Source of the DNA: an uncultured Bacteroidales bacterium
GTDB taxonomy: Bacteria; Bacteroidota; Bacteroidia; Bacteroidales; UBA932
DNA length: 57,907 nt
Assembly (NCBI GenBank): GCA_900318355.1
Contig: ONKE01000040.1
Span: 1-57,907, forward strand
Reading direction: 5' to 3'
A program made the position numbers and the translations under genes. This document shows, piece by piece, positions 1 through 57,907 of this stretch. The number at the start of each line of letters is the position of its first letter. Position 1 is the first letter of the stretch. The notes under the pieces are model-generated. The model was not told where the DNA came from, ran no database searches, and saw only the letters and a list, made by a program, of their open reading frames with translations.

Positions 1-52
1 CGCTCAGAATGACAAGGTGGCGCTCAGAATGACAAGGTGGCGCTCAGAATGA
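1..52. repeat. 20-bp tandem repeat, about 2.6 copies, at window edge
   Basis: The unit cgctcagaatgacaaggtgg occurs twice in full and a third time in part (to position 52), after which the sequence diverges. The array probably continues beyond the left edge. On the other strand the unit reads TGTCATTCTGAGCG, a string I recall as a widely scattered intergenic repeat in Bacteroidota and other genomes; that is memory, not a search. No coding role is visible. Confidence 0.8.
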
Positions 53-77
53 AATGATGGCGTGCTGGAAGGGAGCG

Positions 78-500
78 CTACCAGTCCGTCGGGACGGCGG
101 AGGAGGCGACGGGAGAGTTGGAGACCGAGATGATGCGGTCGACAACGGTCTTTTGCATGCCGCGCCAGGGGAGGGCGCCGAGGTATTCCTTGTAGTGGAG
201 CTCGACGGTCTTGCCGCTAAGGCGCATGAGGGAGTCGGCGACTGCCGGGTTTTCAACTGAGAAATCGAAGGTGTAGGACTCGATGGAAGTGCCGGCGCCG
301 GCTGCGCGGCCACGGACGCCGCTCATGATGAGGCGTCCCTCGTAGGTCTTGAACACGTAGCCCTTGAGCATGAACTGGTTCAGCTCTCCGGCCTTGACTC
401 CGTCGCCGAATACGAAGTAGAACTTGAAGAAGATGAACCCGCTCAGGGCAAGGAGCAGGAGAAGGGTGATTACGAAAATTGTGCTGCCTTTTACTTTCAT
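78..500 (-). CDS. small single-pass membrane protein, conserved in Bacteroidales, function unknown
   Basis: The protein has 140 residues. It starts with a short basic stretch (MKVKGS), then one hydrophobic membrane segment at about residues 6-27, followed by a soluble domain with the sequence KGYVFKTYEGRLI near the middle and SGKTVELHYKEY toward the end. I recognise this pattern from short Bacteroidales proteins that are often, and probably wrongly, labelled 6-phosphogluconate dehydrogenase; nothing here resembles that enzyme. The ATG at 498-500 was chosen because the hydrophobic segment follows at once, while the longer frame upstream would run into the divergent gene at 571. It lies alone and divergent from that gene. 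Function cannot be inferred. Confidence 0.8.
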   Translation of the reverse strand: MKVKGSTIFVITLLLLLALSGFIFFKFYFVFGDGVKAGELNQFMLKGYVFKTYEGRLIMSGVRGRAAGAGTSIESYTFDFSVENPAVADSLMRLSGKTVELHYKEYLGALPWRGMQKTVVDRIISVSNSPVASSAVPTDW

Positions 501-558
501 TGTTGTCGAGGGGTTTGGTTTCGGGGGATAAAGGTAGCAATTTTCCGACAAAAATGTG

Positions 559-566
559 TAGATTTG
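559..566 (+). promoter_or_regulatory. -7 box TAGATTTG, Bacteroidota type
   Basis: A perfect TAnnTTTG box ends only 4 bases before the ATG at 571, so the transcript would have almost no leader. No good TTTG was seen at the expected upstream distance, so the promoter is only half supported. Confidence 0.45.
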
Positions 567-570
567 CGTT

Positions 571-1845
571 ATGATAGTGAAATCTTTTCTTCTTCGTCCT
601 GAAAGGGCCACCAGCATAGCCGCCCTTTGTCCCGCCGGGACAATCGCCGTGATCCGTCCTGAAAGCCGGATCGAGGGGCTTTTCCGCGACGCCATCCGCG
701 CCGCCATAGTGGAAAAGAATCCTTCCGGCGCCCCCTATGATGCCATCCGCGCATATTTTGACTCATTCTCCGGCGATGCGGCCTACCGTCGCATTGTGGA
801 GGACACCCTCCATGGGCTGTCGTCTTATCTTGGCGAGGGAATGTATGTCCAAACCTCGGCCGCTGCCATAGAGGACTACGTCATGGCCAAATGCACCCGG
901 CTCTGTGCCGAAGCGGTAGCCTCCAGGCTCGGCGCGCCGCTCGTCGGCGGCACCCAGCTGATGATCTGCCATGAAGGCGGGGCCCGCCCGTTCGTGGACT
1001 GGACGCTTTCGCGGGCGCAGATTTCGCAGCGTCTTGCCGGACAGGAGCTCGTGGTCGTTCCCGGAGGATACGGCCGCCTGGACTCGGGCTACGTGGTCAG
1101 GATCGGCCGCGGCGGAGCCCATCTGATGGCCTCGCTGATCGCTTCCGCAACAGCCGCGGACTGCGTTGAATACTATGTCGAAGAAGACGGCATTGCCGGT
1201 CTTCCGGCCATGTCTTATGACGAAGCGGCCCATTATTGCGCATCGTCGGCTGCGCCTTTCCCGTCGGCCGCCCTGTGGCCCGCAAAGCGGGATTCCATTC
1301 CGATAAAGGTGCTTAACATATGCAATCCGGACTTCCCCGGCACCGTCATCTCGGAAGCCGGTTCTCCCTCCGGATCGGTGGTTTCGGGAGTCCTTTGCGA
1401 CAGCGGCCTGGAACTTCTGACCGTCTACGGGACCGGGCTCCTCGGGCAGATAGGCATGTCCTCGGCGGTATTTTCGGCCATGGCCGGAGCCGGCGTCAAC
1501 GTCCGCTTCATCGCTCAGACCTCGTCGGAATACAGCATCAGTTTCGCAGTCGCCGCCTCCGACAGGGACAAGGCCGTCGAAGCCGTAAGTTCGCTGGTCG
1601 TGAGCAATCCGCATATGCCGCAGGACGACGTCATGGTCCTGGACAGCTCCGTCGCCATACTGACCGTGTTCGGCGACAAGATGAAGAAAGTCCCCGGCGT
1701 GTCGGCCAAGGTATATGATGCGCTTGGAAAGGCCGGCATAAGCGTCGTCGCGTCGGCCCAGGGCGGAGAGGAACTCAGCATCTCGGTGGCAGTTGCCGCA
1801 GAAGATGCCCTCCGCGCCCAAAATGCCCTTGAATCACTTGCTTAG
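571..1845 (+). CDS. aspartokinase-like protein with two ACT domains, probably catalytically dead
   Basis: The 424-residue protein lines up with the aspartokinase half of ThrA/LysC. The middle GGYGRLDSGYVVRIGRGG resembles the GF-G-GRGGSDY loop, MSYDEAAHYC resembles the SY-EA helix, and IPIKVLNICNPDFPGTVI resembles the substrate-side strand. Two ACT domains follow (about residues 270-345 and 350-424), with the family-typical ITQSSSEYSIS (here IAQTSSEYSIS) and AQG-SE-SIS (here AQGGEELSIS). The N-terminal KFGGTS catalytic motif is missing (MIVKSFLLRPERATS instead), the RGEKMS motif reads KCTRLC, and GRGGSD reads GRGGAH. There is no homoserine dehydrogenase domain. I infer an amino-acid-sensing or regulatory relic rather than a kinase. 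It is followed 4 bases later by another degenerate enzyme homologue. Confidence 0.75.
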   Translation: MIVKSFLLRPERATSIAALCPAGTIAVIRPESRIEGLFRDAIRAAIVEKNPSGAPYDAIRAYFDSFSGDAAYRRIVEDTLHGLSSYLGEGMYVQTSAAAIEDYVMAKCTRLCAEAVASRLGAPLVGGTQLMICHEGGARPFVDWTLSRAQISQRLAGQELVVVPGGYGRLDSGYVVRIGRGGAHLMASLIASATAADCVEYYVEEDGIAGLPAMSYDEAAHYCASSAAPFPSAALWPAKRDSIPIKVLNICNPDFPGTVISEAGSPSGSVVSGVLCDSGLELLTVYGTGLLGQIGMSSAVFSAMAGAGVNVRFIAQTSSEYSISFAVAASDRDKAVEAVSSLVVSNPHMPQDDVMVLDSSVAILTVFGDKMKKVPGVSAKVYDALGKAGISVVASAQGGEELSISVAVAAEDALRAQNALESLA

Positions 1846-1849
1846 ACTT

Positions 1850-2800
1850 ATGGAAGATCAGGAAAAAACGCTTGCGCCCCTGCGCTTTACCCCTGTTCCC
1901 CGTCAATTCGACTGGGGCACGCAGCGCTATCTCCTTGCCGATCTCGGCGACCCGGACACGAAAGTCTCGCGCGGCGAGCTGGAAGACAATTCCCTCGGAG
2001 AGCTGATGGAGACCTATCTCGAACGCCTTTCGGGGGAGAATGCCTACTATTATTACGGGCGTCAGTTCCCGGTTTGCGTCAGCGAGATATCGGTTGAAAC
2101 CCGCACTCCGCTTTTCGTCTGCCCGGACGATGCCACCGCCGGCCCGCGCTACGATGCCCTGGGCAAGGCCAAGCTATGGTATGTCGTGGATGCGGACGAA
2201 AAAGCGCGGATGGCAATTGGCCTGCGGGCCGGCGTTACTGCCGAAGAACTCTATGCCGGATGTACGACGGGCATGATCTACGACCGTCTTCAGTGGTTTT
2301 CGCCGCGTCCCGGTACCGCATGGCTCGTGCCTCCTTCCGCCGTCCATTGCATCGAAGGCCATATCCGCGTTATCGAGATAGCCGAGGCGTCGCTTATCGA
2401 CCTTGTCCTTTGTGACTGGAAGAGCGTGGAGCCCGACGGCCTGTCCGAAGCGCTCGACTTCGTCGACATGTCCGCGTGCGATGCTCCCGAGCCGGTGCAA
2501 GCGCTTCAGCGTCCGGAGTTTATGGTCAATGTCCTCCATCTTGCCGCGCCCCAGGAGATATCGCAGGACGACGGTGCCAGTTTCGTCGTGTATGTGTGCG
2601 TGAAGGGGAGCGTGTCTGTGCAAATCCGCTCCGCGGCGGGTACGGATGGTTCCGAGACCGTCGTCCTGGCAGGGGAGACCGTGCTCGTGCCTGCGGAAGT
2701 CCCGTCGTTCGTCCTGACTCCCAGGCTCCCCGGGACGGTGGTCATCGAGGCCACTCTCGGCAGCCTCCCGGTTCCCGACAGTTACATTAACACCGATTAG
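1850..2800 (+). CDS. class I mannose-6-phosphate isomerase-like protein, metal site degenerate
   Basis: The 316-residue protein follows the Bacteroidales ManA layout: FTPVPRQFDWGTQRYL at the start, a central GKAKLWYVVDADEKAR (family GKTEMWYV-ADEGAK), LVPPSAVHCIEGHIRVIEI, and a C-terminal cupin half ending in GETVLVPAEVPSFVLTP. Of the four zinc ligands of the family (Gln and His of QVHP, Glu of GKTEMW, His of the VH-I strand), the first three are replaced: QVHP reads FVCP and GKTEMW reads GKAKLW. Only the last His remains, and the catalytic Arg region (YRIYDF) reads DLVLCDW. Isomerase activity is therefore unlikely. The ATG at 1850 is preferred over one at 1793 because it avoids overlap with the upstream gene. 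It shares an operon with the aspartokinase-like gene. Confidence 0.7.
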   Translation: MEDQEKTLAPLRFTPVPRQFDWGTQRYLLADLGDPDTKVSRGELEDNSLGELMETYLERLSGENAYYYYGRQFPVCVSEISVETRTPLFVCPDDATAGPRYDALGKAKLWYVVDADEKARMAIGLRAGVTAEELYAGCTTGMIYDRLQWFSPRPGTAWLVPPSAVHCIEGHIRVIEIAEASLIDLVLCDWKSVEPDGLSEALDFVDMSACDAPEPVQALQRPEFMVNVLHLAAPQEISQDDGASFVVYVCVKGSVSVQIRSAAGTDGSETVVLAGETVLVPAEVPSFVLTPRLPGTVVIEATLGSLPVPDSYINTD

Positions 2801-2802
2801 CC

Positions 2803-3204
2803 ATGTCAGATACAGCCCGACTCGACAAATACCTCTGGTCCATACGTGTCTACAAGACGCGCGGCGAGGCCACGGAAGCCTGCAACGGCAACAAGGTCAA
2901 ACTCAATTCCGCCCCGGCCAAGCCGTCCAAAGGGGTGAAGGTCGGCGACATGCTGGAGGTCAGGAAAGGCTCCATCCTCTACACCTACAGGGTCAAGGCG
3001 CTGCTTGAAAAGCGGGTAGGGGCCCCTCTGGTCCCGTCCTACGCCGAAGATCTGACCCCGGACGAGGAGATTGCCAAACGCAAAGCTCCCGTCGAAACTT
3101 TCTTCGTCCGTCGCGACCGGGGAACCGGTCGCCCTACAAAGAAAGAACGGCGGGAGATGGATCAGGCCTGGGATAGCCTGTATTCCTCCGAGGGAGAGGA
3201 TTAA
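2803..3204 (+). CDS. hslR: RNA-binding S4 domain protein, Hsp15 (HslR) family
   Basis: The 133-residue protein opens with an S4 domain: [30 protein letters not shown], then [17 protein letters not shown]. The C-terminus is basic ([12 protein letters not shown]), as in the Hsp15 family, which in E. coli binds stalled 50S subunits carrying nascent chains. Length and layout match the family. It starts 2 bases after the isomerase-like gene and is the last gene of that plus-strand run. Its stop overlaps the stop of the convergent rubrerythrin gene by 4 bases, so no terminator fits between them. Confidence 0.88.
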
Positions 3205-3755
3205 TCCTTGAAATAGCGCTTCAGAAGGCCGTAGAAACCGGCTCCGTGGCGGGCTTCGTCCTTGGCCATTTCATGGACCGTGTCGTGGACGGCGTCGTAG
3301 CCGAGCTGCTTTGCGCGAATGGCGGTGGCGAGCTTGCCTTCGCAGGCGCCGGCCTCGGCCTGGTAACGTTTCTCCAGGTTGGTCTTGGTGTCCCAGACGC
3401 ATTCGCCCAGGAGTTCGGCGAACTTGGCGGCGTGTTCGGCCTCTTCGAAGGCGTAGCGCTTGAAGGCCTCGGCAATCTCGGGATAGCCCTCACGCTCGGC
3501 CTGGCGGCTCATTGCCAGATACATGCCAACTTCAGAGCACTCGCCCTGGAAGTCGGCGCGGAGATGTTCGACGATTTCGGCATCTTCGACCTTGCCGTCG
3601 CCGATATGGTGCTCACATGCCCACTGGGGACCTTCGGCTTCGTCCTTTATTTCAACGAATTTGCTACCAGGGACCTTGCACTGGGGGCAGCGCTCCGGCG
3701 GGTTCTCGCCCTCGTAGACGTAGCCGCATACGAGGCATCTGAATTTCTTTTTCAT
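3201..3755 (-). CDS. rubrerythrin with N-terminal rubredoxin domain (reverse layout)
   Basis: The 184-residue protein begins with a rubredoxin domain ([12 protein letters not shown] at about residues 4-16 and [11 protein letters not shown] at about 23-33; four Cys for one iron). A ferritin-like di-iron domain follows, with [28 protein letters not shown] and [16 protein letters not shown] carrying the Glu and His ligands. In classic rubrerythrin the rubredoxin part is C-terminal, so this is the reverse form, known in anaerobes as an NADH-linked peroxide reductase. It probably lowers peroxide in the cytoplasm. Its ATG overlaps the end of the CNNM/CorC gene upstream by 4 bases, so the two are likely co-transcribed. 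Confidence 0.92.
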
Positions 3756-4864
3756 ATTGTTTGTGTGTTGGTGGTGATTTCCTTGTCCTGGGCGGCTTCT
3801 TCGGCCGGTGCGGTGATGTCCGGTAGACGGATGCCCTTGCGCTGGCGCTGACGCTGGGTCCAGCGCTCGCGGGCGTATTGCTGCATGTCGGTGTAGGCGT
3901 CGTTCTCGTCTATGATTTCCATGCCGAGAATGGTCTCTATGATGTCTTCGAGGGTCAGGATGCCCTGGAAGCAGCCGTATTCGTCAATTATGAGGGCGAT
4001 CTGGTCCTTGGTCTTGAGGAGGGACTCCCAGATGTCGCCGACCGAGGTCTCTTCGTTGAAGAGGGCGATGTCGCGCTTGATCTGGCCGAGGGTGGTAGTG
4101 AATTTGTCTTCGGCCAGGCGCTCGAGAATGTCGTAGCGCAGCACGTAGCCGGTGATGTATTCGGGCGACTCCTGCCAGACCGGTATGCGGGAATAGTGGG
4201 AGAGGTCTTCGTTGCGGTAGAACTCCGTGAGGGTCATGGACTCGGGGGCGATGGCGGCCACAACGCGCGGAGTCATGACGTCGTAGGCCTTGACGTCGTC
4301 CAGACGCATGATGTTCTGAATGACTTTGTTTTCGCTCTTGTCCAGGACGCCTTCCTCCTCGCCGATGTTGGCCATCGCCGACACTTCTTCGCGGCTCACC
4401 GCAGGGTCTTCGTCCTTGGGGGTTATGAGCTTGCTGATTAGGCGGATGAGGACTACCAGCGGGTACATGATCCAGATCAGGAACTGAATGATGCGGGCCA
4501 CCCACGTGAGGTTGCGCCAGTAGGAGGTGCCGATGGTCTTGGGGATGATTTCGGAGAAGATGAGGATAAGGATGGTGGTTATCGCCGAAATGAGGCCGAA
4601 CCACTCGTTGCCGAAAACCAGGGCGGTCTGCCGGCCGACTCCCGCCGCGCCGATGGTGTTGGCGATGGTGTTGAGCGAGAGGATGGCGGCTATGGGGCTG
4701 TCGATGTTGTCTTTAAGGCGCAGGAACAGCCCTGCGTTCTTGTTGCCTTCCTCCTGGAGCATCGTCAGATACGACACGGGAGTGGACATCAGGACCGATT
4801 CCAGAACGGAGCAGACGAAGGAGATGCCCATCGCGCCCAGAAGAAAGAGTAGCAGAAGACCCAT
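3752..4864 (-). CDS. CNNM/CorC-family membrane protein with CBS domains
   Basis: The 370-residue protein has a DUF21 (CNNM) membrane part at about residues 1-140 with three to four hydrophobic segments and the typical short polar stretch near the first helix ([15 protein letters not shown]). A CBS pair spans about residues 185-310 ([19 protein letters not shown] and [25 protein letters not shown], ending in [14 protein letters not shown]). It ends in a basic tail without a full CorC transporter-associated domain, so it is shorter than the 420-430 residue HlyC/CorC proteins. The family is linked to magnesium or cobalt efflux. The start is fixed because the first membrane helix begins at residue 2. 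A -7 box lies 7 bases upstream. Confidence 0.85.
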
Positions 4865-4871
4865 AATTATG

Positions 4872-4903
4872 CAAAGATAATACGAATGCTTTGAAAAAGC
4901 AAG
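4872..4903 (-). promoter_or_regulatory. promoter for the CNNM-rubrerythrin operon
   Basis: On the minus strand a TATCTTTG box (4872-4879) follows a CTTG (4900-4903) at a 20-base spacing, matching the Bacteroidota pattern. The ATG at 4864 sits so close that the leader would be nearly absent. Confidence 0.6.
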
Positions 4904-4912
4904 GTCTCCGCC

Positions 4913-6178
4913 TTAGTCTTGGTGGAACAAGTCGCGGGAGGGAAGCTTGTCGCCCCAGCCTTCGCGCAAAGCCCTGAACAGACCGGCGTGGTAACGCGAC
5001 AGTCCGGGGCCCTTCCAGGTCGAGGTGTTGGTGACGAGGATCCAGCATTCCCCGTCGGGAAAATATTTCACCAGGGCGCTCGTGCCGGAGAAGGTGCCGC
5101 TTCGCGTCCATCCGGTGTCGGGCTTGGTGTCGTTCCAGCCGAGGGAATATGTCTCGGCGTCGAAATACTCTATCATGCCGGCATGGCTCTCCGGCGAAAT
5201 GATGTCGCGGATTTCGGGCTTTCCGTCTATCGTGGCGACGAATTTCATCAGCTCCGGGACCGACGCCACCCATGCTCCGGCGCCTTGCAGGGCCGTTATG
5301 TCGTTGCCGCCGTAGCAGCGCGTGACCATGCGGCCGGAGTTGTTGAATTCCGGGACGGGCTCTTCGTTGACGGGGACATAGTAGCGTGCCTCGCCCGGGA
5401 AACGGTCCTTGTAGTAGTTGCCTGCGATGTGGAAGCCGTTGCATCCGGCCTTGCGGAGCACGTGTTCCTGGGTGAAATCCTCGTAGGACTGCCCGCTCGC
5501 CTTTTCGATTACGAGGCTGAGGATGAGGTAGCCGAGATTGGAATAGGCCTGGGACGTGCCGGGGACAAAGGCAAGGTTGCGCTTCAACGCGCAGCGGACG
5601 AGCGTAGGGCCGTCGGGCGGCGTCGTGAGGCCGTTGACGGACATTACCGTGCGGGTCGAGAACAACGGGTCGGAACTGTAGACCTTGAAGCCGCCTTTGT
5701 GGCGCAGAAGGTCCTCTACGGTTATCTTATAGTAGTTTTTGTCCTTGATGACGTCTCCGTATTCCGGGAGGATGCCGCGCTCGCCGAAGACGGTGTCGCG
5801 CAGGGAAAGCTTGCCCTGTTCGCACAGGACCATGATGTCGGCGGCAGTGATGAGTTTGGAGATGGATGCCAGGCGCAGGAGGGTCGTGGGCTGCATTTTC
5901 TCCTGTCGGGCTTCGTCGGCCCAGCCGTAGCCCTTGGCAAAGAGCAGCGAATCCCCGCGCATGACGGCAAGGGAGAGCCCCTTGATCTGCCACTGCTGCA
6001 TGTAGGCGGCTATTTTCCTGTCCATTCCCTTCAGGGCTTCGATCTCGGAGAGTTCGTTGGTGAGGCTGGCGTTAAGGTCGGTTTCTTCGCCAGTCGCTTC
6101 GCCGCTTCGCCCGGACCCGCAGGCGGGAAGGGCAAGTGCGGTCAGGATAAATGCAAATATCAGATACTTGTGTTTCAT
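4913..6178 (-). CDS. beta-lactamase-family serine hydrolase, lipoprotein
   Basis: The 421-residue protein has a lipoprotein signal (IFAFILTALALPAC, acylated Cys near residue 20) followed by a class C beta-lactamase / DD-peptidase fold. The SxxK motif is SISK in LRLASISKLITA, and the YxN motif is YSN in SQAYSNLGYLILSLVIEKASG. A clear KTG box is not obvious near the C-terminus. Family members act on peptidoglycan peptides or small esters; sequence alone does not show resistance. The ATG at 6178 is 4 bases after the stop of the MATE gene; the frame could open at 6190 but that overlaps the upstream gene and adds residues before the signal. It is the last gene of a five-gene minus operon. Confidence 0.85.
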   Translation of the reverse strand: MKHKYLIFAFILTALALPACGSGRSGEATGEETDLNASLTNELSEIEALKGMDRKIAAYMQQWQIKGLSLAVMRGDSLLFAKGYGWADEARQEKMQPTTLLRLASISKLITAADIMVLCEQGKLSLRDTVFGERGILPEYGDVIKDKNYYKITVEDLLRHKGGFKVYSSDPLFSTRTVMSVNGLTTPPDGPTLVRCALKRNLAFVPGTSQAYSNLGYLILSLVIEKASGQSYEDFTQEHVLRKAGCNGFHIAGNYYKDRFPGEARYYVPVNEEPVPEFNNSGRMVTRCYGGNDITALQGAGAWVASVPELMKFVATIDGKPEIRDIISPESHAGMIEYFDAETYSLGWNDTKPDTGWTRSGTFSGTSALVKYFPDGECWILVTNTSTWKGPGLSRYHAGLFRALREGWGDKLPSRDLFHQD

Positions 6179-6182
6179 GCGG

Positions 6183-7574
6183 TTATACAAGGCTGCCGAG
6201 AATGGAAGGATCGTCTCCGTCGCGGAGCCGGGAGAATTTCCTGAAGAGGTCCACGAGGAATATGAAGGTGGTGATGCTCGCCAGCAGGTCGGAGATGGGA
6301 TAGCTGTACCAGACGCTGTCTACGCCCAGTTTCAGAGGCAGGATATACAGCATCGGGACAAGGAACAGGAGTTGGCGCGTCAGGGAAAGGAAGATGGATT
6401 TCCTCACCATCCCGAGGCACTGGAACAGGTTGGTCGCCACCATCTGGAATCCGATGATGGGGAAGATGCAGTTCATCTTGCGCAGGCCGCCGGCAGCCAG
6501 GTCTTCGAGGGCCGGGTCGCTCGTGAAGATGGACACTGTCGCCCGCGGAAGCAGGAATGAGAACACAAATCCAAGCGTCATGGCCGCCGTCGCCCATAGG
6601 GCCGTCTGGATGTAGACCTGCTTGACGCGGCTGTATTGCCGTGCGCCGAAATTGTAGCCCGCGATGGGCTGCATGCCCTGGTTGAGGCCCATGACCACCA
6701 TCACGAACATGAAGCTGACGCGGTTCACGATGCCGTAGGCGCCAATGGAAAGGTCGCCGCCGTATTTGCGCAGCTGCTGGTTGATAAAGAGCGTGACGAT
6801 GCATGAGGCTGCGTTCATCAGGAACGGGCCCATGCCAATGGCCAGGGAGTCCTTGGCGATTTCCCAGTCCAGGGCGAATATCTTCTTTCGGCGAAGATGG
6901 AGGAAGCGCTTGGGGTCGAGGAAATACCACATGGTGTAGCCCAGTGCCATCATCTGGCAGAGGATCGTGGCCAGTGCCGCGCCCCGGATGCCCATGCCCA
7001 GGACGTAGATGAATATAGGGTCGAGGATGGCGTTGGAAATGACCGTGAAAAGGGTCAGGCCCATGGCCAGCTTCGGATTGCCGGAGGAACGGATGACGCT
7101 GTTCAGACCGAAATACAGGTGGGTGAAAACGTTGCCCAGCAGGAGAATCTGCATGTAGTCCCGCGCAAAGGGCAGGGTGTTCTCGCTTGCTCCGAAAAAG
7201 GTCAGGATCGGGTCGAGGAAAAGGAGGCATACGACGGCGAACAGGATTCCGACTATGGTGTTGAGCGTCACTTCGTTGGCCAGCACCGTGTTGGCGTCTT
7301 CATAGCGCTTTTGCCCCAGCAGGACGGAAATCATCGTGGCCGCGCCGACGCCCACCAGCGTGCCGAGGGCTGTGGAGAGGTTCATCAGCGGGAAGGTGAC
7401 GGCCAGTCCGGAGATGGCGTAGGAACCCACTTCGGGGATGTGCCCGATGAAGATGCTGTCCACCATGTTGTAGAGGGAAGATGCCGTCATCGCGATGATG
7501 CCGGGCACTGCATACTGCCTCAGAAGGGTGCTTATCTTTCGGGTCCCGAGTTCGGTCGGAGCGCTTTGGGCCAT
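6183..7574 (-). CDS. MATE-family efflux transporter
   Basis: The 463-residue protein has about 12 hydrophobic segments in two similar halves. The start (LLRQYAVPGIIAMTASSLYNMVDSIFIGH) and the mid-protein AGYNFGARQYSRVKQ are typical of the MATE fold, which exports cationic drugs or metabolites in exchange for Na+ or H+. The first half carries a related VLLGQKRYEDANTVL loop. It lies 3 bases after the tandem FKBP gene and 4 bases before the serine hydrolase, so it is translated within that operon. The substrate cannot be told from the sequence. Confidence 0.93.
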   Translation of the reverse strand: MAQSAPTELGTRKISTLLRQYAVPGIIAMTASSLYNMVDSIFIGHIPEVGSYAISGLAVTFPLMNLSTALGTLVGVGAATMISVLLGQKRYEDANTVLANEVTLNTIVGILFAVVCLLFLDPILTFFGASENTLPFARDYMQILLLGNVFTHLYFGLNSVIRSSGNPKLAMGLTLFTVISNAILDPIFIYVLGMGIRGAALATILCQMMALGYTMWYFLDPKRFLHLRRKKIFALDWEIAKDSLAIGMGPFLMNAASCIVTLFINQQLRKYGGDLSIGAYGIVNRVSFMFVMVVMGLNQGMQPIAGYNFGARQYSRVKQVYIQTALWATAAMTLGFVFSFLLPRATVSIFTSDPALEDLAAGGLRKMNCIFPIIGFQMVATNLFQCLGMVRKSIFLSLTRQLLFLVPMLYILPLKLGVDSVWYSYPISDLLASITTFIFLVDLFRKFSRLRDGDDPSILGSLV

Positions 7575-7577
7575 GGA

Positions 7578-8642
7578 TTATTCCTCCACCAGGCTTACGA
7601 AGGAGATTTCAAAGCGCAGGGGGCTGTAGGGCGGGATTACGTAGCCTCTGCTTGCCGAACCGCTGCCCGCGGTGCCGTAGCCGAGCGTGGAGAGGAACAC
7701 TCCCTCGCCGCGACTGCCTTTGCGAAGCTGCCACAGGGCACGCTGGAAGCCGGTTATAGGGGCAGTGGATTCGGAAGATCCGGCCAGGGTCATCTTCAGT
7801 TCCGAGTATTGGGTGGCCCATGTTACGGTGGCGGGGCCATAGGTGCGGTCTTCCGTCCAGATGCCGTTGTCCTTGGCTACCCTTTCGATGGAGGTGTCGA
7901 ATACCGAGCCGTCCATCCTGCGTCCTATATAGTTGATTTTCACCTTGTCGGACGAAGAGAATTCGCTGTCGGAGGAAGGCTTGTCGAGCTCGAACCAGTA
8001 GAAGCCGTAGCTGAGGGAGTCGGCCTGGCCGTAGGTTGCCTTGCCGTAGGATTCGACCTCTTTGATCTGGTGGTCGGGCATGTTGGACGTGAAGTCGCGG
8101 AGAGTGACGTCGTAGATGGCCGTGGAGGCGTTGGCGGGGGTGTGCTTGAGGTATTCGGCCGCGCCGCCGTTGTAGCGGTCGTAGCCCATCAGCCAGCTGG
8201 GAATCAGGGCTTTGCGCCTGCCGCCGATCTTCATTCCGGCGAGGACGTCGGCAAGGCCCACAGGGAGGGAACTGACATAGGTCGGCCATACGCGCGGGCC
8301 GTAGTAGAATGAGTCGCTGTAGATTTGCAGCCTCTGGGCGATTTCGGCGTCGGTGGTCGAAGAGATGTTGCCGTCCATGGAAGAGGCGGTGTAGTCGACC
8401 CAGACGAAGTCTTCGCCGTTGTAGGCGGCGCCGCTTCCGGTCTGTTCCTCAAGGATATAGATGCCGTTGCCGACCGGAGTGGGGCTGGCGTCGGGGTAGT
8501 CGCCGTATTCGTCGGTGGACTGCTCGGTGATCCATGCCTCGTAGTATTCCTTGTTCAGGGCATTGTCGGAGGTGGTGACGTCCTTGGCGCATCCTGCTGC
8601 AAACAGGGCTGCCGCGATAAGTATGCAGGGTATTTTCTTCAT
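7578..8642 (-). CDS. lipoprotein with two FKBP-type peptidyl-prolyl isomerase domains
   Basis: The 354-residue protein has a lipoprotein signal (CILIAAALFAAGC). Two FKBP-like domains follow. The first, about residues 60-180, runs from GNGIYILEEQTGSG through VDYTASSMDGNI to GLADVLAGMKIGGRRKALIPSWLMGY. The second, about 210-354, contains VKINYIGRRMDGSVFDTSIE, ITGFQRALWQLRKGSRGEGVFLSTLGYG and the closing YSPLRFEISFVSLVEE. The aromatic residues of a canonical FKBP pocket are only partly kept, so it may be a chaperone rather than a fast isomerase. The ATG at 8642 was chosen because the only earlier in-frame codon, at 8648, is a GTG overlapping the upstream stop. It probably helps fold exported proteins in the periplasm. 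Confidence 0.85.
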   Translation of the reverse strand: MKKIPCILIAAALFAAGCAKDVTTSDNALNKEYYEAWITEQSTDEYGDYPDASPTPVGNGIYILEEQTGSGAAYNGEDFVWVDYTASSMDGNISSTTDAEIAQRLQIYSDSFYYGPRVWPTYVSSLPVGLADVLAGMKIGGRRKALIPSWLMGYDRYNGGAAEYLKHTPANASTAIYDVTLRDFTSNMPDHQIKEVESYGKATYGQADSLSYGFYWFELDKPSSDSEFSSSDKVKINYIGRRMDGSVFDTSIERVAKDNGIWTEDRTYGPATVTWATQYSELKMTLAGSSESTAPITGFQRALWQLRKGSRGEGVFLSTLGYGTAGSGSASRGYVIPPYSPLRFEISFVSLVEE

Positions 8643-8647
8643 GTTCA

Positions 8648-9184
8648 CTATTCGTTCTGTACGCTTTCGACCCAGATGTGGTAGGCCACGGCTGAATTAG
8701 CAGGAATCGTGCCGTAGAGTTTCTTCCCGAAGCCGTGCTTGCCGGAGAAGAGGATGACGCATTCTTCGCCTCCGCGGACCCCCGGAAGGCCGTTTTTCAG
8801 CCCTTCGACAAGGTCGGTCGACGCGAGGTCGACGGTCTTGACGGCAAATGCGTCTTCGGAAGTGAGCTTCCAGCTGGAGGCGAGGGCTTCGCGGTTGGTT
8901 GCGAAGAGGTTGGAGTTGTTTTCGAAGCTTGCGCTCTTTACGACGTATCCCGCGTAGTAGAAGGAGACGGTGCCGGTCGGCGAGAGCTCGTCGCCTTCGC
9001 CTTCGACCAGCACCAGGCGCGTGGAGCCTCCGTTCGTTTCGACTCGCGCGTCGGCATTGGCGTTTTTCTTGCTGGTGACGTAGTTTTCTATCCAGGTCTC
9101 CTGCTGGGCGAAGGTAGTCTTGAGACTTTCGCTGGTGCAGGCGGCGAGGACGGCTGTCAACAATATGGGTATCAGGCGTTTCAT
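8648..9184 (-). CDS. FKBP-like peptidyl-prolyl isomerase lipoprotein
   Basis: The 178-residue protein has a lipoprotein signal (LIPILLTAVLAAC, Cys near residue 16) and one FKBP-like domain: GTVSFYYAGYVVKSASFENNS, then LVEGLKNGLPGVRGGEECVILFSGKHGFGKKLYGTIPANSAVAYHIWVESV. The GxPxxSxxxFxI-type end strand and the G-GFG loop match the family. It overlaps the nrnA-like gene upstream by 4 bases and is followed by a larger relative with two FKBP domains, suggesting gene duplication. It probably acts in the periplasm. Confidence 0.83.
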   Translation of the reverse strand: MKRLIPILLTAVLAACTSESLKTTFAQQETWIENYVTSKKNANADARVETNGGSTRLVLVEGEGDELSPTGTVSFYYAGYVVKSASFENNSNLFATNREALASSWKLTSEDAFAVKTVDLASTDLVEGLKNGLPGVRGGEECVILFSGKHGFGKKLYGTIPANSAVAYHIWVESVQNE

Positions 9185-10221
9185 CTATTCTTCAAAAAGT
9201 CTTTGAGGGCGCTGAGGACGTAGCTTTCGGCCGCGTCGGGCCCGGGGATGTCGGCCGGCCAATAGAGCTTGCCGCCGGAGGCCTGGGCATGGCCGCCTCC
9301 GTGGAAGCAATCTTTGGCGAACTGGTTGATGGCCAGGTCTTTCCGCGAGCGGATGGAGACCCTGTAGTGGCCTTCGTCTTCCTTTAGGAATATGCTCATC
9401 CTCACGCTGCCGATGCCAAGGGGCAGGTTGACGAAGCCGTCGGTCTCTCCTTCGTTCACGCCGTAGGCCTGGCGGTCGTCCTTGCGCAGGATCATGCACG
9501 CGGCGCCTTCCGGGGTTATGGTCATGACGTCTTTGAGCATGTGCCCCATAAGGCGGAAACGGCGCTCGTTGTAGTTGTTATAGAGGCTGGCGAGGATGGC
9601 GTCCCTGTCCACGCCGGCGGCAATGAGGTCCGCCGCCATTTCGAAGGTGGTGGGGAACACCGAGTTGGCGAAGTTGTTGGTGTCGGTCGTCATGCCGGTC
9701 ATCAGGGAACGCGCGGCGGCTTCGGGAAGTTTCGACGCGTCTCCGTCGACCTCGGGGAAGGTGAGCAGGATCCAGTAGAGCAGCTCGCTTGCCGAGGAGA
9801 TGTAGCTTTTTGAGAAGCAAAGGTCGAACGCTTTGGTGTCCGGGCCCAGATGATGGTCGATGAGGACCTTGGCCGCCTTGGCGCCGGATAATGCATCGGC
9901 CATGCCGGCGGTGCGGTCCCATGCGTTGCAGTCAAGGCAGAAAAGCAGGTCGCGGGACGAGATGATGGCGGCGGCGCTGGCCGGGTCGTCCGTCCAGACG
10001 AGGGGGACGACGTCCTGCGTCATGAATTTCAAGGTCTGGTCGACGCTGTCGGGGAGGATGACGCAGGCCTCTTTCCCAAGGCTTTGCAGGAATGCGCACA
10101 GGGCGCAGGCGCTTCCTATGGCGTCGCCGTCGGGATGGGTGTGCGCAACTATGGCCACGCGCTCCGCGTCCTTTGTCAGGGCGTGGAGACGGGAAATATC
10201 GTTGAGCGGCAGATGCAGCAT
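9181..10221 (-). CDS. nrnA: DHH/DHHA1 phosphoesterase, NrnA-like (nanoRNase / pAp phosphatase)
   Basis: The 346-residue protein has the DHH family metal motifs: AHTHPDGDAIGSACAL (about residues 27-42), LFCLDCNAW, and IDHHLGPDTKAF. The DHHA1 part ends with FHGGGHAQASGGKLYWP, the GGGH motif that binds the substrate. Length and layout match NrnA, which degrades 2-5 nt RNA and dephosphorylates pAp in the cytoplasm. It is the first gene of a minus operon with two FKBP lipoproteins, a MATE transporter and a serine hydrolase; the link to those is not functional in any obvious way. The gene symbol is by family only. Confidence 0.9.
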   Translation of the reverse strand: MLHLPLNDISRLHALTKDAERVAIVAHTHPDGDAIGSACALCAFLQSLGKEACVILPDSVDQTLKFMTQDVVPLVWTDDPASAAAIISSRDLLFCLDCNAWDRTAGMADALSGAKAAKVLIDHHLGPDTKAFDLCFSKSYISSASELLYWILLTFPEVDGDASKLPEAAARSLMTGMTTDTNNFANSVFPTTFEMAADLIAAGVDRDAILASLYNNYNERRFRLMGHMLKDVMTITPEGAACMILRKDDRQAYGVNEGETDGFVNLPLGIGSVRMSIFLKEDEGHYRVSIRSRKDLAINQFAKDCFHGGGHAQASGGKLYWPADIPGPDAAESYVLSALKDFLKNR

Positions 10222-10260
10222 ACTTGCGCGAGGTTTGCAGATGCAAATTTACAAATAATA

Positions 10261-10291
10261 TTGTTTTTGATAAATCAATTTCATAACTTTG
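10261..10291 (+). promoter_or_regulatory. promoter for the pilin-like/DUF3822/rsmD operon
   Basis: TTG (10261-10263), 20 bases, then TAACTTTG (10284-10291), a perfect -7 box. The predicted start of transcription lies near 10298, giving a leader of about 25 bases before the ATG at 10323. Confidence 0.65.
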
Positions 10292-10322
10292 TCGGAGTTT
10301 TGGAAAAATAAAACACTGCATA

Positions 10323-11012
10323 ATGAACAAAGCACTCAAAATTCTCTGCCACATCGTTCTTATCGCCCTGTGCGTCTTTCTGGCGTGGCGCATCGTCGCC
10401 AGCGTAATGGAGCCGGTCAATTTCAACAAGGAAAAGGATGCCCGTCAGGCCGTTGCCGTACAGCGCCTGAAAGATATCCGCACGCTTCAGGAAGCCTACA
10501 AGAGCGTCAATGGCAAGTTCACCGCCGATTTCGACTCCCTCGCAATGTTCTACAACACCGGCAAGATGGAGATTGTCATGCAGGTCGGTTCCATGGACGA
10601 CTCCCTGGCAGTCGCCAACACCGAGGCCCTGAAGAAGAAAAACCGCAGGATCACTCCTCAGGAAATGTACGCTCGCTACCAGGCCGGTGAGAACCTCGTA
10701 TTCTCCATCAAGAACGAGATTCCCGTCCGCGACACCGTCTTCCACAGCCGTCCGGACTTCGTGATAGACTCCCTCCGCTACATCCCGTTCTCCGGCGGAC
10801 AGGAAGTTGAGATGGATGCGGTCGTCAAGACCGTTTCCGGTGTCCAGGTTCCTCTGTTCGAGGCCAAGATGCCCTACAAGAAGCTTCTCAAGGGCATGGA
10901 CAACCAGCTTCGCATCAATCTCGACGCCGAGCGCCGTGCAGCCAACTCCTACGAAGGTCTGCAGGTCGGCAGCATCTCTGCTCCGAACAACAACGCGGGC
11001 AACTGGGAATAA
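10323..11012 (+). CDS. membrane-anchored protein, pilin-like layout, function unknown
   Basis: The 229-residue protein has one N-terminal membrane helix (residues 5-26) followed at once by a charged helix (QRLKDIRTLQEAYKSVNGKFTADFDSLAMFY). That stretch resembles the region after the helix in type II secretion pseudopilins, but the prepilin peptidase site (G-F/M-TLIE) is absent. The rest is mixed alpha/beta and ends in a low-complexity NNNAGN tail. I recognise the order of this gene, DUF3822 and rsmD from other Bacteroidales. It starts a three-gene operon, 6 bases before DUF3822. The pilin idea is weak and rests on one short stretch. Confidence 0.75.
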   Translation: MNKALKILCHIVLIALCVFLAWRIVASVMEPVNFNKEKDARQAVAVQRLKDIRTLQEAYKSVNGKFTADFDSLAMFYNTGKMEIVMQVGSMDDSLAVANTEALKKKNRRITPQEMYARYQAGENLVFSIKNEIPVRDTVFHSRPDFVIDSLRYIPFSGGQEVEMDAVVKTVSGVQVPLFEAKMPYKKLLKGMDNQLRINLDAERRAANSYEGLQVGSISAPNNNAGNWE

Positions 11013-11018
11013 CAGGCC

Positions 11019-11693
11019 ATGGAAGCGTCCGCTGGCAGCAGCAGAATATCCATTCAAGTCAGCTTGAGTGGATTTTCTTTTAGAACCGGGTCCTCATCTT
11101 CGGGCTGGCTTGGTGCCGACCGTCTGTTTACGACTCCGGAGCTCCAGCGGCGCTACGACTCTGTGGAGATTTCCCTGCTGACCCCGAAGTTCGCCCTGAT
11201 CCCTTCGCATTTCTTCCGTCCGGAAGAGGCCAGGCAGGCGTTGTCAGAGGTAGTTTCCCTGCGCGACGGCGACAGGGTCGAAGCAGTTCCGGTTCCCTCG
11301 TTCGGGGCCGTACTGGTTTTCTCCAACTCCATCGACGAGAGCCTTTCCCGCGTCATTTCCCAGACCGTCTTCACCTCTTCGGGCGATCAGGCCAGGGTGC
11401 TTCCCGAGGCCTATTATCTCCTGCAGGGGCTCCAGTCTTGCGGCGAATACAACAAGATTCTCGCTTCCTGGCGCGACGGCTTCCTCCACCTTGTCATAGC
11501 CCAGGGCCGGTCGTTGCTCCTGTGCAATTCCTATCCGGCGATAGACTTCACCACGGCTGAATACTTCATATTCCTGGCCATGAAGAAGTTGCAGCTCAAC
11601 CCTGAAGTCTCGTCCATCTTCTTCCGCACCCCTCTCGACCCCGGCGAGGAGATGTCCCTCTATCGCTACTTCAAATCCGTGGAGGCTCTCTGA
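11019..11693 (+). CDS. DUF3822 family protein
   Basis: The 224-residue protein is recognised mainly by its position directly upstream of rsmD, where Bacteroidales carry DUF3822, and by stretches such as ISIQVSLSGFSFRT and GRSLLLCNSYPAIDFTTAEYFIFLAMKKLQLNPE. No signal peptide or membrane helix is visible. The fold may be actin-like (two similar halves), but this is from memory of the family rather than from visible motifs. Its TGA shares one base with the ATG of rsmD (11693), so translation is probably coupled. Confidence 0.72.
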   Translation: MEASAGSSRISIQVSLSGFSFRTGSSSSGWLGADRLFTTPELQRRYDSVEISLLTPKFALIPSHFFRPEEARQALSEVVSLRDGDRVEAVPVPSFGAVLVFSNSIDESLSRVISQTVFTSSGDQARVLPEAYYLLQGLQSCGEYNKILASWRDGFLHLVIAQGRSLLLCNSYPAIDFTTAEYFIFLAMKKLQLNPEVSSIFFRTPLDPGEEMSLYRYFKSVEAL

Positions 11694-12226
11694 TGAGGAT
11701 TATCGGCGGCTCGCTGAAGGGCAAGGTCATTGTTCCGCCCGCTGCTTTGAAGGCGCGTCCCACCACGGACTACGCAAAGGAAGCGCTGTTCGACATCCTC
11801 TCGAACGAATATGAGTTTGACGACCTCAAGGTCCTCGACCTTTTCTCCGGCACTGGCTCCATATCCTATGAATTCGTCTCGCGTGGCGTAGGCCATGTCT
11901 GGAGCGTGGAAATGAACCCTCTCCATGCCTCCTTCATCTCGTCGGAGGCGCGTCGCCTGGGCATAAGCAATCTCACGGTAGTCCGGCACAACGTCTTCGA
12001 TTTCCTCCCGCTCTGCCGCGAAAAGTTCGACATCGTCTTCGCCGACCCACCCTATGCGCTGGACGGCCTCGAAACCCTCCCCGACCGCGTTTTCGCCGCC
12101 GACATCCTCCACCCCGGCGCCTACTTCATTCTCGAACACGGCGACGAACACTCCTTTACGACGCATCCGCACTTCCTCAAGGAGAAGAAGTACGGACGCG
12201 TACACTTTTCGTTCTTCGAAAACTAG
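11693..12226 (+). CDS. rsmD: 16S rRNA (guanine-966-N2) methyltransferase RsmD
   Basis: The 177-residue protein begins with RIIGGSLKGKVIVPP, the usual RsmD start. Motif I (VLDLFSGTGSISYEFVSRG) at about residues 43-62 binds SAM, and the catalytic FADPPY sits at about 115-120, the NPPY-type motif of base N-methyltransferases. It methylates N2 of G966 in 16S rRNA in the assembled 30S subunit. It shares one base with DUF3822. It converges with the HerA-like gene, leaving a 4-base gap. Confidence 0.92.
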   Translation: MRIIGGSLKGKVIVPPAALKARPTTDYAKEALFDILSNEYEFDDLKVLDLFSGTGSISYEFVSRGVGHVWSVEMNPLHASFISSEARRLGISNLTVVRHNVFDFLPLCREKFDIVFADPPYALDGLETLPDRVFAADILHPGAYFILEHGDEHSFTTHPHFLKEKKYGRVHFSFFEN

Positions 12227-12230
12227 TCAG

Positions 12231-13868
12231 CTACTTAATAAGGTTCCCAAGAATACTTCTGGTCAGTTCCTTGGTGAGGGTCGAGGTGGCGGACTTCGTG
12301 GCCTTGTTCACGGCCTTTTCCGTAGTCGACTTCTTCGACGTGGTCTTTTTGCCGGTCACTGCGCCGGTCACCTTGTCGGCCACCGCCGCGGCTGCGACGC
12401 CGGTCACTGCCGTGAGGATGGACTTGAGCACCTTGGAGCCGATGCTGTTCTTGGCCTTCTTCGCGGCCTCTTTTTCGGCTTTGGCCTGCTCCTTGGCCGC
12501 CTTTTCTTCCTCTTTTGCAGCAGCTTCGGCTTCGCGGGCGGCCTGTTCCTGCGCTTCGAGTTCGGCCTTCTGGCGCTCGGCCTCGATGGTGGCGGCGGTG
12601 ATGAGTTCGTAGGCGCTCTCGCGGTCGACGACGTGGTCGTAGCGGCCGTAGAGGCGTGAGCGCTTGATTATGTCGGCGCGTTCGCTTTCGGAGATGGCGC
12701 CGATCTGGCTCAGGGGGAACAGGATCTTGGCCCTTTCAACGATGCGGGGAGTGCCTTTTTCGTCGAGGAAGGATACAAGGGCTTCGCCGGTTTCGAGCTC
12801 CAGCAGGGTGTTGTAGGTGTTGAAGGCCGGGTTGGCGCGGAAGGTGTCGGCGGCCGTTTTTACGGCTTTCTGGTCCTTGGGAGAATAGGCCCTGAGGGCA
12901 TGTTGGACGCGGTTGCCGAGCTGGCCGAGGATGTTTTCGGGAATGTCGGTAGGGGACTGGGTGATGAAATAGATGCCGACGCCTTTGCTTCGGATAAGGC
13001 GGATCACCTGCTCGATCTTGTCGACAAGGGCCTTCGATGTACCCTCAAACAGCATATGCGCTTCGTCGAAGAAGAATACGAGCTTCGGGAGGTCCATGTC
13101 GCCGACTTCGGGAAGAGTGGCGTAGAGCTCGGAAAGGAGCCATAGCAGGAAAGTGGAGTAGAGCTTCGGCTGGAGCATCAGGCGGTCGGCTGCAAGGACG
13201 TTCATGATGCCTTTGCCGCCCTCGCACTGGAGGAGGTCGTAGATGTCGAAGTCGGGCTCGCCGAAGAATTTCTCGGCTCCCTGGTTTTCCAGGGCGAGGA
13301 GTGCGCGCTGGATTGCGCCTACGCTGGCCGCGGAGACGTTGCCGTATTTGGTGGTGTATTCCGCGGCGTTCTGCGCCACGAAGTTGAGCATGGCCCGGAG
13401 GTCTTTCAAGTCGATCAGCAGCAGCTTGTTGTCGTCGGCGATGCGGAATACGATGTTCAATACGCCGGTCTGCGTCTCGTTGAGGTCCATCAGGCGTCCG
13501 AGCATGTCGGGGCCCATGCGGGAAATGGTGGCGCGCATAGGGTGGCCCTGCTCGCCGTAGACGTCGAAGAAACGGACGGGGCAGCTTTGGAACTGAGGAT
13601 TTTCGATGCCGAACTCCGGCAGGCGTTTCTCTATGAAGCCCGACAGGCGTCCGGTCTGGCTGATGCCGCTGAGGTCGCCTTTCATGTCGGCCATGAAGCA
13701 GGGAACGCCGGCCTGGCAGAAGGTCTCGGCCATAACCTGGAGGGTGACTGTTTTTCCGGTGCCGGTCGCTCCGGCGATAAGACCGTGTCGGTTGATCATT
13801 TTCCCGACCATCGAGATCGGTCCGTTGTCGCTGTGGGCAATATAGAGCCCTCTTTCCTTGTCAAGCAT
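12231..13868 (-). CDS. HerA-like ATPase, DUF853 (YjgR) family
   Basis: The 545-residue protein has a Walker A motif GATGTGKT in GLIAGATGTGKTVTLQVMAE (about residues 31-50) and a Walker B motif LVFFFDEAHML (about 266-276), followed by IRSKGVGIYFITQSPTDIPENILGQLGNRVQHALRAYSP, the arginine-rich sensor region. From about residue 430 a long Ala/Glu/Lys coiled coil leads to a Lys/Thr-rich tail. These features match the DUF853 group of HerA/FtsK-like ATPases, whose true role is unclear. It starts 3 bases after the CstA gene stop, so the two form an operon. The start gives MLDKERGLYIAH, directly ahead of the ATPase core. Confidence 0.88.
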   Translation of the reverse strand: MLDKERGLYIAHSDNGPISMVGKMINRHGLIAGATGTGKTVTLQVMAETFCQAGVPCFMADMKGDLSGISQTGRLSGFIEKRLPEFGIENPQFQSCPVRFFDVYGEQGHPMRATISRMGPDMLGRLMDLNETQTGVLNIVFRIADDNKLLLIDLKDLRAMLNFVAQNAAEYTTKYGNVSAASVGAIQRALLALENQGAEKFFGEPDFDIYDLLQCEGGKGIMNVLAADRLMLQPKLYSTFLLWLLSELYATLPEVGDMDLPKLVFFFDEAHMLFEGTSKALVDKIEQVIRLIRSKGVGIYFITQSPTDIPENILGQLGNRVQHALRAYSPKDQKAVKTAADTFRANPAFNTYNTLLELETGEALVSFLDEKGTPRIVERAKILFPLSQIGAISESERADIIKRSRLYGRYDHVVDRESAYELITAATIEAERQKAELEAQEQAAREAEAAAKEEEKAAKEQAKAEKEAAKKAKNSIGSKVLKSILTAVTGVAAAAVADKVTGAVTGKKTTSKKSTTEKAVNKATKSATSTLTKELTRSILGNLIK

Positions 13869-13871
13869 ATA

Positions 13872-15341
13872 CTATTGAGAGATTTGGGTTTTGCGTTTGA
13901 GCTTCCATGCGTAGAACAGGACGAAGGAGAGCACGAGGGTGACGGCCCCTATGGCCCAGTTCCACTGCGTGGGGAGGTTGAATCCTATCTTGGCTATGCA
14001 GATGTAGGTCGTTACGACGGCTGTCATGAAGGCGGCCGGCAGGAAGGTTATAAGGTAGGCGCAGCCCTTTTTGCTGCGTACCAGATAGACGGTTGCGGTC
14101 CAGAGGGCGAAGGTCGCCAGGGTCTGGTTGGCCCAGCCGAAATAGCGCCAGATGACGTTGAATCCGTTTTCATCGGCGATGTTGTACCAAAGCAGCAGGG
14201 ACGCGGCCAGGAACAGCGGGATGCTGATGTAGAGGCGTTTGGTGATGACTTTCTGGTCGAGACGGAGCCAGTCGGCTATGATGAGACGGGCGCTGCGGAA
14301 TGCCGTGTCGCCGCTGGTTATCGGGGCTGCGACCACGCCGAGGATGGCCAGGATCCCGCCGAGGATGCCGAGCCAGCCTTCGGAGACTTTGGTGACGACG
14401 GTGGGGGCGGCCGCGCTCAGGTCGGAACCTACTTCGGCGGCACCTCCGGCATAGAAGAAATATGATGAGACGGCGGCCCAGATCAGCGCAACGATGCCTT
14501 CGGTTATCATGGCGCCATAGAAGATAGGTCGGCCGAGGCGTTCATTTTCCGTGCAACGGGCCATGAGGGGGCTCTGGGTGGCATGGAAGCCGCTGATGGC
14601 TCCGCATGCGATGGTTATGAACAGGCAGGGGAAGATGGGTTGGCCCTTCAGCAGGCCGCTCTGCTCGCCCAGGTTGCCAAGGCCGTCCCAGATTTCAGGG
14701 ATAGCCGGCCATTTGATAATCAGCCCGCCCATAAGGGCCAGTGCCATGAAAATCAGCGCGATGGCGAAAACGGGGTAGATGCGGCCGATGATTTTGTCGA
14801 TCGGGAGCATGGTCGCCAGCAGATAATAGAGGAATATGGCGCCTACCCATATCATGATGGCGGTGCGGCTGCCGTCTCCCGCGATGTCGCCCAGAATCAG
14901 GGCGGGGCTGAAGACGAAAACCGTTCCTACCAGCAGAAGCAGCACGACGGAAAAGACGAGAAGGACGTTTCTGGCGCCTTTCCCAAGGTAAATGCCCACG
15001 ATTTCGGGAAGGCCGGCGCCCTGATGGCGTATGGAGAGCATTCCGACGAAATAGTCGTGGACGGCTCCGGCGAAGATGCATCCGAGGACGATCCACAGGT
15101 AGGCGGACGGGCCGAATTTGGCTCCCATGATAGCTCCGAAGATCGGTCCGGTGCCGGCGATGTTGAGGAACTGGATCATGAAGACCTTCCACGACGGCAG
15201 CACGACATAGTCGACGCCATCGGTCTGGCTGACCGCAGGGGTCTTGCGGGCGGGGTCGGGCCCGAAAATTTTTTCGACAAAACGGCCGTACAGCAGATAT
15301 CCGGCGACAAGCGCCAGCAGGCTTAACAGGAATGAAACCAT
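13872..15341 (-). CDS. CstA-family peptide/pyruvate transporter
   Basis: The 489-residue protein has about 13-14 hydrophobic segments. The start (GRFVEKIFGPDPARKTPAVSQTDGVDYVVLPSWKVFMIQFLNIAGTGPIFGAIMGAKFGP) is the signature of the carbon starvation CstA family, which takes up peptides or pyruvate. At 489 residues it is much shorter than E. coli CstA (about 700) and matches the shorter form common in anaerobes. The other family stretch, GFHATQSPLMARCTENERLGRPIFYGAMI, is also present. It is the first gene of the operon with the HerA-like ATPase. A possible -7 box TAATTTTG (15362-15369, minus strand) lies upstream. Confidence 0.92.
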   Translation of the reverse strand: MVSFLLSLLALVAGYLLYGRFVEKIFGPDPARKTPAVSQTDGVDYVVLPSWKVFMIQFLNIAGTGPIFGAIMGAKFGPSAYLWIVLGCIFAGAVHDYFVGMLSIRHQGAGLPEIVGIYLGKGARNVLLVFSVVLLLLVGTVFVFSPALILGDIAGDGSRTAIMIWVGAIFLYYLLATMLPIDKIIGRIYPVFAIALIFMALALMGGLIIKWPAIPEIWDGLGNLGEQSGLLKGQPIFPCLFITIACGAISGFHATQSPLMARCTENERLGRPIFYGAMITEGIVALIWAAVSSYFFYAGGAAEVGSDLSAAAPTVVTKVSEGWLGILGGILAILGVVAAPITSGDTAFRSARLIIADWLRLDQKVITKRLYISIPLFLAASLLLWYNIADENGFNVIWRYFGWANQTLATFALWTATVYLVRSKKGCAYLITFLPAAFMTAVVTTYICIAKIGFNLPTQWNWAIGAVTLVLSFVLFYAWKLKRKTQISQ

Positions 15342-15389
15342 ATTTTAGCGTTCTAACTCCACAAAATTAATAAAAAATGTCGGAAAAAG

Positions 15390-15420
15390 TTTGCAGTTCT
15401 CCTAAAAATGCCTACCTTTG
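15390..15420 (+). promoter_or_regulatory. promoter of tRNA-Asp
   Basis: TTTG (15390-15393), 19 bases, then TACCTTTG (15413-15420): a full match to the Bacteroidota promoter. The tRNA begins about 40 bases downstream. The same TACCTTTG box drives the structured RNA near 57610. Confidence 0.8.
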
Positions 15421-15459
15421 CATCCGCATTTGACGCTAAGCGCCTTCTGCAACCAGCCT

Positions 15460-15533
15460 GGTGCGGTAGTTCAGCTGGTTAGAATGCCGGCCTGTCACGC
15501 CGGAGGTCGAGGGTTCGAGTCCCTTCCGCACCG
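15460..15533 (+). tRNA. tRNA-Asp (anticodon GTC)
   Basis: The acceptor stem GGTGCGG (15460-15466) pairs with CCGCACC (15526-15532), followed by discriminator G. The anticodon stem CCGGC/GCCGG encloses the loop CTGTCAC with GTC at 15494-15496. The T arm holds GGTTCGAGTCC. CCA is not encoded. The full cloverleaf is 74 bases. Confidence 0.97.
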
Positions 15534-15534
15534 C

Positions 15535-15568
15535 AAAAGAGGTTCAACTAAACAGTTGAACCTCTTTT
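15535..15568 (+). terminator. terminator after tRNA-Asp, possibly bidirectional
   Basis: AAAAGAGGTTCAAC (15535-15548) pairs perfectly with GTTGAACCTCTTTT (15555-15568) across a 6-base loop. It ends in a T run on the plus strand and, read the other way, in a T run on the minus strand, so it could also stop transcription of the hyp operon, which ends at 15598. Confidence 0.85.
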
Positions 15569-15597
15569 CGTTACATACCGTCCCAACCCTCGAAATA

Positions 15598-15945
15598 TTA
15601 GGATGGGACTTCGATTTCTTTTATTTCGACGCCGTTGCCGCGGAGGAGCCAGGTGGTGTCGCTGCCGCAGTGGGGGCAGATTTTGCCGTGGGCCACGGTG
15701 GGGAATTCCTGCTTGCAGGAGTCGCACCAGGAGACGGCCGGGACCGTGTGGATTTTCAGTTCGCATCCGCGGAGCATGGGCTCCTTGTCGGCGGCCCAGC
15801 GCCAGCAATCGAGGAGGTATTCCGGCACAATGGTCGATACCTCCCCGATTTCCATCACCACGCCGCTGACGCGGGAAACGCCGTTTTCTTCGGCCGCCTT
15901 CTTGACGTCGCGGATGATGTAGAATACAATGCCCAGTTCGTGCAT
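15598..15945 (-). CDS. hypA: nickel chaperone HypA
   Basis: The 115-residue protein begins MHEL, with His2 being the nickel ligand of HypA. The zinc site is two Cys pairs: WCDSCKQEF (about residues 72-80) and KICPHCGSD (about 89-97). Length and pattern match HypA, which with HypB delivers nickel to [NiFe] hydrogenase. It overlaps the flavin-FeS oxidoreductase gene by one base (TAATG), so it is the third gene of that operon. No hydrogenase subunit is present in the window. The start was set at 15945 because the longer frame lacks the MHE start. Confidence 0.9.
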   Translation of the reverse strand: MHELGIVFYIIRDVKKAAEENGVSRVSGVVMEIGEVSTIVPEYLLDCWRWAADKEPMLRGCELKIHTVPAVSWCDSCKQEFPTVAHGKICPHCGSDTTWLLRGNGVEIKEIEVPS

Positions 15946-18770
15946 TATTTGCGCTTGAAGAGAATCTTGCCCGTGCGCTGGATCATGTAGGGCAGGATGC
16001 CTCCGAACTTGTCTTCCGACGTCCGCATGATGCTGGCCTCGGGGTGGACGCGGTGGAGGTGGATGGCGTCGAAGCCGCACTTGGTGGTGCAGACGCCGCA
16101 GCCGATACACTTGTTTTCATCCACTACCGATGCGCCGCAACCCAGGCAGCGGGCCGTCTCCTTGCGCACCTGCTCTTCGGTGATGGTGAGGTGGTATTCG
16201 AGGAACGGATCGGTCTGAGGGGCGTCGCCGGCCTCCTGGCGGGAGGAGTTGTCGTAGGATTCGACCACGATATCGCTCTTGTTGAGCTCGATGAAGTCGC
16301 GGCGGTTGCGGCCGATGGTCATGTGTCCGTGCTGGACGAAGCGGTGGAGCGACTCTGCGGCTTCCTTGCCGGCGGCGATGGCGTCGATGGCGAACTTTGG
16401 GCCGGAGTAGCAGTCGCCGCCTACGAAGATGTCGGGCTCGGCGGTCTGGTAGGTGAGCTTGTCGGCAACGGGATATACGCCGCGGAAGAACTCGACCTTG
16501 GTGTCTTTGAGAAGGTCTTTGAGGATGACGGTCTGGCCGATGGCGAAGATGACCATGTCGGCGTCGAGGGTAATCAGCTCGTTCTCATCGTATTTCGGAG
16601 CGAAACGATGGCTTTCGTCAAAGACGGAGGTGCATTTCTTGAAGACGATGCCTTCCACCTTGTCGTTTCCGAGAACGGTCTTCGGACCCCAGCCGGGGTT
16701 GAGGACCACGCCGTCCTGACGGGCCTCGCGGCGCTCTTCGGCAGATGCGGGCATGATGTCTTCGGTCTCGAGCGAGAGCATGGTGACTTCGGAGGCGCCG
16801 CTGCGTTTGGCAACGCGGGCCGCGTCGATTGCGACGTTGCCGCCGCCGACGACTACGACCTTGCCGCTGACCTTTACCTTGCCGGTGTTGGCATCGTGGA
16901 GGAAGTCGATGGCAGTGGTCGTGCCCTGGAGGGTCTCGCCGGGGATGCCGGGCAGACGTCCGCCCTGGCAGCCAATGGCAACGTAGAAGCCCTTGTAGCC
17001 CTGCTCGCGGAGCGAGGCGATGGTCACGTCCTTGCCGACTTCAACGCCGGTGCGGATTTCCACGCCGATCTCGCGCATGATGTCGATTTCGGCCTTGAGG
17101 ACGTCCTTTCCGAGCTTGTAGGAGGGGATGCCGTAGCGGAGCATTCCGCCCGGCTCCTCGTTCTTTTCGAAGACGGTCGGCTTGTAGCCCATCGTGGCCA
17201 GATAGTAGGCGCAGCTCAGACCGGCGGGGCCGCCGCCGATGACGGCGATCTTTTCCTCCCAGCGGTCCTTGACGTTGGAGCATATGTTGACTTCCGGAAC
17301 GAAGCGGGTTTCGGCGTTGAGGTCCTGCTCGGCGATGAATTTCTTTACGGCGTCGATGGCGATGGGCTTGTCGATGGTGCCACGGGTGCAGGCGTCTTCG
17401 CAGCGGCGGTTGCAGACGCGGCCGCACACTGCCGGGAAGGGATTTTCACGTTTGATCAGTTCGAGAGCCTCGCGATATTTGCCCTCGGCGGCCTTCTTCA
17501 GATAGCCCTGGACGGCGATATGGGCCGGGCAGGCGGTCTTGCAGGGCGACGTGCCGGTGTCGTAGCAGTTGATACGGTTTTTGTCGCGGTAGTCTTCCGT
17601 CCATTTGTGCTCGCCCCACTTGGTGGCATCGGGCAGCTCGTGCTTGGGATATTGCACGGGGCCATGGGAGGTGCAGAGTTTCTGGCCGAGCTTTACGGCT
17701 CCGGCCGGGCAGTATTCGACGCAGCGGCCGCAGGCGACGCAACTCTTCGGGTCGACTTCGGCGACATAGGCGCTGCGCGACATGTTGGGAGTGTTGAAGA
17801 GCTGGGAAGTGCGGAGGGCGTTGCAGATCTTGACGTTGCAGTTGCAGATGGCGAAAATCTTGCCGTCGCCGTCGATGTTGGTGATCTGGTGGACGAAGCC
17901 ATGGTCCTCGGCTTTCTTGAGGATGGCCATGCATTCGTCGTAGGTGATGTAGTGGCCTCGGTTGGTCTCTACGAGATATTCGGCCATGTCGCCGACGCCG
18001 ATGCACCAGTCGTGGTAGTCGTCGGCGCAGCCTTCGTCGAGGAGCTTGCGGCCGATGCGGCAGGAGCAGATGCCTACCGCCAGATGGCCTTCATAGCGCT
18101 TGAGCCAGTAGGAAATGTGTTCGATGTCAGCCGTTTCGTTCTCCATGGAGATGGCCTTTTCCACCGGGATGACGTGCATGCCGATGCCGGATCCGCCCAT
18201 GGGCACCATCGGGGTGATCTTCTCGAGCGGGAGGAAGGTCATGCGCTCGAAGAACATACCCAGCTCGGGGTGTTTCTTCATGAGCTCTTCGTTCATGTTG
18301 GTGTATTCGGCGCTGCCGGGAACGAACATCGGCACCCAGTAGACGCGGTCCTTGCGCTCGTAGGTGGAGCCGGGGATGGGGCCGTCCTTGGTGTATTTGT
18401 CGCCGTAGTCGTATTCCATGATACCCATGCGGGCCATCAGGTCGAGAAGGTCGTCGAGCTCTTTGTCGCCGGCGACGTATTTCTTCTGGCGGTTGAGCTC
18501 CTGCAGCTGGGCGCGGGTCCAGTGTTTGCGCACCTTGAAGGGGCTGCCGGGAAGCATGTCGAGCATGAGGTCGAGCGCGGCTTCGCGGGTGACGGCGTCC
18601 ATTTCGTCTTCGAAAATGCAGGCAAGGCCCCAGTATTCAGGGGCTTCGGTGGTCATTTTGATTTTGCCCGGGATACGGTCGGTGACGTGGCGGACGAGTT
18701 TGAGGAGCTTCGGGTTGGGGTTCTTGTCCCCGAAATGCTTGGGGACAAATTTTTTTGACATTTCAGGCAT
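15945..18770 (-). CDS. large FAD-dependent, multi-FeS oxidoreductase, GltD-like core
   Basis: The protein has about 941 residues. The first 330 hold an unfamiliar domain with clustered Cys (CSC near 235, others near 248, 256, 309 and 311). A ferredoxin-like CVACGRCVEYCP lies at about 344-355. A glutamate synthase small-subunit-like part follows: an FeS domain (CPAHIAVQGYL, VCGRVCNRRCEDAC), an FAD site (IAVIGGGPAGLSCAYYL, near 512) and an NAD(P) site (VVVVGGGNVAIDAA, near 641). The C-terminus carries two more FeS sites (CLGCGAS, CIGCGVCTTKC). It probably moves electrons between NAD(P)H and ferredoxin or a partner. The ATG at 18770 is favoured; a TTG at 18800 would overlap hypB, and an ATG at 18761 is also possible. 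Confidence 0.8.
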   Translation of the reverse strand: MPEMSKKFVPKHFGDKNPNPKLLKLVRHVTDRIPGKIKMTTEAPEYWGLACIFEDEMDAVTREAALDLMLDMLPGSPFKVRKHWTRAQLQELNRQKKYVAGDKELDDLLDLMARMGIMEYDYGDKYTKDGPIPGSTYERKDRVYWVPMFVPGSAEYTNMNEELMKKHPELGMFFERMTFLPLEKITPMVPMGGSGIGMHVIPVEKAISMENETADIEHISYWLKRYEGHLAVGICSCRIGRKLLDEGCADDYHDWCIGVGDMAEYLVETNRGHYITYDECMAILKKAEDHGFVHQITNIDGDGKIFAICNCNVKICNALRTSQLFNTPNMSRSAYVAEVDPKSCVACGRCVEYCPAGAVKLGQKLCTSHGPVQYPKHELPDATKWGEHKWTEDYRDKNRINCYDTGTSPCKTACPAHIAVQGYLKKAAEGKYREALELIKRENPFPAVCGRVCNRRCEDACTRGTIDKPIAIDAVKKFIAEQDLNAETRFVPEVNICSNVKDRWEEKIAVIGGGPAGLSCAYYLATMGYKPTVFEKNEEPGGMLRYGIPSYKLGKDVLKAEIDIMREIGVEIRTGVEVGKDVTIASLREQGYKGFYVAIGCQGGRLPGIPGETLQGTTTAIDFLHDANTGKVKVSGKVVVVGGGNVAIDAARVAKRSGASEVTMLSLETEDIMPASAEERREARQDGVVLNPGWGPKTVLGNDKVEGIVFKKCTSVFDESHRFAPKYDENELITLDADMVIFAIGQTVILKDLLKDTKVEFFRGVYPVADKLTYQTAEPDIFVGGDCYSGPKFAIDAIAAGKEAAESLHRFVQHGHMTIGRNRRDFIELNKSDIVVESYDNSSRQEAGDAPQTDPFLEYHLTITEEQVRKETARCLGCGASVVDENKCIGCGVCTTKCGFDAIHLHRVHPEASIMRTSEDKFGGILPYMIQRTGKILFKRK

Positions 18771-18784
18771 GGCCGGTATTAGTT

Positions 18785-19459
18785 TTATTGTTTCTTCCAA
18801 GCGGTGACTTCGTCATCAAGCCATTGCGCAAACGCCTCGACGCCTTCGCCGGTGCGGGCGCAGATCGGGATGACCCTGGCGCGCGGATTGCGCATGCGGA
18901 CGTATTCGCGGCATTTTTCCAGGTCGAAGTCGAAATAGGGTAGCACGTCGATCTTGTTGACCAGGACGATGTCGCAGATGGAGAACATCAGGGGGTATTT
19001 CAGCGGCTTGTCGTCCCCCTCGGGGACTGACAGGATCATGGCGTTGCGGACGGCGCCGGTGTCGAACTCGGCGGGGCAGACGAGGTTGCCGACGTTTTCC
19101 AGGATCACGAGGTCGGTACCGTCCATGGCGACGTTGTCGAGGCCCTGGCGCGTCATTTCCGCGTCGAGATGGCACATCCCGCCAGTGTGGAGCTGGATGG
19201 ACGGGACCCCGGTGGCGCGGAGAATCTTGACGGCGTCGACGTCGGAGTCGATGTCGGCTTCCATCACGGCGACGCGCATCTTGTCCTTCAGAAGGTTGAG
19301 GGTGCGGATAAGGGTCGTTGTCTTGCCGCTGCCGGGGGAAGACATCAGGTTGAGGAGAAATACTCCCTTGGCTTTCAATTCCTTTCGGAGAAGGTCGGCA
19401 TCTTTGTCGTTGTCTTCAAAAATGCTCTTCTTGATTTCGATGACTTTAACTTCGTCCAT
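18785..19459 (-). CDS. hypB: hydrogenase nickel-incorporation GTPase HypB
   Basis: The 224-residue protein has the P-loop SSPGSGKTT (residues 40-48), EADIDSDVDA, the metal-site HTGGMCHLDAEM with the Cys-His pair, the second site NVGNLVCPAEFDTG, and the guanine motif VLVNKIDVLPYFDFD. It lacks the N-terminal CxxCGC and the His-rich stretch found in some HypB proteins, so it has only the GTPase-domain metal site. HypB hydrolyses GTP to load nickel into the enzyme. A promoter lies 31 bases upstream. The operon order is hypB, flavin-FeS oxidoreductase, hypA. Confidence 0.92.
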   Translation of the reverse strand: MDEVKVIEIKKSIFEDNDKDADLLRKELKAKGVFLLNLMSSPGSGKTTTLIRTLNLLKDKMRVAVMEADIDSDVDAVKILRATGVPSIQLHTGGMCHLDAEMTRQGLDNVAMDGTDLVILENVGNLVCPAEFDTGAVRNAMILSVPEGDDKPLKYPLMFSICDIVLVNKIDVLPYFDFDLEKCREYVRMRNPRARVIPICARTGEGVEAFAQWLDDEVTAWKKQ

Positions 19460-19489
19460 TATGTGGTTAAATGCGTCTGTAAAAACGTT

Positions 19490-19521
19490 GCAAGTTACGC
19501 ATTTTGTTCCATTTGGCCAAA
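19490..19521 (-). promoter_or_regulatory. promoter of the hypB operon
   Basis: On the minus strand TTTG (19518-19521) is followed after 20 bases by TAACTTGC (19490-19497), which matches TAnnTTTG at six of eight positions. The ATG of hypB is 31 bases further on. Confidence 0.55.
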
Positions 19522-19541
19522 TTTTTATGGCCGGAAGACTC

Positions 19542-20957
19542 TTAGTATCCGAGGCGGGCGAGGGTGGCTTCGGGGTCGGGAACGGTTGCCGGGGCGGGGA
19601 CAGTGCCGTCGTGCGGGAACATCTTGTTGTCAATCAAATATTTAATCGTAAGGTCGGTACGGTTGGTGAAGAAACCGTCGCTGCGGCCCGACTGCTCGGT
19701 CATCTGCTCGACGGAGTCGAAGGAATACGGGTGGACGAGCATGCCGGCTTTCCTCGCAAGGGCGGCCTGCCAGTCGTAGTTGAGTTCGGTGTAATCGTTT
19801 GGCGCTCCGCTGATTGAGGGGCCGATTATGTGGGCGCCATAGCTGATTGCCCAGCGGAGCATGGCGACATAGCCTTCCTCGGTGTCGAAGCTGCCGCCCG
19901 GAATCTCTTCCGGACAGGGGTCCCAAATGAGGAAACACATCGGGATGCGGCCTTTGAAAAGCTCGTAGGAGCGTTTAAGCGACTCCGTCGAGAAAGTCTG
20001 CAGGATGACTTTGCCGCGGGTGCGGCCCACGTTGACGAGGCCGTCTTTGTAGAACGGGACATCTTCGGGGACGGGGCTGGTGATTATGTTCCAGCCGTGG
20101 GTGTCCAGAATGTCGTAGACGCGCCGCTCCATGTCGTCGGGGTTGATCTGGGGCTCTTTGAATTCGAGGTAAATGCCGGGACGGTGTCCGCTGTCCTGAG
20201 GGTCGGCTTCATAGGCCTGGGAGAAGTCATAATCGATGATTTCCAGGTATTTTCCCTCTTTTAACATTTTTGTTATATCGCTTCCTGCAACGCCTTCACG
20301 CAGGCGGTAGGGGAGGATGCGACGGCCTTCAGCATCCCTACGGAGGCGTTTTCCTTCGGCGTAGGCTATCTGGTCCTGAAGGGCGGAAACGTACTGGCCG
20401 TTGGAATAGGCGATGCCGTTCGGAGTGAGGGATCCTTGGATCGTGGCGGCGAATCCTTTGCGTGCCTGCCCGGGGCGGGCCTCGCAGAACCAACTTCCGC
20501 TGTCGAGCATCAGCAGTTCCGCATAATAATAAGAGGAGGCGCAGTAGGGGATGAAGGTTTCCGTGTCGCGGCGCAGCTGGTCCCTGGCCTGCTCGAGGGA
20601 CAGCCCGAGGGTGCGGTAGAATCCCAGGCGGCACTTGGGGACTCCCTCGCCGAAGAACTGCCGGATGTTGGTCGTGCGCGTCAGATTGTCGTCGTGGTTG
20701 GCAAGGATAACGCCGTCCTTGGTACACTGAAGGTCGGATTCGAGGTAGTCGGCACCCATTTCGCGGGCCCAGCGCCAGGCGCTTTCAGTCTCTTCGGGAG
20801 CCCAGTATGTCGAACCGCGGTGGGCCATTACGGCGTTGCGGGGGACGTAGTCGCGCACCTGTTCCAGCTCTTTGGGCAGCTTAACAGAATTGTTATCGGA
20901 GCATGAAGCGGCCATCGCCATGGCCGCCGCCGTCAGTATGATCAGATGTTTCTGCAT
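19542..20957 (-). CDS. glycerophosphodiester phosphodiesterase-family lipoprotein
   Basis: The 471-residue protein has a lipoprotein signal (AAAMAMAASC) and then a GDPD TIM barrel: MAHRGSTYWAPEETESAWRWAREMGADYLESDLQCTKDGVILANHDDNLTRTTN holds the catalytic His pair (HRG and NHDD) and the acid residues (PEETE, ESD). The barrel is longer than the usual 250 residues because of an insertion at about 100-230. It ends with repeats of a barrel strand (GMLVHPYSFDS, DGFFTNRTDLTIKYL). It likely cleaves glycerophosphodiesters or related phosphodiesters in the periplasm or at the surface. The ATG at 20957 is chosen over one at 20975 because the -7 box at 20973-20980 would overlap the latter. Confidence 0.87.
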   Translation of the reverse strand: MQKHLIILTAAAMAMAASCSDNNSVKLPKELEQVRDYVPRNAVMAHRGSTYWAPEETESAWRWAREMGADYLESDLQCTKDGVILANHDDNLTRTTNIRQFFGEGVPKCRLGFYRTLGLSLEQARDQLRRDTETFIPYCASSYYYAELLMLDSGSWFCEARPGQARKGFAATIQGSLTPNGIAYSNGQYVSALQDQIAYAEGKRLRRDAEGRRILPYRLREGVAGSDITKMLKEGKYLEIIDYDFSQAYEADPQDSGHRPGIYLEFKEPQINPDDMERRVYDILDTHGWNIITSPVPEDVPFYKDGLVNVGRTRGKVILQTFSTESLKRSYELFKGRIPMCFLIWDPCPEEIPGGSFDTEEGYVAMLRWAISYGAHIIGPSISGAPNDYTELNYDWQAALARKAGMLVHPYSFDSVEQMTEQSGRSDGFFTNRTDLTIKYLIDNKMFPHDGTVPAPATVPDPEATLARLGY

Positions 20958-20972
20958 GATCGGGTGTTTTTG

Positions 20973-20980
20973 CAAAGATA
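20973..20980 (-). promoter_or_regulatory. -7 box TATCTTTG for the glycerophosphodiesterase gene
   Basis: A perfect minus-strand TAnnTTTG box lies 15 bases before the ATG at 20957. No strong TTTG was found 19-20 bases upstream. Confidence 0.55.
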
Positions 20981-21057
20981 GCAGTCTTTTTTGTATTTCA
21001 TGCGCCCGGATGCTTCCTTTTGCCTGCTGCAGCGCCGTTTTTAAAACTCTACATTTA

Positions 21058-21089
21058 TTTGGAGTTAACGTTTTAACGAATTATCTTCG
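21058..21089 (+). promoter_or_regulatory. promoter of the CYTH gene
   Basis: TTTG (21058-21061), 20 bases, then TATCTTCG (21082-21089), one mismatch from TAnnTTTG. The leader to the ATG at 21149 would be about 50 bases. Confidence 0.6.
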
Positions 21090-21148
21090 CATCAAGTAAC
21101 AACAGAGACCTTTTTTCTTATGGGGTTTTTATCAGAACTCTTTGGTTT

Positions 21149-21625
21149 ATGGCACAGGAAATCGAAAAAAAATTCCTTGTTAAGGGCGACTTCAAGGCCG
21201 AGGCCTTCAAGGCCACCCGCATCACTCAGGGCTACCTTTCCTCCGTTCCGGAACGGACTGTCCGCATCCGGGTCAAGGGCGACAAGGGCTTCATCACCGT
21301 CAAGGGCATAGGCAATGCCTCCGGCGCAGCCCGTTTCGAGTGGGAGAAAGAGATTCCCGTCGAGGACGTAAAGGCCCTCCTGGACCTTGCCGAGCCCGGC
21401 GTGATCGACAAAACCCGCTATCTGGTCAAGAACACCGATGGCGTTCACACATGGGAAGTTGACGAGTTCTACGGCGACAACGACGGCCTCACCGTGGCCG
21501 AAGTTGAGCTTGCCGACGAGAATGAACCCTTCGACAAGCCCGCCTGGCTCGGAGAGGAAGTGACCGGGGATCCCAAGTACTTCAACTCCATGCTGATGAA
21601 AAACCCTTACAAGAACTGGAAATAG
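21149..21625 (+). CDS. CYTH domain protein (triphosphate tunnel phosphatase type)
   Basis: The 156-residue protein opens with the ExExK motif (QEIEKKFLV), then GYLSS, the strand RTVRIRVKGDKGFITVKG and FEWEKEIPVEDVKALL, followed by DKTRYLV and WEVDEFYG and LTVAEVEL. These are the charged strands lining the tunnel of CYTH/TTM proteins, which act on triphosphates such as inorganic tripolyphosphate or thiamine triphosphate with a metal ion. It probably works in the cytoplasm. It is followed about 40 bases later by an MgtC-like gene, with which it may be co-transcribed. Confidence 0.9.
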   Translation: MAQEIEKKFLVKGDFKAEAFKATRITQGYLSSVPERTVRIRVKGDKGFITVKGIGNASGAARFEWEKEIPVEDVKALLDLAEPGVIDKTRYLVKNTDGVHTWEVDEFYGDNDGLTVAEVELADENEPFDKPAWLGEEVTGDPKYFNSMLMKNPYKNWK

Positions 21626-21665
21626 CGATTATGGCCCGGGGCTGTTTTAATAATGAATAACAAAT

Positions 21666-22286
21666 ATGTTAATCGAGTGGAATTTGATCCTGCGGCTCCT
21701 TGTGGCCGGACTGCTTGGCGGTCTTATAGGTTTTGAAAGGGAAGTGCGCGCAAAAGACGTCGGCGTGCGCACCCATTTCATAGTGGCGCTCGGCAGCGCC
21801 CTGTTCATGCTGATATCCCAATATGCCTTCTCGGGGCGTTTCGATGCGGCCCGCGTCGCCGCGCAGGTTGTCTCTGGCATCGGTTTCATCGGCGCCGGCG
21901 TCATCATCTTTCAGAAAAATGTCGTGAGGGGCATCACCACCGCTTCCGCCCTCTGGGTTGCTGCTGCAATCGGCCTTGCATGCGGAGCCGGCATGTATGC
22001 GGTGTCGCTGGCCGCCGCGCTGATGACGATCATCTGCCTTGAGACGATGCATTTCATCACGAGGCGCTATGGCGAAAAAAACGTGGACATTTCCGTCCAT
22101 CCGGCAGACAACCGGACGATACTTTCCCTGATGGGTAAGATACAGGAGGCCGGATATCCCGTCGAATCTTTCACGATTCATGACGGAGTCGCCGATTTAA
22201 TGGTCAGAATCCATCCCCGCGACCACGAAAAACTGGTAAAAATGGTGCTCGAAAACACCGAGGGACTCGGCGTGGATATATCCTGA
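21666..22286 (+). CDS. MgtC/SapB-family membrane protein
   Basis: The 206-residue protein has an N-terminal membrane part with four to five helices and the MgtC signature LLGGLIGFEREVRAKDVGVRTHFIVALGSALFML, then VVSGIGFIGAGVIIFQKNVVRGITTASALWVAAAIGLACGAG. A short soluble C-terminal domain of ACT-like shape follows (ILSLMGKIQEAGYPVESFTIHDG to the end). The length is near that of the short MgtC form. The family affects magnesium homeostasis and F-ATPase in pathogens; its role here is not known. It is followed by a clear terminator. Confidence 0.9.
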   Translation: MLIEWNLILRLLVAGLLGGLIGFEREVRAKDVGVRTHFIVALGSALFMLISQYAFSGRFDAARVAAQVVSGIGFIGAGVIIFQKNVVRGITTASALWVAAAIGLACGAGMYAVSLAAALMTIICLETMHFITRRYGEKNVDISVHPADNRTILSLMGKIQEAGYPVESFTIHDGVADLMVRIHPRDHEKLVKMVLENTEGLGVDIS

Positions 22287-22319
22287 GGCAAATCAGGCCC
22301 CTTTTATCGGATTTTTACC

Positions 22320-22357
22320 AGCGAACCGGAATAAACGTCGGTTCGCTTGCTTTTTTT
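22320..22357 (+). terminator. intrinsic terminator after the MgtC-like gene
   Basis: AGCGAACCG (22320-22328) pairs with CGGTTCGCT (22339-22347) over a 10-base loop, followed by a run of seven T (22351-22357). It separates the MgtC-like gene from PUL 1. Confidence 0.85.
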
Positions 22358-22359
22358 AG

Positions 22360-22431
22360 GGGGGTTAAAATAAAATTTTAATTTTTTAACCCTTGTTTAA
22401 CCCCCTAATTAAACCGTTTTTCTTAGATTTG
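22360..22431 (+). promoter_or_regulatory. control region of PUL 1: inverted repeat and -7 box
   Basis: GGGGGTTAAA (22360-22369) and TTTAACCCCC (22396-22405) form a perfect 10-base inverted repeat, with a further TTAACCC at 22386-22392. A perfect -7 box TAGATTTG lies at 22424-22431, 18 bases before the ATG at 22450. No TTTG sits at the usual distance, which suggests activator dependence, with the repeat as the likely binding site; that is inference. Confidence 0.5.
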
Positions 22432-22449
22432 TGAAAAAATAACACGCGT

Positions 22450-24360
22450 ATGAGAAGATTTTTTGCGCTTGTACTGGCGATTTTAACCCTTGCATCTTCG
22501 TGCAAGAAGGAGATTCCGCACTCTGTCTACTATGGCGGAGTCGACCCCGACGCCGACCCTTCCGGCCCGGTTGATCCGGATCCTTCGCACGGCGGACTTC
22601 TCCCTCCGTCCAACCCCGACGCGGTCCCTTACGGCGACCTCGTCGACCAGGTGCACGACGCCGGACAGTTCTATATCCCGCAGAACTCCATCAAGCCGAA
22701 GGGCCACTGGTATGTAGTCCATACCGACTACAACAACCGTGAAAACCCTTCCGCCAACAGCAACCCCGGCTCGGGCCTCCAGGGCTATCTGCTCATGCAT
22801 TCGGTCGTCGGCCTTATAAACAAGGCGGCGATGGAGGGCAAGATTGAATATTGCGCCTGGATGGAAAAGGGCAACAAGGGCTACGATACCGAGAGGGCGC
22901 TTCTCGGCAAGGAAATCGGGCGCCAGAACGCGCTGGAGCTCGCCATAAACGGCTACGGCAAATGGGAAGGCATCGACGTCGAGCCCAAGAAACTCTTCGA
23001 GGGCTATGTCCTGACCGACCTTGAAAACAATCCCGAAAGCGGCAATATCGCCGCCGTGGCCTCCCACGTCTACAATTCCCTCATCGTCGACGTCAAGAAC
23101 GAGCAGTATTTCAAGGATGCCGGCTACGAGCTCAAGTGCGACTGCCGCAACATGACCCTGCGCCAGGCCTTCGACCAGTTCAAGGACAAGTGCAACAACA
23201 ATGCGCTCGTCCTCATGCCCGTCGGAGTCAAGGGACGCACCGACATCGCCGCCGGCGAACACCGCGACTATGCCATCGCCAACAAACTCTTCGTAGCCAA
23301 CATCGTGGGCGGCAAGTCGAGCAACGGCACGCTGTTCGCCGACATATTGAAATGGCTCGAGCCCGGCTCCCAGGTCATCGGCTGGGAAAACAACGACAAA
23401 CTCGGAGAAGACGCCTTCGTCGACCCCGTCTCCCAATACGGCAGCATGATGCTTGCCGCCGACTGGGCCTACAACCTCACCACGATGAGCCGCGACTACG
23501 TCAACCGTCAGCCCTACACACTGGCCAAGACCATCAATCCCCGCAGCATAAATTATGACAAGACCGGAAACTACATTTCCTTCTTCCTGACCGACGGTGA
23601 CAACTACCAGTTCATCATTGAAGACAACTTCGTCGTCAACTACTACTCCCTGCGGTCTTCGTCTACGACCAAGACGGCCTTCGAGCTTGGTACCCAGTCG
23701 CTTATCCAGCTTGCTCCCACCCGCTTCACCTATCTGATGGAGCAGCAGCCCTCGCCGGAATGCACCATCATGGAGACCTTCGGCGGCGGATACTATTATA
23801 TAGACACATACGCGACAAGAGGCTTTACCACCGCCGAGCGTAAAGCCCTCATCAAGAAGGTCGCCGAGCGCACAGCGGCCCACATGCGCCAGCATGGCAT
23901 CAAGGTGCTCCATGTGATGGCCAGGGACTTCGACAGCGAAAACGGCCAGGAAATGCTTCAGGCCTTTGTCGACGCCAACGACCAGCTCGAGGGCATCACC
24001 GGCGTGGAATACAGTCCCTACACCGGCGGCCAGGGAAAGGTGTACTGGTTTACGAACAAGGCCGGATACGATATCCCGCTCATAACGACCAAATACATGC
24101 TCTGGGACAAGATTTCTTCTCCTTCGTATGCCGCCGGTCTGGCCAACGCCAGCGAGTCGGCCCAGCAGCAGACATTCAGCACGGTCGCCATCCATGCATG
24201 GAGCGATTTCGACGGCAATCATGCCTCGGATGCCGCCCAGCTTATGATAAACGGGCTTGAAAGCCGTTTCAAAGTCGTTTCCGTACAGGAGCTTATCTGG
24301 CGCCTCCGCATGGCCGAGCGTCAGGAGCAGACCCAGGAATTCCTCGCAACGATAAAGTAA
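22450..24360 (+). CDS. GxGYxYP-type lipoprotein, putative glycoside hydrolase
   Basis: The 636-residue protein has a lipoprotein signal (LVLAILTLASSC, Cys18) and a Pro/Asp-rich linker. The large domain contains a FGGGYYYIDTYA stretch near residue 444, matching the GxGYxY part of the GxGYxYP family, and ISFFLTDGDNYQF near residue 378, which fits the acidic DGDN motif of that family. The GxGYxYP domain is thought to be a glycoside hydrolase found in polysaccharide loci, but activity has not been shown to my knowledge. It is the first gene of PUL 1, 12 bases before the next gene. It is most likely displayed on the cell surface or in the periplasm. Confidence 0.6.
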   Translation: MRRFFALVLAILTLASSCKKEIPHSVYYGGVDPDADPSGPVDPDPSHGGLLPPSNPDAVPYGDLVDQVHDAGQFYIPQNSIKPKGHWYVVHTDYNNRENPSANSNPGSGLQGYLLMHSVVGLINKAAMEGKIEYCAWMEKGNKGYDTERALLGKEIGRQNALELAINGYGKWEGIDVEPKKLFEGYVLTDLENNPESGNIAAVASHVYNSLIVDVKNEQYFKDAGYELKCDCRNMTLRQAFDQFKDKCNNNALVLMPVGVKGRTDIAAGEHRDYAIANKLFVANIVGGKSSNGTLFADILKWLEPGSQVIGWENNDKLGEDAFVDPVSQYGSMMLAADWAYNLTTMSRDYVNRQPYTLAKTINPRSINYDKTGNYISFFLTDGDNYQFIIEDNFVVNYYSLRSSSTTKTAFELGTQSLIQLAPTRFTYLMEQQPSPECTIMETFGGGYYYIDTYATRGFTTAERKALIKKVAERTAAHMRQHGIKVLHVMARDFDSENGQEMLQAFVDANDQLEGITGVEYSPYTGGQGKVYWFTNKAGYDIPLITTKYMLWDKISSPSYAAGLANASESAQQQTFSTVAIHAWSDFDGNHASDAAQLMINGLESRFKVVSVQELIWRLRMAERQEQTQEFLATIK

Positions 24361-24372
24361 CATATTCCAGAT

Positions 24373-26283
24373 ATGAAGCATACCCAATTATTTCGGAGCG
24401 CGCTTGCTCTGGCCCTGACCGGCCTGGCCCTGCTGCTGGCGGCCTCCTGCTCGAAAAAGCAGGTGGAGCCCGGCACATGGGACGACAGCGTGGTCGGCTA
24501 TATCTCGGTGTCGGGTGTCGTCAAGGACACCTTCGGCAACCCGCTGGTCGACGTGGACATCTCTTTCAAGGGGACCGATTCCCATCGTGAGGTCAGGAAG
24601 ATGACCTTCACCGACTTCGACGGTTCCTATTCCATCGACAAAGTTCCGTCCAACGCCCGTTTTATCGTTTTCGAGAAGGAAGGCTTCGCCACCATGGCCT
24701 ACACCATCCCTTCCGAGCGTTTCGCCACGGGAGAGCCCCTGGAACTCAACCCTATCCTGGAATATGCCAACGCGGTTATCCGCGGCAAGGTGCTTGACGC
24801 AACCAACGGCCAGCCCATGGAAGGCGTCCGCATCGACTGCGGCAGCAAGTCGGTCAGCACGGCCTCCGACGGTACATATTCCATCGAGGGCCTTTCGATC
24901 AAGGACTATCAGGTCGATTACGTTGCCGCCGACGGCACCAAATATACCAGAAACGTCGAAATCGAAGACTTCAACGGCGACATCGCCGAGCTCCCCACAG
25001 TCCGTCTTGGCGGCGAGGAAATCCTCCCCGGCATGAAATGGCAGGAGATGGCCGACGCCCCCGTCTGGTATGGCAACAATTTCCGTGGATCTGACGGCTA
25101 CGGCGGCATCAACCACTGGACTGTCGGCTACATGTCGGCATTCCCCGTCTGGCTAAAGGTCCGGGATGAAGACAATGAAGACGATTGCTTCGGCCACTAT
25201 CGTTATGAAGCCGAAGGCTGCGCGCTGGTCAACATGGAAGGCAAGGACGCATCCTACCCCGAAGACCGCTTCATCGCCTACACCTACGGCCGCAAGACCA
25301 TCACCGAAGGCAACCGCTACATGAACGTCAATGCCCGCACCCACTATGCCACGGCATCGAATCCGGCTGTCTTCGGCGTCAAGGTCGTCAACCTCACCGA
25401 CGGCTCCCTGACAGTCGACGATATCGCGGACTACACTCACGCCAGCAGTGATTTCAAGACATTTACCTTCGATCTGGGCGATTATATCGGCAAGGAGGTC
25501 TTCATCGCGTTCGGTATTTACTGGCGCGACTACAACTTCCACCTCCCTTGCCGCCGCGTATTCTTCACGTCGGCCGATACCGCCAAGAATGACGACGCCC
25601 TGACCGGCGTTGCCGTCGACGGCGCCTCCTGGCGCGGCTTCACCAAGGAAAACCTTACTTCGCTGGGAGTCAACCCCGGCCGTTCCTTCAGCGGCGACAA
25701 CTTCGGCCAGGACGACGGTGAAACGCCCAACGGCGTCCGCCGCAAGCACGATCCTGACCATCCTCTCGACCAGGGCTACGGCCACTGGGCAGGGACCAAC
25801 CATATCGTCATGAGCTGGACCCTCCAGTATGTCAACCAGACGGTCGAGCCCGTCAACTCCGAGGGCTACACCATCAAGACCCGCGCAAACGTCGGCGCCG
25901 ACTACAACACCCCGGAGACCTATCTCTACAGCCGTTTCCGCATTCTCGAAGCCACAAAGAACCTCCACGTCTACGTGCGCACATTCTCCAGCACGAACCC
26001 GACGGTGTTCCGCGTTACGGCGGTTCCTCTGTCGACCTGTGTTGCCAAGGCTCTTACTCCGGTCGCCAACACGGCCAACACGGCAGCCGCCGTCGCCGAC
26101 GGCAACGGTTGCTGGCAGTTCCTCCACGAAGCTGGCAGCGGCGATCCTTCGGAATACGCCCGCTTCGACTACGACCTCTCTGAATACGTCGGACAGGACG
26201 TAGTCATCGCGATCGGCGTTTACAAGGGTGCAACCAGCGACGGCGAGCAGAAGCTCTGCATCCGCGAGATTGATTTTGATTAA
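24373..26283 (+). CDS. surface lipoprotein: two Cna/CarboxypepD-reg-like and two jelly-roll-like domains
   Basis: The 636-residue protein has a lipoprotein signal (LALLLAASC, Cys near residue 26). Two beta domains of carboxypeptidase-regulatory type follow: GVVKDTFGNPLVDVDISFKGTDS (about residues 45-130) and GKVLDATNGQPMEGVRIDCGSKSVSTASDGTYSIEGLS (about 135-215). The rest has two similar beta halves. Each ends in the same way: FDLGDYIGKEVFIAFGIYWR... (about residue 365) and YDLSEYVGQDVVIAIGVYKG (about 605), as in carbohydrate-binding or adhesion jelly rolls. No catalytic motif is visible. In PUL 1 it most likely binds the target glycan at the surface. Confidence 0.65.
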   Translation: MKHTQLFRSALALALTGLALLLAASCSKKQVEPGTWDDSVVGYISVSGVVKDTFGNPLVDVDISFKGTDSHREVRKMTFTDFDGSYSIDKVPSNARFIVFEKEGFATMAYTIPSERFATGEPLELNPILEYANAVIRGKVLDATNGQPMEGVRIDCGSKSVSTASDGTYSIEGLSIKDYQVDYVAADGTKYTRNVEIEDFNGDIAELPTVRLGGEEILPGMKWQEMADAPVWYGNNFRGSDGYGGINHWTVGYMSAFPVWLKVRDEDNEDDCFGHYRYEAEGCALVNMEGKDASYPEDRFIAYTYGRKTITEGNRYMNVNARTHYATASNPAVFGVKVVNLTDGSLTVDDIADYTHASSDFKTFTFDLGDYIGKEVFIAFGIYWRDYNFHLPCRRVFFTSADTAKNDDALTGVAVDGASWRGFTKENLTSLGVNPGRSFSGDNFGQDDGETPNGVRRKHDPDHPLDQGYGHWAGTNHIVMSWTLQYVNQTVEPVNSEGYTIKTRANVGADYNTPETYLYSRFRILEATKNLHVYVRTFSSTNPTVFRVTAVPLSTCVAKALTPVANTANTAAAVADGNGCWQFLHEAGSGDPSEYARFDYDLSEYVGQDVVIAIGVYKGATSDGEQKLCIREIDFD

Positions 26284-26300
26284 AGAAAGAGGAAGACGAT

Positions 26301-29300
26301 ATGAACAAGCGTATTGTAAGCCTTCTGACAAGCCTGTGGCTATGCTTGCTGCCGGTTTTGTCCTATGCACAGAAAAACGTCACGGTGACGGGTATCGTCA
26401 CCGATGACAACAACGACCCCGTCGCCGGAGCCAGCATCATGGTTCAAGGCGGCAAGACGGGCGTGGCGGCCGATGCCGAGGGACGCTACTCCATCACGGT
26501 CCCTGAAAACGCCGTCCTGGAGTTCTCTTTCGTTGGCATGACCACCAGAACCATCCCGGTGAGCGGCCGCAAATCCATCAATGTCGTTCTGTCCTCCGAT
26601 ACCAACTTCCTCGAGGCTGCGGTCTTTGTCGGTTACGGCACCCAGAAGAAAGGATCCCTTACGGGCTCTGTCGTAGCCGTCAGCGGCGACGACATGGTCC
26701 GCACCAAGACGGAGAACCCTCAGAACATGCTCACGGGCCGTGTCCCGGGCGTCCGCGTCTGGCAAAAGACCGCCGAGCCCGGACAGTACAACGCATCCCT
26801 GGATATCCGTGGCCTGGGCGCCCCGCTCGTGGTTATCGACGGCGTTCCGCGCGACATGACCGATTTCCAGCGTCTCGCTCCGGCCGACATAGAAAACGTT
26901 TCCGTCCTGAAGGATGCCGCGGCGGCAATTTACGGTATTCGTGGTGGTGACGGAGTGATTCTGGTCACCACAAAGACCGGATCAGCTGGAAAGACGCGTG
27001 TAAGCTACGACGGCAACTATACTTTCCAAACCCCTGCATCTCTACCGAGACAGATGGACGCGGTTTCATCCATGCTCCTTGTCAATGAGCGCTCCATGGG
27101 CGGCGTCGAGGGCGGCGCTCCGGAGTTCTCCGACGATATGATTGAGCGCTACCGTGACGGTATCCTCGCCGAAGGGACCGACTGGAACAGCCTCATCATC
27201 CAGGACGTCGCTCCGCAGACCCGTCACGACCTCAGCATCAGCGGCGGTACGGAGAAGATCCAGTTCTACGTAGGTCTGGGCTATTTCTTCCAGGAAGGTT
27301 TCTGGAAGAGCAAGGACACCCAGTACCGCAAGTTCAATCTCCGTTCCAACGTCACGGCCCAGATCGCCGAGGGCCTGAAGTTCCAGCTCAACCTGTCAGG
27401 TTATCTGGAAAAGCTCCACAACCCGCTTGACGACCCGGAACTCATCATCCGTTACTGGTGGAAGCAGAGTACCATCTGGAAGGCCTATGCCGACCCCGAG
27501 CAGACCATGCTCAACTACCAGGACCTCGAACTCGACTGGAACTCCGTGGCCCGTATCTACTCGGATATTTCCGGTCACCGCAAGAACGACCGCCACAACA
27601 TTGACGCGAGCGCTTCGCTGAACTATGATTTCGGTACGCTTACTCCTGTCCTCAAGGGCCTTACCGCCAAGGGAATGTTCAGCTACAACTACCGCATATC
27701 GGACGACCAAACCTATCGCAAGGAATACTACCAATATGCATACGACGCCCAGACCGGCACCTACAAGCAAAAACTTTATGCGGCATCTTCGCCGAGCCAG
27801 CTGACCCGTACCGACACCCACAACAAGTCCTGGCTCGCCCAGGCCCTGCTTCAGTACGACCGCCAGTTCTCCAAGCACCATGTGGGCGCCCTGTTGGGCT
27901 GGGAGACCCAGAAGAAGTTCGTCGACGGTTTCCGCGCATTCGGCAACCTGGCATTCTCATCCCCGTATTTCACCGCTCTGACAGTCGACGACCATCAGGT
28001 CAGCCAGACACAGATTGTCGAATATGCCTACAATTCGCTCTTCGGCCGTCTCAACTACAACTATGACGAGCGCTACCTCGTAGAAGCCCAGTTCCGTTAC
28101 GACGGTTCATCCCGCTTCTTCCCTGGTCACCAGTGGGGCTTCTTCCCGTCGGCTTCCGCTGGCTGGAGGATTTCCCAGGAGCCTTGGTTCAAAAACAGTC
28201 CGCTCGGTTTCATCAACCAGCTGAAACTCCGTGCGAGCTATGGTATCCTTGGGCAGGACGGTGATGCCACCTACGAGTGGGTGACTGGTTACACGTACCC
28301 GGCCGCAGCGCTTTCCACGAACGGTTATTATACGGCGAACGCTCCGATTTACTATCTCGGATCATGGGTGATGCGTGCCGATCCCAAGGCGATGCCCAAT
28401 GAAATTATAACGTGGTACGATAACAAGACCTTCGACGTCGGTGTGGATTTCGAGGCATGGAAGGGTCTGCTTGGCATTTCCTTCGACTATTTCCACCGTC
28501 TCCGCAGCGGTCTGATGGCGCACAACACTGCGGATTTCCCGACCATCATCGGAGCAACGCCTCCTTATGAAAATATCAACAGCGACTCGCACTTTGGCTT
28601 TGAACTCGAACTAAGCCATCGTCATCGTATCGGCAACTTCAGGTACCAGGTCAAGACCATGATGTCCATTACCCGCAATAAGTATCTGTATTATTCGGGA
28701 AAGACTCGTGAACAGTATGCCAACTCCTATGACGCATGGCGCAACGACAGCCACACCAACCGCTATCAGGGCCTGAAATTCGGCTATGAGGTGATAGGCC
28801 AATACCAGAACTGGGAAGATATCTGGACCTACGACATGAACAAGGGCAACGGCGTCCGCCCCGGCGACTTCAAGTATCTCGACTGGAACGAAGACGGTAC
28901 CATCGACAGCCTCGACGCCCACCCGTATTCCTATCAGGGTACCCCCTGGCTGAACTACTCCCTGTCAATCGACGGTTCCTGGCGCAACCTCGACTTCAGT
29001 CTCCTGTTCCAGGGTGCGGCCCTCGGCTCGGTCAAGTTCGGCGAGCCTCAGCTCAGCATCTGGGGCCAGCACGGCGGCGGTATGCTGGAGCAGTTTGCAG
29101 ACCGTTGGCATCCTTCGGTCATTACCAACGATGTCTACGACCAGACTTTGACCTGGATCCCCGGCACCTACGCCTACGGCGGCGGCTCTCCTGACGAAAA
29201 CAGCGATTTCAACGTCCAGCCTATCGACTACCTGCGTCTGAAGGCCATTGAAATCGGCTACACCCTTCCCAAGATTCCTTTCATGAAGGGGCTGACCGTC

Positions 29301-29438
29301 AGGGTATATGCAAATGCATACAACCCCTTGACCCTCACCCGGGTCAAGTACATCGACCCGGAACACCCGGCCGACAATTACGGCCGTCTGTATCCGCTGA
29401 ACAAGTCTTACACGATTGGTTTGAATCTTACTTTCTAA
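26301..29438 (+). CDS. SusC/RagA-family TonB-linked outer membrane protein (PUL 1)
   Basis: The 1045-residue protein has a signal peptide (LWLCLLPVLSYA, cut near residue 23), a CarboxypepD-reg-like domain (VTVTGIVTDDNNDPVAGASIMVQGGKTGVAADAEGRYSI), a TonB-box region (FLEAAVFVGYGTQKKGSLTGSVVAV), a plug domain ending with GVPRDMTDFQRLAPADIENVSVLKDAAAAIYGIRGGDGVILVTTKTG, and a 22-strand barrel finishing in an aromatic residue (LNLTF). With the SusD partner 13 bases downstream it forms a TonB-driven glycan importer. It is the third gene of PUL 1. It equals the second SusC in length, but the two differ clearly in sequence. Confidence 0.95.
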   Translation: MNKRIVSLLTSLWLCLLPVLSYAQKNVTVTGIVTDDNNDPVAGASIMVQGGKTGVAADAEGRYSITVPENAVLEFSFVGMTTRTIPVSGRKSINVVLSSDTNFLEAAVFVGYGTQKKGSLTGSVVAVSGDDMVRTKTENPQNMLTGRVPGVRVWQKTAEPGQYNASLDIRGLGAPLVVIDGVPRDMTDFQRLAPADIENVSVLKDAAAAIYGIRGGDGVILVTTKTGSAGKTRVSYDGNYTFQTPASLPRQMDAVSSMLLVNERSMGGVEGGAPEFSDDMIERYRDGILAEGTDWNSLIIQDVAPQTRHDLSISGGTEKIQFYVGLGYFFQEGFWKSKDTQYRKFNLRSNVTAQIAEGLKFQLNLSGYLEKLHNPLDDPELIIRYWWKQSTIWKAYADPEQTMLNYQDLELDWNSVARIYSDISGHRKNDRHNIDASASLNYDFGTLTPVLKGLTAKGMFSYNYRISDDQTYRKEYYQYAYDAQTGTYKQKLYAASSPSQLTRTDTHNKSWLAQALLQYDRQFSKHHVGALLGWETQKKFVDGFRAFGNLAFSSPYFTALTVDDHQVSQTQIVEYAYNSLFGRLNYNYDERYLVEAQFRYDGSSRFFPGHQWGFFPSASAGWRISQEPWFKNSPLGFINQLKLRASYGILGQDGDATYEWVTGYTYPAAALSTNGYYTANAPIYYLGSWVMRADPKAMPNEIITWYDNKTFDVGVDFEAWKGLLGISFDYFHRLRSGLMAHNTADFPTIIGATPPYENINSDSHFGFELELSHRHRIGNFRYQVKTMMSITRNKYLYYSGKTREQYANSYDAWRNDSHTNRYQGLKFGYEVIGQYQNWEDIWTYDMNKGNGVRPGDFKYLDWNEDGTIDSLDAHPYSYQGTPWLNYSLSIDGSWRNLDFSLLFQGAALGSVKFGEPQLSIWGQHGGGMLEQFADRWHPSVITNDVYDQTLTWIPGTYAYGGGSPDENSDFNVQPIDYLRLKAIEIGYTLPKIPFMKGLTVRVYANAYNPLTLTRVKYIDPEHPADNYGRLYPLNKSYTIGLNLTF

Positions 29439-29451
29439 GGAGGAAACTGAT

Positions 29452-31542
29452 ATGAGAAAGATATACATTGCAATTTTGGTTTCCCTGCTGGCGGCTTCCT
29501 GCGTAAGCCTGGACATTCCGCCCAAGGATATCGTAACTGACGACGACCTTATGAGCAGCCAGTCCGGTCTAGCCATCTACATGGCGCGCCTCTATACCAA
29601 GATGCCGTGGGAAGATTTCAAATACATCCCCTGGAACAGTCAGAACGGTGGTTTCGGCGGCCAGACGTGGCTCGGCTGCCTTGGTGTCGAGGGCACCGGA
29701 GAGGCTGTCTGCCGTGAGTCCAGCGCCGGCTCCTTCACCTCCGAGGCCACCGCATGGTGGGGTCTGGCATTCACCCTTATCCGTCAGGCCAACCACCTGA
29801 TCGAGACCCTGCCGGAATACAAGGACATCTATCCCGAAGTGACGTTCAACGAGTTTATCGGCCAGGGATATTTCGTCCGCGCCTATGCCTACACCCAGAT
29901 GGCGCGTCGTTTCGGCGGCGTCCCCATCGTCCGTAATGAAATCAGCTATCCTCTTACCGGAGATATCGAGGTCCCCAGGTCTTCCGAGAAGGAAACATGG
30001 GATTTCATCCTCGAGGATTGGGACAGGGCGATCGAACTCCTTCCCATCACGTCGACGTTCACCGACACCCCCAACAAGTATGCGGCCCTGGCGTTCAAGG
30101 CCGAGGCCATGCTCTATGCCGGCAGCGTCGCGAAATACAATGACCAGGTTTCCGGCCGCCTGACCGGCTTCGGCCAGAAGACGGGTATCCGAGTCATCGG
30201 TTTCGCCGACGACGAGGCCCGCGAGTGCTCCAACAAGTATTTCGCCGAGGCCTACAAGGCCGCCAAGGAAGTGATCGAGTCCGGCCAGTATTCGCTCTAT
30301 CGCAAGAGCTGGGCTCCGGGCGACAAAGAGGCCCAGTACAAGAACATGAACGACATGTGGAGGGATTTGAGTTCCCCGGAAAATATCCTTGTCCGCGAAT
30401 TCGAATATCCCTATGTCACCCACGGCATCGACGCTTATTCTTCTCCCTGGCTCTACCGTATGCCTCTTTCCGCAGGCACCTGCCCCACGGAAGACCTGCT
30501 GGAACTCTATGACGGCTTCGAGCGTTATGCCGACGGCACCATCAAGGTTACTGACGGCGCGGACCACACCAAGGGCAGCTATCTGCTCTACGACAGCCCC
30601 ATGGACTTCTTCAAGAACGTGGAGCCTCGTCTGAGGGCCTATGTCATCTTCCCCGGCGATGTCTTCAAGAAGACTCCTATCGAGGTCCGTATGGGCATCT
30701 ACACCGGCGGACTTCCTATCGCCCCGCTGAAGGCCGACTACAGCTATGCTACGAAAGGCTCCTTCTACCAGCATCAGGACGCCTACCGCGATGCTTCCAA
30801 CCGCACTCTCTACCTTGGCGCCAACGCTCCCAACCCCGATTCGGAAGAGGGATGGGTGACCTATACCAACGTCAAGACCGGACAGACGGTCAAATCCTAC
30901 GCCGCCGGTGAAAACGGTCCGTTCTTCTCCAATGCCGAGGCGACTATGACGGGTCTTTACCTGCGCAAATACCTCGATCCCGACCGCGCCCTGGAAGATA
31001 TCGGCGAAGGCAAGTCCGACCAGCCGTTCATCCTCATGCGCTACGCCGAGGTGCTCCTCGCCGCGGCCGAGGCTGCCGTCGAACTCTCGATCGCCGGTCA
31101 GCCCTCGCCTGTAGGCGACGACATGCTCCAGGTGGCCACCGATGCCATCAGGGACATTCAGAACCGTGCCGGTGCCGAAGAAATCACTTCCAAGCTTACT
31201 GCAACCGAAGCGAGCCGCAACATCGTCCGCAAGGAACGTCGCAAGGAACTCGCCTTCGAGCAGAAGAGCAAGTGGGACATCCGCCGCTGGAGGGTCATCG
31301 ACGAGGCCAACCGCGACGGCTTCTGGGGCATGAAGAAGGAGTCCAAGTCATGGAGCAACGGCAACGCCTTCGCCTTCAAGGGACTCTATCCTTTCTACTC
31401 CACCCAGGCCGGCAAGTGGTTCTTCGACATCAGCTTCGAAAACCGCAAGACCTACAGCTACACCACCAGGGACTACTATTTTGCCATCCCCGGCGGAGAG
31501 GTGACAAAGAGCAAATACATCGATCAGCAGCCTAACCGTTAA
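29452..31542 (+). CDS. SusD/RagB-family surface glycan-binding lipoprotein (PUL 1)
   Basis: The 696-residue protein has a lipoprotein signal (LVSLLAASC, Cys17) and the SusD helical repeat fold. Typical stretches are GQGYFVRAYAYTQMARRFGGVPIVRNEI and ILMRYAEVLLAAAEAAVELS, with RKERRKELAFEQKSKWDIRRWRVID near the end. It is longer than usual (about 550 residues), with extra sequence at about 330-510. A true Shine-Dalgarno-like AAGGAGG lies upstream of its ATG, which is uncommon in Bacteroidota. It caps the SusC channel and binds glycan on the cell surface. Confidence 0.95.
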   Translation: MRKIYIAILVSLLAASCVSLDIPPKDIVTDDDLMSSQSGLAIYMARLYTKMPWEDFKYIPWNSQNGGFGGQTWLGCLGVEGTGEAVCRESSAGSFTSEATAWWGLAFTLIRQANHLIETLPEYKDIYPEVTFNEFIGQGYFVRAYAYTQMARRFGGVPIVRNEISYPLTGDIEVPRSSEKETWDFILEDWDRAIELLPITSTFTDTPNKYAALAFKAEAMLYAGSVAKYNDQVSGRLTGFGQKTGIRVIGFADDEARECSNKYFAEAYKAAKEVIESGQYSLYRKSWAPGDKEAQYKNMNDMWRDLSSPENILVREFEYPYVTHGIDAYSSPWLYRMPLSAGTCPTEDLLELYDGFERYADGTIKVTDGADHTKGSYLLYDSPMDFFKNVEPRLRAYVIFPGDVFKKTPIEVRMGIYTGGLPIAPLKADYSYATKGSFYQHQDAYRDASNRTLYLGANAPNPDSEEGWVTYTNVKTGQTVKSYAAGENGPFFSNAEATMTGLYLRKYLDPDRALEDIGEGKSDQPFILMRYAEVLLAAAEAAVELSIAGQPSPVGDDMLQVATDAIRDIQNRAGAEEITSKLTATEASRNIVRKERRKELAFEQKSKWDIRRWRVIDEANRDGFWGMKKESKSWSNGNAFAFKGLYPFYSTQAGKWFFDISFENRKTYSYTTRDYYFAIPGGEVTKSKYIDQQPNR

Positions 31543-31562
31543 TCTGAAAGGAGACCATAGAC

Positions 31563-32372
31563 ATGAAAAAGATATTTTTGCAGTTTATCGCAATTGCCGG
31601 CGCAGCCGCACTGTCGTCCTGCTCCTTCTTCGAGATTGACAACTATCCCGGACCCGAGGAGACTGTCAAGGGCTATGTTACTGACGTAGCCACCGGCGAG
31701 CCCGTCCTTACCGAGCAAAACAGCCGCGGCATCCGCGTCCGCATGCTCGAGCTCAGCTGGGACAACTCCACCTACAACCCCGATTTCTACGCCCGCGACA
31801 ACGGTTTCTTCCAGAATACCAAGATATTCAAGGGCAACTTCAACATCAGGGTTGACGGTCCGTTCATCCCCATCGTCCGCAAGGCTCCCGACGGTACAGT
31901 CCTTTACGACGGCTCCGTCACATGCGACGTCGAGGGTATCACCGAGGTCCATTTCCGCGTCCAGCCTTTCCTGAAGGTTGAAATCGTCGGCGAACCTGTC
32001 GTCAAGGGCGGTCAGATCCAGACCAAGGTCAGGGTTACCCGCGCAGTCTCTCCCGAGGTGTTCCGCGAGGCCATCACCCCGACCCTCTCCGACTATTCCG
32101 ACGCTCTGATGAACGTGACGGACCTGCGCCTTTTCGTGGGCTATTCCTCCACCTGCAACAGCGGCAACTCCTACTCCGCCTGGTCCAACCAGATAGACTA
32201 TAGCGGTGCCGCGTTCGAGCCCCTTTTCGGTCAGGAAATCAACATCACCTCGCGTGGAACCATCAAGTCGAACCGCAAGGTCTTCATCCGCGCCGCCGCC
32301 CGCATCAACTATGCTACGGAAGGGGAGCGCCGCTACAATTTCTCCGAGGTCAAGGAAGTGAACATCCCGTAA
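31563..32372 (+). CDS. DUF3823 lipoprotein (PUL 1)
   Basis: The 269-residue protein has a lipoprotein signal (IAGAAALSSC, Cys20). The domain begins EIDNYPGPEETVKGYVTDVATGEPV and contains DFYARDNGFFQNTKIFKGNFNIRVDGPFIPI, the pattern of DUF3823, a family found next to SusD genes. Two beta-sandwich domains are expected. It probably binds glycan on the surface together with SusD. It starts 20 bases after susD and its last base overlaps the ATG of the next gene. Confidence 0.85.
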   Translation: MKKIFLQFIAIAGAAALSSCSFFEIDNYPGPEETVKGYVTDVATGEPVLTEQNSRGIRVRMLELSWDNSTYNPDFYARDNGFFQNTKIFKGNFNIRVDGPFIPIVRKAPDGTVLYDGSVTCDVEGITEVHFRVQPFLKVEIVGEPVVKGGQIQTKVRVTRAVSPEVFREAITPTLSDYSDALMNVTDLRLFVGYSSTCNSGNSYSAWSNQIDYSGAAFEPLFGQEINITSRGTIKSNRKVFIRAAARINYATEGERRYNFSEVKEVNIP

Positions 32373-34522
32373 TGAAACATTTGATACCAACCCTTCTGGT
32401 TGCATCCCTGCTGGTGTCCTGCGCGACGTCCGGCAGGGATGCTTCCGTCAAGACCAATTTCCAGATCGCAACCCCGTGGCGTCCCTCCGTCGACGTGCGT
32501 GCCGATGCCGTGATGGTCTACGGCGTCGGAGGCAATCCTTCCGAGCATAACCCCTGGGAAGTTTCCTTCGAAGACCGCGTCGCTTCGTGGAAGGAAAGGG
32601 GCTACGTCACCCATTTCATGACCGGAATCGCGTGGGGCAGCTACCAGGACTATTTTACCGGGGCCTGGGACGGCGTACCCCATCTGGACGAAGGTCAGGT
32701 CCGGCAGAGCGGCGACACCGTCTGGCACGGCCACATGGTGCCGTACATCGTCCCTACCCGCAATTATCTGGAGTATTTCAAGGAAAGGGTCATCCGCCGC
32801 GTGATCGATGCCGGAATCGACCATATTTTCCTAGAAGAGCCCGAATTCTGGGCATTTTCCGGCTACAGCGAGTCTTTCAAGCGCGAGTGGGAGGAATACT
32901 ACGGTTTCCCGTGGAGGCCCCAGCACGAGTCGCCCGAGGCGACATGGCTCTCCAACAAGCTGAAATACCATCTCTACTACCGGGCCCTGGATGAAACATT
33001 CTCCTATGCCAAGCAATACGGCAAGTCCAAAGGCTTGGACGTCAAGTGTTTCGTCCCTACTCACTCGCTCCTGAGCTACACCCAGATCCGCATGGTCAGC
33101 CCCGAGGCCTCCCTTGCCTCGCTGCCGAGCGTTGACGGATATATCGGACAGATATGGACTGGGACATCCCGCGGCCCCAACTTCTATCGCGGCAAGCGGG
33201 CCGAGCGCGTGTTCGAAATGGCCTATCTCGAATACGGTTGCATGGAATCCATGGTCGCCCCGACCGGCCGCCGCGTCTGGTTCCTGACCGACCCCATCGA
33301 AGACTGGCCCCGCGACTGGGAAGACTACCATCGTAACTACCATGCGACCTACGTGGCCCAGATGCTTTATCCCGGCATCGCCGACTACGAAGTGATGCCA
33401 TGGCCCAACCGCATCTACGAGGGCCTCTACCGGCGCAGCCCCGACAGCGAAGAGCAGATCCCCATTCCCGCCGACTATGCCACGATGATGCAGCACATGA
33501 TCGGCGCCTCGCAGCAGATGCCACTGTCCGGGAACGAAGTCAGCGGCTCCCACGGCGTCAATATCCTCATGGGCAACTCGCTCATGTTCCAGAGCTTCCC
33601 CAATCACAAGGGCTATCGCGACCCTGACCTGTCCAATTTCTTCGGCCTTGCGATGCCTCTGGTAAAGCGCGGCGTTCCGGTCGGAATCACCCATATCGAA
33701 AACGTCGGCTACAAGGCGGCCCTGAAGGATGTCAAGGTGCTCATTATGACCTATTCCAACATGAAACCCCTCGAACCCGGGGCGCATAAGTACATTGCCG
33801 ACTGGGTTCGTCGCGGCGGACGCCTTGTCTATTGCGCGACGGACAAAGACCCCTTCCAGCACGTCATGGAATGGTGGAATACCGGCGACAACCACTTCGA
33901 CGCGCCCTCGGACCATCTGTTCGCCCTCATGGATATTCCCGCCGGAGCCTCGGAAGGGGAGTATGCTTGGGGACGCGGAAGCGTCACGGTGCTTCGCCAC
34001 GACCCGAAGGAGTTCGTCCTCCGCGAAGGCGGTGAGGCCAAGTTCGTCGAGACGGTCGACAGGCTCTATGGCGGCCTGCAGCTGAAAAACAGTTTCCTGC
34101 TGCAGCGCGGTCCATATACGCTCGCTGCCGTAATGGACGAGAGCGTGAGCGACGCCCCGCTTCATCTCGAAGGGCTTTACATCGATGTGTTCGACCCGCA
34201 ACTGCCTGTATATGACGGCGCCACTGTCCTTCCCGGGACCCAGCGCATGTTCCTGAGCCTCGACAGGGCGGGGAAGGCCCCCAGGATGCTTTCCACGGCA
34301 GGTCGCGCCTACGGGGAAAAGGTCACCGGAAGGAGCTACTCCTGCGTCGTAAAGGCCCCTGCATCAACCGTCAACACCTCCCGCATCCTGCTTCCCGGCA
34401 GGCCGGAGACGGTGCTCATAAACGGAAAGTCCGTCCCTGTGGATTGGGACGGACAGAGTAAAACCCTTTTCCTGCGATTCGACAACGACCCCGAAGGAGT
34501 CGCCCTGGAAATCAGCTGGTAG
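32372..34522 (+). CDS. large lipoprotein, probable TIM-barrel glycoside hydrolase of unknown family
   Basis: The 716-residue protein has a lipoprotein signal (LLVASLLVSC, Cys17). Its first 400 residues read like an (alpha/beta)8 barrel, with AGIDHIFLEEPEFWAFSGYSESFKREWEEYYG near residue 148; the EEPEFW stretch (E155-E158) is a candidate acid/base on a strand end. A second domain (VKVLIMTYSNMKPLEPGAHKYIADWVRRGGRLVYC, about 455-490) resembles the class I glutamine amidotransferase-like trimerisation domain of GH42 beta-galactosidases. A beta domain closes the protein. I do not recognise a CAZy family. As the last gene of PUL 1 it may be its main enzyme. Confidence 0.6.
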   Translation: MKHLIPTLLVASLLVSCATSGRDASVKTNFQIATPWRPSVDVRADAVMVYGVGGNPSEHNPWEVSFEDRVASWKERGYVTHFMTGIAWGSYQDYFTGAWDGVPHLDEGQVRQSGDTVWHGHMVPYIVPTRNYLEYFKERVIRRVIDAGIDHIFLEEPEFWAFSGYSESFKREWEEYYGFPWRPQHESPEATWLSNKLKYHLYYRALDETFSYAKQYGKSKGLDVKCFVPTHSLLSYTQIRMVSPEASLASLPSVDGYIGQIWTGTSRGPNFYRGKRAERVFEMAYLEYGCMESMVAPTGRRVWFLTDPIEDWPRDWEDYHRNYHATYVAQMLYPGIADYEVMPWPNRIYEGLYRRSPDSEEQIPIPADYATMMQHMIGASQQMPLSGNEVSGSHGVNILMGNSLMFQSFPNHKGYRDPDLSNFFGLAMPLVKRGVPVGITHIENVGYKAALKDVKVLIMTYSNMKPLEPGAHKYIADWVRRGGRLVYCATDKDPFQHVMEWWNTGDNHFDAPSDHLFALMDIPAGASEGEYAWGRGSVTVLRHDPKEFVLREGGEAKFVETVDRLYGGLQLKNSFLLQRGPYTLAAVMDESVSDAPLHLEGLYIDVFDPQLPVYDGATVLPGTQRMFLSLDRAGKAPRMLSTAGRAYGEKVTGRSYSCVVKAPASTVNTSRILLPGRPETVLINGKSVPVDWDGQSKTLFLRFDNDPEGVALEISW

Positions 34523-34523
34523 G

Positions 34524-36185
34524 CTATTTCGCGAATTCGCGGTCCAGGACGGCCGCCCTTTCTTCCGTGAGGCGTTTTATGCGGGCTATCTCGGCCTCAT
34601 AAGACGCCTCCGGCATTTTCGCCTCGGTGCTGGCCTGGTAGTAGAAAGGCCAGACGGTGAAGTTGGCCTCTATGGCCATGGGCATCCGGGCCGGAAGGCT
34701 GCCCAGTTCCTTGTAGATGGCGCTCAGCAGCTGGTTGCGCTTGGCACGCCAGCGCAGGTTGAGGGCCTGGCGGAAAGACTTGTCTTCGCAGAAGCGGTAG
34801 TACCAGTGGCGCTTGTCCGAGCCGGGCATGGCAAAGCCGCTGTAGACCATCATCTGCTGGAGGTAGTCGGCGGCGACGCGCGTTTCGTTGTCCCAGCCCT
34901 TGTCGACGTCCCAGACGGGACCGAAGAAGAACTTGTCGCAGCCGCGCCGCTTGTAGAGATAGGTGCTGATGTAGCCGTCCATGTCTGCGGCCAACTCCTT
35001 GACTATCATGTAGTCGATCAGGGTTTTCTCGTCGAAGTACTTGCGCCAGCCGTTTTCGGGGTCGGTGAAATTGCTGCCGTACAGGACGGTTTCAGCCTCT
35101 GCGAGATAGTTTTCGATATAGGCGTATTGCGCCGGGTCGTGATCGTCTTCGTCAGGGTATTTGTGGTTGACCTGTATGTTCTTGACCTTGGAGGAGAATC
35201 GGACCGGCGGCACTTCGCTGTGGACGTCGGTTTCGAGGATATGTCCTCCGGTGATCTTCGCAGGGTCGCTGCCGTCCTTGGCCGTAAGCTTCTCCACGGC
35301 TATACGTCCTTCCGCGCGGTTCATCTGGTCGCTCATCTGGTAGACACCGGCGTAGTCGTCGCCCATATAGAGGTTGACAAATTGCGAACAGGGCGTAAAG
35401 AGTATGGCCATCGGGTCGTGGTAGTTTTCCGCGGGGTCGAAGAGAATCCTCGACATCATGAAGCCCAGATGATTGCGGATCAGGGATTTATCCATGTCGT
35501 GGGCCAGAATCACCCAGCTTTTTTCCACGGCGTGGTCCAGCCCGATTGGGCTCACTTTCTCGGGGAATTTGAGCCTGTAGGGCTTCTTGGGGAGCACCCA
35601 GGTCGAATTGCCGCGGCCTCTCACCTGCACTTTCCCGTCTTCCTCGCTCCACCAGCCGCTTTCGGTAAACGGGCTCGAAAGGTCGACTATGGCATCGACG
35701 TATTCTTCTTTCGAAGTGATCGCCTTTTCGGGACGTATGCGCATAAGCGGGAGCTCGCGGTTGATCTGCGGGCAGTTGAGGCTTACGTGGTAGGTGCGTG
35801 TGTCGCCGCTTTCGGCCTCTACGACAAGGTCGGCCACCTCCGAAAGGGAAATTTTCGACACGCCGCTTTCGAGGGCCTTGCCTTCATGCCGCACGGCCTT
35901 GCCGTTTGTCTCGAAGGCGAGGGTAAACAGTTCAGGGTCAGTGCCTTCTATCCATGTCAGCCATTTGGCATGGAAGGTGTCGGACCTGCCGTTGAATGAG
36001 AAGATGATGGAGCTTCCGTCCGAGGCTGTCGCTTTCAGGCTGAGCAGTTCGCAAGACGCGTCGAGAGGCTCCGGCTGCTCAGTCTTCTCGCCGGAAGGCT
36101 GTGCGCCATTGTCGTCCGGCAGTTTCTGACAGGCGAAAACCGCCGCCAGGAGCAGCGGAATCAGTATAATCCTTTTGCGAATCAT
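34524..36185 (-). CDS. CotH-family lipoprotein (kinase-like fold)
   Basis: The 553-residue protein has a lipoprotein signal (LIPLLLAAVFAC, Cys19) and an N-terminal beta domain to about residue 150. The CotH part follows: VQVRGRGNSTWVLPKKPYRLKFPEKV, then VILAHDMDKSLIRNHLGFMMSR, FVNLYMGDDYAGVYQMSDQM, LIDYMIVKELAADMDGYISTYLYKRR and FFFGPVWDVDKGWD. Those last stretches carry the Asn/Asp residues of the CotH kinase-like active site. Bacillus CotH phosphorylates spore-coat proteins; in gut Bacteroidales the function is unknown. It shares one base with the GH125 gene upstream (TAATG), so it is co-transcribed with it. Its stop is 1 base from the end of PUL 1. Confidence 0.85.
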   Translation of the reverse strand: MIRKRIILIPLLLAAVFACQKLPDDNGAQPSGEKTEQPEPLDASCELLSLKATASDGSSIIFSFNGRSDTFHAKWLTWIEGTDPELFTLAFETNGKAVRHEGKALESGVSKISLSEVADLVVEAESGDTRTYHVSLNCPQINRELPLMRIRPEKAITSKEEYVDAIVDLSSPFTESGWWSEEDGKVQVRGRGNSTWVLPKKPYRLKFPEKVSPIGLDHAVEKSWVILAHDMDKSLIRNHLGFMMSRILFDPAENYHDPMAILFTPCSQFVNLYMGDDYAGVYQMSDQMNRAEGRIAVEKLTAKDGSDPAKITGGHILETDVHSEVPPVRFSSKVKNIQVNHKYPDEDDHDPAQYAYIENYLAEAETVLYGSNFTDPENGWRKYFDEKTLIDYMIVKELAADMDGYISTYLYKRRGCDKFFFGPVWDVDKGWDNETRVAADYLQQMMVYSGFAMPGSDKRHWYYRFCEDKSFRQALNLRWRAKRNQLLSAIYKELGSLPARMPMAIEANFTVWPFYYQASTEAKMPEASYEAEIARIKRLTEERAAVLDREFAK

Positions 36186-37588
36186 TATTTGACCGAGTTC
36201 AGAAGATCGAGTTTGCCGTCGGCGATGAGCTTGAGGATGAGCTCGCCGAAGAGGGTGTTTTGCCATGCGAACCAGTCGCGCGTGTACACGGATGCGTCGT
36301 CTTTGTTGAAGGATTCGTGGATGAATCCAGTCCCGGCGTCGGTGCGCAGCAGCATCTCGAGACATTCCTTGATTTCGGCATCGTCGGTCGAGGTGAAAGC
36401 CTTCATCATTATGCTCATGGGCCATATCATGTCGTAGCCGACATGCGGGCCGCCGATGCCTTCACCGGCCTTTCCGCGGAAGAAATAGGGGTTGTCCGTG
36501 CTCCAGACGAAGCGGCGGGTGTTGCGCCAGATGCGGTCTTTGGGACTGACGTCGCCCAAATAGGGCATCGCGAGGAGGCTGGGGACATTGGCGTCGTCCA
36601 TCATCAGCGCGTTGCCGAAACCGTCGACTTCGAAGGCGTAGATCTTTCCGTATTTAGGGTGTTTGACGACTGCGTATTTCTTCAGCGCGGCTTCGACTTC
36701 GGCGGCAAGGGAGAGGCACTCTCCGGCAAGATCCTCCCTGCCGTTGACGGTGCGAAGAATCTCGGCGGCCTTGCGCAAGGACGTGACTGCGAAGAAGTTG
36801 GACGGGATAAGGAACTCGTAGGTCGTGGCGTCGTCGGACGGACGGAAGGCCGAGGCGATAAGCCCGACGGGACGCACGGGATTGCCAAGGCCGTGGTTGG
36901 ACTTGGTGTCGAGCTGGGCCTCGGTGACCCTCTGGAACTTGTAGGGACCGTGTCCGTCCTTGCGCTGCTGCTCGCGGAAGGTCTGCAGCGTCCTGGTGAT
37001 GCTGCGGATCCAGACGTCGCCGAACACCGAGCTGTCGCCCGTCGTCTTCCAATATTGCCAGGCAAGGCGGATAGGGTAGCAGTTAGAGTCGATTTCCCAT
37101 TTCCTCTCGTGGAGGTTGGGGTCCATCTGCGTGAGGTCGCTCTGCCAGCCGGTGCCCGTGGGACCGTCGTTGAAAGCGTTGGCGTAAGGGTCTATGGCTA
37201 TGAGGGAAAACTGGCACAGGATGACTCCTGCGAGCATTTCCTTAAGGTGAGGGTCCTGGTTTGCCAGCTGGACGTAGGGCCAGACCTGGGCGCCGGAGTC
37301 GCGCAGCCACATGGCGTGGATGTCGCCCGTGTAGACGAAGGTGCGCGGGTTGCCGTCGGCATCCTTGCCGAAATGGACGGTCGTGTCGAGCGTGTTGGGG
37401 AAGCAGTTGGCGAACATCCATGCGAGCTTCGGATTCTGCAGCAGGGCAGTAACTTCGGCGATTTTCGCCTCTACGGCATCGCTGCGGAAGAGCCTGTCTT
37501 CGAGTGCCGGACGTTTGGAAGAATAGTTTTGCGCAGCCGCCGAGATGGCGATTATGGCGCAGGTAAAGGTGAGTGCGAATTTTTTCAT
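36185..37588 (-). CDS. GH125 exo-alpha-1,6-mannosidase
   Basis: The 467-residue protein has a signal peptide (FTCAIIAISAAAQ) without a lipobox, so it is likely periplasmic. It has the (alpha/alpha)6 barrel markers of GH125: FVYTGDIHAMWLRDSGAQVWPYVQLANQD (about 85-115), ANAFNDGPTGTGWQSDLTQMDPNLHERKWEIDSNCYPIRLAW, FGNALMMDDANVPSLLAMPYLG, and GIGGPHVGYDMIWPMSIMMKAFTS, with GFIHESFNKDD at the end holding the catalytic Glu. It is an inverting enzyme that removes alpha-1,6-linked mannose from backbone fragments. Its operon partner is the CotH-like gene. It lies divergent from the PUL 2 susC. Confidence 0.9.
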   Translation of the reverse strand: MKKFALTFTCAIIAISAAAQNYSSKRPALEDRLFRSDAVEAKIAEVTALLQNPKLAWMFANCFPNTLDTTVHFGKDADGNPRTFVYTGDIHAMWLRDSGAQVWPYVQLANQDPHLKEMLAGVILCQFSLIAIDPYANAFNDGPTGTGWQSDLTQMDPNLHERKWEIDSNCYPIRLAWQYWKTTGDSSVFGDVWIRSITRTLQTFREQQRKDGHGPYKFQRVTEAQLDTKSNHGLGNPVRPVGLIASAFRPSDDATTYEFLIPSNFFAVTSLRKAAEILRTVNGREDLAGECLSLAAEVEAALKKYAVVKHPKYGKIYAFEVDGFGNALMMDDANVPSLLAMPYLGDVSPKDRIWRNTRRFVWSTDNPYFFRGKAGEGIGGPHVGYDMIWPMSIMMKAFTSTDDAEIKECLEMLLRTDAGTGFIHESFNKDDASVYTRDWFAWQNTLFGELILKLIADGKLDLLNSVK

Positions 37589-37680
37589 GGTGCAAATATG
37601 GTAAAAATATTTTCAAAAAACAGATTATAAGTTGATTATATTATGTTGGGATTTATAATTTTCTGAAAATGTGAAATTTA

Positions 37681-37712
37681 TTTGCGAATATGATAAAAAA
37701 TCATCAACTTTG
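37681..37712 (+). promoter_or_regulatory. promoter of PUL 2 susC
   Basis: TTTG (37681-37684), 20 bases, then CAACTTTG (37705-37712), one mismatch (C for T) from TAnnTTTG. The ATG at 37761 is about 48 bases downstream. Upstream lies a direct repeat GATTATA (37623-37629 and 37634-37640), spaced one helical turn. Confidence 0.6.
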
Positions 37713-37760
37713 TGCAAACATATTAAGAAACACTGAACATTTTATTCATATTTTTTCTGT

Positions 37761-40700
37761 ATGTCAAACAATATCAAGTTGTTGGGAATAGTGCGCAAAG
37801 TTTTCGCAGTATTCCTCTGCCTGATTTCCGTCGGCTGGACTTCCTCCTGGGCGCAGGACGTGAAGACGGTCTCCGGTACGGTTTCCGACAGCAGCGGCGA
37901 GCCGCTCATCGGAGTAACCGTCATGATCTCAGGCACTTTGACCGGCACGGTGACCGATGCCGGCGGCCGTTACAGTCTGCCGGGAGTCAAAGACTCCGAC
38001 GTCCTGGAGTTCGTCTCCCTCGGCTATACGACCGTCAAGGAATCAGTCGGTGCCAGAAAAGTCATCAATGCGGTTCTCGCTGACGAATCCACGTTCCTCG
38101 ACGAAGTGGTCGTCGTCGGTTACGGTGCGGTCTCGCGCAAGCACATCATCTCGTCCGTCTCCACGGTCAAGAATGAGGCTATCGCCGACCGTCCGGTCGC
38201 CAACATCCAGCAGGCCCTCCAGGGCGCAGCTGCCAACCTGATCATCCAGAACAGGAACTACGACCCCACCGGCGGCAACCAGATGAACCTCTCGATCCGC
38301 GGCGTCAGCACTATGGGCAACAACACCCCCCTGGTGGTTATCGACGGTGTTCCGCAGGCTTCTGCCGATCGAATGAACGACCTGAACCCCAATGACATCG
38401 AATCGGTGAGCATCCTCAAGGACGCCGGTTCCTCCGCCATCTACGGAGCCCGTTCCTCCAACGGCGTCATCCTCATTACCACCAAGAGCGGCAAGATGGA
38501 GCAGACCCCGACGGTGAAATTCTCCGCCCAGGTCGGCGTGCAGAACCCCCACATCCTCTTCTCGCCCGTTCCGTCATGGAAAAACTCCCTGCTTCGCAAC
38601 GAGGCCCTGACCAACGTAGGCCGCAGCCCGCTGTTCACCGCAGCCGAGATCCAGGACATGTACGAGCATGGCGACTGCGTCCCCTTCGTCCGTCAGGCCA
38701 TGAGGAACGCCCTCCAGCAAAACTACAACGTCAGCGTCACCGGCGGAACCTCCAAGACGACCTACATGCTTTCCGCGGGCTATCTCGGCCAGGAGTCCAA
38801 CTACATCGGCCCCAACTACGGCACGGATAAGTGGAACGCGCGCGTGAACGTCAACACCACCGTCGGCCGTCTCAAACTCGGCGGAACCCTCGGCTACACC
38901 AAGTCCGACATGAACCAGCCCACGACTTCCGGCTTCCTCTTCGCCGACCTGGCCCGTTTCCCTACCTACTGGTTCTACCGCACGATGGACAAGGACGGTT
39001 ATTTCTACGCCAACAACTACAAATACGGTTCTCCCGCGGCAACCCTCGGCGGCCTTGTCGCCGGCGGTATCAACAAATATGACAACGACTATTTCAGCGG
39101 CACCTTCACCGCCGAGATAGAAATCATCAAGGGCCTGTCCCTGAAGGGCGTCCTGAGCGGCGAATCCCGCCACAGCCACCGCTTCACCGACCACCAGACC
39201 TACAATGTCATCACCGACTCCGGCTCGAACTGGGGCACCCATGCCGACGCCGTCCTCAGCGGCGCGACAACGACTCCGGCCGACGACTGGACGGAGAAGA
39301 ACACCTACCTCACCGGCCAGGTCCTACTCGACTTCAACCGCGATTTCGGCCGTCACAGCGTGGCCGCCCTCGCCGGCTGGTCCCAGGAATCCAACATCAC
39401 CTATTCGACCAGCATCAGCAAGACCCACCTCAACGACCTCAACCAGCCCGGCGACGACACCGTCATCGACACAGGCTCCGCGCTTTCCAGCCAGACCACC
39501 AACAGGTACGCCCTGATGTCCTGGTTCGGCCGCGCATCCTATTCCTATGACGAAAAGTACTACGCCGAGTTCACGGCCCGTTACGACATGTCCTCGAAGT
39601 TCCTGAAGATCCGCAACGGCGGCTTCTTCCCGGCCGTGTCCCTGGGCTGGCGCCTCAGTGCTGAAGACTGGATGGAAAACTACCGTTACAAGGCCGGCGA
39701 CCTCAAGCTCCGCCTTTCCTACGGTCTCAACGGCAACCAGCAGGACGTAGGTCTCTACGACTTCCTGACCACCTACGGCACATGGCTCAACGCCTACGGT
39801 TTCAACGGCACCCCTGTCTCCGGCCTCATGTTCACCATGGGTAACGAAGACCTGACCTGGGAGACCGCCCGCACCTTCAACGCCGGCGTCGACGCCACCT
39901 TCTTCAAAAACAGCCTCTCGGTCAGTTTCGACTACTTCTACAAGAGGACGTCCAACATCCTCCTCACCCCGATCCTGACCGACATGTTCGGCGCCTCCAT
40001 CGCCAAGGAAAACCGCGGTGTAATGGACAACCTCGGATGGGAACTCACCGTTGGTTACAACCTCCGCCGCACGGAGTGGAACCATAACTTCTCCTTCAAC
40101 CTCGCCGACTCCCGCAACACGGTGGTCAGCTACGGCGACCCGAGCATCCATTCCAACGACGGCGTCACCGTCCTCATCCAGGAAAAACTGCCTCTGAACT
40201 CCTACTACGGCTGGAAGGTCAGCAACTACTTCGGCAGCTACGACGAAATCCAGGAAGCCGCCATCCCCACCACGATAGACCGCAACGAGCTGCGTCCCGG
40301 CGACGTCCGCTACGTCGATATCAACGGCGACGGCGTCATCGACAACGACGACCGCACCTACCTCGGCTACGGCTTCCCGCGCTTCACCTTCGGCTTCACC
40401 TACAGCGTAAGCTGGAAGGGGATTGACGCTTCCATCATGCTACAGGGTGTCATGAAACGTACCAACGCCATCCGCGGCGAGCTCTTCGAGCCCTTCCATG
40501 CCGACTACGGAATGACTCTCTACGAGCACCAGATGAACTACTGGACTCCTGACAACATGAACTCCTGGCTGCCGCGCCTGGCAACCTCCGGTTCCGTGAG
40601 CCAGACCAACAACTACGGCCAGGCCGGTTCCTCGATCAACATGCTCGACGGCGCCTACCTCCGCGTAAAGAACATCCAGATCGGCTACACCCTTCCCAAG

Positions 40701-40898
40701 AAGTGGACCGACAAGATAGGCAGCAAGGGTGTCCGCATCTTCTTCGATGCCCAGAACCCCCTGACCATTACCAAATACAACTTCGTCGACCCTGAGACCA
40801 CCGAATTCGGCAGCAACATGAGCCGCGGCGGTGCCAACTCCGTGCGCAACTACCCGATGCTGCGCTTCTTCGGCGGCGGCGTGAATGTAACCTTTTAA
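37761..40898 (+). CDS. SusC/RagA-family TonB-linked outer membrane protein (PUL 2)
   Basis: The 1045-residue protein has a signal peptide (VFLCLISVGWTSSWA, cut near residue 31) and a CarboxypepD-reg-like domain (VSGTVSDSSGEPLIGVTVMISGTLTGTVTDAGGRYSLPGV). The TonB box lies in FLDEVVVVGYGAVSRKHIISSVSTV, and the plug domain ends in IDGVPQASADRMNDLNPNDIESVSILKDAGSSAIYGARSSNGVILITTKSG. The barrel ends in VNVTF. It pairs with the SusD 12 bases downstream. Because GH76, GH92 and GH125 surround it, I infer it imports alpha-mannan fragments. Confidence 0.95.
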   Translation: MSNNIKLLGIVRKVFAVFLCLISVGWTSSWAQDVKTVSGTVSDSSGEPLIGVTVMISGTLTGTVTDAGGRYSLPGVKDSDVLEFVSLGYTTVKESVGARKVINAVLADESTFLDEVVVVGYGAVSRKHIISSVSTVKNEAIADRPVANIQQALQGAAANLIIQNRNYDPTGGNQMNLSIRGVSTMGNNTPLVVIDGVPQASADRMNDLNPNDIESVSILKDAGSSAIYGARSSNGVILITTKSGKMEQTPTVKFSAQVGVQNPHILFSPVPSWKNSLLRNEALTNVGRSPLFTAAEIQDMYEHGDCVPFVRQAMRNALQQNYNVSVTGGTSKTTYMLSAGYLGQESNYIGPNYGTDKWNARVNVNTTVGRLKLGGTLGYTKSDMNQPTTSGFLFADLARFPTYWFYRTMDKDGYFYANNYKYGSPAATLGGLVAGGINKYDNDYFSGTFTAEIEIIKGLSLKGVLSGESRHSHRFTDHQTYNVITDSGSNWGTHADAVLSGATTTPADDWTEKNTYLTGQVLLDFNRDFGRHSVAALAGWSQESNITYSTSISKTHLNDLNQPGDDTVIDTGSALSSQTTNRYALMSWFGRASYSYDEKYYAEFTARYDMSSKFLKIRNGGFFPAVSLGWRLSAEDWMENYRYKAGDLKLRLSYGLNGNQQDVGLYDFLTTYGTWLNAYGFNGTPVSGLMFTMGNEDLTWETARTFNAGVDATFFKNSLSVSFDYFYKRTSNILLTPILTDMFGASIAKENRGVMDNLGWELTVGYNLRRTEWNHNFSFNLADSRNTVVSYGDPSIHSNDGVTVLIQEKLPLNSYYGWKVSNYFGSYDEIQEAAIPTTIDRNELRPGDVRYVDINGDGVIDNDDRTYLGYGFPRFTFGFTYSVSWKGIDASIMLQGVMKRTNAIRGELFEPFHADYGMTLYEHQMNYWTPDNMNSWLPRLATSGSVSQTNNYGQAGSSINMLDGAYLRVKNIQIGYTLPKKWTDKIGSKGVRIFFDAQNPLTITKYNFVDPETTEFGSNMSRGGANSVRNYPMLRFFGGGVNVTF

Positions 40899-40910
40899 GA
40901 TTGACTGACT

Positions 40911-42569
40911 ATGAAAAAGTACATTACCATATCAGCCCTGCTGCTTTGCCTGTGCTCCTGCGTCGGTCTCGAACAGTATCCGACCAATTCCTACACGGAT
41001 GACAACTTCTGGAACTACGAAGAAAACGTCCGTGCCACCCTCAATCTGGGCTACAACCAGATGTGGAACGCCGACCGCTACCTCGACAACAACATCCTCT
41101 CGGACGATGTCTACGGCAGCCGTCACACTTCCAACATCCGCGACATCGCCATCGGCTCGGCCAACGTCAACAACGATCATTTCCGCAGCGAGTGGAGCCA
41201 GTGCTACCAGGAACTCCGCACCCTCCATACGGGACTTGACAATCTGGACCGCATGCAGATCAGCGATGAGTTCAAGACCCGCTTCCAGGCCGAACTCCGC
41301 CTGATGCGCGCTTTCACCTACCTGCGTCTCGTGACATGGTTCGGCGACGTGCCGTTCTTCACCACCAATCCGACCCTGTCCCAGACCAAGACCGTCGGCC
41401 GCACCAGTGCCGCAACCGTCAAGGCCTTCATCCACTCCGAACTCGAAGCCGTGATCGCCGACCTTCCCAAGAATACGGAGATCCCCGCTGCTGAGAACGG
41501 CCGCTTCACCAAGGGCACCGCAGTCGCGCTGAACGCCAGGGCCTACCTGCTCGACAACGATTTCGCCAATTGCGCCACATGGTGCGCCAAACTCATCGAT
41601 TCCGATGAATACGGACACTATGAGCTCGCTCCCGACTATGCGGCCCTCTTCACCGACGGCCACTACGGCCCGGAGTCGATAATGACCATCGAGTTCGCCA
41701 CCAACGACGGCACTGCCGATATCGTCCGCGGCTGGAACACAGGTCGTTACGTCCCCAATTCCATCTGCCCCTCCGGCTCGCAGGAAATCGTGAACTACTC
41801 TCCTACGCAGGAGCTCGTCGACGCTTTCCTCAAGACCGACGGCACTGTCGCAGCTGACGAAGACTACGACGGACGCGACCTCCGCTTCTACTCCACGATA
41901 GCCTACAACGGCTGCACCCTCGAAATCCCCGAGGCTGAAAAGCTCGGCCTCGTCGGCTCGGAAGGCGCAGGCAAGGGCACCTACACCTGCTGGACCAAGG
42001 CTTCCGATGAAATCAAGGACAGCGATGCAAGCCACCACAAGGATTCCTATACAGGCGACGACACCCGCACCGCCACCGGCTACTACATGATCAAGAACTT
42101 CGACGCCGAGACTGTAGGTCCCAACGGCAGCTCCTTCAAGTCGCTGATGGAAATCCGTTTCGCCGACGTGCTTCTGATGTATGCCGAGTCCATGCAGGAG
42201 ACCGGTCAGATGACCGAGGCCATATGGAACAAGACCATCAAGCCTATCCGCGAACGTGCCGGCTTCGTCGCCGCCTACTGCGCCTATCCGGGCGGAGACC
42301 TCCGTCAGGCCATCCGCAACGAGCGCCGCTGCGAACTCGCCCTTGAAGGCCGCCGCGTCTTCGACCTGCGCCGCTGGGCCCTGCTCGACAATCCTTCCTA
42401 CGCCTCCACAGGCGCCGCCTACCTGACCTCCCATGCTACGGGCGCCCCGTTCCTGGACGACGGTTCCAACATCGTATGCAACTCTCCGTATGCGATGAAA
42501 TACTGGTTCCCCATTCCCCAGCACGAGCGCGACATCAACAAGAATCTGACCCAGAACCCCGGTTGGTAG
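40911..42569 (+). CDS. SusD/RagB-family surface glycan-binding lipoprotein (PUL 2)
   Basis: The 552-residue protein has a lipoprotein signal (ISALLLCLCSC, Cys17). SusD stretches are FQAELRLMRAFTYLRLVTWFGDVPFFTT, MEIRFADVLLMYAESMQETGQMTEAIWNKTIKPIRERAGF and ERRCELALEGRRVFDLRRWALL, with the closing YWFPIPQHERDINKNLTQNPGW typical of the family. The length is normal. It binds glycan on the surface and forms the lid of the SusC channel. Confidence 0.95.
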   Translation: MKKYITISALLLCLCSCVGLEQYPTNSYTDDNFWNYEENVRATLNLGYNQMWNADRYLDNNILSDDVYGSRHTSNIRDIAIGSANVNNDHFRSEWSQCYQELRTLHTGLDNLDRMQISDEFKTRFQAELRLMRAFTYLRLVTWFGDVPFFTTNPTLSQTKTVGRTSAATVKAFIHSELEAVIADLPKNTEIPAAENGRFTKGTAVALNARAYLLDNDFANCATWCAKLIDSDEYGHYELAPDYAALFTDGHYGPESIMTIEFATNDGTADIVRGWNTGRYVPNSICPSGSQEIVNYSPTQELVDAFLKTDGTVAADEDYDGRDLRFYSTIAYNGCTLEIPEAEKLGLVGSEGAGKGTYTCWTKASDEIKDSDASHHKDSYTGDDTRTATGYYMIKNFDAETVGPNGSSFKSLMEIRFADVLLMYAESMQETGQMTEAIWNKTIKPIRERAGFVAAYCAYPGGDLRQAIRNERRCELALEGRRVFDLRRWALLDNPSYASTGAAYLTSHATGAPFLDDGSNIVCNSPYAMKYWFPIPQHERDINKNLTQNPGW

Positions 42570-42588
42570 CCGTAAACATCACAGTATC

Positions 42589-43746
42589 ATGAAAAAGATT
42601 TTTATCTATATGGCAAGCGCAGCCCTGGCCGCCACGATGGTCTCTGGCTGCATGGAACCGGGCCGGCCGATCAATTTCGACGTCCGCACGGGAGACGAAC
42701 TTTATCTCCCGGCCGACAACTCCGGCTTCGACCTTTCCTCCGTCGCCGACGTGGAGTTCTACTGGGCTCCTTCAGTGGCAGCCGACAATGGCTACGTGAC
42801 CTACGAGGTCCTCTTCGACAAGGAGGGCGGAGACTTCTCCAAGCCCCTCGTCTCCTTCCCGAGCCAGATCACCGGATCGAGCCCCAACGTGGTCCTGACG
42901 GCGAAATCGCTCAATACCGTGGCCAAGGCCGCAGGTCTTCTTCCCGGTACTTCCGGCAAGGTGATCTGGACGGTCCGCGCCGGCAAGGGCATTGGCGGCA
43001 CCATTTACAAGAACTACCGTACCATGACCCTCACGCCGATGAACTCCATGGATCCGCTCCCGGCCAAGGTTTGGATCAAGGGCGCCGGTGCCGAAGACGC
43101 GGCCGGTATCGCCATGGTACCTTCCGTCCCCGTTGACGGAGTAGCGGCCCCCGCCGGAGTCTTCGAGTGCTTCACCAAGATCAAGGGCGGCACGGAATTC
43201 ACCGTCACCGACGAACTCGACCGCCAGTACGTCCTTGCCGAGGGCGGCTCCCTCTCCAACGTTGAGACCGCCACCGGAAGCACCTTCGACGCCGAGGCAA
43301 TCTACTGGATCAAGATTGACTTCGACGGCATGCTGTGGAGCGCCGTTCCCGTGAGCGACGTGGTCCTTTACGCCGCGGCCTGGACCGGAGGCACCATGAA
43401 GACCGCCAACACTCCGATGACCTACAAGGGCAAGGGTGTCTGGGAGCTTCTGGACTATGCCAACACCAATTCCGACAACCCTGAGAAGGATTCCCGTCAC
43501 CGTTTCAACATCTCTCTCGGCAACGGCACCACCCTCTACGCCGGCGGCTCCACTCCGCTCGGTACGGACTACACCCAGACCTTCCTCAATGTCGACTTCT
43601 ACACCGTTGACGGCGTAGGCAACAAGGATTGGGACAAGACGTGGACCTTCCTTGCCGGAGACTGCGGCCGTCCGTTAGACTGCACCCTCTATCTGAACGC
43701 CGACAACCCGGCTGGCAGGTACTGGCACGAGTACAAGTTCAAATAA
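42589..43746 (+). CDS. SusE-like surface lipoprotein (PUL 2, first copy)
   Basis: The 385-residue protein has a lipoprotein signal (AALAATMVSGC, Cys21). A SusE-type N-terminal beta sandwich covers about 40-150: FYWAPSVAADNGYVTYEVLFDKEGGDFSKPLVSF and LNTVAKAAGLLPGTSGKVIWTVRAG. A middle domain follows, then a C-terminal module (MTYKGKGVWELLDYANTNSDN... to TLYLNADNPAGRYWHEYKFK, about 285-385) that recurs in the next two SusE/F-like genes. The modules are probably glycan-binding. It starts 20 bases after susD. Confidence 0.8.
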   Translation: MKKIFIYMASAALAATMVSGCMEPGRPINFDVRTGDELYLPADNSGFDLSSVADVEFYWAPSVAADNGYVTYEVLFDKEGGDFSKPLVSFPSQITGSSPNVVLTAKSLNTVAKAAGLLPGTSGKVIWTVRAGKGIGGTIYKNYRTMTLTPMNSMDPLPAKVWIKGAGAEDAAGIAMVPSVPVDGVAAPAGVFECFTKIKGGTEFTVTDELDRQYVLAEGGSLSNVETATGSTFDAEAIYWIKIDFDGMLWSAVPVSDVVLYAAAWTGGTMKTANTPMTYKGKGVWELLDYANTNSDNPEKDSRHRFNISLGNGTTLYAGGSTPLGTDYTQTFLNVDFYTVDGVGNKDWDKTWTFLAGDCGRPLDCTLYLNADNPAGRYWHEYKFK

Positions 43747-43757
43747 TCCAAAGGGAT

Positions 43758-45008
43758 ATGAAAACTACAAGATATATTATAGGAACCGTGCTGGGGCTGA
43801 GTCTGTCGGCCTTCGTGGCCTGCGATCCGGACTATGCCGCCATCACCAATCCGCCCGTGGCAGCCGACAAGGCAGTCGCGGCCCAGACCGACTGGATTGC
43901 AGCCGCGGACTCCGCATCTGCCGCCTTCATCGACAGATTCTACTGCAGCACGCGCCGCAACCATGCCGAAGGCGTATTCTCCTACTCGGAATACAACCAT
44001 GCGGGTGGCAACGGCAGCTGCTACTGGCAGCAGGCCCATGCCATGGCCGTCATGGTAGAATACTACAACCGTATCCGCTACACCGACCCCACCCGTGCCG
44101 CCGCGCTCAAGCAGTATATGCAGACGTGGTTCCAGCGCAGGGGCAACAACTATGAGGGCAACGCCTCCTGGAGGGGAACTTCCGGTTTCGGCAACGATTT
44201 CACCGACGATACCCTCTGGATCACCATCGCCCTGCTTCAGATGTATGAAGCTACCGGTGTCGAGGCCTATTTCACCGCAGCCAAGGCTACCTACGACGAG
44301 TGCGTCCGCCCTCGTTTCGAGGTGAATAACTACGGCTGGCTGCCCTGGAAGTGGACCGACCTCGGTGCCAACGAGTGCACCAATGGCCCCGGCGCCATCG
44401 CCGCAGCCACCCTGGCCCGTTACGCCAAGGAAGACGGCAACCAGGAGGAATACGACAGGTATCTGTCCGAAGCCTTCGCCTGCTTCGACCAGAATCTTCA
44501 CGTAATGGCCACCAACGGCACTCTCGGCAGCGTTCCGCTGAGCTACACCCAGGGCACCTGCATGGAGGCCGGCCGCCTTCTGTGGCACCTGACTGGCGAC
44601 AAGGCCTACCTCCTCAAGGGTATCCTCGCCGCCCGCGGACAGATGGGCTCCACTTCCATGAACGAGAAGGTCGATGGCAACAACGTCATGCGCGACGAAG
44701 GTGCCGACGGCAACAACTCCATCTTCCACGCCGTGCTCTTCCACTGGGCCGCCAGGATGATCCTCGACACCGAAATCGACGCTGTCGACGCCCGCATCCG
44801 CAAAGACCTCTTCACCTATGTCAAGCGCCATGCCGACTACTACTGGTCGACGGGTGTCGACAAGTCCGACTGGGAAAATTCCTACTTCGGCGTGAAGTGC
44901 TACGAGCCCAGAAGTGCCGGATCCGACCCTTACGGCGCCCTCGGCGCATATGCGAGTGCGGCACAGTGCCTCGAGACCATGTGCCTCATCCAGAACCTCG
45001 ACTTCTAA
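43758..45008 (+). CDS. GH76 endo-alpha-1,6-mannanase lipoprotein (PUL 2)
   Basis: The 416-residue protein has a lipoprotein signal (LSLSAFVAC, Cys22) and an (alpha/alpha)6 barrel. The GH76 Asp-Asp catalytic pair lies in GFGNDFTDDTLWITIALLQMYEATG (D150, D151). Other family stretches are YGWLPWKWTDLGANECTNGPGAIAAATLARYAKEDG and MEAGRLLWHLTGDKAYL. GH76 cleaves the alpha-1,6-mannan backbone endo-wise; as a lipoprotein it is probably at the cell surface, producing fragments for SusC/D. The ATG at 43758 follows the upstream stop by 11 bases; an earlier in-frame ATG at 43629 lies inside the SusE gene and was rejected. It sits between two SusE-like genes. Confidence 0.88.
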   Translation: MKTTRYIIGTVLGLSLSAFVACDPDYAAITNPPVAADKAVAAQTDWIAAADSASAAFIDRFYCSTRRNHAEGVFSYSEYNHAGGNGSCYWQQAHAMAVMVEYYNRIRYTDPTRAAALKQYMQTWFQRRGNNYEGNASWRGTSGFGNDFTDDTLWITIALLQMYEATGVEAYFTAAKATYDECVRPRFEVNNYGWLPWKWTDLGANECTNGPGAIAAATLARYAKEDGNQEEYDRYLSEAFACFDQNLHVMATNGTLGSVPLSYTQGTCMEAGRLLWHLTGDKAYLLKGILAARGQMGSTSMNEKVDGNNVMRDEGADGNNSIFHAVLFHWAARMILDTEIDAVDARIRKDLFTYVKRHADYYWSTGVDKSDWENSYFGVKCYEPRSAGSDPYGALGAYASAAQCLETMCLIQNLDF

Positions 45009-45020
45009 ACACGACGCGTT

Positions 45021-46205
45021 ATGAAAAAGACCATACTTATTCTCGCCGGCGTCCTTGCCTTGCTGCTGATGCCTTCGTGCCGCAAGAGCGCGAATGTTGC
45101 CGGCCCGCTTGTCAAACCGGCATCCGTGCTGTTCCCCCGCGCCGACTATGAGGTCGACCTCGCCAAGGGCCTCGACGTCCTGTTCGACTGGGAGACTTCA
45201 GCCACCGGAACCGTTGTCTATCAGGTACTTTTCGACAAGGCCGACGGCGACTTCTCCAAGCCCGTCTACGTCCTGTCGAGCGATAACAACGGCTTCAAGC
45301 CGTCCCTGACCCTCCCGGCCACGACGCTCACGGTCATCGCCAAGCTCGCAGGCTGTACCCCGGGCATCCCCGCTCCGGTCCGCTGGACGGTCCGCACCTA
45401 CCAGGGTGCCGACTATGTCGACGGCGTCCAGAACGGCGAAATCCGCAACCTCATGGTAATCAGGGCCAATACCATCGACCCGTTCCCGACCACTGTCCAG
45501 CTCAAGGGCACCGCCACCGAGGAGGGCGCCGCCATCCCGATGAACGCCGCCCTCAAGATCGGCCAGAAGAAGGGAGACCTCCAGACCGACCGCGTCCGTG
45601 GCGCCATGGAATGCTTCACCCGCCTCTCCGCGGGCCAGTACACCGTCACCGACGACCTCGGCCGCACCTTCGAACTCATGGAAGGCGGCAAGATCATCTG
45701 CCACGAGGAAGACGAAGCCGTCAATGAAAACACCGCCGAAGGCGTCTACTGGATCTACATGGACTTCAACACCATGTCGTGGAGCACCAAGGAAGTGACC
45801 GCCGTCGAGCTGTGGACGCACCCCTGGAAACTCGCCGAGGAAGATACCGCCCCTCTGACCTATGCCGGAGGCGGAGTATGGAACCTGACGGACTATCCCT
45901 GGGTCGTTTCCGGCGACGGAGTCAACGATACCCGCTACCATTTCAACGTTACCTTCGCCGACGGTTATCACGAGCGCTGGGCCTACTGGGACGACGACTG
46001 CCGTGAAAGCGGCAATCCCGACGCCAACCCCATCTTCATGAACATCTACCGTTTCGCCGACGGCAACTGGACCGACGCGTGGGCTCATTCCTGGAAGACC
46101 AAGGGCGACAGCGAAGGCGTTGACAAGCTCGCAACCTTCAACCTCTATATGAATAATGTACATGCCGCGGACTATGTCCATACGCATACATTCAAAGACA
46201 AATAG
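45021..46205 (+). CDS. SusE-like surface lipoprotein (PUL 2, second copy)
   Basis: The 394-residue protein has a lipoprotein signal (VLALLLMPSC, Cys20) and the same domain order as the copy at 42589. The SusE N-terminal domain is FDWETSATGTVVYQVLFDKADGDFSKPVYVL with LTVIAKLAGCTPGIPAPVRWTVRTY. A middle domain carries FTRLSAGQYTVTDDLGRTFELMEGG. The C-terminal module is LTYAGGGVWNLTDYPWVVSGDGVNDTRYHFNVTF. It is the third SusE-type surface protein of the operon and starts 12 bases after the GH76 gene. Function is inferred as glycan binding. Confidence 0.78.
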   Translation: MKKTILILAGVLALLLMPSCRKSANVAGPLVKPASVLFPRADYEVDLAKGLDVLFDWETSATGTVVYQVLFDKADGDFSKPVYVLSSDNNGFKPSLTLPATTLTVIAKLAGCTPGIPAPVRWTVRTYQGADYVDGVQNGEIRNLMVIRANTIDPFPTTVQLKGTATEEGAAIPMNAALKIGQKKGDLQTDRVRGAMECFTRLSAGQYTVTDDLGRTFELMEGGKIICHEEDEAVNENTAEGVYWIYMDFNTMSWSTKEVTAVELWTHPWKLAEEDTAPLTYAGGGVWNLTDYPWVVSGDGVNDTRYHFNVTFADGYHERWAYWDDDCRESGNPDANPIFMNIYRFADGNWTDAWAHSWKTKGDSEGVDKLATFNLYMNNVHAADYVHTHTFKDK

Positions 46206-46213
46206 ACCAGACC

Positions 46214-49200
46214 ATGAAAGGAAAACTCATGATTGCCTCGATGGCAGTCCTAACTATTCTGAGTGCCTGTAAGAACGGCCCCGCGGAGGTTCTCCCCGAC
46301 AACTACGGCCAGGTGACCAGCCTGACCGCCCCTGCCGACGGAGTCAGCGTGAGCATGGACCTCGTCGAGAAACTCCAGTTCTCCTGGATGAAGGCCGTCG
46401 GTGCCAAGGATGCATCCTACGAACTGATGTTCGTCGCCGAGGGCGGCAGTTTCGCCAGCCCGCTCAAGACCTTCCAGTCCGGCGAAAACACGCTCCTTCT
46501 CTCCAAGGAAGACGTGAACGCGCTCTTCGAAGCTGCCAAGGTGGACAATACCGCCACCCTCAGCTGGACCGTTGCAAGCATCACCGCCGAGCGCGGCCGT
46601 CAGGTCTGCTCCGGTGCCCGTAAGCTCGTCCTTACCTACGAAGCCATTCCCGTGCCCGTCGAAGAGCTCCTCGCTCCGGCCGACGCATATACCGTGGTCC
46701 TTTCCAAGACCGAAGGCGTCGACTTCACATGGGCCGCGCCGCTTTATCTGGGCGAGGAACCCCTTTCCTATGAGCTTCTGCTCTCGACCGGCGGATTCGA
46801 CGAGCCCCAGCTGACCGTTCCTGCCTCAAGCCTCTCCGCAAGGGTTACAAAGGACCAGCTCCAGGCCCTATGGGTTGCCGCCGCAGGTGAAGACGCCGAA
46901 TCCCTCGACGTCAACTGGACCGTCCGCACCCTGGAAGGCGACAATAAGTGGCTTAGCACCGCCGTGCGCAAGATCGTCCTCGTTCCGGACATCGTGCTGC
47001 CGGGTGCCGGAGTCGCCGTCACCCTCGAAGGTGAAACGACCGATGCCGGAGAAGCCGTCAGCTACATCGTCAAGGACGAATACTATGCTTCCACCGACGC
47101 GAATGTCGCCGAGGTTGCTCCGTTCAACGCCGACGTCTACAACTATGAGGTCTATGCCAAGCTTTCCGCAGGGAAGAAGGTCTACCTCAAGGCCGGTGAC
47201 ATCCTCATGACCATTTCCGGCGACCTCCTGACGACGATCCTGTCGGCCGATGCGGCGACCGCCCCCGTCGACGAGGACGGTATCTACCGTATCCGCTTCC
47301 AGCTCCCCGAAGGCAACGTCGTCATCCAGAAAGTCGAGTCCGTCGGTATCTTCTACAGCGCCAAGGGCACCGACAGCAAGGTCCTGCTCAATTATGAGGG
47401 CAAGGGCGTATGGAAACTTTCCAACTTCGTATTCCGCTGGACCAGCATGGGCAGCTGGAACGACGAACGCTACAAGTTCTCCATGGTCATCGACGGTACC
47501 GAGCAGCAGTTCGGCCGCTTCAACGGTTCGGACGGCCGTCCCAATGCCTCGACCGAGGCCAACTACTGGTACCTCGCCCCCGCCGTCGTCAACCAGTGGG
47601 ATCCCGGATTCAAGATGCCGGACCAGTGGGTCGACTTCGACAAAAACGAGCGCTGGACCGCCACCCTGATGCTTTACATGAATGCCGACAAGGGTCACTA
47701 TACCCACGAGTTCGTGGATCCCGTCGACCATGCCGAGGCTTCTCCTGCCGATCCGACCGACGGCTCCGTCGCTCTCTATATCGGCGGTGAAGGTTCCGAG
47801 GCCGGCCAGCAGTTCACGTGGATCGGCGAAGGCTACTACGACTCCGACGCCAAGGCTGCCAACCCGAGTTTCGACCCGGCGGAGGGCCTGTATGGCTACT
47901 ATGAGATCTACACCAAACTCGAGGCCGGCAAGCCTTACTTCTTCTACTCCGACAACAACAAATACAACCCGACGACCCTTGAAGTTGCGGCCAACGAGTC
48001 TGCAGCAAGCGTCGAGGTGGCCGAAAGCGGCATCTTCCGCATCCGCGTCGACCTTGAGGGTAAGCGCGTCGGCCTGAAGAAGATAGAGAAGTTCCTCATG
48101 GCATACGAGTGGAACCGTCAGGACCCGAACTGGCAGTGGGAACTCACCTATGCCGGCAAGGGTACGTGGAAGATCGACAACTTCAAAATCGTCCACCACG
48201 ATTGGGACAAGCCCGCACGCTACAACTTCCACATGCTGTTCGGTGACTTTAATGACCGTCAGGTATGGGGCCGCAACCAGAATCTTGACGGCCAGCCCGC
48301 CGCAGACGCCGCTCAGTCCGTGTTCGACCTTCAGCCTCGCGAGACCCGCGAGTGGCCAGGCCGCGAGATGAAGTTCCCCGTAAATGTCTGGGACGAAAGT
48401 GTCAGCGGCCGTTACACAACGGATATCACGGTGTATTTCAATAACGACAAGGGTCACTACACCCACGAATTCAGCGATATCAGGGATACGTCAGCCCCCG
48501 CGGTGGATGTTGCCGGCGATCCTCTCTATATCGGCGGTGAAGGCTCCGAGGCCGGCCAGCAGTTCACATGGCTCTCCGAAGGATATTACGACTCCGACGC
48601 CAAGGCTGCCAATCCAAGCTTCGACCCTGCAGAGGGCCTGTATGGCTACTATGAGATCTACACCAAGCTCGAAGCCGGCAAGTCCTACTTCTTCTACACC
48701 GAGAACTACAAATACAACCCGACCACCCTCGAACAGGCTGCCGACGAGGCAGCCGCAGGGGTCGAGGTGACGGAAGGCGGCATCTACCGCATCCGCGTCG
48801 ACCTCGATGGTAAACGCGTCGGCCTGAAGAAGATAGAAAAGTTCCTCATGGCCTACGAGTGGAACCGTCAGGACCCGAACTGGCAGTGGGAATTCACCTA
48901 TGCCGGCAAGGGCACGTGGAAGATTGATGACTTCAAGGTTGCCCACCACGACTGGGACAAGCCCGCCCGTTACAACTTCCACATGCTGTTCGGAGACTTC
49001 GCCGATCGTCAGGTATGGGGCCGCAACCAGAATCTTGACGGCCAGCCCGCCGCAGACGCCGCTCAGTCCGTCTTCGACCTTCAGCCGCGTGAGACCCGCG
49101 AGTGGCCCGGCCGCGAGATGAAGTTCCCTGTAAATGTCTGGGACAACGACAATTCCGGCCGTTACACAGTCGACATCACAGTCTACTTCAACACCGAGAA

Positions 49201-49249
49201 GGGTCACTACACCCACACCTTCACGGACATCAAAGACACTGTTCAGTAG
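46214..49249 (+). CDS. very large SusE/F-like surface lipoprotein with three C-terminal modules (PUL 2)
   Basis: The 1011-residue protein has a lipoprotein signal (AVLTILSAC, Cys19). Two SusE-type sandwiches follow (about 30-145 and 150-260: LSWTVASITAERGRQ and LDVNWTVRTLEGDNKW). Then come three modules, each with a YEGKGVW/YAGKGTWK strand and a KGHYTHEF end: about 265-515, 520-769 and 770-1011. The last two are nearly identical at the protein level and differ from the first. SusE/F proteins usually hold two or three modules, so this is on the long side. It likely binds long alpha-mannan chains at the surface. It is the last gene of PUL 2 and is followed by a terminator. Confidence 0.8.
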   Translation: MKGKLMIASMAVLTILSACKNGPAEVLPDNYGQVTSLTAPADGVSVSMDLVEKLQFSWMKAVGAKDASYELMFVAEGGSFASPLKTFQSGENTLLLSKEDVNALFEAAKVDNTATLSWTVASITAERGRQVCSGARKLVLTYEAIPVPVEELLAPADAYTVVLSKTEGVDFTWAAPLYLGEEPLSYELLLSTGGFDEPQLTVPASSLSARVTKDQLQALWVAAAGEDAESLDVNWTVRTLEGDNKWLSTAVRKIVLVPDIVLPGAGVAVTLEGETTDAGEAVSYIVKDEYYASTDANVAEVAPFNADVYNYEVYAKLSAGKKVYLKAGDILMTISGDLLTTILSADAATAPVDEDGIYRIRFQLPEGNVVIQKVESVGIFYSAKGTDSKVLLNYEGKGVWKLSNFVFRWTSMGSWNDERYKFSMVIDGTEQQFGRFNGSDGRPNASTEANYWYLAPAVVNQWDPGFKMPDQWVDFDKNERWTATLMLYMNADKGHYTHEFVDPVDHAEASPADPTDGSVALYIGGEGSEAGQQFTWIGEGYYDSDAKAANPSFDPAEGLYGYYEIYTKLEAGKPYFFYSDNNKYNPTTLEVAANESAASVEVAESGIFRIRVDLEGKRVGLKKIEKFLMAYEWNRQDPNWQWELTYAGKGTWKIDNFKIVHHDWDKPARYNFHMLFGDFNDRQVWGRNQNLDGQPAADAAQSVFDLQPRETREWPGREMKFPVNVWDESVSGRYTTDITVYFNNDKGHYTHEFSDIRDTSAPAVDVAGDPLYIGGEGSEAGQQFTWLSEGYYDSDAKAANPSFDPAEGLYGYYEIYTKLEAGKSYFFYTENYKYNPTTLEQAADEAAAGVEVTEGGIYRIRVDLDGKRVGLKKIEKFLMAYEWNRQDPNWQWEFTYAGKGTWKIDDFKVAHHDWDKPARYNFHMLFGDFADRQVWGRNQNLDGQPAADAAQSVFDLQPRETREWPGREMKFPVNVWDNDNSGRYTVDITVYFNTEKGHYTHTFTDIKDTVQ
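47772..49249 (+). repeat. 750-bp in-frame tandem duplication inside the SusF-like gene
   Basis: The stretches from 47772 and from 48522 line up with an offset of exactly 750 bases (250 codons). They share long identical runs, for example ctctatatcggcggtgaagg and, 470 bases on, the CGCAACCAGAATCTTGACGG region. The second copy is cut slightly short by the stop at 49249. Confidence 0.9.
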
Positions 49250-49275
49250 TCCGGATACCAAACCTAAGCCAAAGA

Positions 49276-49310
49276 AGGAGGCCGGTTCGTCCAGAACCGG
49301 CCTCCTCTTT
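49276..49310 (+). terminator. terminator of PUL 2
   Basis: AGGAGGCCGGTTC (49276-49288) pairs perfectly with GAACCGGCCTCCT (49294-49306) over a 5-base loop, followed by CTTT. A stem this strong between convergent genes (PUL 2 and the minus-strand GH76) may act in both directions. Confidence 0.85.
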
Positions 49311-49323
49311 AGTTCGGATTGCC

Positions 49324-50844
49324 TTATTCGCCCTTGTAGACCGCCACGGCGCCAAGGGCCTCGAGGACGGCGTCCTGCATGAGGAGGGTCTTGTCGCGGT
49401 CGGGGCGGGGAGTTGCGCCCGTCCAGTCTTCGTAGAAGAGACCGTTGTTCATGCGGGCGTGGGTCCAGGCGTAGTCAAGGTTGGAAATGAAGGTGTCGAT
49501 GTAGCTCTTGCAGCTGTCGTAGTAGGGCTCCAGCTCCATGTAGGCGCGGATCAGCTTGACGTTGAACCAGGAATCGTGGTCGGGGTAGAAGGAGCCGGCG
49601 CCGTCGGCATATTTCACGAACTGCGCATATGCTGCGGAGGCTGATTTCTTCGCGGCGTCGAGATAGCCCTTTTCGCCTGTAATGGCGTAGAGCCGCGCGC
49701 CGGAGGCGATCATCGCGCCGGTGTTGTAGGTCCATTTCACGTTGTTCAGGCTGCCGTCGGCGCCCTTGCTGTTCCAGTAGAGGCCGTCGGTGTCGCGCAG
49801 GGTCGTGTAGAGGAAGTCGTAAAGGCGCTTGGCGAAGGCCAGGACCTCGGCTTTTTCCGCCGCGGGGCAGAATTCATAGTAACTGGTCAGGAACCAGCAG
49901 GCATAGCCGTTTGCGCAGCAGGGCTTGTTGGAATCGTCGTTGCCGGGCTCGTTCTTGTGGGATTCGTTCCACCAGAGGCCGCCGCCGAAAGTGTTGTCTT
50001 CGCCGCTGCGGAGGAACTTCACGATCTGGGCGCAGCGTGTCAGGTATTTGCTGTCCTTGGTCTGGCGGTAGGCCTCCACGAGGTTGAGGCCCACGATGGA
50101 GTTGTCGTCGAAGAAGCGGTCGCCGCTGCCGGTGCTGCCGTTGGTCGAGGAACCGTAGCCGCCCACGTTGGCCACGCCGGAACTGCGCCAATAGCGCTGG
50201 AACTTCTCCACGTAGCCCGTGTAGTCGACGTTGACTCCCAGCTTGTTGAGGCAGGCGAGGCCGGATACGAGACCGTCATACGGCCAGAGGAAGGACGTGT
50301 TGCGCCCTCCGGCTTCTTCGGTAAACAGGCCGGAGGAGGTACCGTAGTGCTGTTTGATGAGGCTCCAGAACGCCTCTGCACGCTCTTTGTGGACATGGGT
50401 TTCCACCGGGGTCGGAGGCTCTTCGCTGCTGCCGGACGAACGCTTGACGCTGATGGTCGCGAAGGCTTTGTAAAGGCCGCTGACGGAGCCGCTGACCGTC
50501 CATCTGACCTTGCCCTGCTGCCCGTCGGCGATGCCGGCCATTCGTGCGATGGCGTTGAGCGAGCCGTATGTCAGGCTCAGCGACTTTGCGCCCGCTTGGC
50601 TGCTGCGGCCCTTGTAGACGGGATTGGAGAAATCGCCGCCGTCCTTGTCGAACAGGACGTCGATCACTTCGTCGTCGGGGGCCGTCCAGGAAAAGGTGAC
50701 GGTTTTCGACGTGCCGTCATCGACGTTGATTTCTGAGACGGATGCGGATATGCCCGAGATTCCGCCCGAGGGAACGGGGGAGTCGGTCGTTTGGGGCTGG
50801 CAGGAAGACACAAGGGCCAGCAGGAAGGGAAGGATTCTTTTCAT
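49324..50844 (-). CDS. GH76 alpha-1,6-mannanase lipoprotein with N-terminal SusE-like domain
   Basis: The 506-residue protein has a lipoprotein signal (FLLALVSSC, Cys15). A SusE-type sandwich covers about 30-135: VTFSWTAPDDEVIDVLFDKDGGDFSNPVYKG and LNAIARMAGIADGQQGKVRWTVSG, closely like the SusE genes of PUL 2. A Ser/Pro/Thr linker follows. The GH76 barrel runs from about 155 to the end, with the Asp-Asp pair in FFDDNSIVGLNLVEAY (D246, D247), and GGGLWWNESHKNE and CCANGYACWFLTSYYEF as further family stretches. It is likely a surface enzyme. It is transcribed divergently from the GH92 gene, from its own promoter. Confidence 0.88.
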   Translation of the reverse strand: MKRILPFLLALVSSCQPQTTDSPVPSGGISGISASVSEINVDDGTSKTVTFSWTAPDDEVIDVLFDKDGGDFSNPVYKGRSSQAGAKSLSLTYGSLNAIARMAGIADGQQGKVRWTVSGSVSGLYKAFATISVKRSSGSSEEPPTPVETHVHKERAEAFWSLIKQHYGTSSGLFTEEAGGRNTSFLWPYDGLVSGLACLNKLGVNVDYTGYVEKFQRYWRSSGVANVGGYGSSTNGSTGSGDRFFDDNSIVGLNLVEAYRQTKDSKYLTRCAQIVKFLRSGEDNTFGGGLWWNESHKNEPGNDDSNKPCCANGYACWFLTSYYEFCPAAEKAEVLAFAKRLYDFLYTTLRDTDGLYWNSKGADGSLNNVKWTYNTGAMIASGARLYAITGEKGYLDAAKKSASAAYAQFVKYADGAGSFYPDHDSWFNVKLIRAYMELEPYYDSCKSYIDTFISNLDYAWTHARMNNGLFYEDWTGATPRPDRDKTLLMQDAVLEALGAVAVYKGE

Positions 50845-50863
50845 GCCTGCATGTATGTTCGAA

Positions 50864-50897
50864 CAAATATAGCAAAAATGTATAAACTTAAATCAAA
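50864..50897 (-). promoter_or_regulatory. promoter of the minus-strand GH76 gene
   Basis: A perfect minus-strand box TATATTTG lies at 50864-50871, with a TTTG (50894-50897) 22 bases upstream, slightly longer than usual. A GTTCGAAC palindrome (50857-50864) overlaps the edge of the box and the start of the transcript. Confidence 0.5.
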
Positions 50898-50903
50898 AAA
50901 ATC

Positions 50904-50911
50904 TATCTTTG
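50904..50911 (+). promoter_or_regulatory. -7 box TATCTTTG for the GH92 gene
   Basis: A perfect TAnnTTTG box lies 22 bases before the ATG at 50934. The upstream element is weak, as with PUL 1, which may mean that an activator is needed. Confidence 0.55.
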
Positions 50912-50933
50912 TGAAAATTAGACTGCAATTAAC

Positions 50934-53117
50934 ATGAAACTCTTCCGTTTCGGCCTCATCCCGGCCATGGCATTCCTGCTCGGAGTCCCGTCGCCCGCGC
51001 AGGATAAACTTACCGACCACGTCAATCCGTTTCTCGGCACGACGACCCTTTGGGAAAAGGAAGACCTCGGCTACGAGCGTCACCGTGAGGCCCGTACATG
51101 GGGCGCGGAGACGTTTCCGGGCGCAGCCCTGCCCAATGCCATGGTCCAGGTCACTCCCGTGACAATGTACCACAGCGGCTCCGGCTATCAGTATGAAGAC
51201 AAGACCATCTACGGCTTCGCCCACACCAGCAAGGGCCACTGGAACCTGTGCCATGTTCCCATCCTTCCGGTGACCGGCCGTATCGACCCTTCCGACTATG
51301 CTTCCGCCTTCGGCCATGACCGCGAGTCGGCGCGTCCGGGCTATTACCAGGTCTATCTGGAGCGCTACGGCGTCAATGCCGAAATGACTTCGACGCTGCG
51401 TTGCGCCTATCACCGCTACACCTTCAGGCCCGAAGACGCCAAGGAACTCCTCGTCGACATCACCCGTTCCAACAACAACGTCTGGGAATGGAGCCTGCGC
51501 AAAGACGGCCCCAACGTGCTGACCGGGAGCCAGGGCGGCGACGGCAAAATCTACTTCTACGCCGTCTCCAACTACGATATCGGCGAAGTCAGGATGCTTC
51601 AGGGCGGCCGTCGCAGAAGGGGACAGTCTCCCGCCGGGGTCAGCATCGTCGGCCTCGTCGATTTCCCTGAAAGCAAAGGAGCCAAGGCCCTCGAACTGAA
51701 AATCGGCTTCTCCTTCGTAAGCGTGGAAAATGCCAAGGCTAACCTTGAAGCTGAAATCGCGGGCAAGACCTTCGAAGAGGTAGCCGGCGAGGCGGATGCG
51801 GCCTGGGAGTCGCTCCTGGGCCGGATTCAGGTCAAAGGCGGCACCTCCCGTCAGCGCAACCTCTTCTATTCCACGCTCTACCGCAGTTTCCTGTGGCCAT
51901 GTCTCCGCAGCGACTGCAACGGGCAATACACCGACGTCCGCGGCCAGGTCGTCACGGCGGATTTCCGCTACTACACCGACCCTTCCTTCTGGGACGACCA
52001 TCGCAACAAACTGGTCCTGCTGACGCTTCTGGCGCCCGACGTAGCGGCGGATGTGGTGAAGAGCATCACCGACAAGGGCGAAAAGCGCGGCGGCTTCATG
52101 CCGACATTCTTCCATGGCGACCATGCATCTACCTTCATCTCAGGTACTTGGCAGCGAGGCATCCATAACTACGACCTCCGGCGCGCCTACAAGCTCATTC
52201 TCAAAAATGCCACGGTCCCGGGACGATGGGGGAGGGCCTACATGGACGAATACCTTGAAAAGGGCTGGATCTCCGACAAAGACACCGTCGGCATGCCTTT
52301 CTACATCGAGGCCAAGGGTGCCGTGCAAAAGGTGCTCGAATACTCATACGACGACTATGCCACGGCGCAGGTCGCCCGTATTCTCGGCGACGATGCCAAT
52401 TACGAGCTGCTCATGAAGCATTCGCAAAACTACCGCAATGTCTTCGACCCTTCCACCGGCTTCTATCGCGGGCGGGTCGACGGTGGCGGCTGGATACGCG
52501 GCTTCGACCCCTATTATCCTTATTTCCAGCACATGTGGAGGGAGGCCAACGCGTGGAACGTCCTGTTCTATCCTCCCCACGACCCCCAGGGCGTCATCGG
52601 ACTCTATCCGTCGAAAAAAGCCGTCGAGGCCAAGCTTGATTCGCTCTTTACCGAGCCGTGGCGCGGCTACGAAGTGGAGAACATGACCGGATTCATCGGC
52701 CAGTACTGCCATGGCAACCAGCCCGGCCACAACATTCCCTACGCCTATTATTTCATCGGCAAGCAGGAAAAGAGCCAGCACTATATCGACCTTATCCTCG
52801 ACCGTTTCTACGACATGGGCGCCGAGGGTCTGGCCTACGCCGGAATGGACGACGCCGGGGAAATGTCGTCTTGGTACGTTTTCAACGCCATCGGCCTCTA
52901 CACCTATTCTCCGGCCGATCCGGAATATATCGTGACGGTGCCCCTGTTCGACGAGGTGCGCCTGCGGCCCGGCATAGGCAAGGAACTGACTGTCAAGAAA
53001 ATCGGCAGCGGACGGAAGATCACATCCATCCGCCTTGGCGGCAAGGCGGTGAAAGGCTGGTTCGTCCGCGACGCCGACCTCTGGAAAGGGACCGACCTCA
53101 TAATCAAAACGAAATGA
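50934..53117 (+). CDS. GH92 exo-alpha-mannosidase
   Basis: The 727-residue protein has a signal peptide (LIPAMAFLLGVPSPAQ) without a clear lipobox. GH92 markers are VNPFLGTTT at the start, GAALPNAMVQVTPVT, GFAHTSKGHWNLCHVPILP, DPSFWDDHRNKLVLL, GNQPGHNIPYAYYF (about 602-615) and GMDDAGEMSSWYVFNAIGLYTYSP (about 640-663), which carries the catalytic acid residues. GH92 enzymes are calcium-dependent inverting alpha-mannosidases (alpha-1,2, alpha-1,3 and others). The length is normal. It likely works in the periplasm on mannan side chains. It overlaps the SGNH gene by 4 bases. Confidence 0.92.
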   Translation: MKLFRFGLIPAMAFLLGVPSPAQDKLTDHVNPFLGTTTLWEKEDLGYERHREARTWGAETFPGAALPNAMVQVTPVTMYHSGSGYQYEDKTIYGFAHTSKGHWNLCHVPILPVTGRIDPSDYASAFGHDRESARPGYYQVYLERYGVNAEMTSTLRCAYHRYTFRPEDAKELLVDITRSNNNVWEWSLRKDGPNVLTGSQGGDGKIYFYAVSNYDIGEVRMLQGGRRRRGQSPAGVSIVGLVDFPESKGAKALELKIGFSFVSVENAKANLEAEIAGKTFEEVAGEADAAWESLLGRIQVKGGTSRQRNLFYSTLYRSFLWPCLRSDCNGQYTDVRGQVVTADFRYYTDPSFWDDHRNKLVLLTLLAPDVAADVVKSITDKGEKRGGFMPTFFHGDHASTFISGTWQRGIHNYDLRRAYKLILKNATVPGRWGRAYMDEYLEKGWISDKDTVGMPFYIEAKGAVQKVLEYSYDDYATAQVARILGDDANYELLMKHSQNYRNVFDPSTGFYRGRVDGGGWIRGFDPYYPYFQHMWREANAWNVLFYPPHDPQGVIGLYPSKKAVEAKLDSLFTEPWRGYEVENMTGFIGQYCHGNQPGHNIPYAYYFIGKQEKSQHYIDLILDRFYDMGAEGLAYAGMDDAGEMSSWYVFNAIGLYTYSPADPEYIVTVPLFDEVRLRPGIGKELTVKKIGSGRKITSIRLGGKAVKGWFVRDADLWKGTDLIIKTK

Positions 53118-53884
53118 AAAAGATACTGATATTGCTCCTGGCGATTTTCGCCGCCTCTTCGGCATGGGCCCAGCCCGACCCTGCCGGACATCATCTTACC
53201 CCCAACCGGCGAGTTGCCCGCAAAAGCCCGTACAGGGGCTGCAAGAATTTCGGCAAGACCATCGCCGTATTCGGCGGGTCGCTGTCCGTCCTGGAAGAGT
53301 CCGATGCCGCCAAGCAGATATGGGCCGACCTTCTGGGCGCTGAAGTGACCACCTACGGGGTGGGCGGCGCCGGTTTTTCCTGCGACCAGGGCTACTCCCT
53401 CCAGCGTCAGGTCGACATGGCCGACGACTATGACATCTACGTCCTCTGGGCCTCCACCAACGACTTCGTAAATTCCCGTGAATGCGGCTCCTGGAAGGAC
53501 TACACGGCGCTCGACGGCTATGATCCCGAGAGCCTCAAGACCCAGTGCGGCGGCATCAACTACTGCATCAAGACCATCCTGGAACGCAATCCGCGCGCCG
53601 AGATATACTTTTTCACCTCGCTCCGTTTCTTCGGCACCGACTCCGGCCGAAATCCCTTTTCGACCGAGCCCAACAAGACGGGAAAAACCTTTGCCGACTA
53701 TGTCCGGGCCCAGAAAGACTGCTGCGCACATTATGGGATCCCCGTGCTGGACCAGTTTAATCTCCAGGGAATTAACGTCTTCAACTATAAGCAGTTCTAT
53801 CGCGAAGACAGCCTCCACATGACTTCCGACGGCTATGCCCGCATCGGGCCCGTCCAGGCCGCTTTCCTCTCCAATGGCTTTTAA
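53114..53884 (+). CDS. SGNH/GDSL-family hydrolase, secreted
   Basis: The 256-residue protein has a signal peptide (LLLAIFAASSAWA, cut near residue 19). SGNH blocks are visible: block I AVFGGSLSV with the candidate nucleophile Ser56 (GGS in place of GDS), block III WASTNDFVN with the Asn, and block V DSLHMTSDGYARIGP with the Asp-His pair. The family removes acetyl or other acyl groups, often from polysaccharides, so an acyl-mannan esterase is possible but unproven. Its ATG lies within the last codons of the GH92 gene (ATGA overlap). Confidence 0.82.
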   Translation: MKKILILLLAIFAASSAWAQPDPAGHHLTPNRRVARKSPYRGCKNFGKTIAVFGGSLSVLEESDAAKQIWADLLGAEVTTYGVGGAGFSCDQGYSLQRQVDMADDYDIYVLWASTNDFVNSRECGSWKDYTALDGYDPESLKTQCGGINYCIKTILERNPRAEIYFFTSLRFFGTDSGRNPFSTEPNKTGKTFADYVRAQKDCCAHYGIPVLDQFNLQGINVFNYKQFYREDSLHMTSDGYARIGPVQAAFLSNGF

Positions 53885-53896
53885 TATCGGACTGTT

Positions 53897-53927
53897 TTTG
53901 CAGTTTGAAAAATATTGCTTATCTTCG
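53897..53927 (+). promoter_or_regulatory. promoter of the GlsB-like gene
   Basis: TTTG (53897-53900), 19 bases, then TATCTTCG (53920-53927), one mismatch from the consensus. The ATG at 53964 is about 36 bases downstream. Confidence 0.65.
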
Positions 53928-53963
53928 CCATGTACTAAACCCGCCCGCTGGGGCACCTGAACT

Positions 53964-54968
53964 ATGGATAAGATAATCGATCCGGTTCCTCTTGATTTGA
54001 TTCTGTCCGAACTCGGCGAAGACCGCAAGTTCATGGACACAAATAAAGGAGGAAATGAAATTTATATTCTCGACTGCAACACCGCGCCGAACACTCTCCG
54101 CGAGATCGGGCGCCTGCGCGAGATTTCCTACCGCAATTCCGGCGGCGGCTCCGGCAAGGCCCTCGACCTCGACGAATACGACTTCCTCGACAATCCCTAT
54201 AAGCAGCTGATTGTCTGGGATCCCGATGCCAAGGCCATAATCGGCGGCTACCGCTTCCTTCCCGGCAAAGATGCCGTAATCGGCCCCGACGGCCAGCCCC
54301 GTATCACGTCGTCCCACCTTTTCCGCTATTCCGAGACTTTCGTCAAGGAATATCTCCCGAAGTCGATGGAACTCGGCCGTTCCTTCGTCGTCCCCGACTA
54401 TCAGAGTTCCAAGGCCGGAGCCAAGGCGCTCTTCACTATGGACAACCTCTGGGACGGCATAGCCGGTGCCGTGATGGCCTATAAGGGAGTGGACTATTTC
54501 TTCGGCAAGATGACGATCTACGCCTCTTACGACAAATCGGCCCTTGCTCTGATAATGCGCTTCCTGGCCAAGCATTTCCCTGATCCCGAGGGACTTGCGG
54601 CCCCATACAAGCCCGTCGTCTCCGACGTCGACTCCAGGCTTCTCGACCTTATCCTCTGCGAAGACGACCTCAAGGCCGATTTCCGCTGCCTCAAGAAGGC
54701 GATCCACGACCTGGGCACCTCCATCCCGCCGCTTGTCAACAGCTACATCAACTCCTCCTCGACCATGAAGATCTTCGGGTCGACCATCGCCGAAGACTTC
54801 TCCGACACGATAGAGACCGGCCTGATGATCCGCTTCAGCGAAATGTATCCGGAAAAGCGCGACCGCCACGCCCTGGCGTTCCTGCGCAACAGAAACGCCC
54901 CGGCCTTCATCCGCAACCTTGGCCGCCGCCGTCCGCTCGAGCAGCTTAAGGGATTGGAATTCAAATAG
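53964..54968 (+). CDS. glsB: GNAT-family N-acyltransferase, GlsB/OlsB-like
   Basis: The 334-residue protein has no signal or membrane segment. It carries the hemolysin/OlsB-type GNAT features: IYILDCNTAPNTLREIGRLREISYRNSGGGSG, YDFLDNPYKQLIVWDPDAKAIIGGYRFLPG, SELGRSF (here MELGRSFVVPDYQ), and ALFTMDNLWDGIAGAVMAYKGVDYFFGKMTIY. In Bacteroides such a protein (GlsB) adds a 3-hydroxy fatty acid to glycine in the synthesis of glycine lipids, with the O-acyltransferase GlsA usually next to it. No GlsA is present here. Its own promoter suggests a start of a new unit, with the HAD gene 7 bases downstream. The symbol is tentative. Confidence 0.72.
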   Translation: MDKIIDPVPLDLILSELGEDRKFMDTNKGGNEIYILDCNTAPNTLREIGRLREISYRNSGGGSGKALDLDEYDFLDNPYKQLIVWDPDAKAIIGGYRFLPGKDAVIGPDGQPRITSSHLFRYSETFVKEYLPKSMELGRSFVVPDYQSSKAGAKALFTMDNLWDGIAGAVMAYKGVDYFFGKMTIYASYDKSALALIMRFLAKHFPDPEGLAAPYKPVVSDVDSRLLDLILCEDDLKADFRCLKKAIHDLGTSIPPLVNSYINSSSTMKIFGSTIAEDFSDTIETGLMIRFSEMYPEKRDRHALAFLRNRNAPAFIRNLGRRRPLEQLKGLEFK

Positions 54969-54975
54969 TCCCGCC

Positions 54976-56127
54976 ATGAAACGCAGCCTTCTCGTCTTCT
55001 TTTGCTTCGTGGTTCTGCTTGCAGTCTCATGCAAGCGTGACACCCTTGAAAAAGGAGACTGGAACCCTGTTGTCCGCGAGGCCCTGCAGGAGCTTATAAG
55101 CGACTGTGGCTCAGAGTCTGAGGGCTACAATCCCGACTGCCGGCCCTATGCCGTCTTCGACTTCGACAACACCACGATAATAGGTGACATCGAGGTGGAG
55201 ACCATGGCGTTCCAGATTGCCAGCCTCCGCTTTGCCATCGCTCCCGACAAGTTCTACCGCACCCTTCTGGAATGCGTCCCGAATATCGATGCGCCGCTCA
55301 AGGGGCTTGACGCGGTCAGTGCACGCATGTTGGCTACGGACCTTCTGAACGACTATATCTTCCTTCATGAAAACTATATCACTCCGAAAGGCGACAATCT
55401 CAAGCAAATAAGGCAAACACCTGAATATCAGGATTTCCGCGCCAAGCTTTGGGCCCTTTCCGCCGGTGTCGACGCGACATTCGGCTACGAGACAGGCTGT
55501 CTGTGGATCCTCCGCCTTCTTGACGGCATGAGCGATGACGAGATTTCCGGCCTTGCCCGCGACGCAGCATCCGCCGCCCTTCAGCAGGAAAGGATCGAAG
55601 ACCAGGTCTGGACCAGCCCCGACCTTGGAGAGGCGGGCGTTGTCGAAGTGCCTGTGAGTCTTGGCATTGGCATAACTCCGGAGATGAAGGACCTTTACCG
55701 TGCGCTTCGGGAAGCCGGCATCGACGTCTATGTCTGTTCGGCCTCGATGGAGAAAGTCGTCGCCACCGTGGCGTGCGACCCGGCCTTCGGGCTTGAAGTC
55801 CCGCGCGAGAGGGTTTTCGGCATTCGCCTTCAGGGCGGAGACTACGCCCCCGGCTATCCCCACACCCACCATGAAGGCAAAGTCGAGTTGATACGCAAAT
55901 ACATCGCGCCTCATCATGGCGGCGCAGGTCCTATCCTCGTTGCAGGCGACAGCGAAGGCGACTACAACATGCTCACGGAGTTCGACAGCATGCGTGTCGG
56001 GCTGCTTCTCAACTGCGGCCGCACCGATGCCTTCGGCAAGTTCGTCTCCACGGCTCAGCCTCCATATTTCGTCCAGGGCCGCGACAAGGCGCGCAAGCGT
56101 TTCCTTCCGGACGACAAAATCAAATAG
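54976..56127 (+). CDS. HAD-family phosphatase lipoprotein, phosphorylcholine phosphatase-like
   Basis: The 383-residue protein has a lipoprotein signal (FVVLLAVSC, Cys19). HAD motif I is FDFDNTTII (D62, D64), motif II lies in YVCSASMEKV, the motif III Lys is probably in EGKVELIRKY, and motif IV is GDSEGDYNML. The start after the signal (WNPVVREALQELISDCGS...GYNPDCRPYAV) resembles the bacterial phosphorylcholine phosphatase group. It would act in the periplasm or at the surface. The ATG at 54976 is preferred because the signal begins there; a longer frame adds residues from the GlsB tail. It lies 7 bases after GlsB and 6 before the sugar kinase. Confidence 0.8.
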   Translation: MKRSLLVFFCFVVLLAVSCKRDTLEKGDWNPVVREALQELISDCGSESEGYNPDCRPYAVFDFDNTTIIGDIEVETMAFQIASLRFAIAPDKFYRTLLECVPNIDAPLKGLDAVSARMLATDLLNDYIFLHENYITPKGDNLKQIRQTPEYQDFRAKLWALSAGVDATFGYETGCLWILRLLDGMSDDEISGLARDAASAALQQERIEDQVWTSPDLGEAGVVEVPVSLGIGITPEMKDLYRALREAGIDVYVCSASMEKVVATVACDPAFGLEVPRERVFGIRLQGGDYAPGYPHTHHEGKVELIRKYIAPHHGGAGPILVAGDSEGDYNMLTEFDSMRVGLLLNCGRTDAFGKFVSTAQPPYFVQGRDKARKRFLPDDKIK

Positions 56128-56133
56128 AAGCAT

Positions 56134-57219
56134 ATGACTGACCTCATCTCCATCGCCTCCCTTTTCGCAATCGAGGGCGATATCCTGGAAATCAAGCCTT
56201 TGGGCAACGGTCTTATCAACGATACTTTCAAGGTAGTGACGGCGGGGCAGTCGCCCGACTACGTCCTCCAGCGCATTAACAACGCCATCTTTACCGACGT
56301 AGATCTGCTTCAGTCCAACATCGAAGCCGTCACCCGCCATATCCGCGCCAAACTCCTGGCGGCAGGGGAGGACGACATCGACCGCAAGGTGCTCCGTTTC
56401 CTTCCGCTGCGCGACTCCGCCCGAACATGGGCCCTTGCCGACGGCAAATACTGGAGGGTTTCGGTGTTCATAGCCGGCGCAAATACCTACGAGACAGTCA
56501 ATCCCTACTACAGCGAGTTCGCCGGCGAGGCTTTCGGCCACTTCGAGGCCATGCTCGCCGACATCCCCGACACTCTGGGCGAGACCATCCCCGATTTCCA
56601 CAACATGGAACTTCGCTGGAGGCAGCTGCGCGAAGCCGTCGCCGCCGACAAGGCCGGGCGCATGTCCCTTCCCGAGAGCCGCGAGATCCTCGCCGACATG
56701 GAGAAATATGCTTCCGACATGTGCCGCGCCGAACAGCTCCACCGCGAAGGAAAGCTGCCCAAACGCATCTGCCACTGCGACACCAAGGTCAACAACATGC
56801 TCTTCGACGCCGACGGCAAGGTCTTGTGCGTCATCGATTTGGACACCGTGATGCCCTCGTATGTCTTCTCCGACTTCGGCGACTTCCTTCGCACCGCCGC
56901 CAACACCCTCCCGGAAGACGACCCCGACACCGAACGCGTCGACTTCCGCATGGACATCTTCGAAGCCTTCGCCCGCGGCTACCTTCGCGGCACCGCCTCC
57001 TTCCTGACCCCCGTCGAGCGCGACAACCTTCCCTACGCCGCCTGCCTTTTCCCCTTCATGCAGGCCGTCCGCTTCTTCGCCGACTACCTTAACGGCGACA
57101 CCTACTACAAGACCCTCTACCCCGACCACAACCTCGTCCGCACCCGCAACCAGCTCCGCCTCTTCCACCGCGCCCTCTCCAAAGTCCCTCAGATGCAATC
57201 CTTCATCCAGCAGCACTAG
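56134..57219 (+). CDS. sugar kinase of the APH/NahK type
   Basis: The 361-residue protein has a kinase fold of the aminoglycoside phosphotransferase type: an N-terminal lobe with ILEIKPLGNGLINDTFKV and YVLQRIN (candidate ATP-site Arg), a catalytic loop RICHCDTKVNNMLFD (D216, N220) and the metal motif VIDLDTVM (D235). Close relatives include N-acetylhexosamine 1-kinase (NahK), which makes sugar-1-phosphate. No signal is present, so it is cytoplasmic. It may feed released GlcNAc, GalNAc or mannose into metabolism; the substrate is not shown. It shares an operon with the HAD lipoprotein and GlsB. Confidence 0.78.
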   Translation: MTDLISIASLFAIEGDILEIKPLGNGLINDTFKVVTAGQSPDYVLQRINNAIFTDVDLLQSNIEAVTRHIRAKLLAAGEDDIDRKVLRFLPLRDSARTWALADGKYWRVSVFIAGANTYETVNPYYSEFAGEAFGHFEAMLADIPDTLGETIPDFHNMELRWRQLREAVAADKAGRMSLPESREILADMEKYASDMCRAEQLHREGKLPKRICHCDTKVNNMLFDADGKVLCVIDLDTVMPSYVFSDFGDFLRTAANTLPEDDPDTERVDFRMDIFEAFARGYLRGTASFLTPVERDNLPYAACLFPFMQAVRFFADYLNGDTYYKTLYPDHNLVRTRNQLRLFHRALSKVPQMQSFIQQH

Positions 57220-57229
57220 CCGCCGGATA

Positions 57230-57260
57230 CTTGCAGGAAAACCCTGCCAAAAACTGCAAG
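57230..57260 (+). other. hairpin CTTGCAG/CTGCAAG downstream of the sugar kinase
   Basis: CTTGCAG (57230-57236) pairs with CTGCAAG (57254-57260). An alternative inner stem is GCAGG (57233-57237) with CCTGC (57243-57247). No T run follows, so it is a weak terminator at best. Confidence 0.4.
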
Positions 57261-57283
57261 CCCCGCTGGGCGGGAGAGCTTGT

Positions 57284-57393
57284 GCGTGGAGGCAAAACGC
57301 CTGAAACTCAGCATTTTACGCAAAATGCCTGTCGCGATTTCAGAACAGCCTTTTTGCGTAAACGTCTAACTTATAAATGGTTATCCTCCACGC
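57284..57393. repeat. nested inverted repeats
   Basis: Four inverted repeats are nested or overlap: GCGTGGAGG (57284-57292) with CCTCCACGC (57385-57393); CTGAAA (57301-57306) with TTTCAG (57338-57343); GCATTTT (57311-57317) with AAAATGC (57322-57328); and TTTACGCAAAA (57315-57325) with TTTTGCGTAAA (57352-57362). The last two are mutually exclusive. The whole unit could be a structured RNA or a small mobile element remnant. No gene is seen from 57220 to 57433. Confidence 0.6.
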
Positions 57394-57433
57394 AGTTGCG
57401 CCGCAATTTGTCCCGTTTTTGCACCGTGCAGCA

Positions 57434-57547
57434 TCATTGTCTTTGTGACCCCATTGCAACATCACCCGGTAGCGCAGCCTCCATCTCTTTGAACATGCTC
57501 ATTTCATGTTCAGAGGGAGTGTATTCATTTTTAATTGCGGCCTCCAT
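57434..57547 (-). CDS. possible small protein of 37 residues
   Basis: An ATG at 57547 opens a 37-codon frame ending in TGA at 57434. The peptide is acidic, starts MEAAIKNEYTPSEHEMSMF, and ends with AMGSQRQ. It has no signal or membrane segment and I do not recognise it. It lies divergent from the structured RNA. It could be a fragment of a decayed gene or chance. Confidence 0.25.
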   Translation of the reverse strand: MEAAIKNEYTPSEHEMSMFKEMEAALPGDVAMGSQRQ

Positions 57548-57585
57548 AATTCTCTAAGTTTTTGAATCTGATGCTAAGGTTAATA

Positions 57586-57617
57586 TTCGTTATTTTCGTT
57601 AAAAATATCTACCTTTG
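57586..57617 (+). promoter_or_regulatory. strong promoter for the RNA at the right end
   Basis: TTCG (57586-57589), 20 bases, then TACCTTTG (57610-57617), a perfect -7 box identical to that of tRNA-Asp. The spacing fits. The transcript should begin near 57623. Confidence 0.65.
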
Positions 57618-57622
57618 GAATC

Positions 57623-57907
57623 GCATTCCTACTAGGGGAACGCGAGCATAAAATACCGAAAGCGTTTTAGCTTTGATTCCGACCAAGTCGAATCGCCAGT
57701 TCATAGGGTACCGGAGTTCAAGTGAGACGCTTGCGCTGGCTATATTATGGGTTTCGGCTCACACTATAGCAGTGCGAGCCGTTATTACTTTAACTTGTTC
57801 GTACCCGGGGTTCTGGCGAACCTGACTTGGAGATCAAGACCTAAAGGAGGCTCGCACTTTCGCGTAGTATGGGTATTATCCCGCCAACGAGCCAGGCGGA
57901 ACGGGAG
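57623..57907 (+). ncRNA. large structured non-coding RNA, cut by window end; candidate HEARO/omega-RNA
   Basis: No long frame covers this stretch, but helices are dense. GATT-C-CGAC/GTCG-AATC (57675-57694) has a single bulged C. GGCTCACACT/AGTGCGAGCC (57756-57780) is 10 pairs with one A-C mismatch. GGTTC/GAACC (57809-57822) has a 4-base loop. CTTG/CAAG (57826-57838) follows. GGCTCG/CGAGCC (57849-57854 with 57888-57893) encloses a smaller GGG/CCC stem. A stable-RNA-type promoter precedes it. The size (at least 280 nt) and style recall HEARO/omega-RNA, which sits just upstream of IscB, with a guide at the 5' end. That is a resemblance from memory. It is not a tRNA, tmRNA, SRP or RNase P RNA by any motif I can see. 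Confidence 0.55.

Follow-up and report, generated by a model that had tools for sequence, protein, structure and literature searches.

The window analysed here, 57,907 nucleotides of an uncultured Bacteroidales bacterium, is an entire contig (C75), and the RNA that concerns us occupies its last ~300 bases, up to the contig end. Because the window is the whole contig, the assembly cuts off the gene side of the RNA; judged from the relative UBA4360, the start codon of the next gene would lie ~10 nt past 57907. The first-pass annotation had described a highly structured, non-coding RNA behind a Bacteroidota promoter with the -7 box of the tRNA-Asp gene, and this much is borne out. The -7 box TACCTTTG at 57610–57617 (+) is identical to the octamer at 15413–15420, which ends 40 nt 5' of tRNA-Asp, and the window holds two copies of it on the + strand and none on the other. 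Just past the position at which transcription would be expected to start lies a 5' hairpin with complementary arms, P0 (57623–57643, +), which differs in sequence in UBA4360 and is still able to form there. The fold energy of 57623–57907 is -110.2 kcal/mol, compared with -85.1 ± 5.0 kcal/mol for 200 shuffles (z -5.0), none of which folds as well. No ORF of at least 60 aa overlaps 57586–57907. A shorter frame of ~54 codons, open from ~57747 to the contig end, runs through the 3' part in phase with the HmaA of the relative; some of the changes in UBA4360 keep base pairs yet would replace amino acids, and we therefore prefer RNA constraint to coding and rejected this frame.

That closest relative, Bacteroidales bacterium UBA4360 (G057), belongs to the same genus and shares 95% identity with the window over 57634–57907, whereas 5' of the promoter the two sequences are unrelated. 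Its next gene matches HmaA and starts 53 nt past the match to our covariance model, 10 nt beyond the base equivalent to the contig end, and the operon consists of HmaA, HmaB, and HmaC by PADLOC matches. PADLOC lists Hma as a candidate defence system (PMC8565338). The part of the window that follows strand T (described below) matches UBA4360, and hmaA is therefore expected after 57907; a search of the window's own genome found no hmaA at E≤1e-60, the contig ending before the expected site. From this similarity, the next operon of the window is probably Hma.

The window RNA belongs to a large RNA family without an overlapping Rfam 15 match in the scans made, which supports the fallback reading of the first-pass annotation, that of an unrecognised structured RNA with a strong promoter. 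Its conserved core, 57658–57865 (+), matches the family covariance model R1 with 99.8 bits (E 5.6e-26). A core pattern retrieved 103 stretches from 84,980 species genomes, and 99 of the 103 also match the two family HMMs, both of which were built from family members, so that the 99 include model-building sequences. Among the 80 pattern hits listed with taxonomy, 76 are from Bacteroidota and the other four (L108, L119, L122, and L136) are those without an HMM match, which we set aside as chance. Cultured Bacteroides, Parabacteroides, and Dysgonomonas are among the records hit, including Bacteroides stercorirosoris DSM 26884. Since the pattern fixes the letters of segments PA5 and hp1, the constancy of both in that set is by construction. 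With R1 at E≤0.001 the RNA was found in 82 of 295 sampled Bacteroidales genomes, more than a quarter and often in several copies, and in 10 of 296 genomes of a phylum sample, two of them weakly (E 2e-4 and 6e-4); both counts include the window's own genome and are lower bounds, because eight candidates were scored per genome. One genome (G572) has at least eight sites, all eight scored candidates matching on the RNA strand, and another (G386) has seven sense sites, two of which have equal scores and are perhaps one site assembled twice, antisense matches being excluded from these copy counts. Twelve of 14 chosen genomes of the genus have an R1 match, and blastn of 400 genus genomes gave 52 with a match at E≤0.1, 24 of them at E≤0.001, own genome included. 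Remote members, many of ~165 nt, retain the same plan. At least 18 of the listed covariance-model matches in the Bacteroidales sample start less than 600 bases from the first base of a contig, and the window copy likewise lies at a contig end; assemblies may break there at repeats or variable islands.

At the gathering score, Rfam 15 matches nothing over the window core, tRNA being the only such match in the window. With the limit relaxed to E 10, a scan of the last 708 bases gives CRISPR-DR35 (57477–57525) and ES239 (57512–57617, other strand), which at E 5.7 and 8.2 are at chance level, far under their cut-offs, and upstream of the core. No Rfam match covers the core in locus L004, in 18 relatives (E≤1), or in 20 further loci (gathering score); elsewhere in the scanned loci the matches were to tRNA, DUF805, DUF805b, and, below threshold, STnc70, CRISPR-DR35, and ES239. 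Titles and abstracts retrieved by topic and by core sequence strings contain no description of the element.

Our structure tests support several helices plus a loop-loop pairing as the predicted scaffold of this RNA. In a family alignment of the genus copies, conserved blocks stand between helices that vary in sequence yet stay paired. In a set of 61 RNAs, 83.7% of the cells of the named structure are paired versus 74.7% after shuffling, with 341 versus 141 double changes and a covariation score of 0.311 versus 0.163, none of 500 shuffles reaching the real value in any of the three; sliding the partners by 1–3 columns lowers the covariation score to at most 0.133. Real and shuffled data are separated weakly by a further measure, how many pairs show a change on both sides at least once (32 versus 28.4, reached by 22 of 500 shuffles). 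In an alignment-free test, each RNA's strand was matched with its own and with other RNAs' partner strands, using 81 RNAs (115 thinned at 90% similarity, with the omission of one lacking a recognisable hp1 and three lacking a recognisable hp2 loop, two of these cut by the locus end). Because segments were delimited visually, on the tested sequences themselves, and kinship among the sequences inflates z, it is the contrast with the controls that counts: the control pairings g5-d3, d5-g3, and a-F3 lie between -0.4 and 0.9. The strongest signal comes from helix g, in which g5 (57683–57689) pairs with g3 (57824–57830) at z 32, with double changes in all seven counted pairs. Helix d joins d5 (57706–57711) to d3 (57801–57806) at z 28.5, with 51.3% of cells paired in the 61-RNA alignment (A3), where its columns are ragged. 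Strand a (57675–57681) pairs with b (57712–57718) at z 6.9, reached by none of 2000 permutations, and strand c (57792–57800) with F3 (57832–57838) at z 8.6 versus 0.2 for a-F3. All of these segments, and those that follow, are on the + strand. The minimum-energy fold is a single nested rod, which was rejected as the whole structure: it needs a-F3, whereas a-b and c-F3 are supported instead; b-c also scores (z 4.1, 81 RNAs), a pairing unused in our model.

Two hairpins and one further pairing add to this. The loop of hp1 (GAAU-CGCCA-GUUC, 57690–57702) pairs with that of hp2 (GGUUC-UGGC-GAACC, 57809–57822) at z 11, with a GC/CG swap in 10 of 61 rows. A helix proposed earlier at 57809–57822 is thus the hairpin hp2, which carries a compensatory U-A to C-G change at 57811/57820 in UBA4360. 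The hp2 stem reads GGC-GCC in 25 of 100 rows and GGU-ACC in 29; none was found in 13, and the remainder have other, partly spurious stems. PA5 (57660–57671) pairs with PA3 (57726–57732) at z 6.2 in the 100-row alignment A5, which includes remote members and from which three antisense rows were dropped, row L203 being kept despite an empty M, as against z 0.5 in the pattern-selected set, in which PA5 is fixed by construction.

Covariation further shows strand M (GTGCGAGCC, 57772–57780) to have two mutually exclusive predicted partners, PJ5 (57729–57736, overlapping PA3) and T (GGCTCGCACTTTC, 57849–57861). In the same 100 RNAs, M-T reaches z 11.9 and PJ5-M z 7.9 (0 of 2000 permutations), versus -1.9 for the control PJ5-T; both alternatives covary, and such mutually exclusive helices could serve as a riboswitch expression platform; PA5-T also scores (z 4.9, 100 RNAs), a pairing that has no place in our model. 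Between PJ5 and M lies the hairpin PH/PI (57738–57770), with z 7.0 for PH5-M3 and 64.5% of cells paired in PI. The helix proposed earlier at 57756–57780 accordingly stands as local pairing around M, with the addition that M has a competing partner. The one proposed at 57849–57893 is supported by family-wide covariation of a long-range contact, in which the 5' half of T base-pairs with a hairpin loop further downstream (z 11.5 in 69 RNAs and 10.4 in 128, control windows -0.7 to 2.0), the 69 being those of the 81 left after removal of RNAs without a recognised T or M, with too short a downstream stretch, or from the first set. In the window this hairpin is PK2 (CCGCC-AACGAGCCA-GGCGG, 57881–57899), whose loop CGAGCC (57888–57893) pairs with T, and in UBA4360 the PK2-type hairpin ends 18 nt 5' of the start codon. 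An attenuator would have a GC-rich helix and then a U-tract. In the family, 113 of 139 RNAs have at least six T in the eight bases after T, compared with 11 of 139 in a stretch 20–42 nt further on and, within the core, 18 of 139, a count to be read with the U-tract tail that the models used to find family members themselves contain. The window lacks the usual U-tract, and CGCGT, characteristic of its subclade, follows T instead. Transcription reaches the PK2 loop only beyond the presumed terminator, so this loop cannot itself be what decides termination.

For the U-tract count and the 128-RNA loop test above, and for the promoter, start-codon, and N-terminus counts that follow, one copy was kept at two-copy loci (144 nonredundant copies, 139 loci). 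The motif TAnnTTTG, the family form of the -7 box, occurs at -75 to -15 in 107 of 134 members, whereas three control windows lying farther upstream have it in 15, 2, and 3 of 134. The start codon follows the core at a median of 57 nt, and at 40–70 nt in 81 of 128 ATG-first genes, as counted over same-strand ORFs within 260 nt with a choice of ORF that favours near starts. Covariation, promoter, and spacing together give the structured leader of a protein-coding gene that is typical of riboswitches, and we infer that leader and gene are on one transcript. Two loci (L178:1280-1454 and 1501-1655; L230:3499-3694 and 3868-4058) have tandem copies with apparently one gene after both, and L205, near-identical kin of L178, is likewise tandem. 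Tandem arrangement is known for some riboswitches. The genes themselves are diverse: the 89 first downstream proteins of the pattern set fall into 44 singletons and 16 groups of two to five, and 99 scanned first-gene proteins contain 72 Pfam families, each in at most five members. By a crude N-terminus rule and against a rough ORF baseline, 70 of 98 first genes of at least 150 aa have a signal- or membrane-like N-terminus, the figure for other ORFs, taken from 27 loci, being 56 of 165. The commonest first genes of the pattern set are two families of five members each, one of them being lipoprotein-like with a motif like VEVSGSMNGFFRAN (L064, L094, L100, L125, and L134). Taken as a regulon, genes as unrelated as these give no indication of a metabolite.

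Among the immediate kin of the window RNA, the loci with visible genes lead restriction-type or Hma operons. Six loci (the window, G057, G381, G386, G208, and G452) have in common the T sequence GGCTCGCACTTTCGCG and the absence of a U-tract, and a scan of 360 genus genomes found this sequence in five genomes, all among these loci, with no new subclade member. Besides the Hma operon of UBA4360, the next operon encodes a BPTD_3080-family restriction enzyme and a type III methyltransferase in G381, a type III methyltransferase and a restriction enzyme, followed further on by an AbiLi-like gene, in G208, and an HKD-SNF2 helicase-like protein and a type IIG enzyme in G386. The first protein of G452 is 94% identical to that of G386 and its second gene is of similar start and length, so the five loci represent four kinds of system. 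At L033:2576-9241 an HKD-SNF2 protein, matched only partly by its best PADLOC model, adjoins a type IIG restriction-methyltransferase, and L031:1878-8582 has the same pair by similarity. Outside the subclade, L215 has a helicase-like gene (seen by eye) and a DUF4007 protein occurs elsewhere in the family, so that the link to defence is strong in the subclade and not exclusive to it. In the window's lineage, the gene neighbourhoods indicate that the RNA is most likely a leader of restriction-type defence operons. It does not appear to be an obligatory component of Hma: two further hmaA loci, one with 65% identity and one broken and with 69% identity, lack the RNA, which is therefore not a fixed part of that system.

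We propose, with a probability of about two in three, that the RNA acts in cis as a switch within the 5' leader of the operon that follows it, in this case probably Hma. We favour this reading because the two partners of M compete, a U-tract follows T, T pairs with a loop on the gene side, and copies occur in tandem. In the proposed mechanism, the promoter inside the element would start the leader, and pairing of M with T would end transcription or keep T from the gene. Pairing of M with PJ5 would instead leave T free for the loop beside the start codon, and the gene would be read. The balance between the two states may be set by a factor bound by the conserved scaffold, that is, helices g, d, a-b, and c-F3 and the loop-loop contact. 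The loss of the U-tract in the window's own subclade is a point against the switch, and control there would act at translation. The competing pairings can be tested directly in cultured carriers.

Several of the same observations could be read in other ways. A stand-alone, trans-acting small RNA that merely lies before genes would have its own promoter and terminator, as the -7 motif and the U-tract after T might indicate, and would sit easily with very diverse neighbours; we nevertheless consider it unlikely, since T covaries with a hairpin loop past the U-tract and before the gene, and the start-codon spacing is narrow even if the ORF choice favours near starts. No better placed, in our estimate, is a static leader that protects the mRNA or aids translation without switching. 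Such a leader would account for a compact 5' fold before diverse genes at a narrow distance from the start codon, but not for the retention by covariation of both competing partners of M, nor for the U-tract that follows T in most members. Spread of a mobile or selfish RNA, intron-like or transposon-like, before genes is suggested by the several copies per genome and by the RNA cores of G057 and G452, which are 98% alike while their flanks and genes differ. We regard this as very improbable, as promoter, spacing, and the gene-side loop pairing are retained from copy to copy; the window RNA has no blastn match in phages or plasmids and four patterns have no exact match in viral contigs, and a phage or plasmid origin was rejected on these grounds.

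Least credible of all is the IscB guide RNA (HEARO, or omega-RNA) that the first-pass annotation had put forward, with its guide at 57623–57640. The resemblance consists in length and a hairpin-rich layout and nothing more: HEARO (RF02033) RNAs are ~200–300 nt with several hairpins and lie directly 5' of a gene. The Rfam check for HEARO that the annotation had called for gave no match in the window at the gathering score and none at E≤10 in its last 708 bases (57200–57907), nor was there one in the scanned loci. HmaA takes the place of IscB in UBA4360, and inspection by eye noticed no IscB among the listed first downstream genes, for which 25 of the 72 Pfam families were listed. Because both the promoter and the 5' hairpin are parts of the element, nothing points to a free guide at 57623–57640. 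Since neither a covariance-model match nor an IscB gene was seen, we consider the omega-RNA reading all but ruled out.

Returning to the cis-acting switch, the closest parallel is with attenuator riboswitches, which likewise are 5' leaders with a complex core that may include a loop-loop contact, exclusive helices, a U-tract, and occasional tandems. The present family differs in having neither a known ligand nor an Rfam match over its core, and in that its genes are unrelated and often exported or defence-related rather than of one metabolic pathway. Hma is matched by the downstream operon of UBA4360 in all of HmaA, HmaB, and HmaC, and differs in that other hmaA loci do without the RNA. More tentatively, and at somewhat less than even odds, the family may be a new riboswitch or signal-sensing leader class, spread through the Bacteroidales and sparsely present in the rest of the phylum, that would control dozens of unrelated accessory genes; the window's subclade would be common to four restriction-type anti-phage systems, with one RNA signal setting different defences. 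Restriction genes are under tight expression control, and to our knowledge a shared RNA layer over them would be new. The signal of the family would explain how bacteria of the gut and rumen regulate exported proteins and defence operons together.

Four loci have further features near the RNA or in its first gene. By eye, the first gene of L083 encodes a small precursor-like protein and that of L059 a possible radical-SAM-type protein, and either may be a RiPP locus. DUF805 and DUF805b RNAs (RF03081, RF02914), which Rfam classes as cis-regulatory like the element proposed here, lie 3' of members at L169:1702-1767 and 2666-2734 and at L026:2174-2208, with DUF805 39 nt 3' of the L169 core; they differ from the family in having separate coordinates and models, with no overlap with the core.
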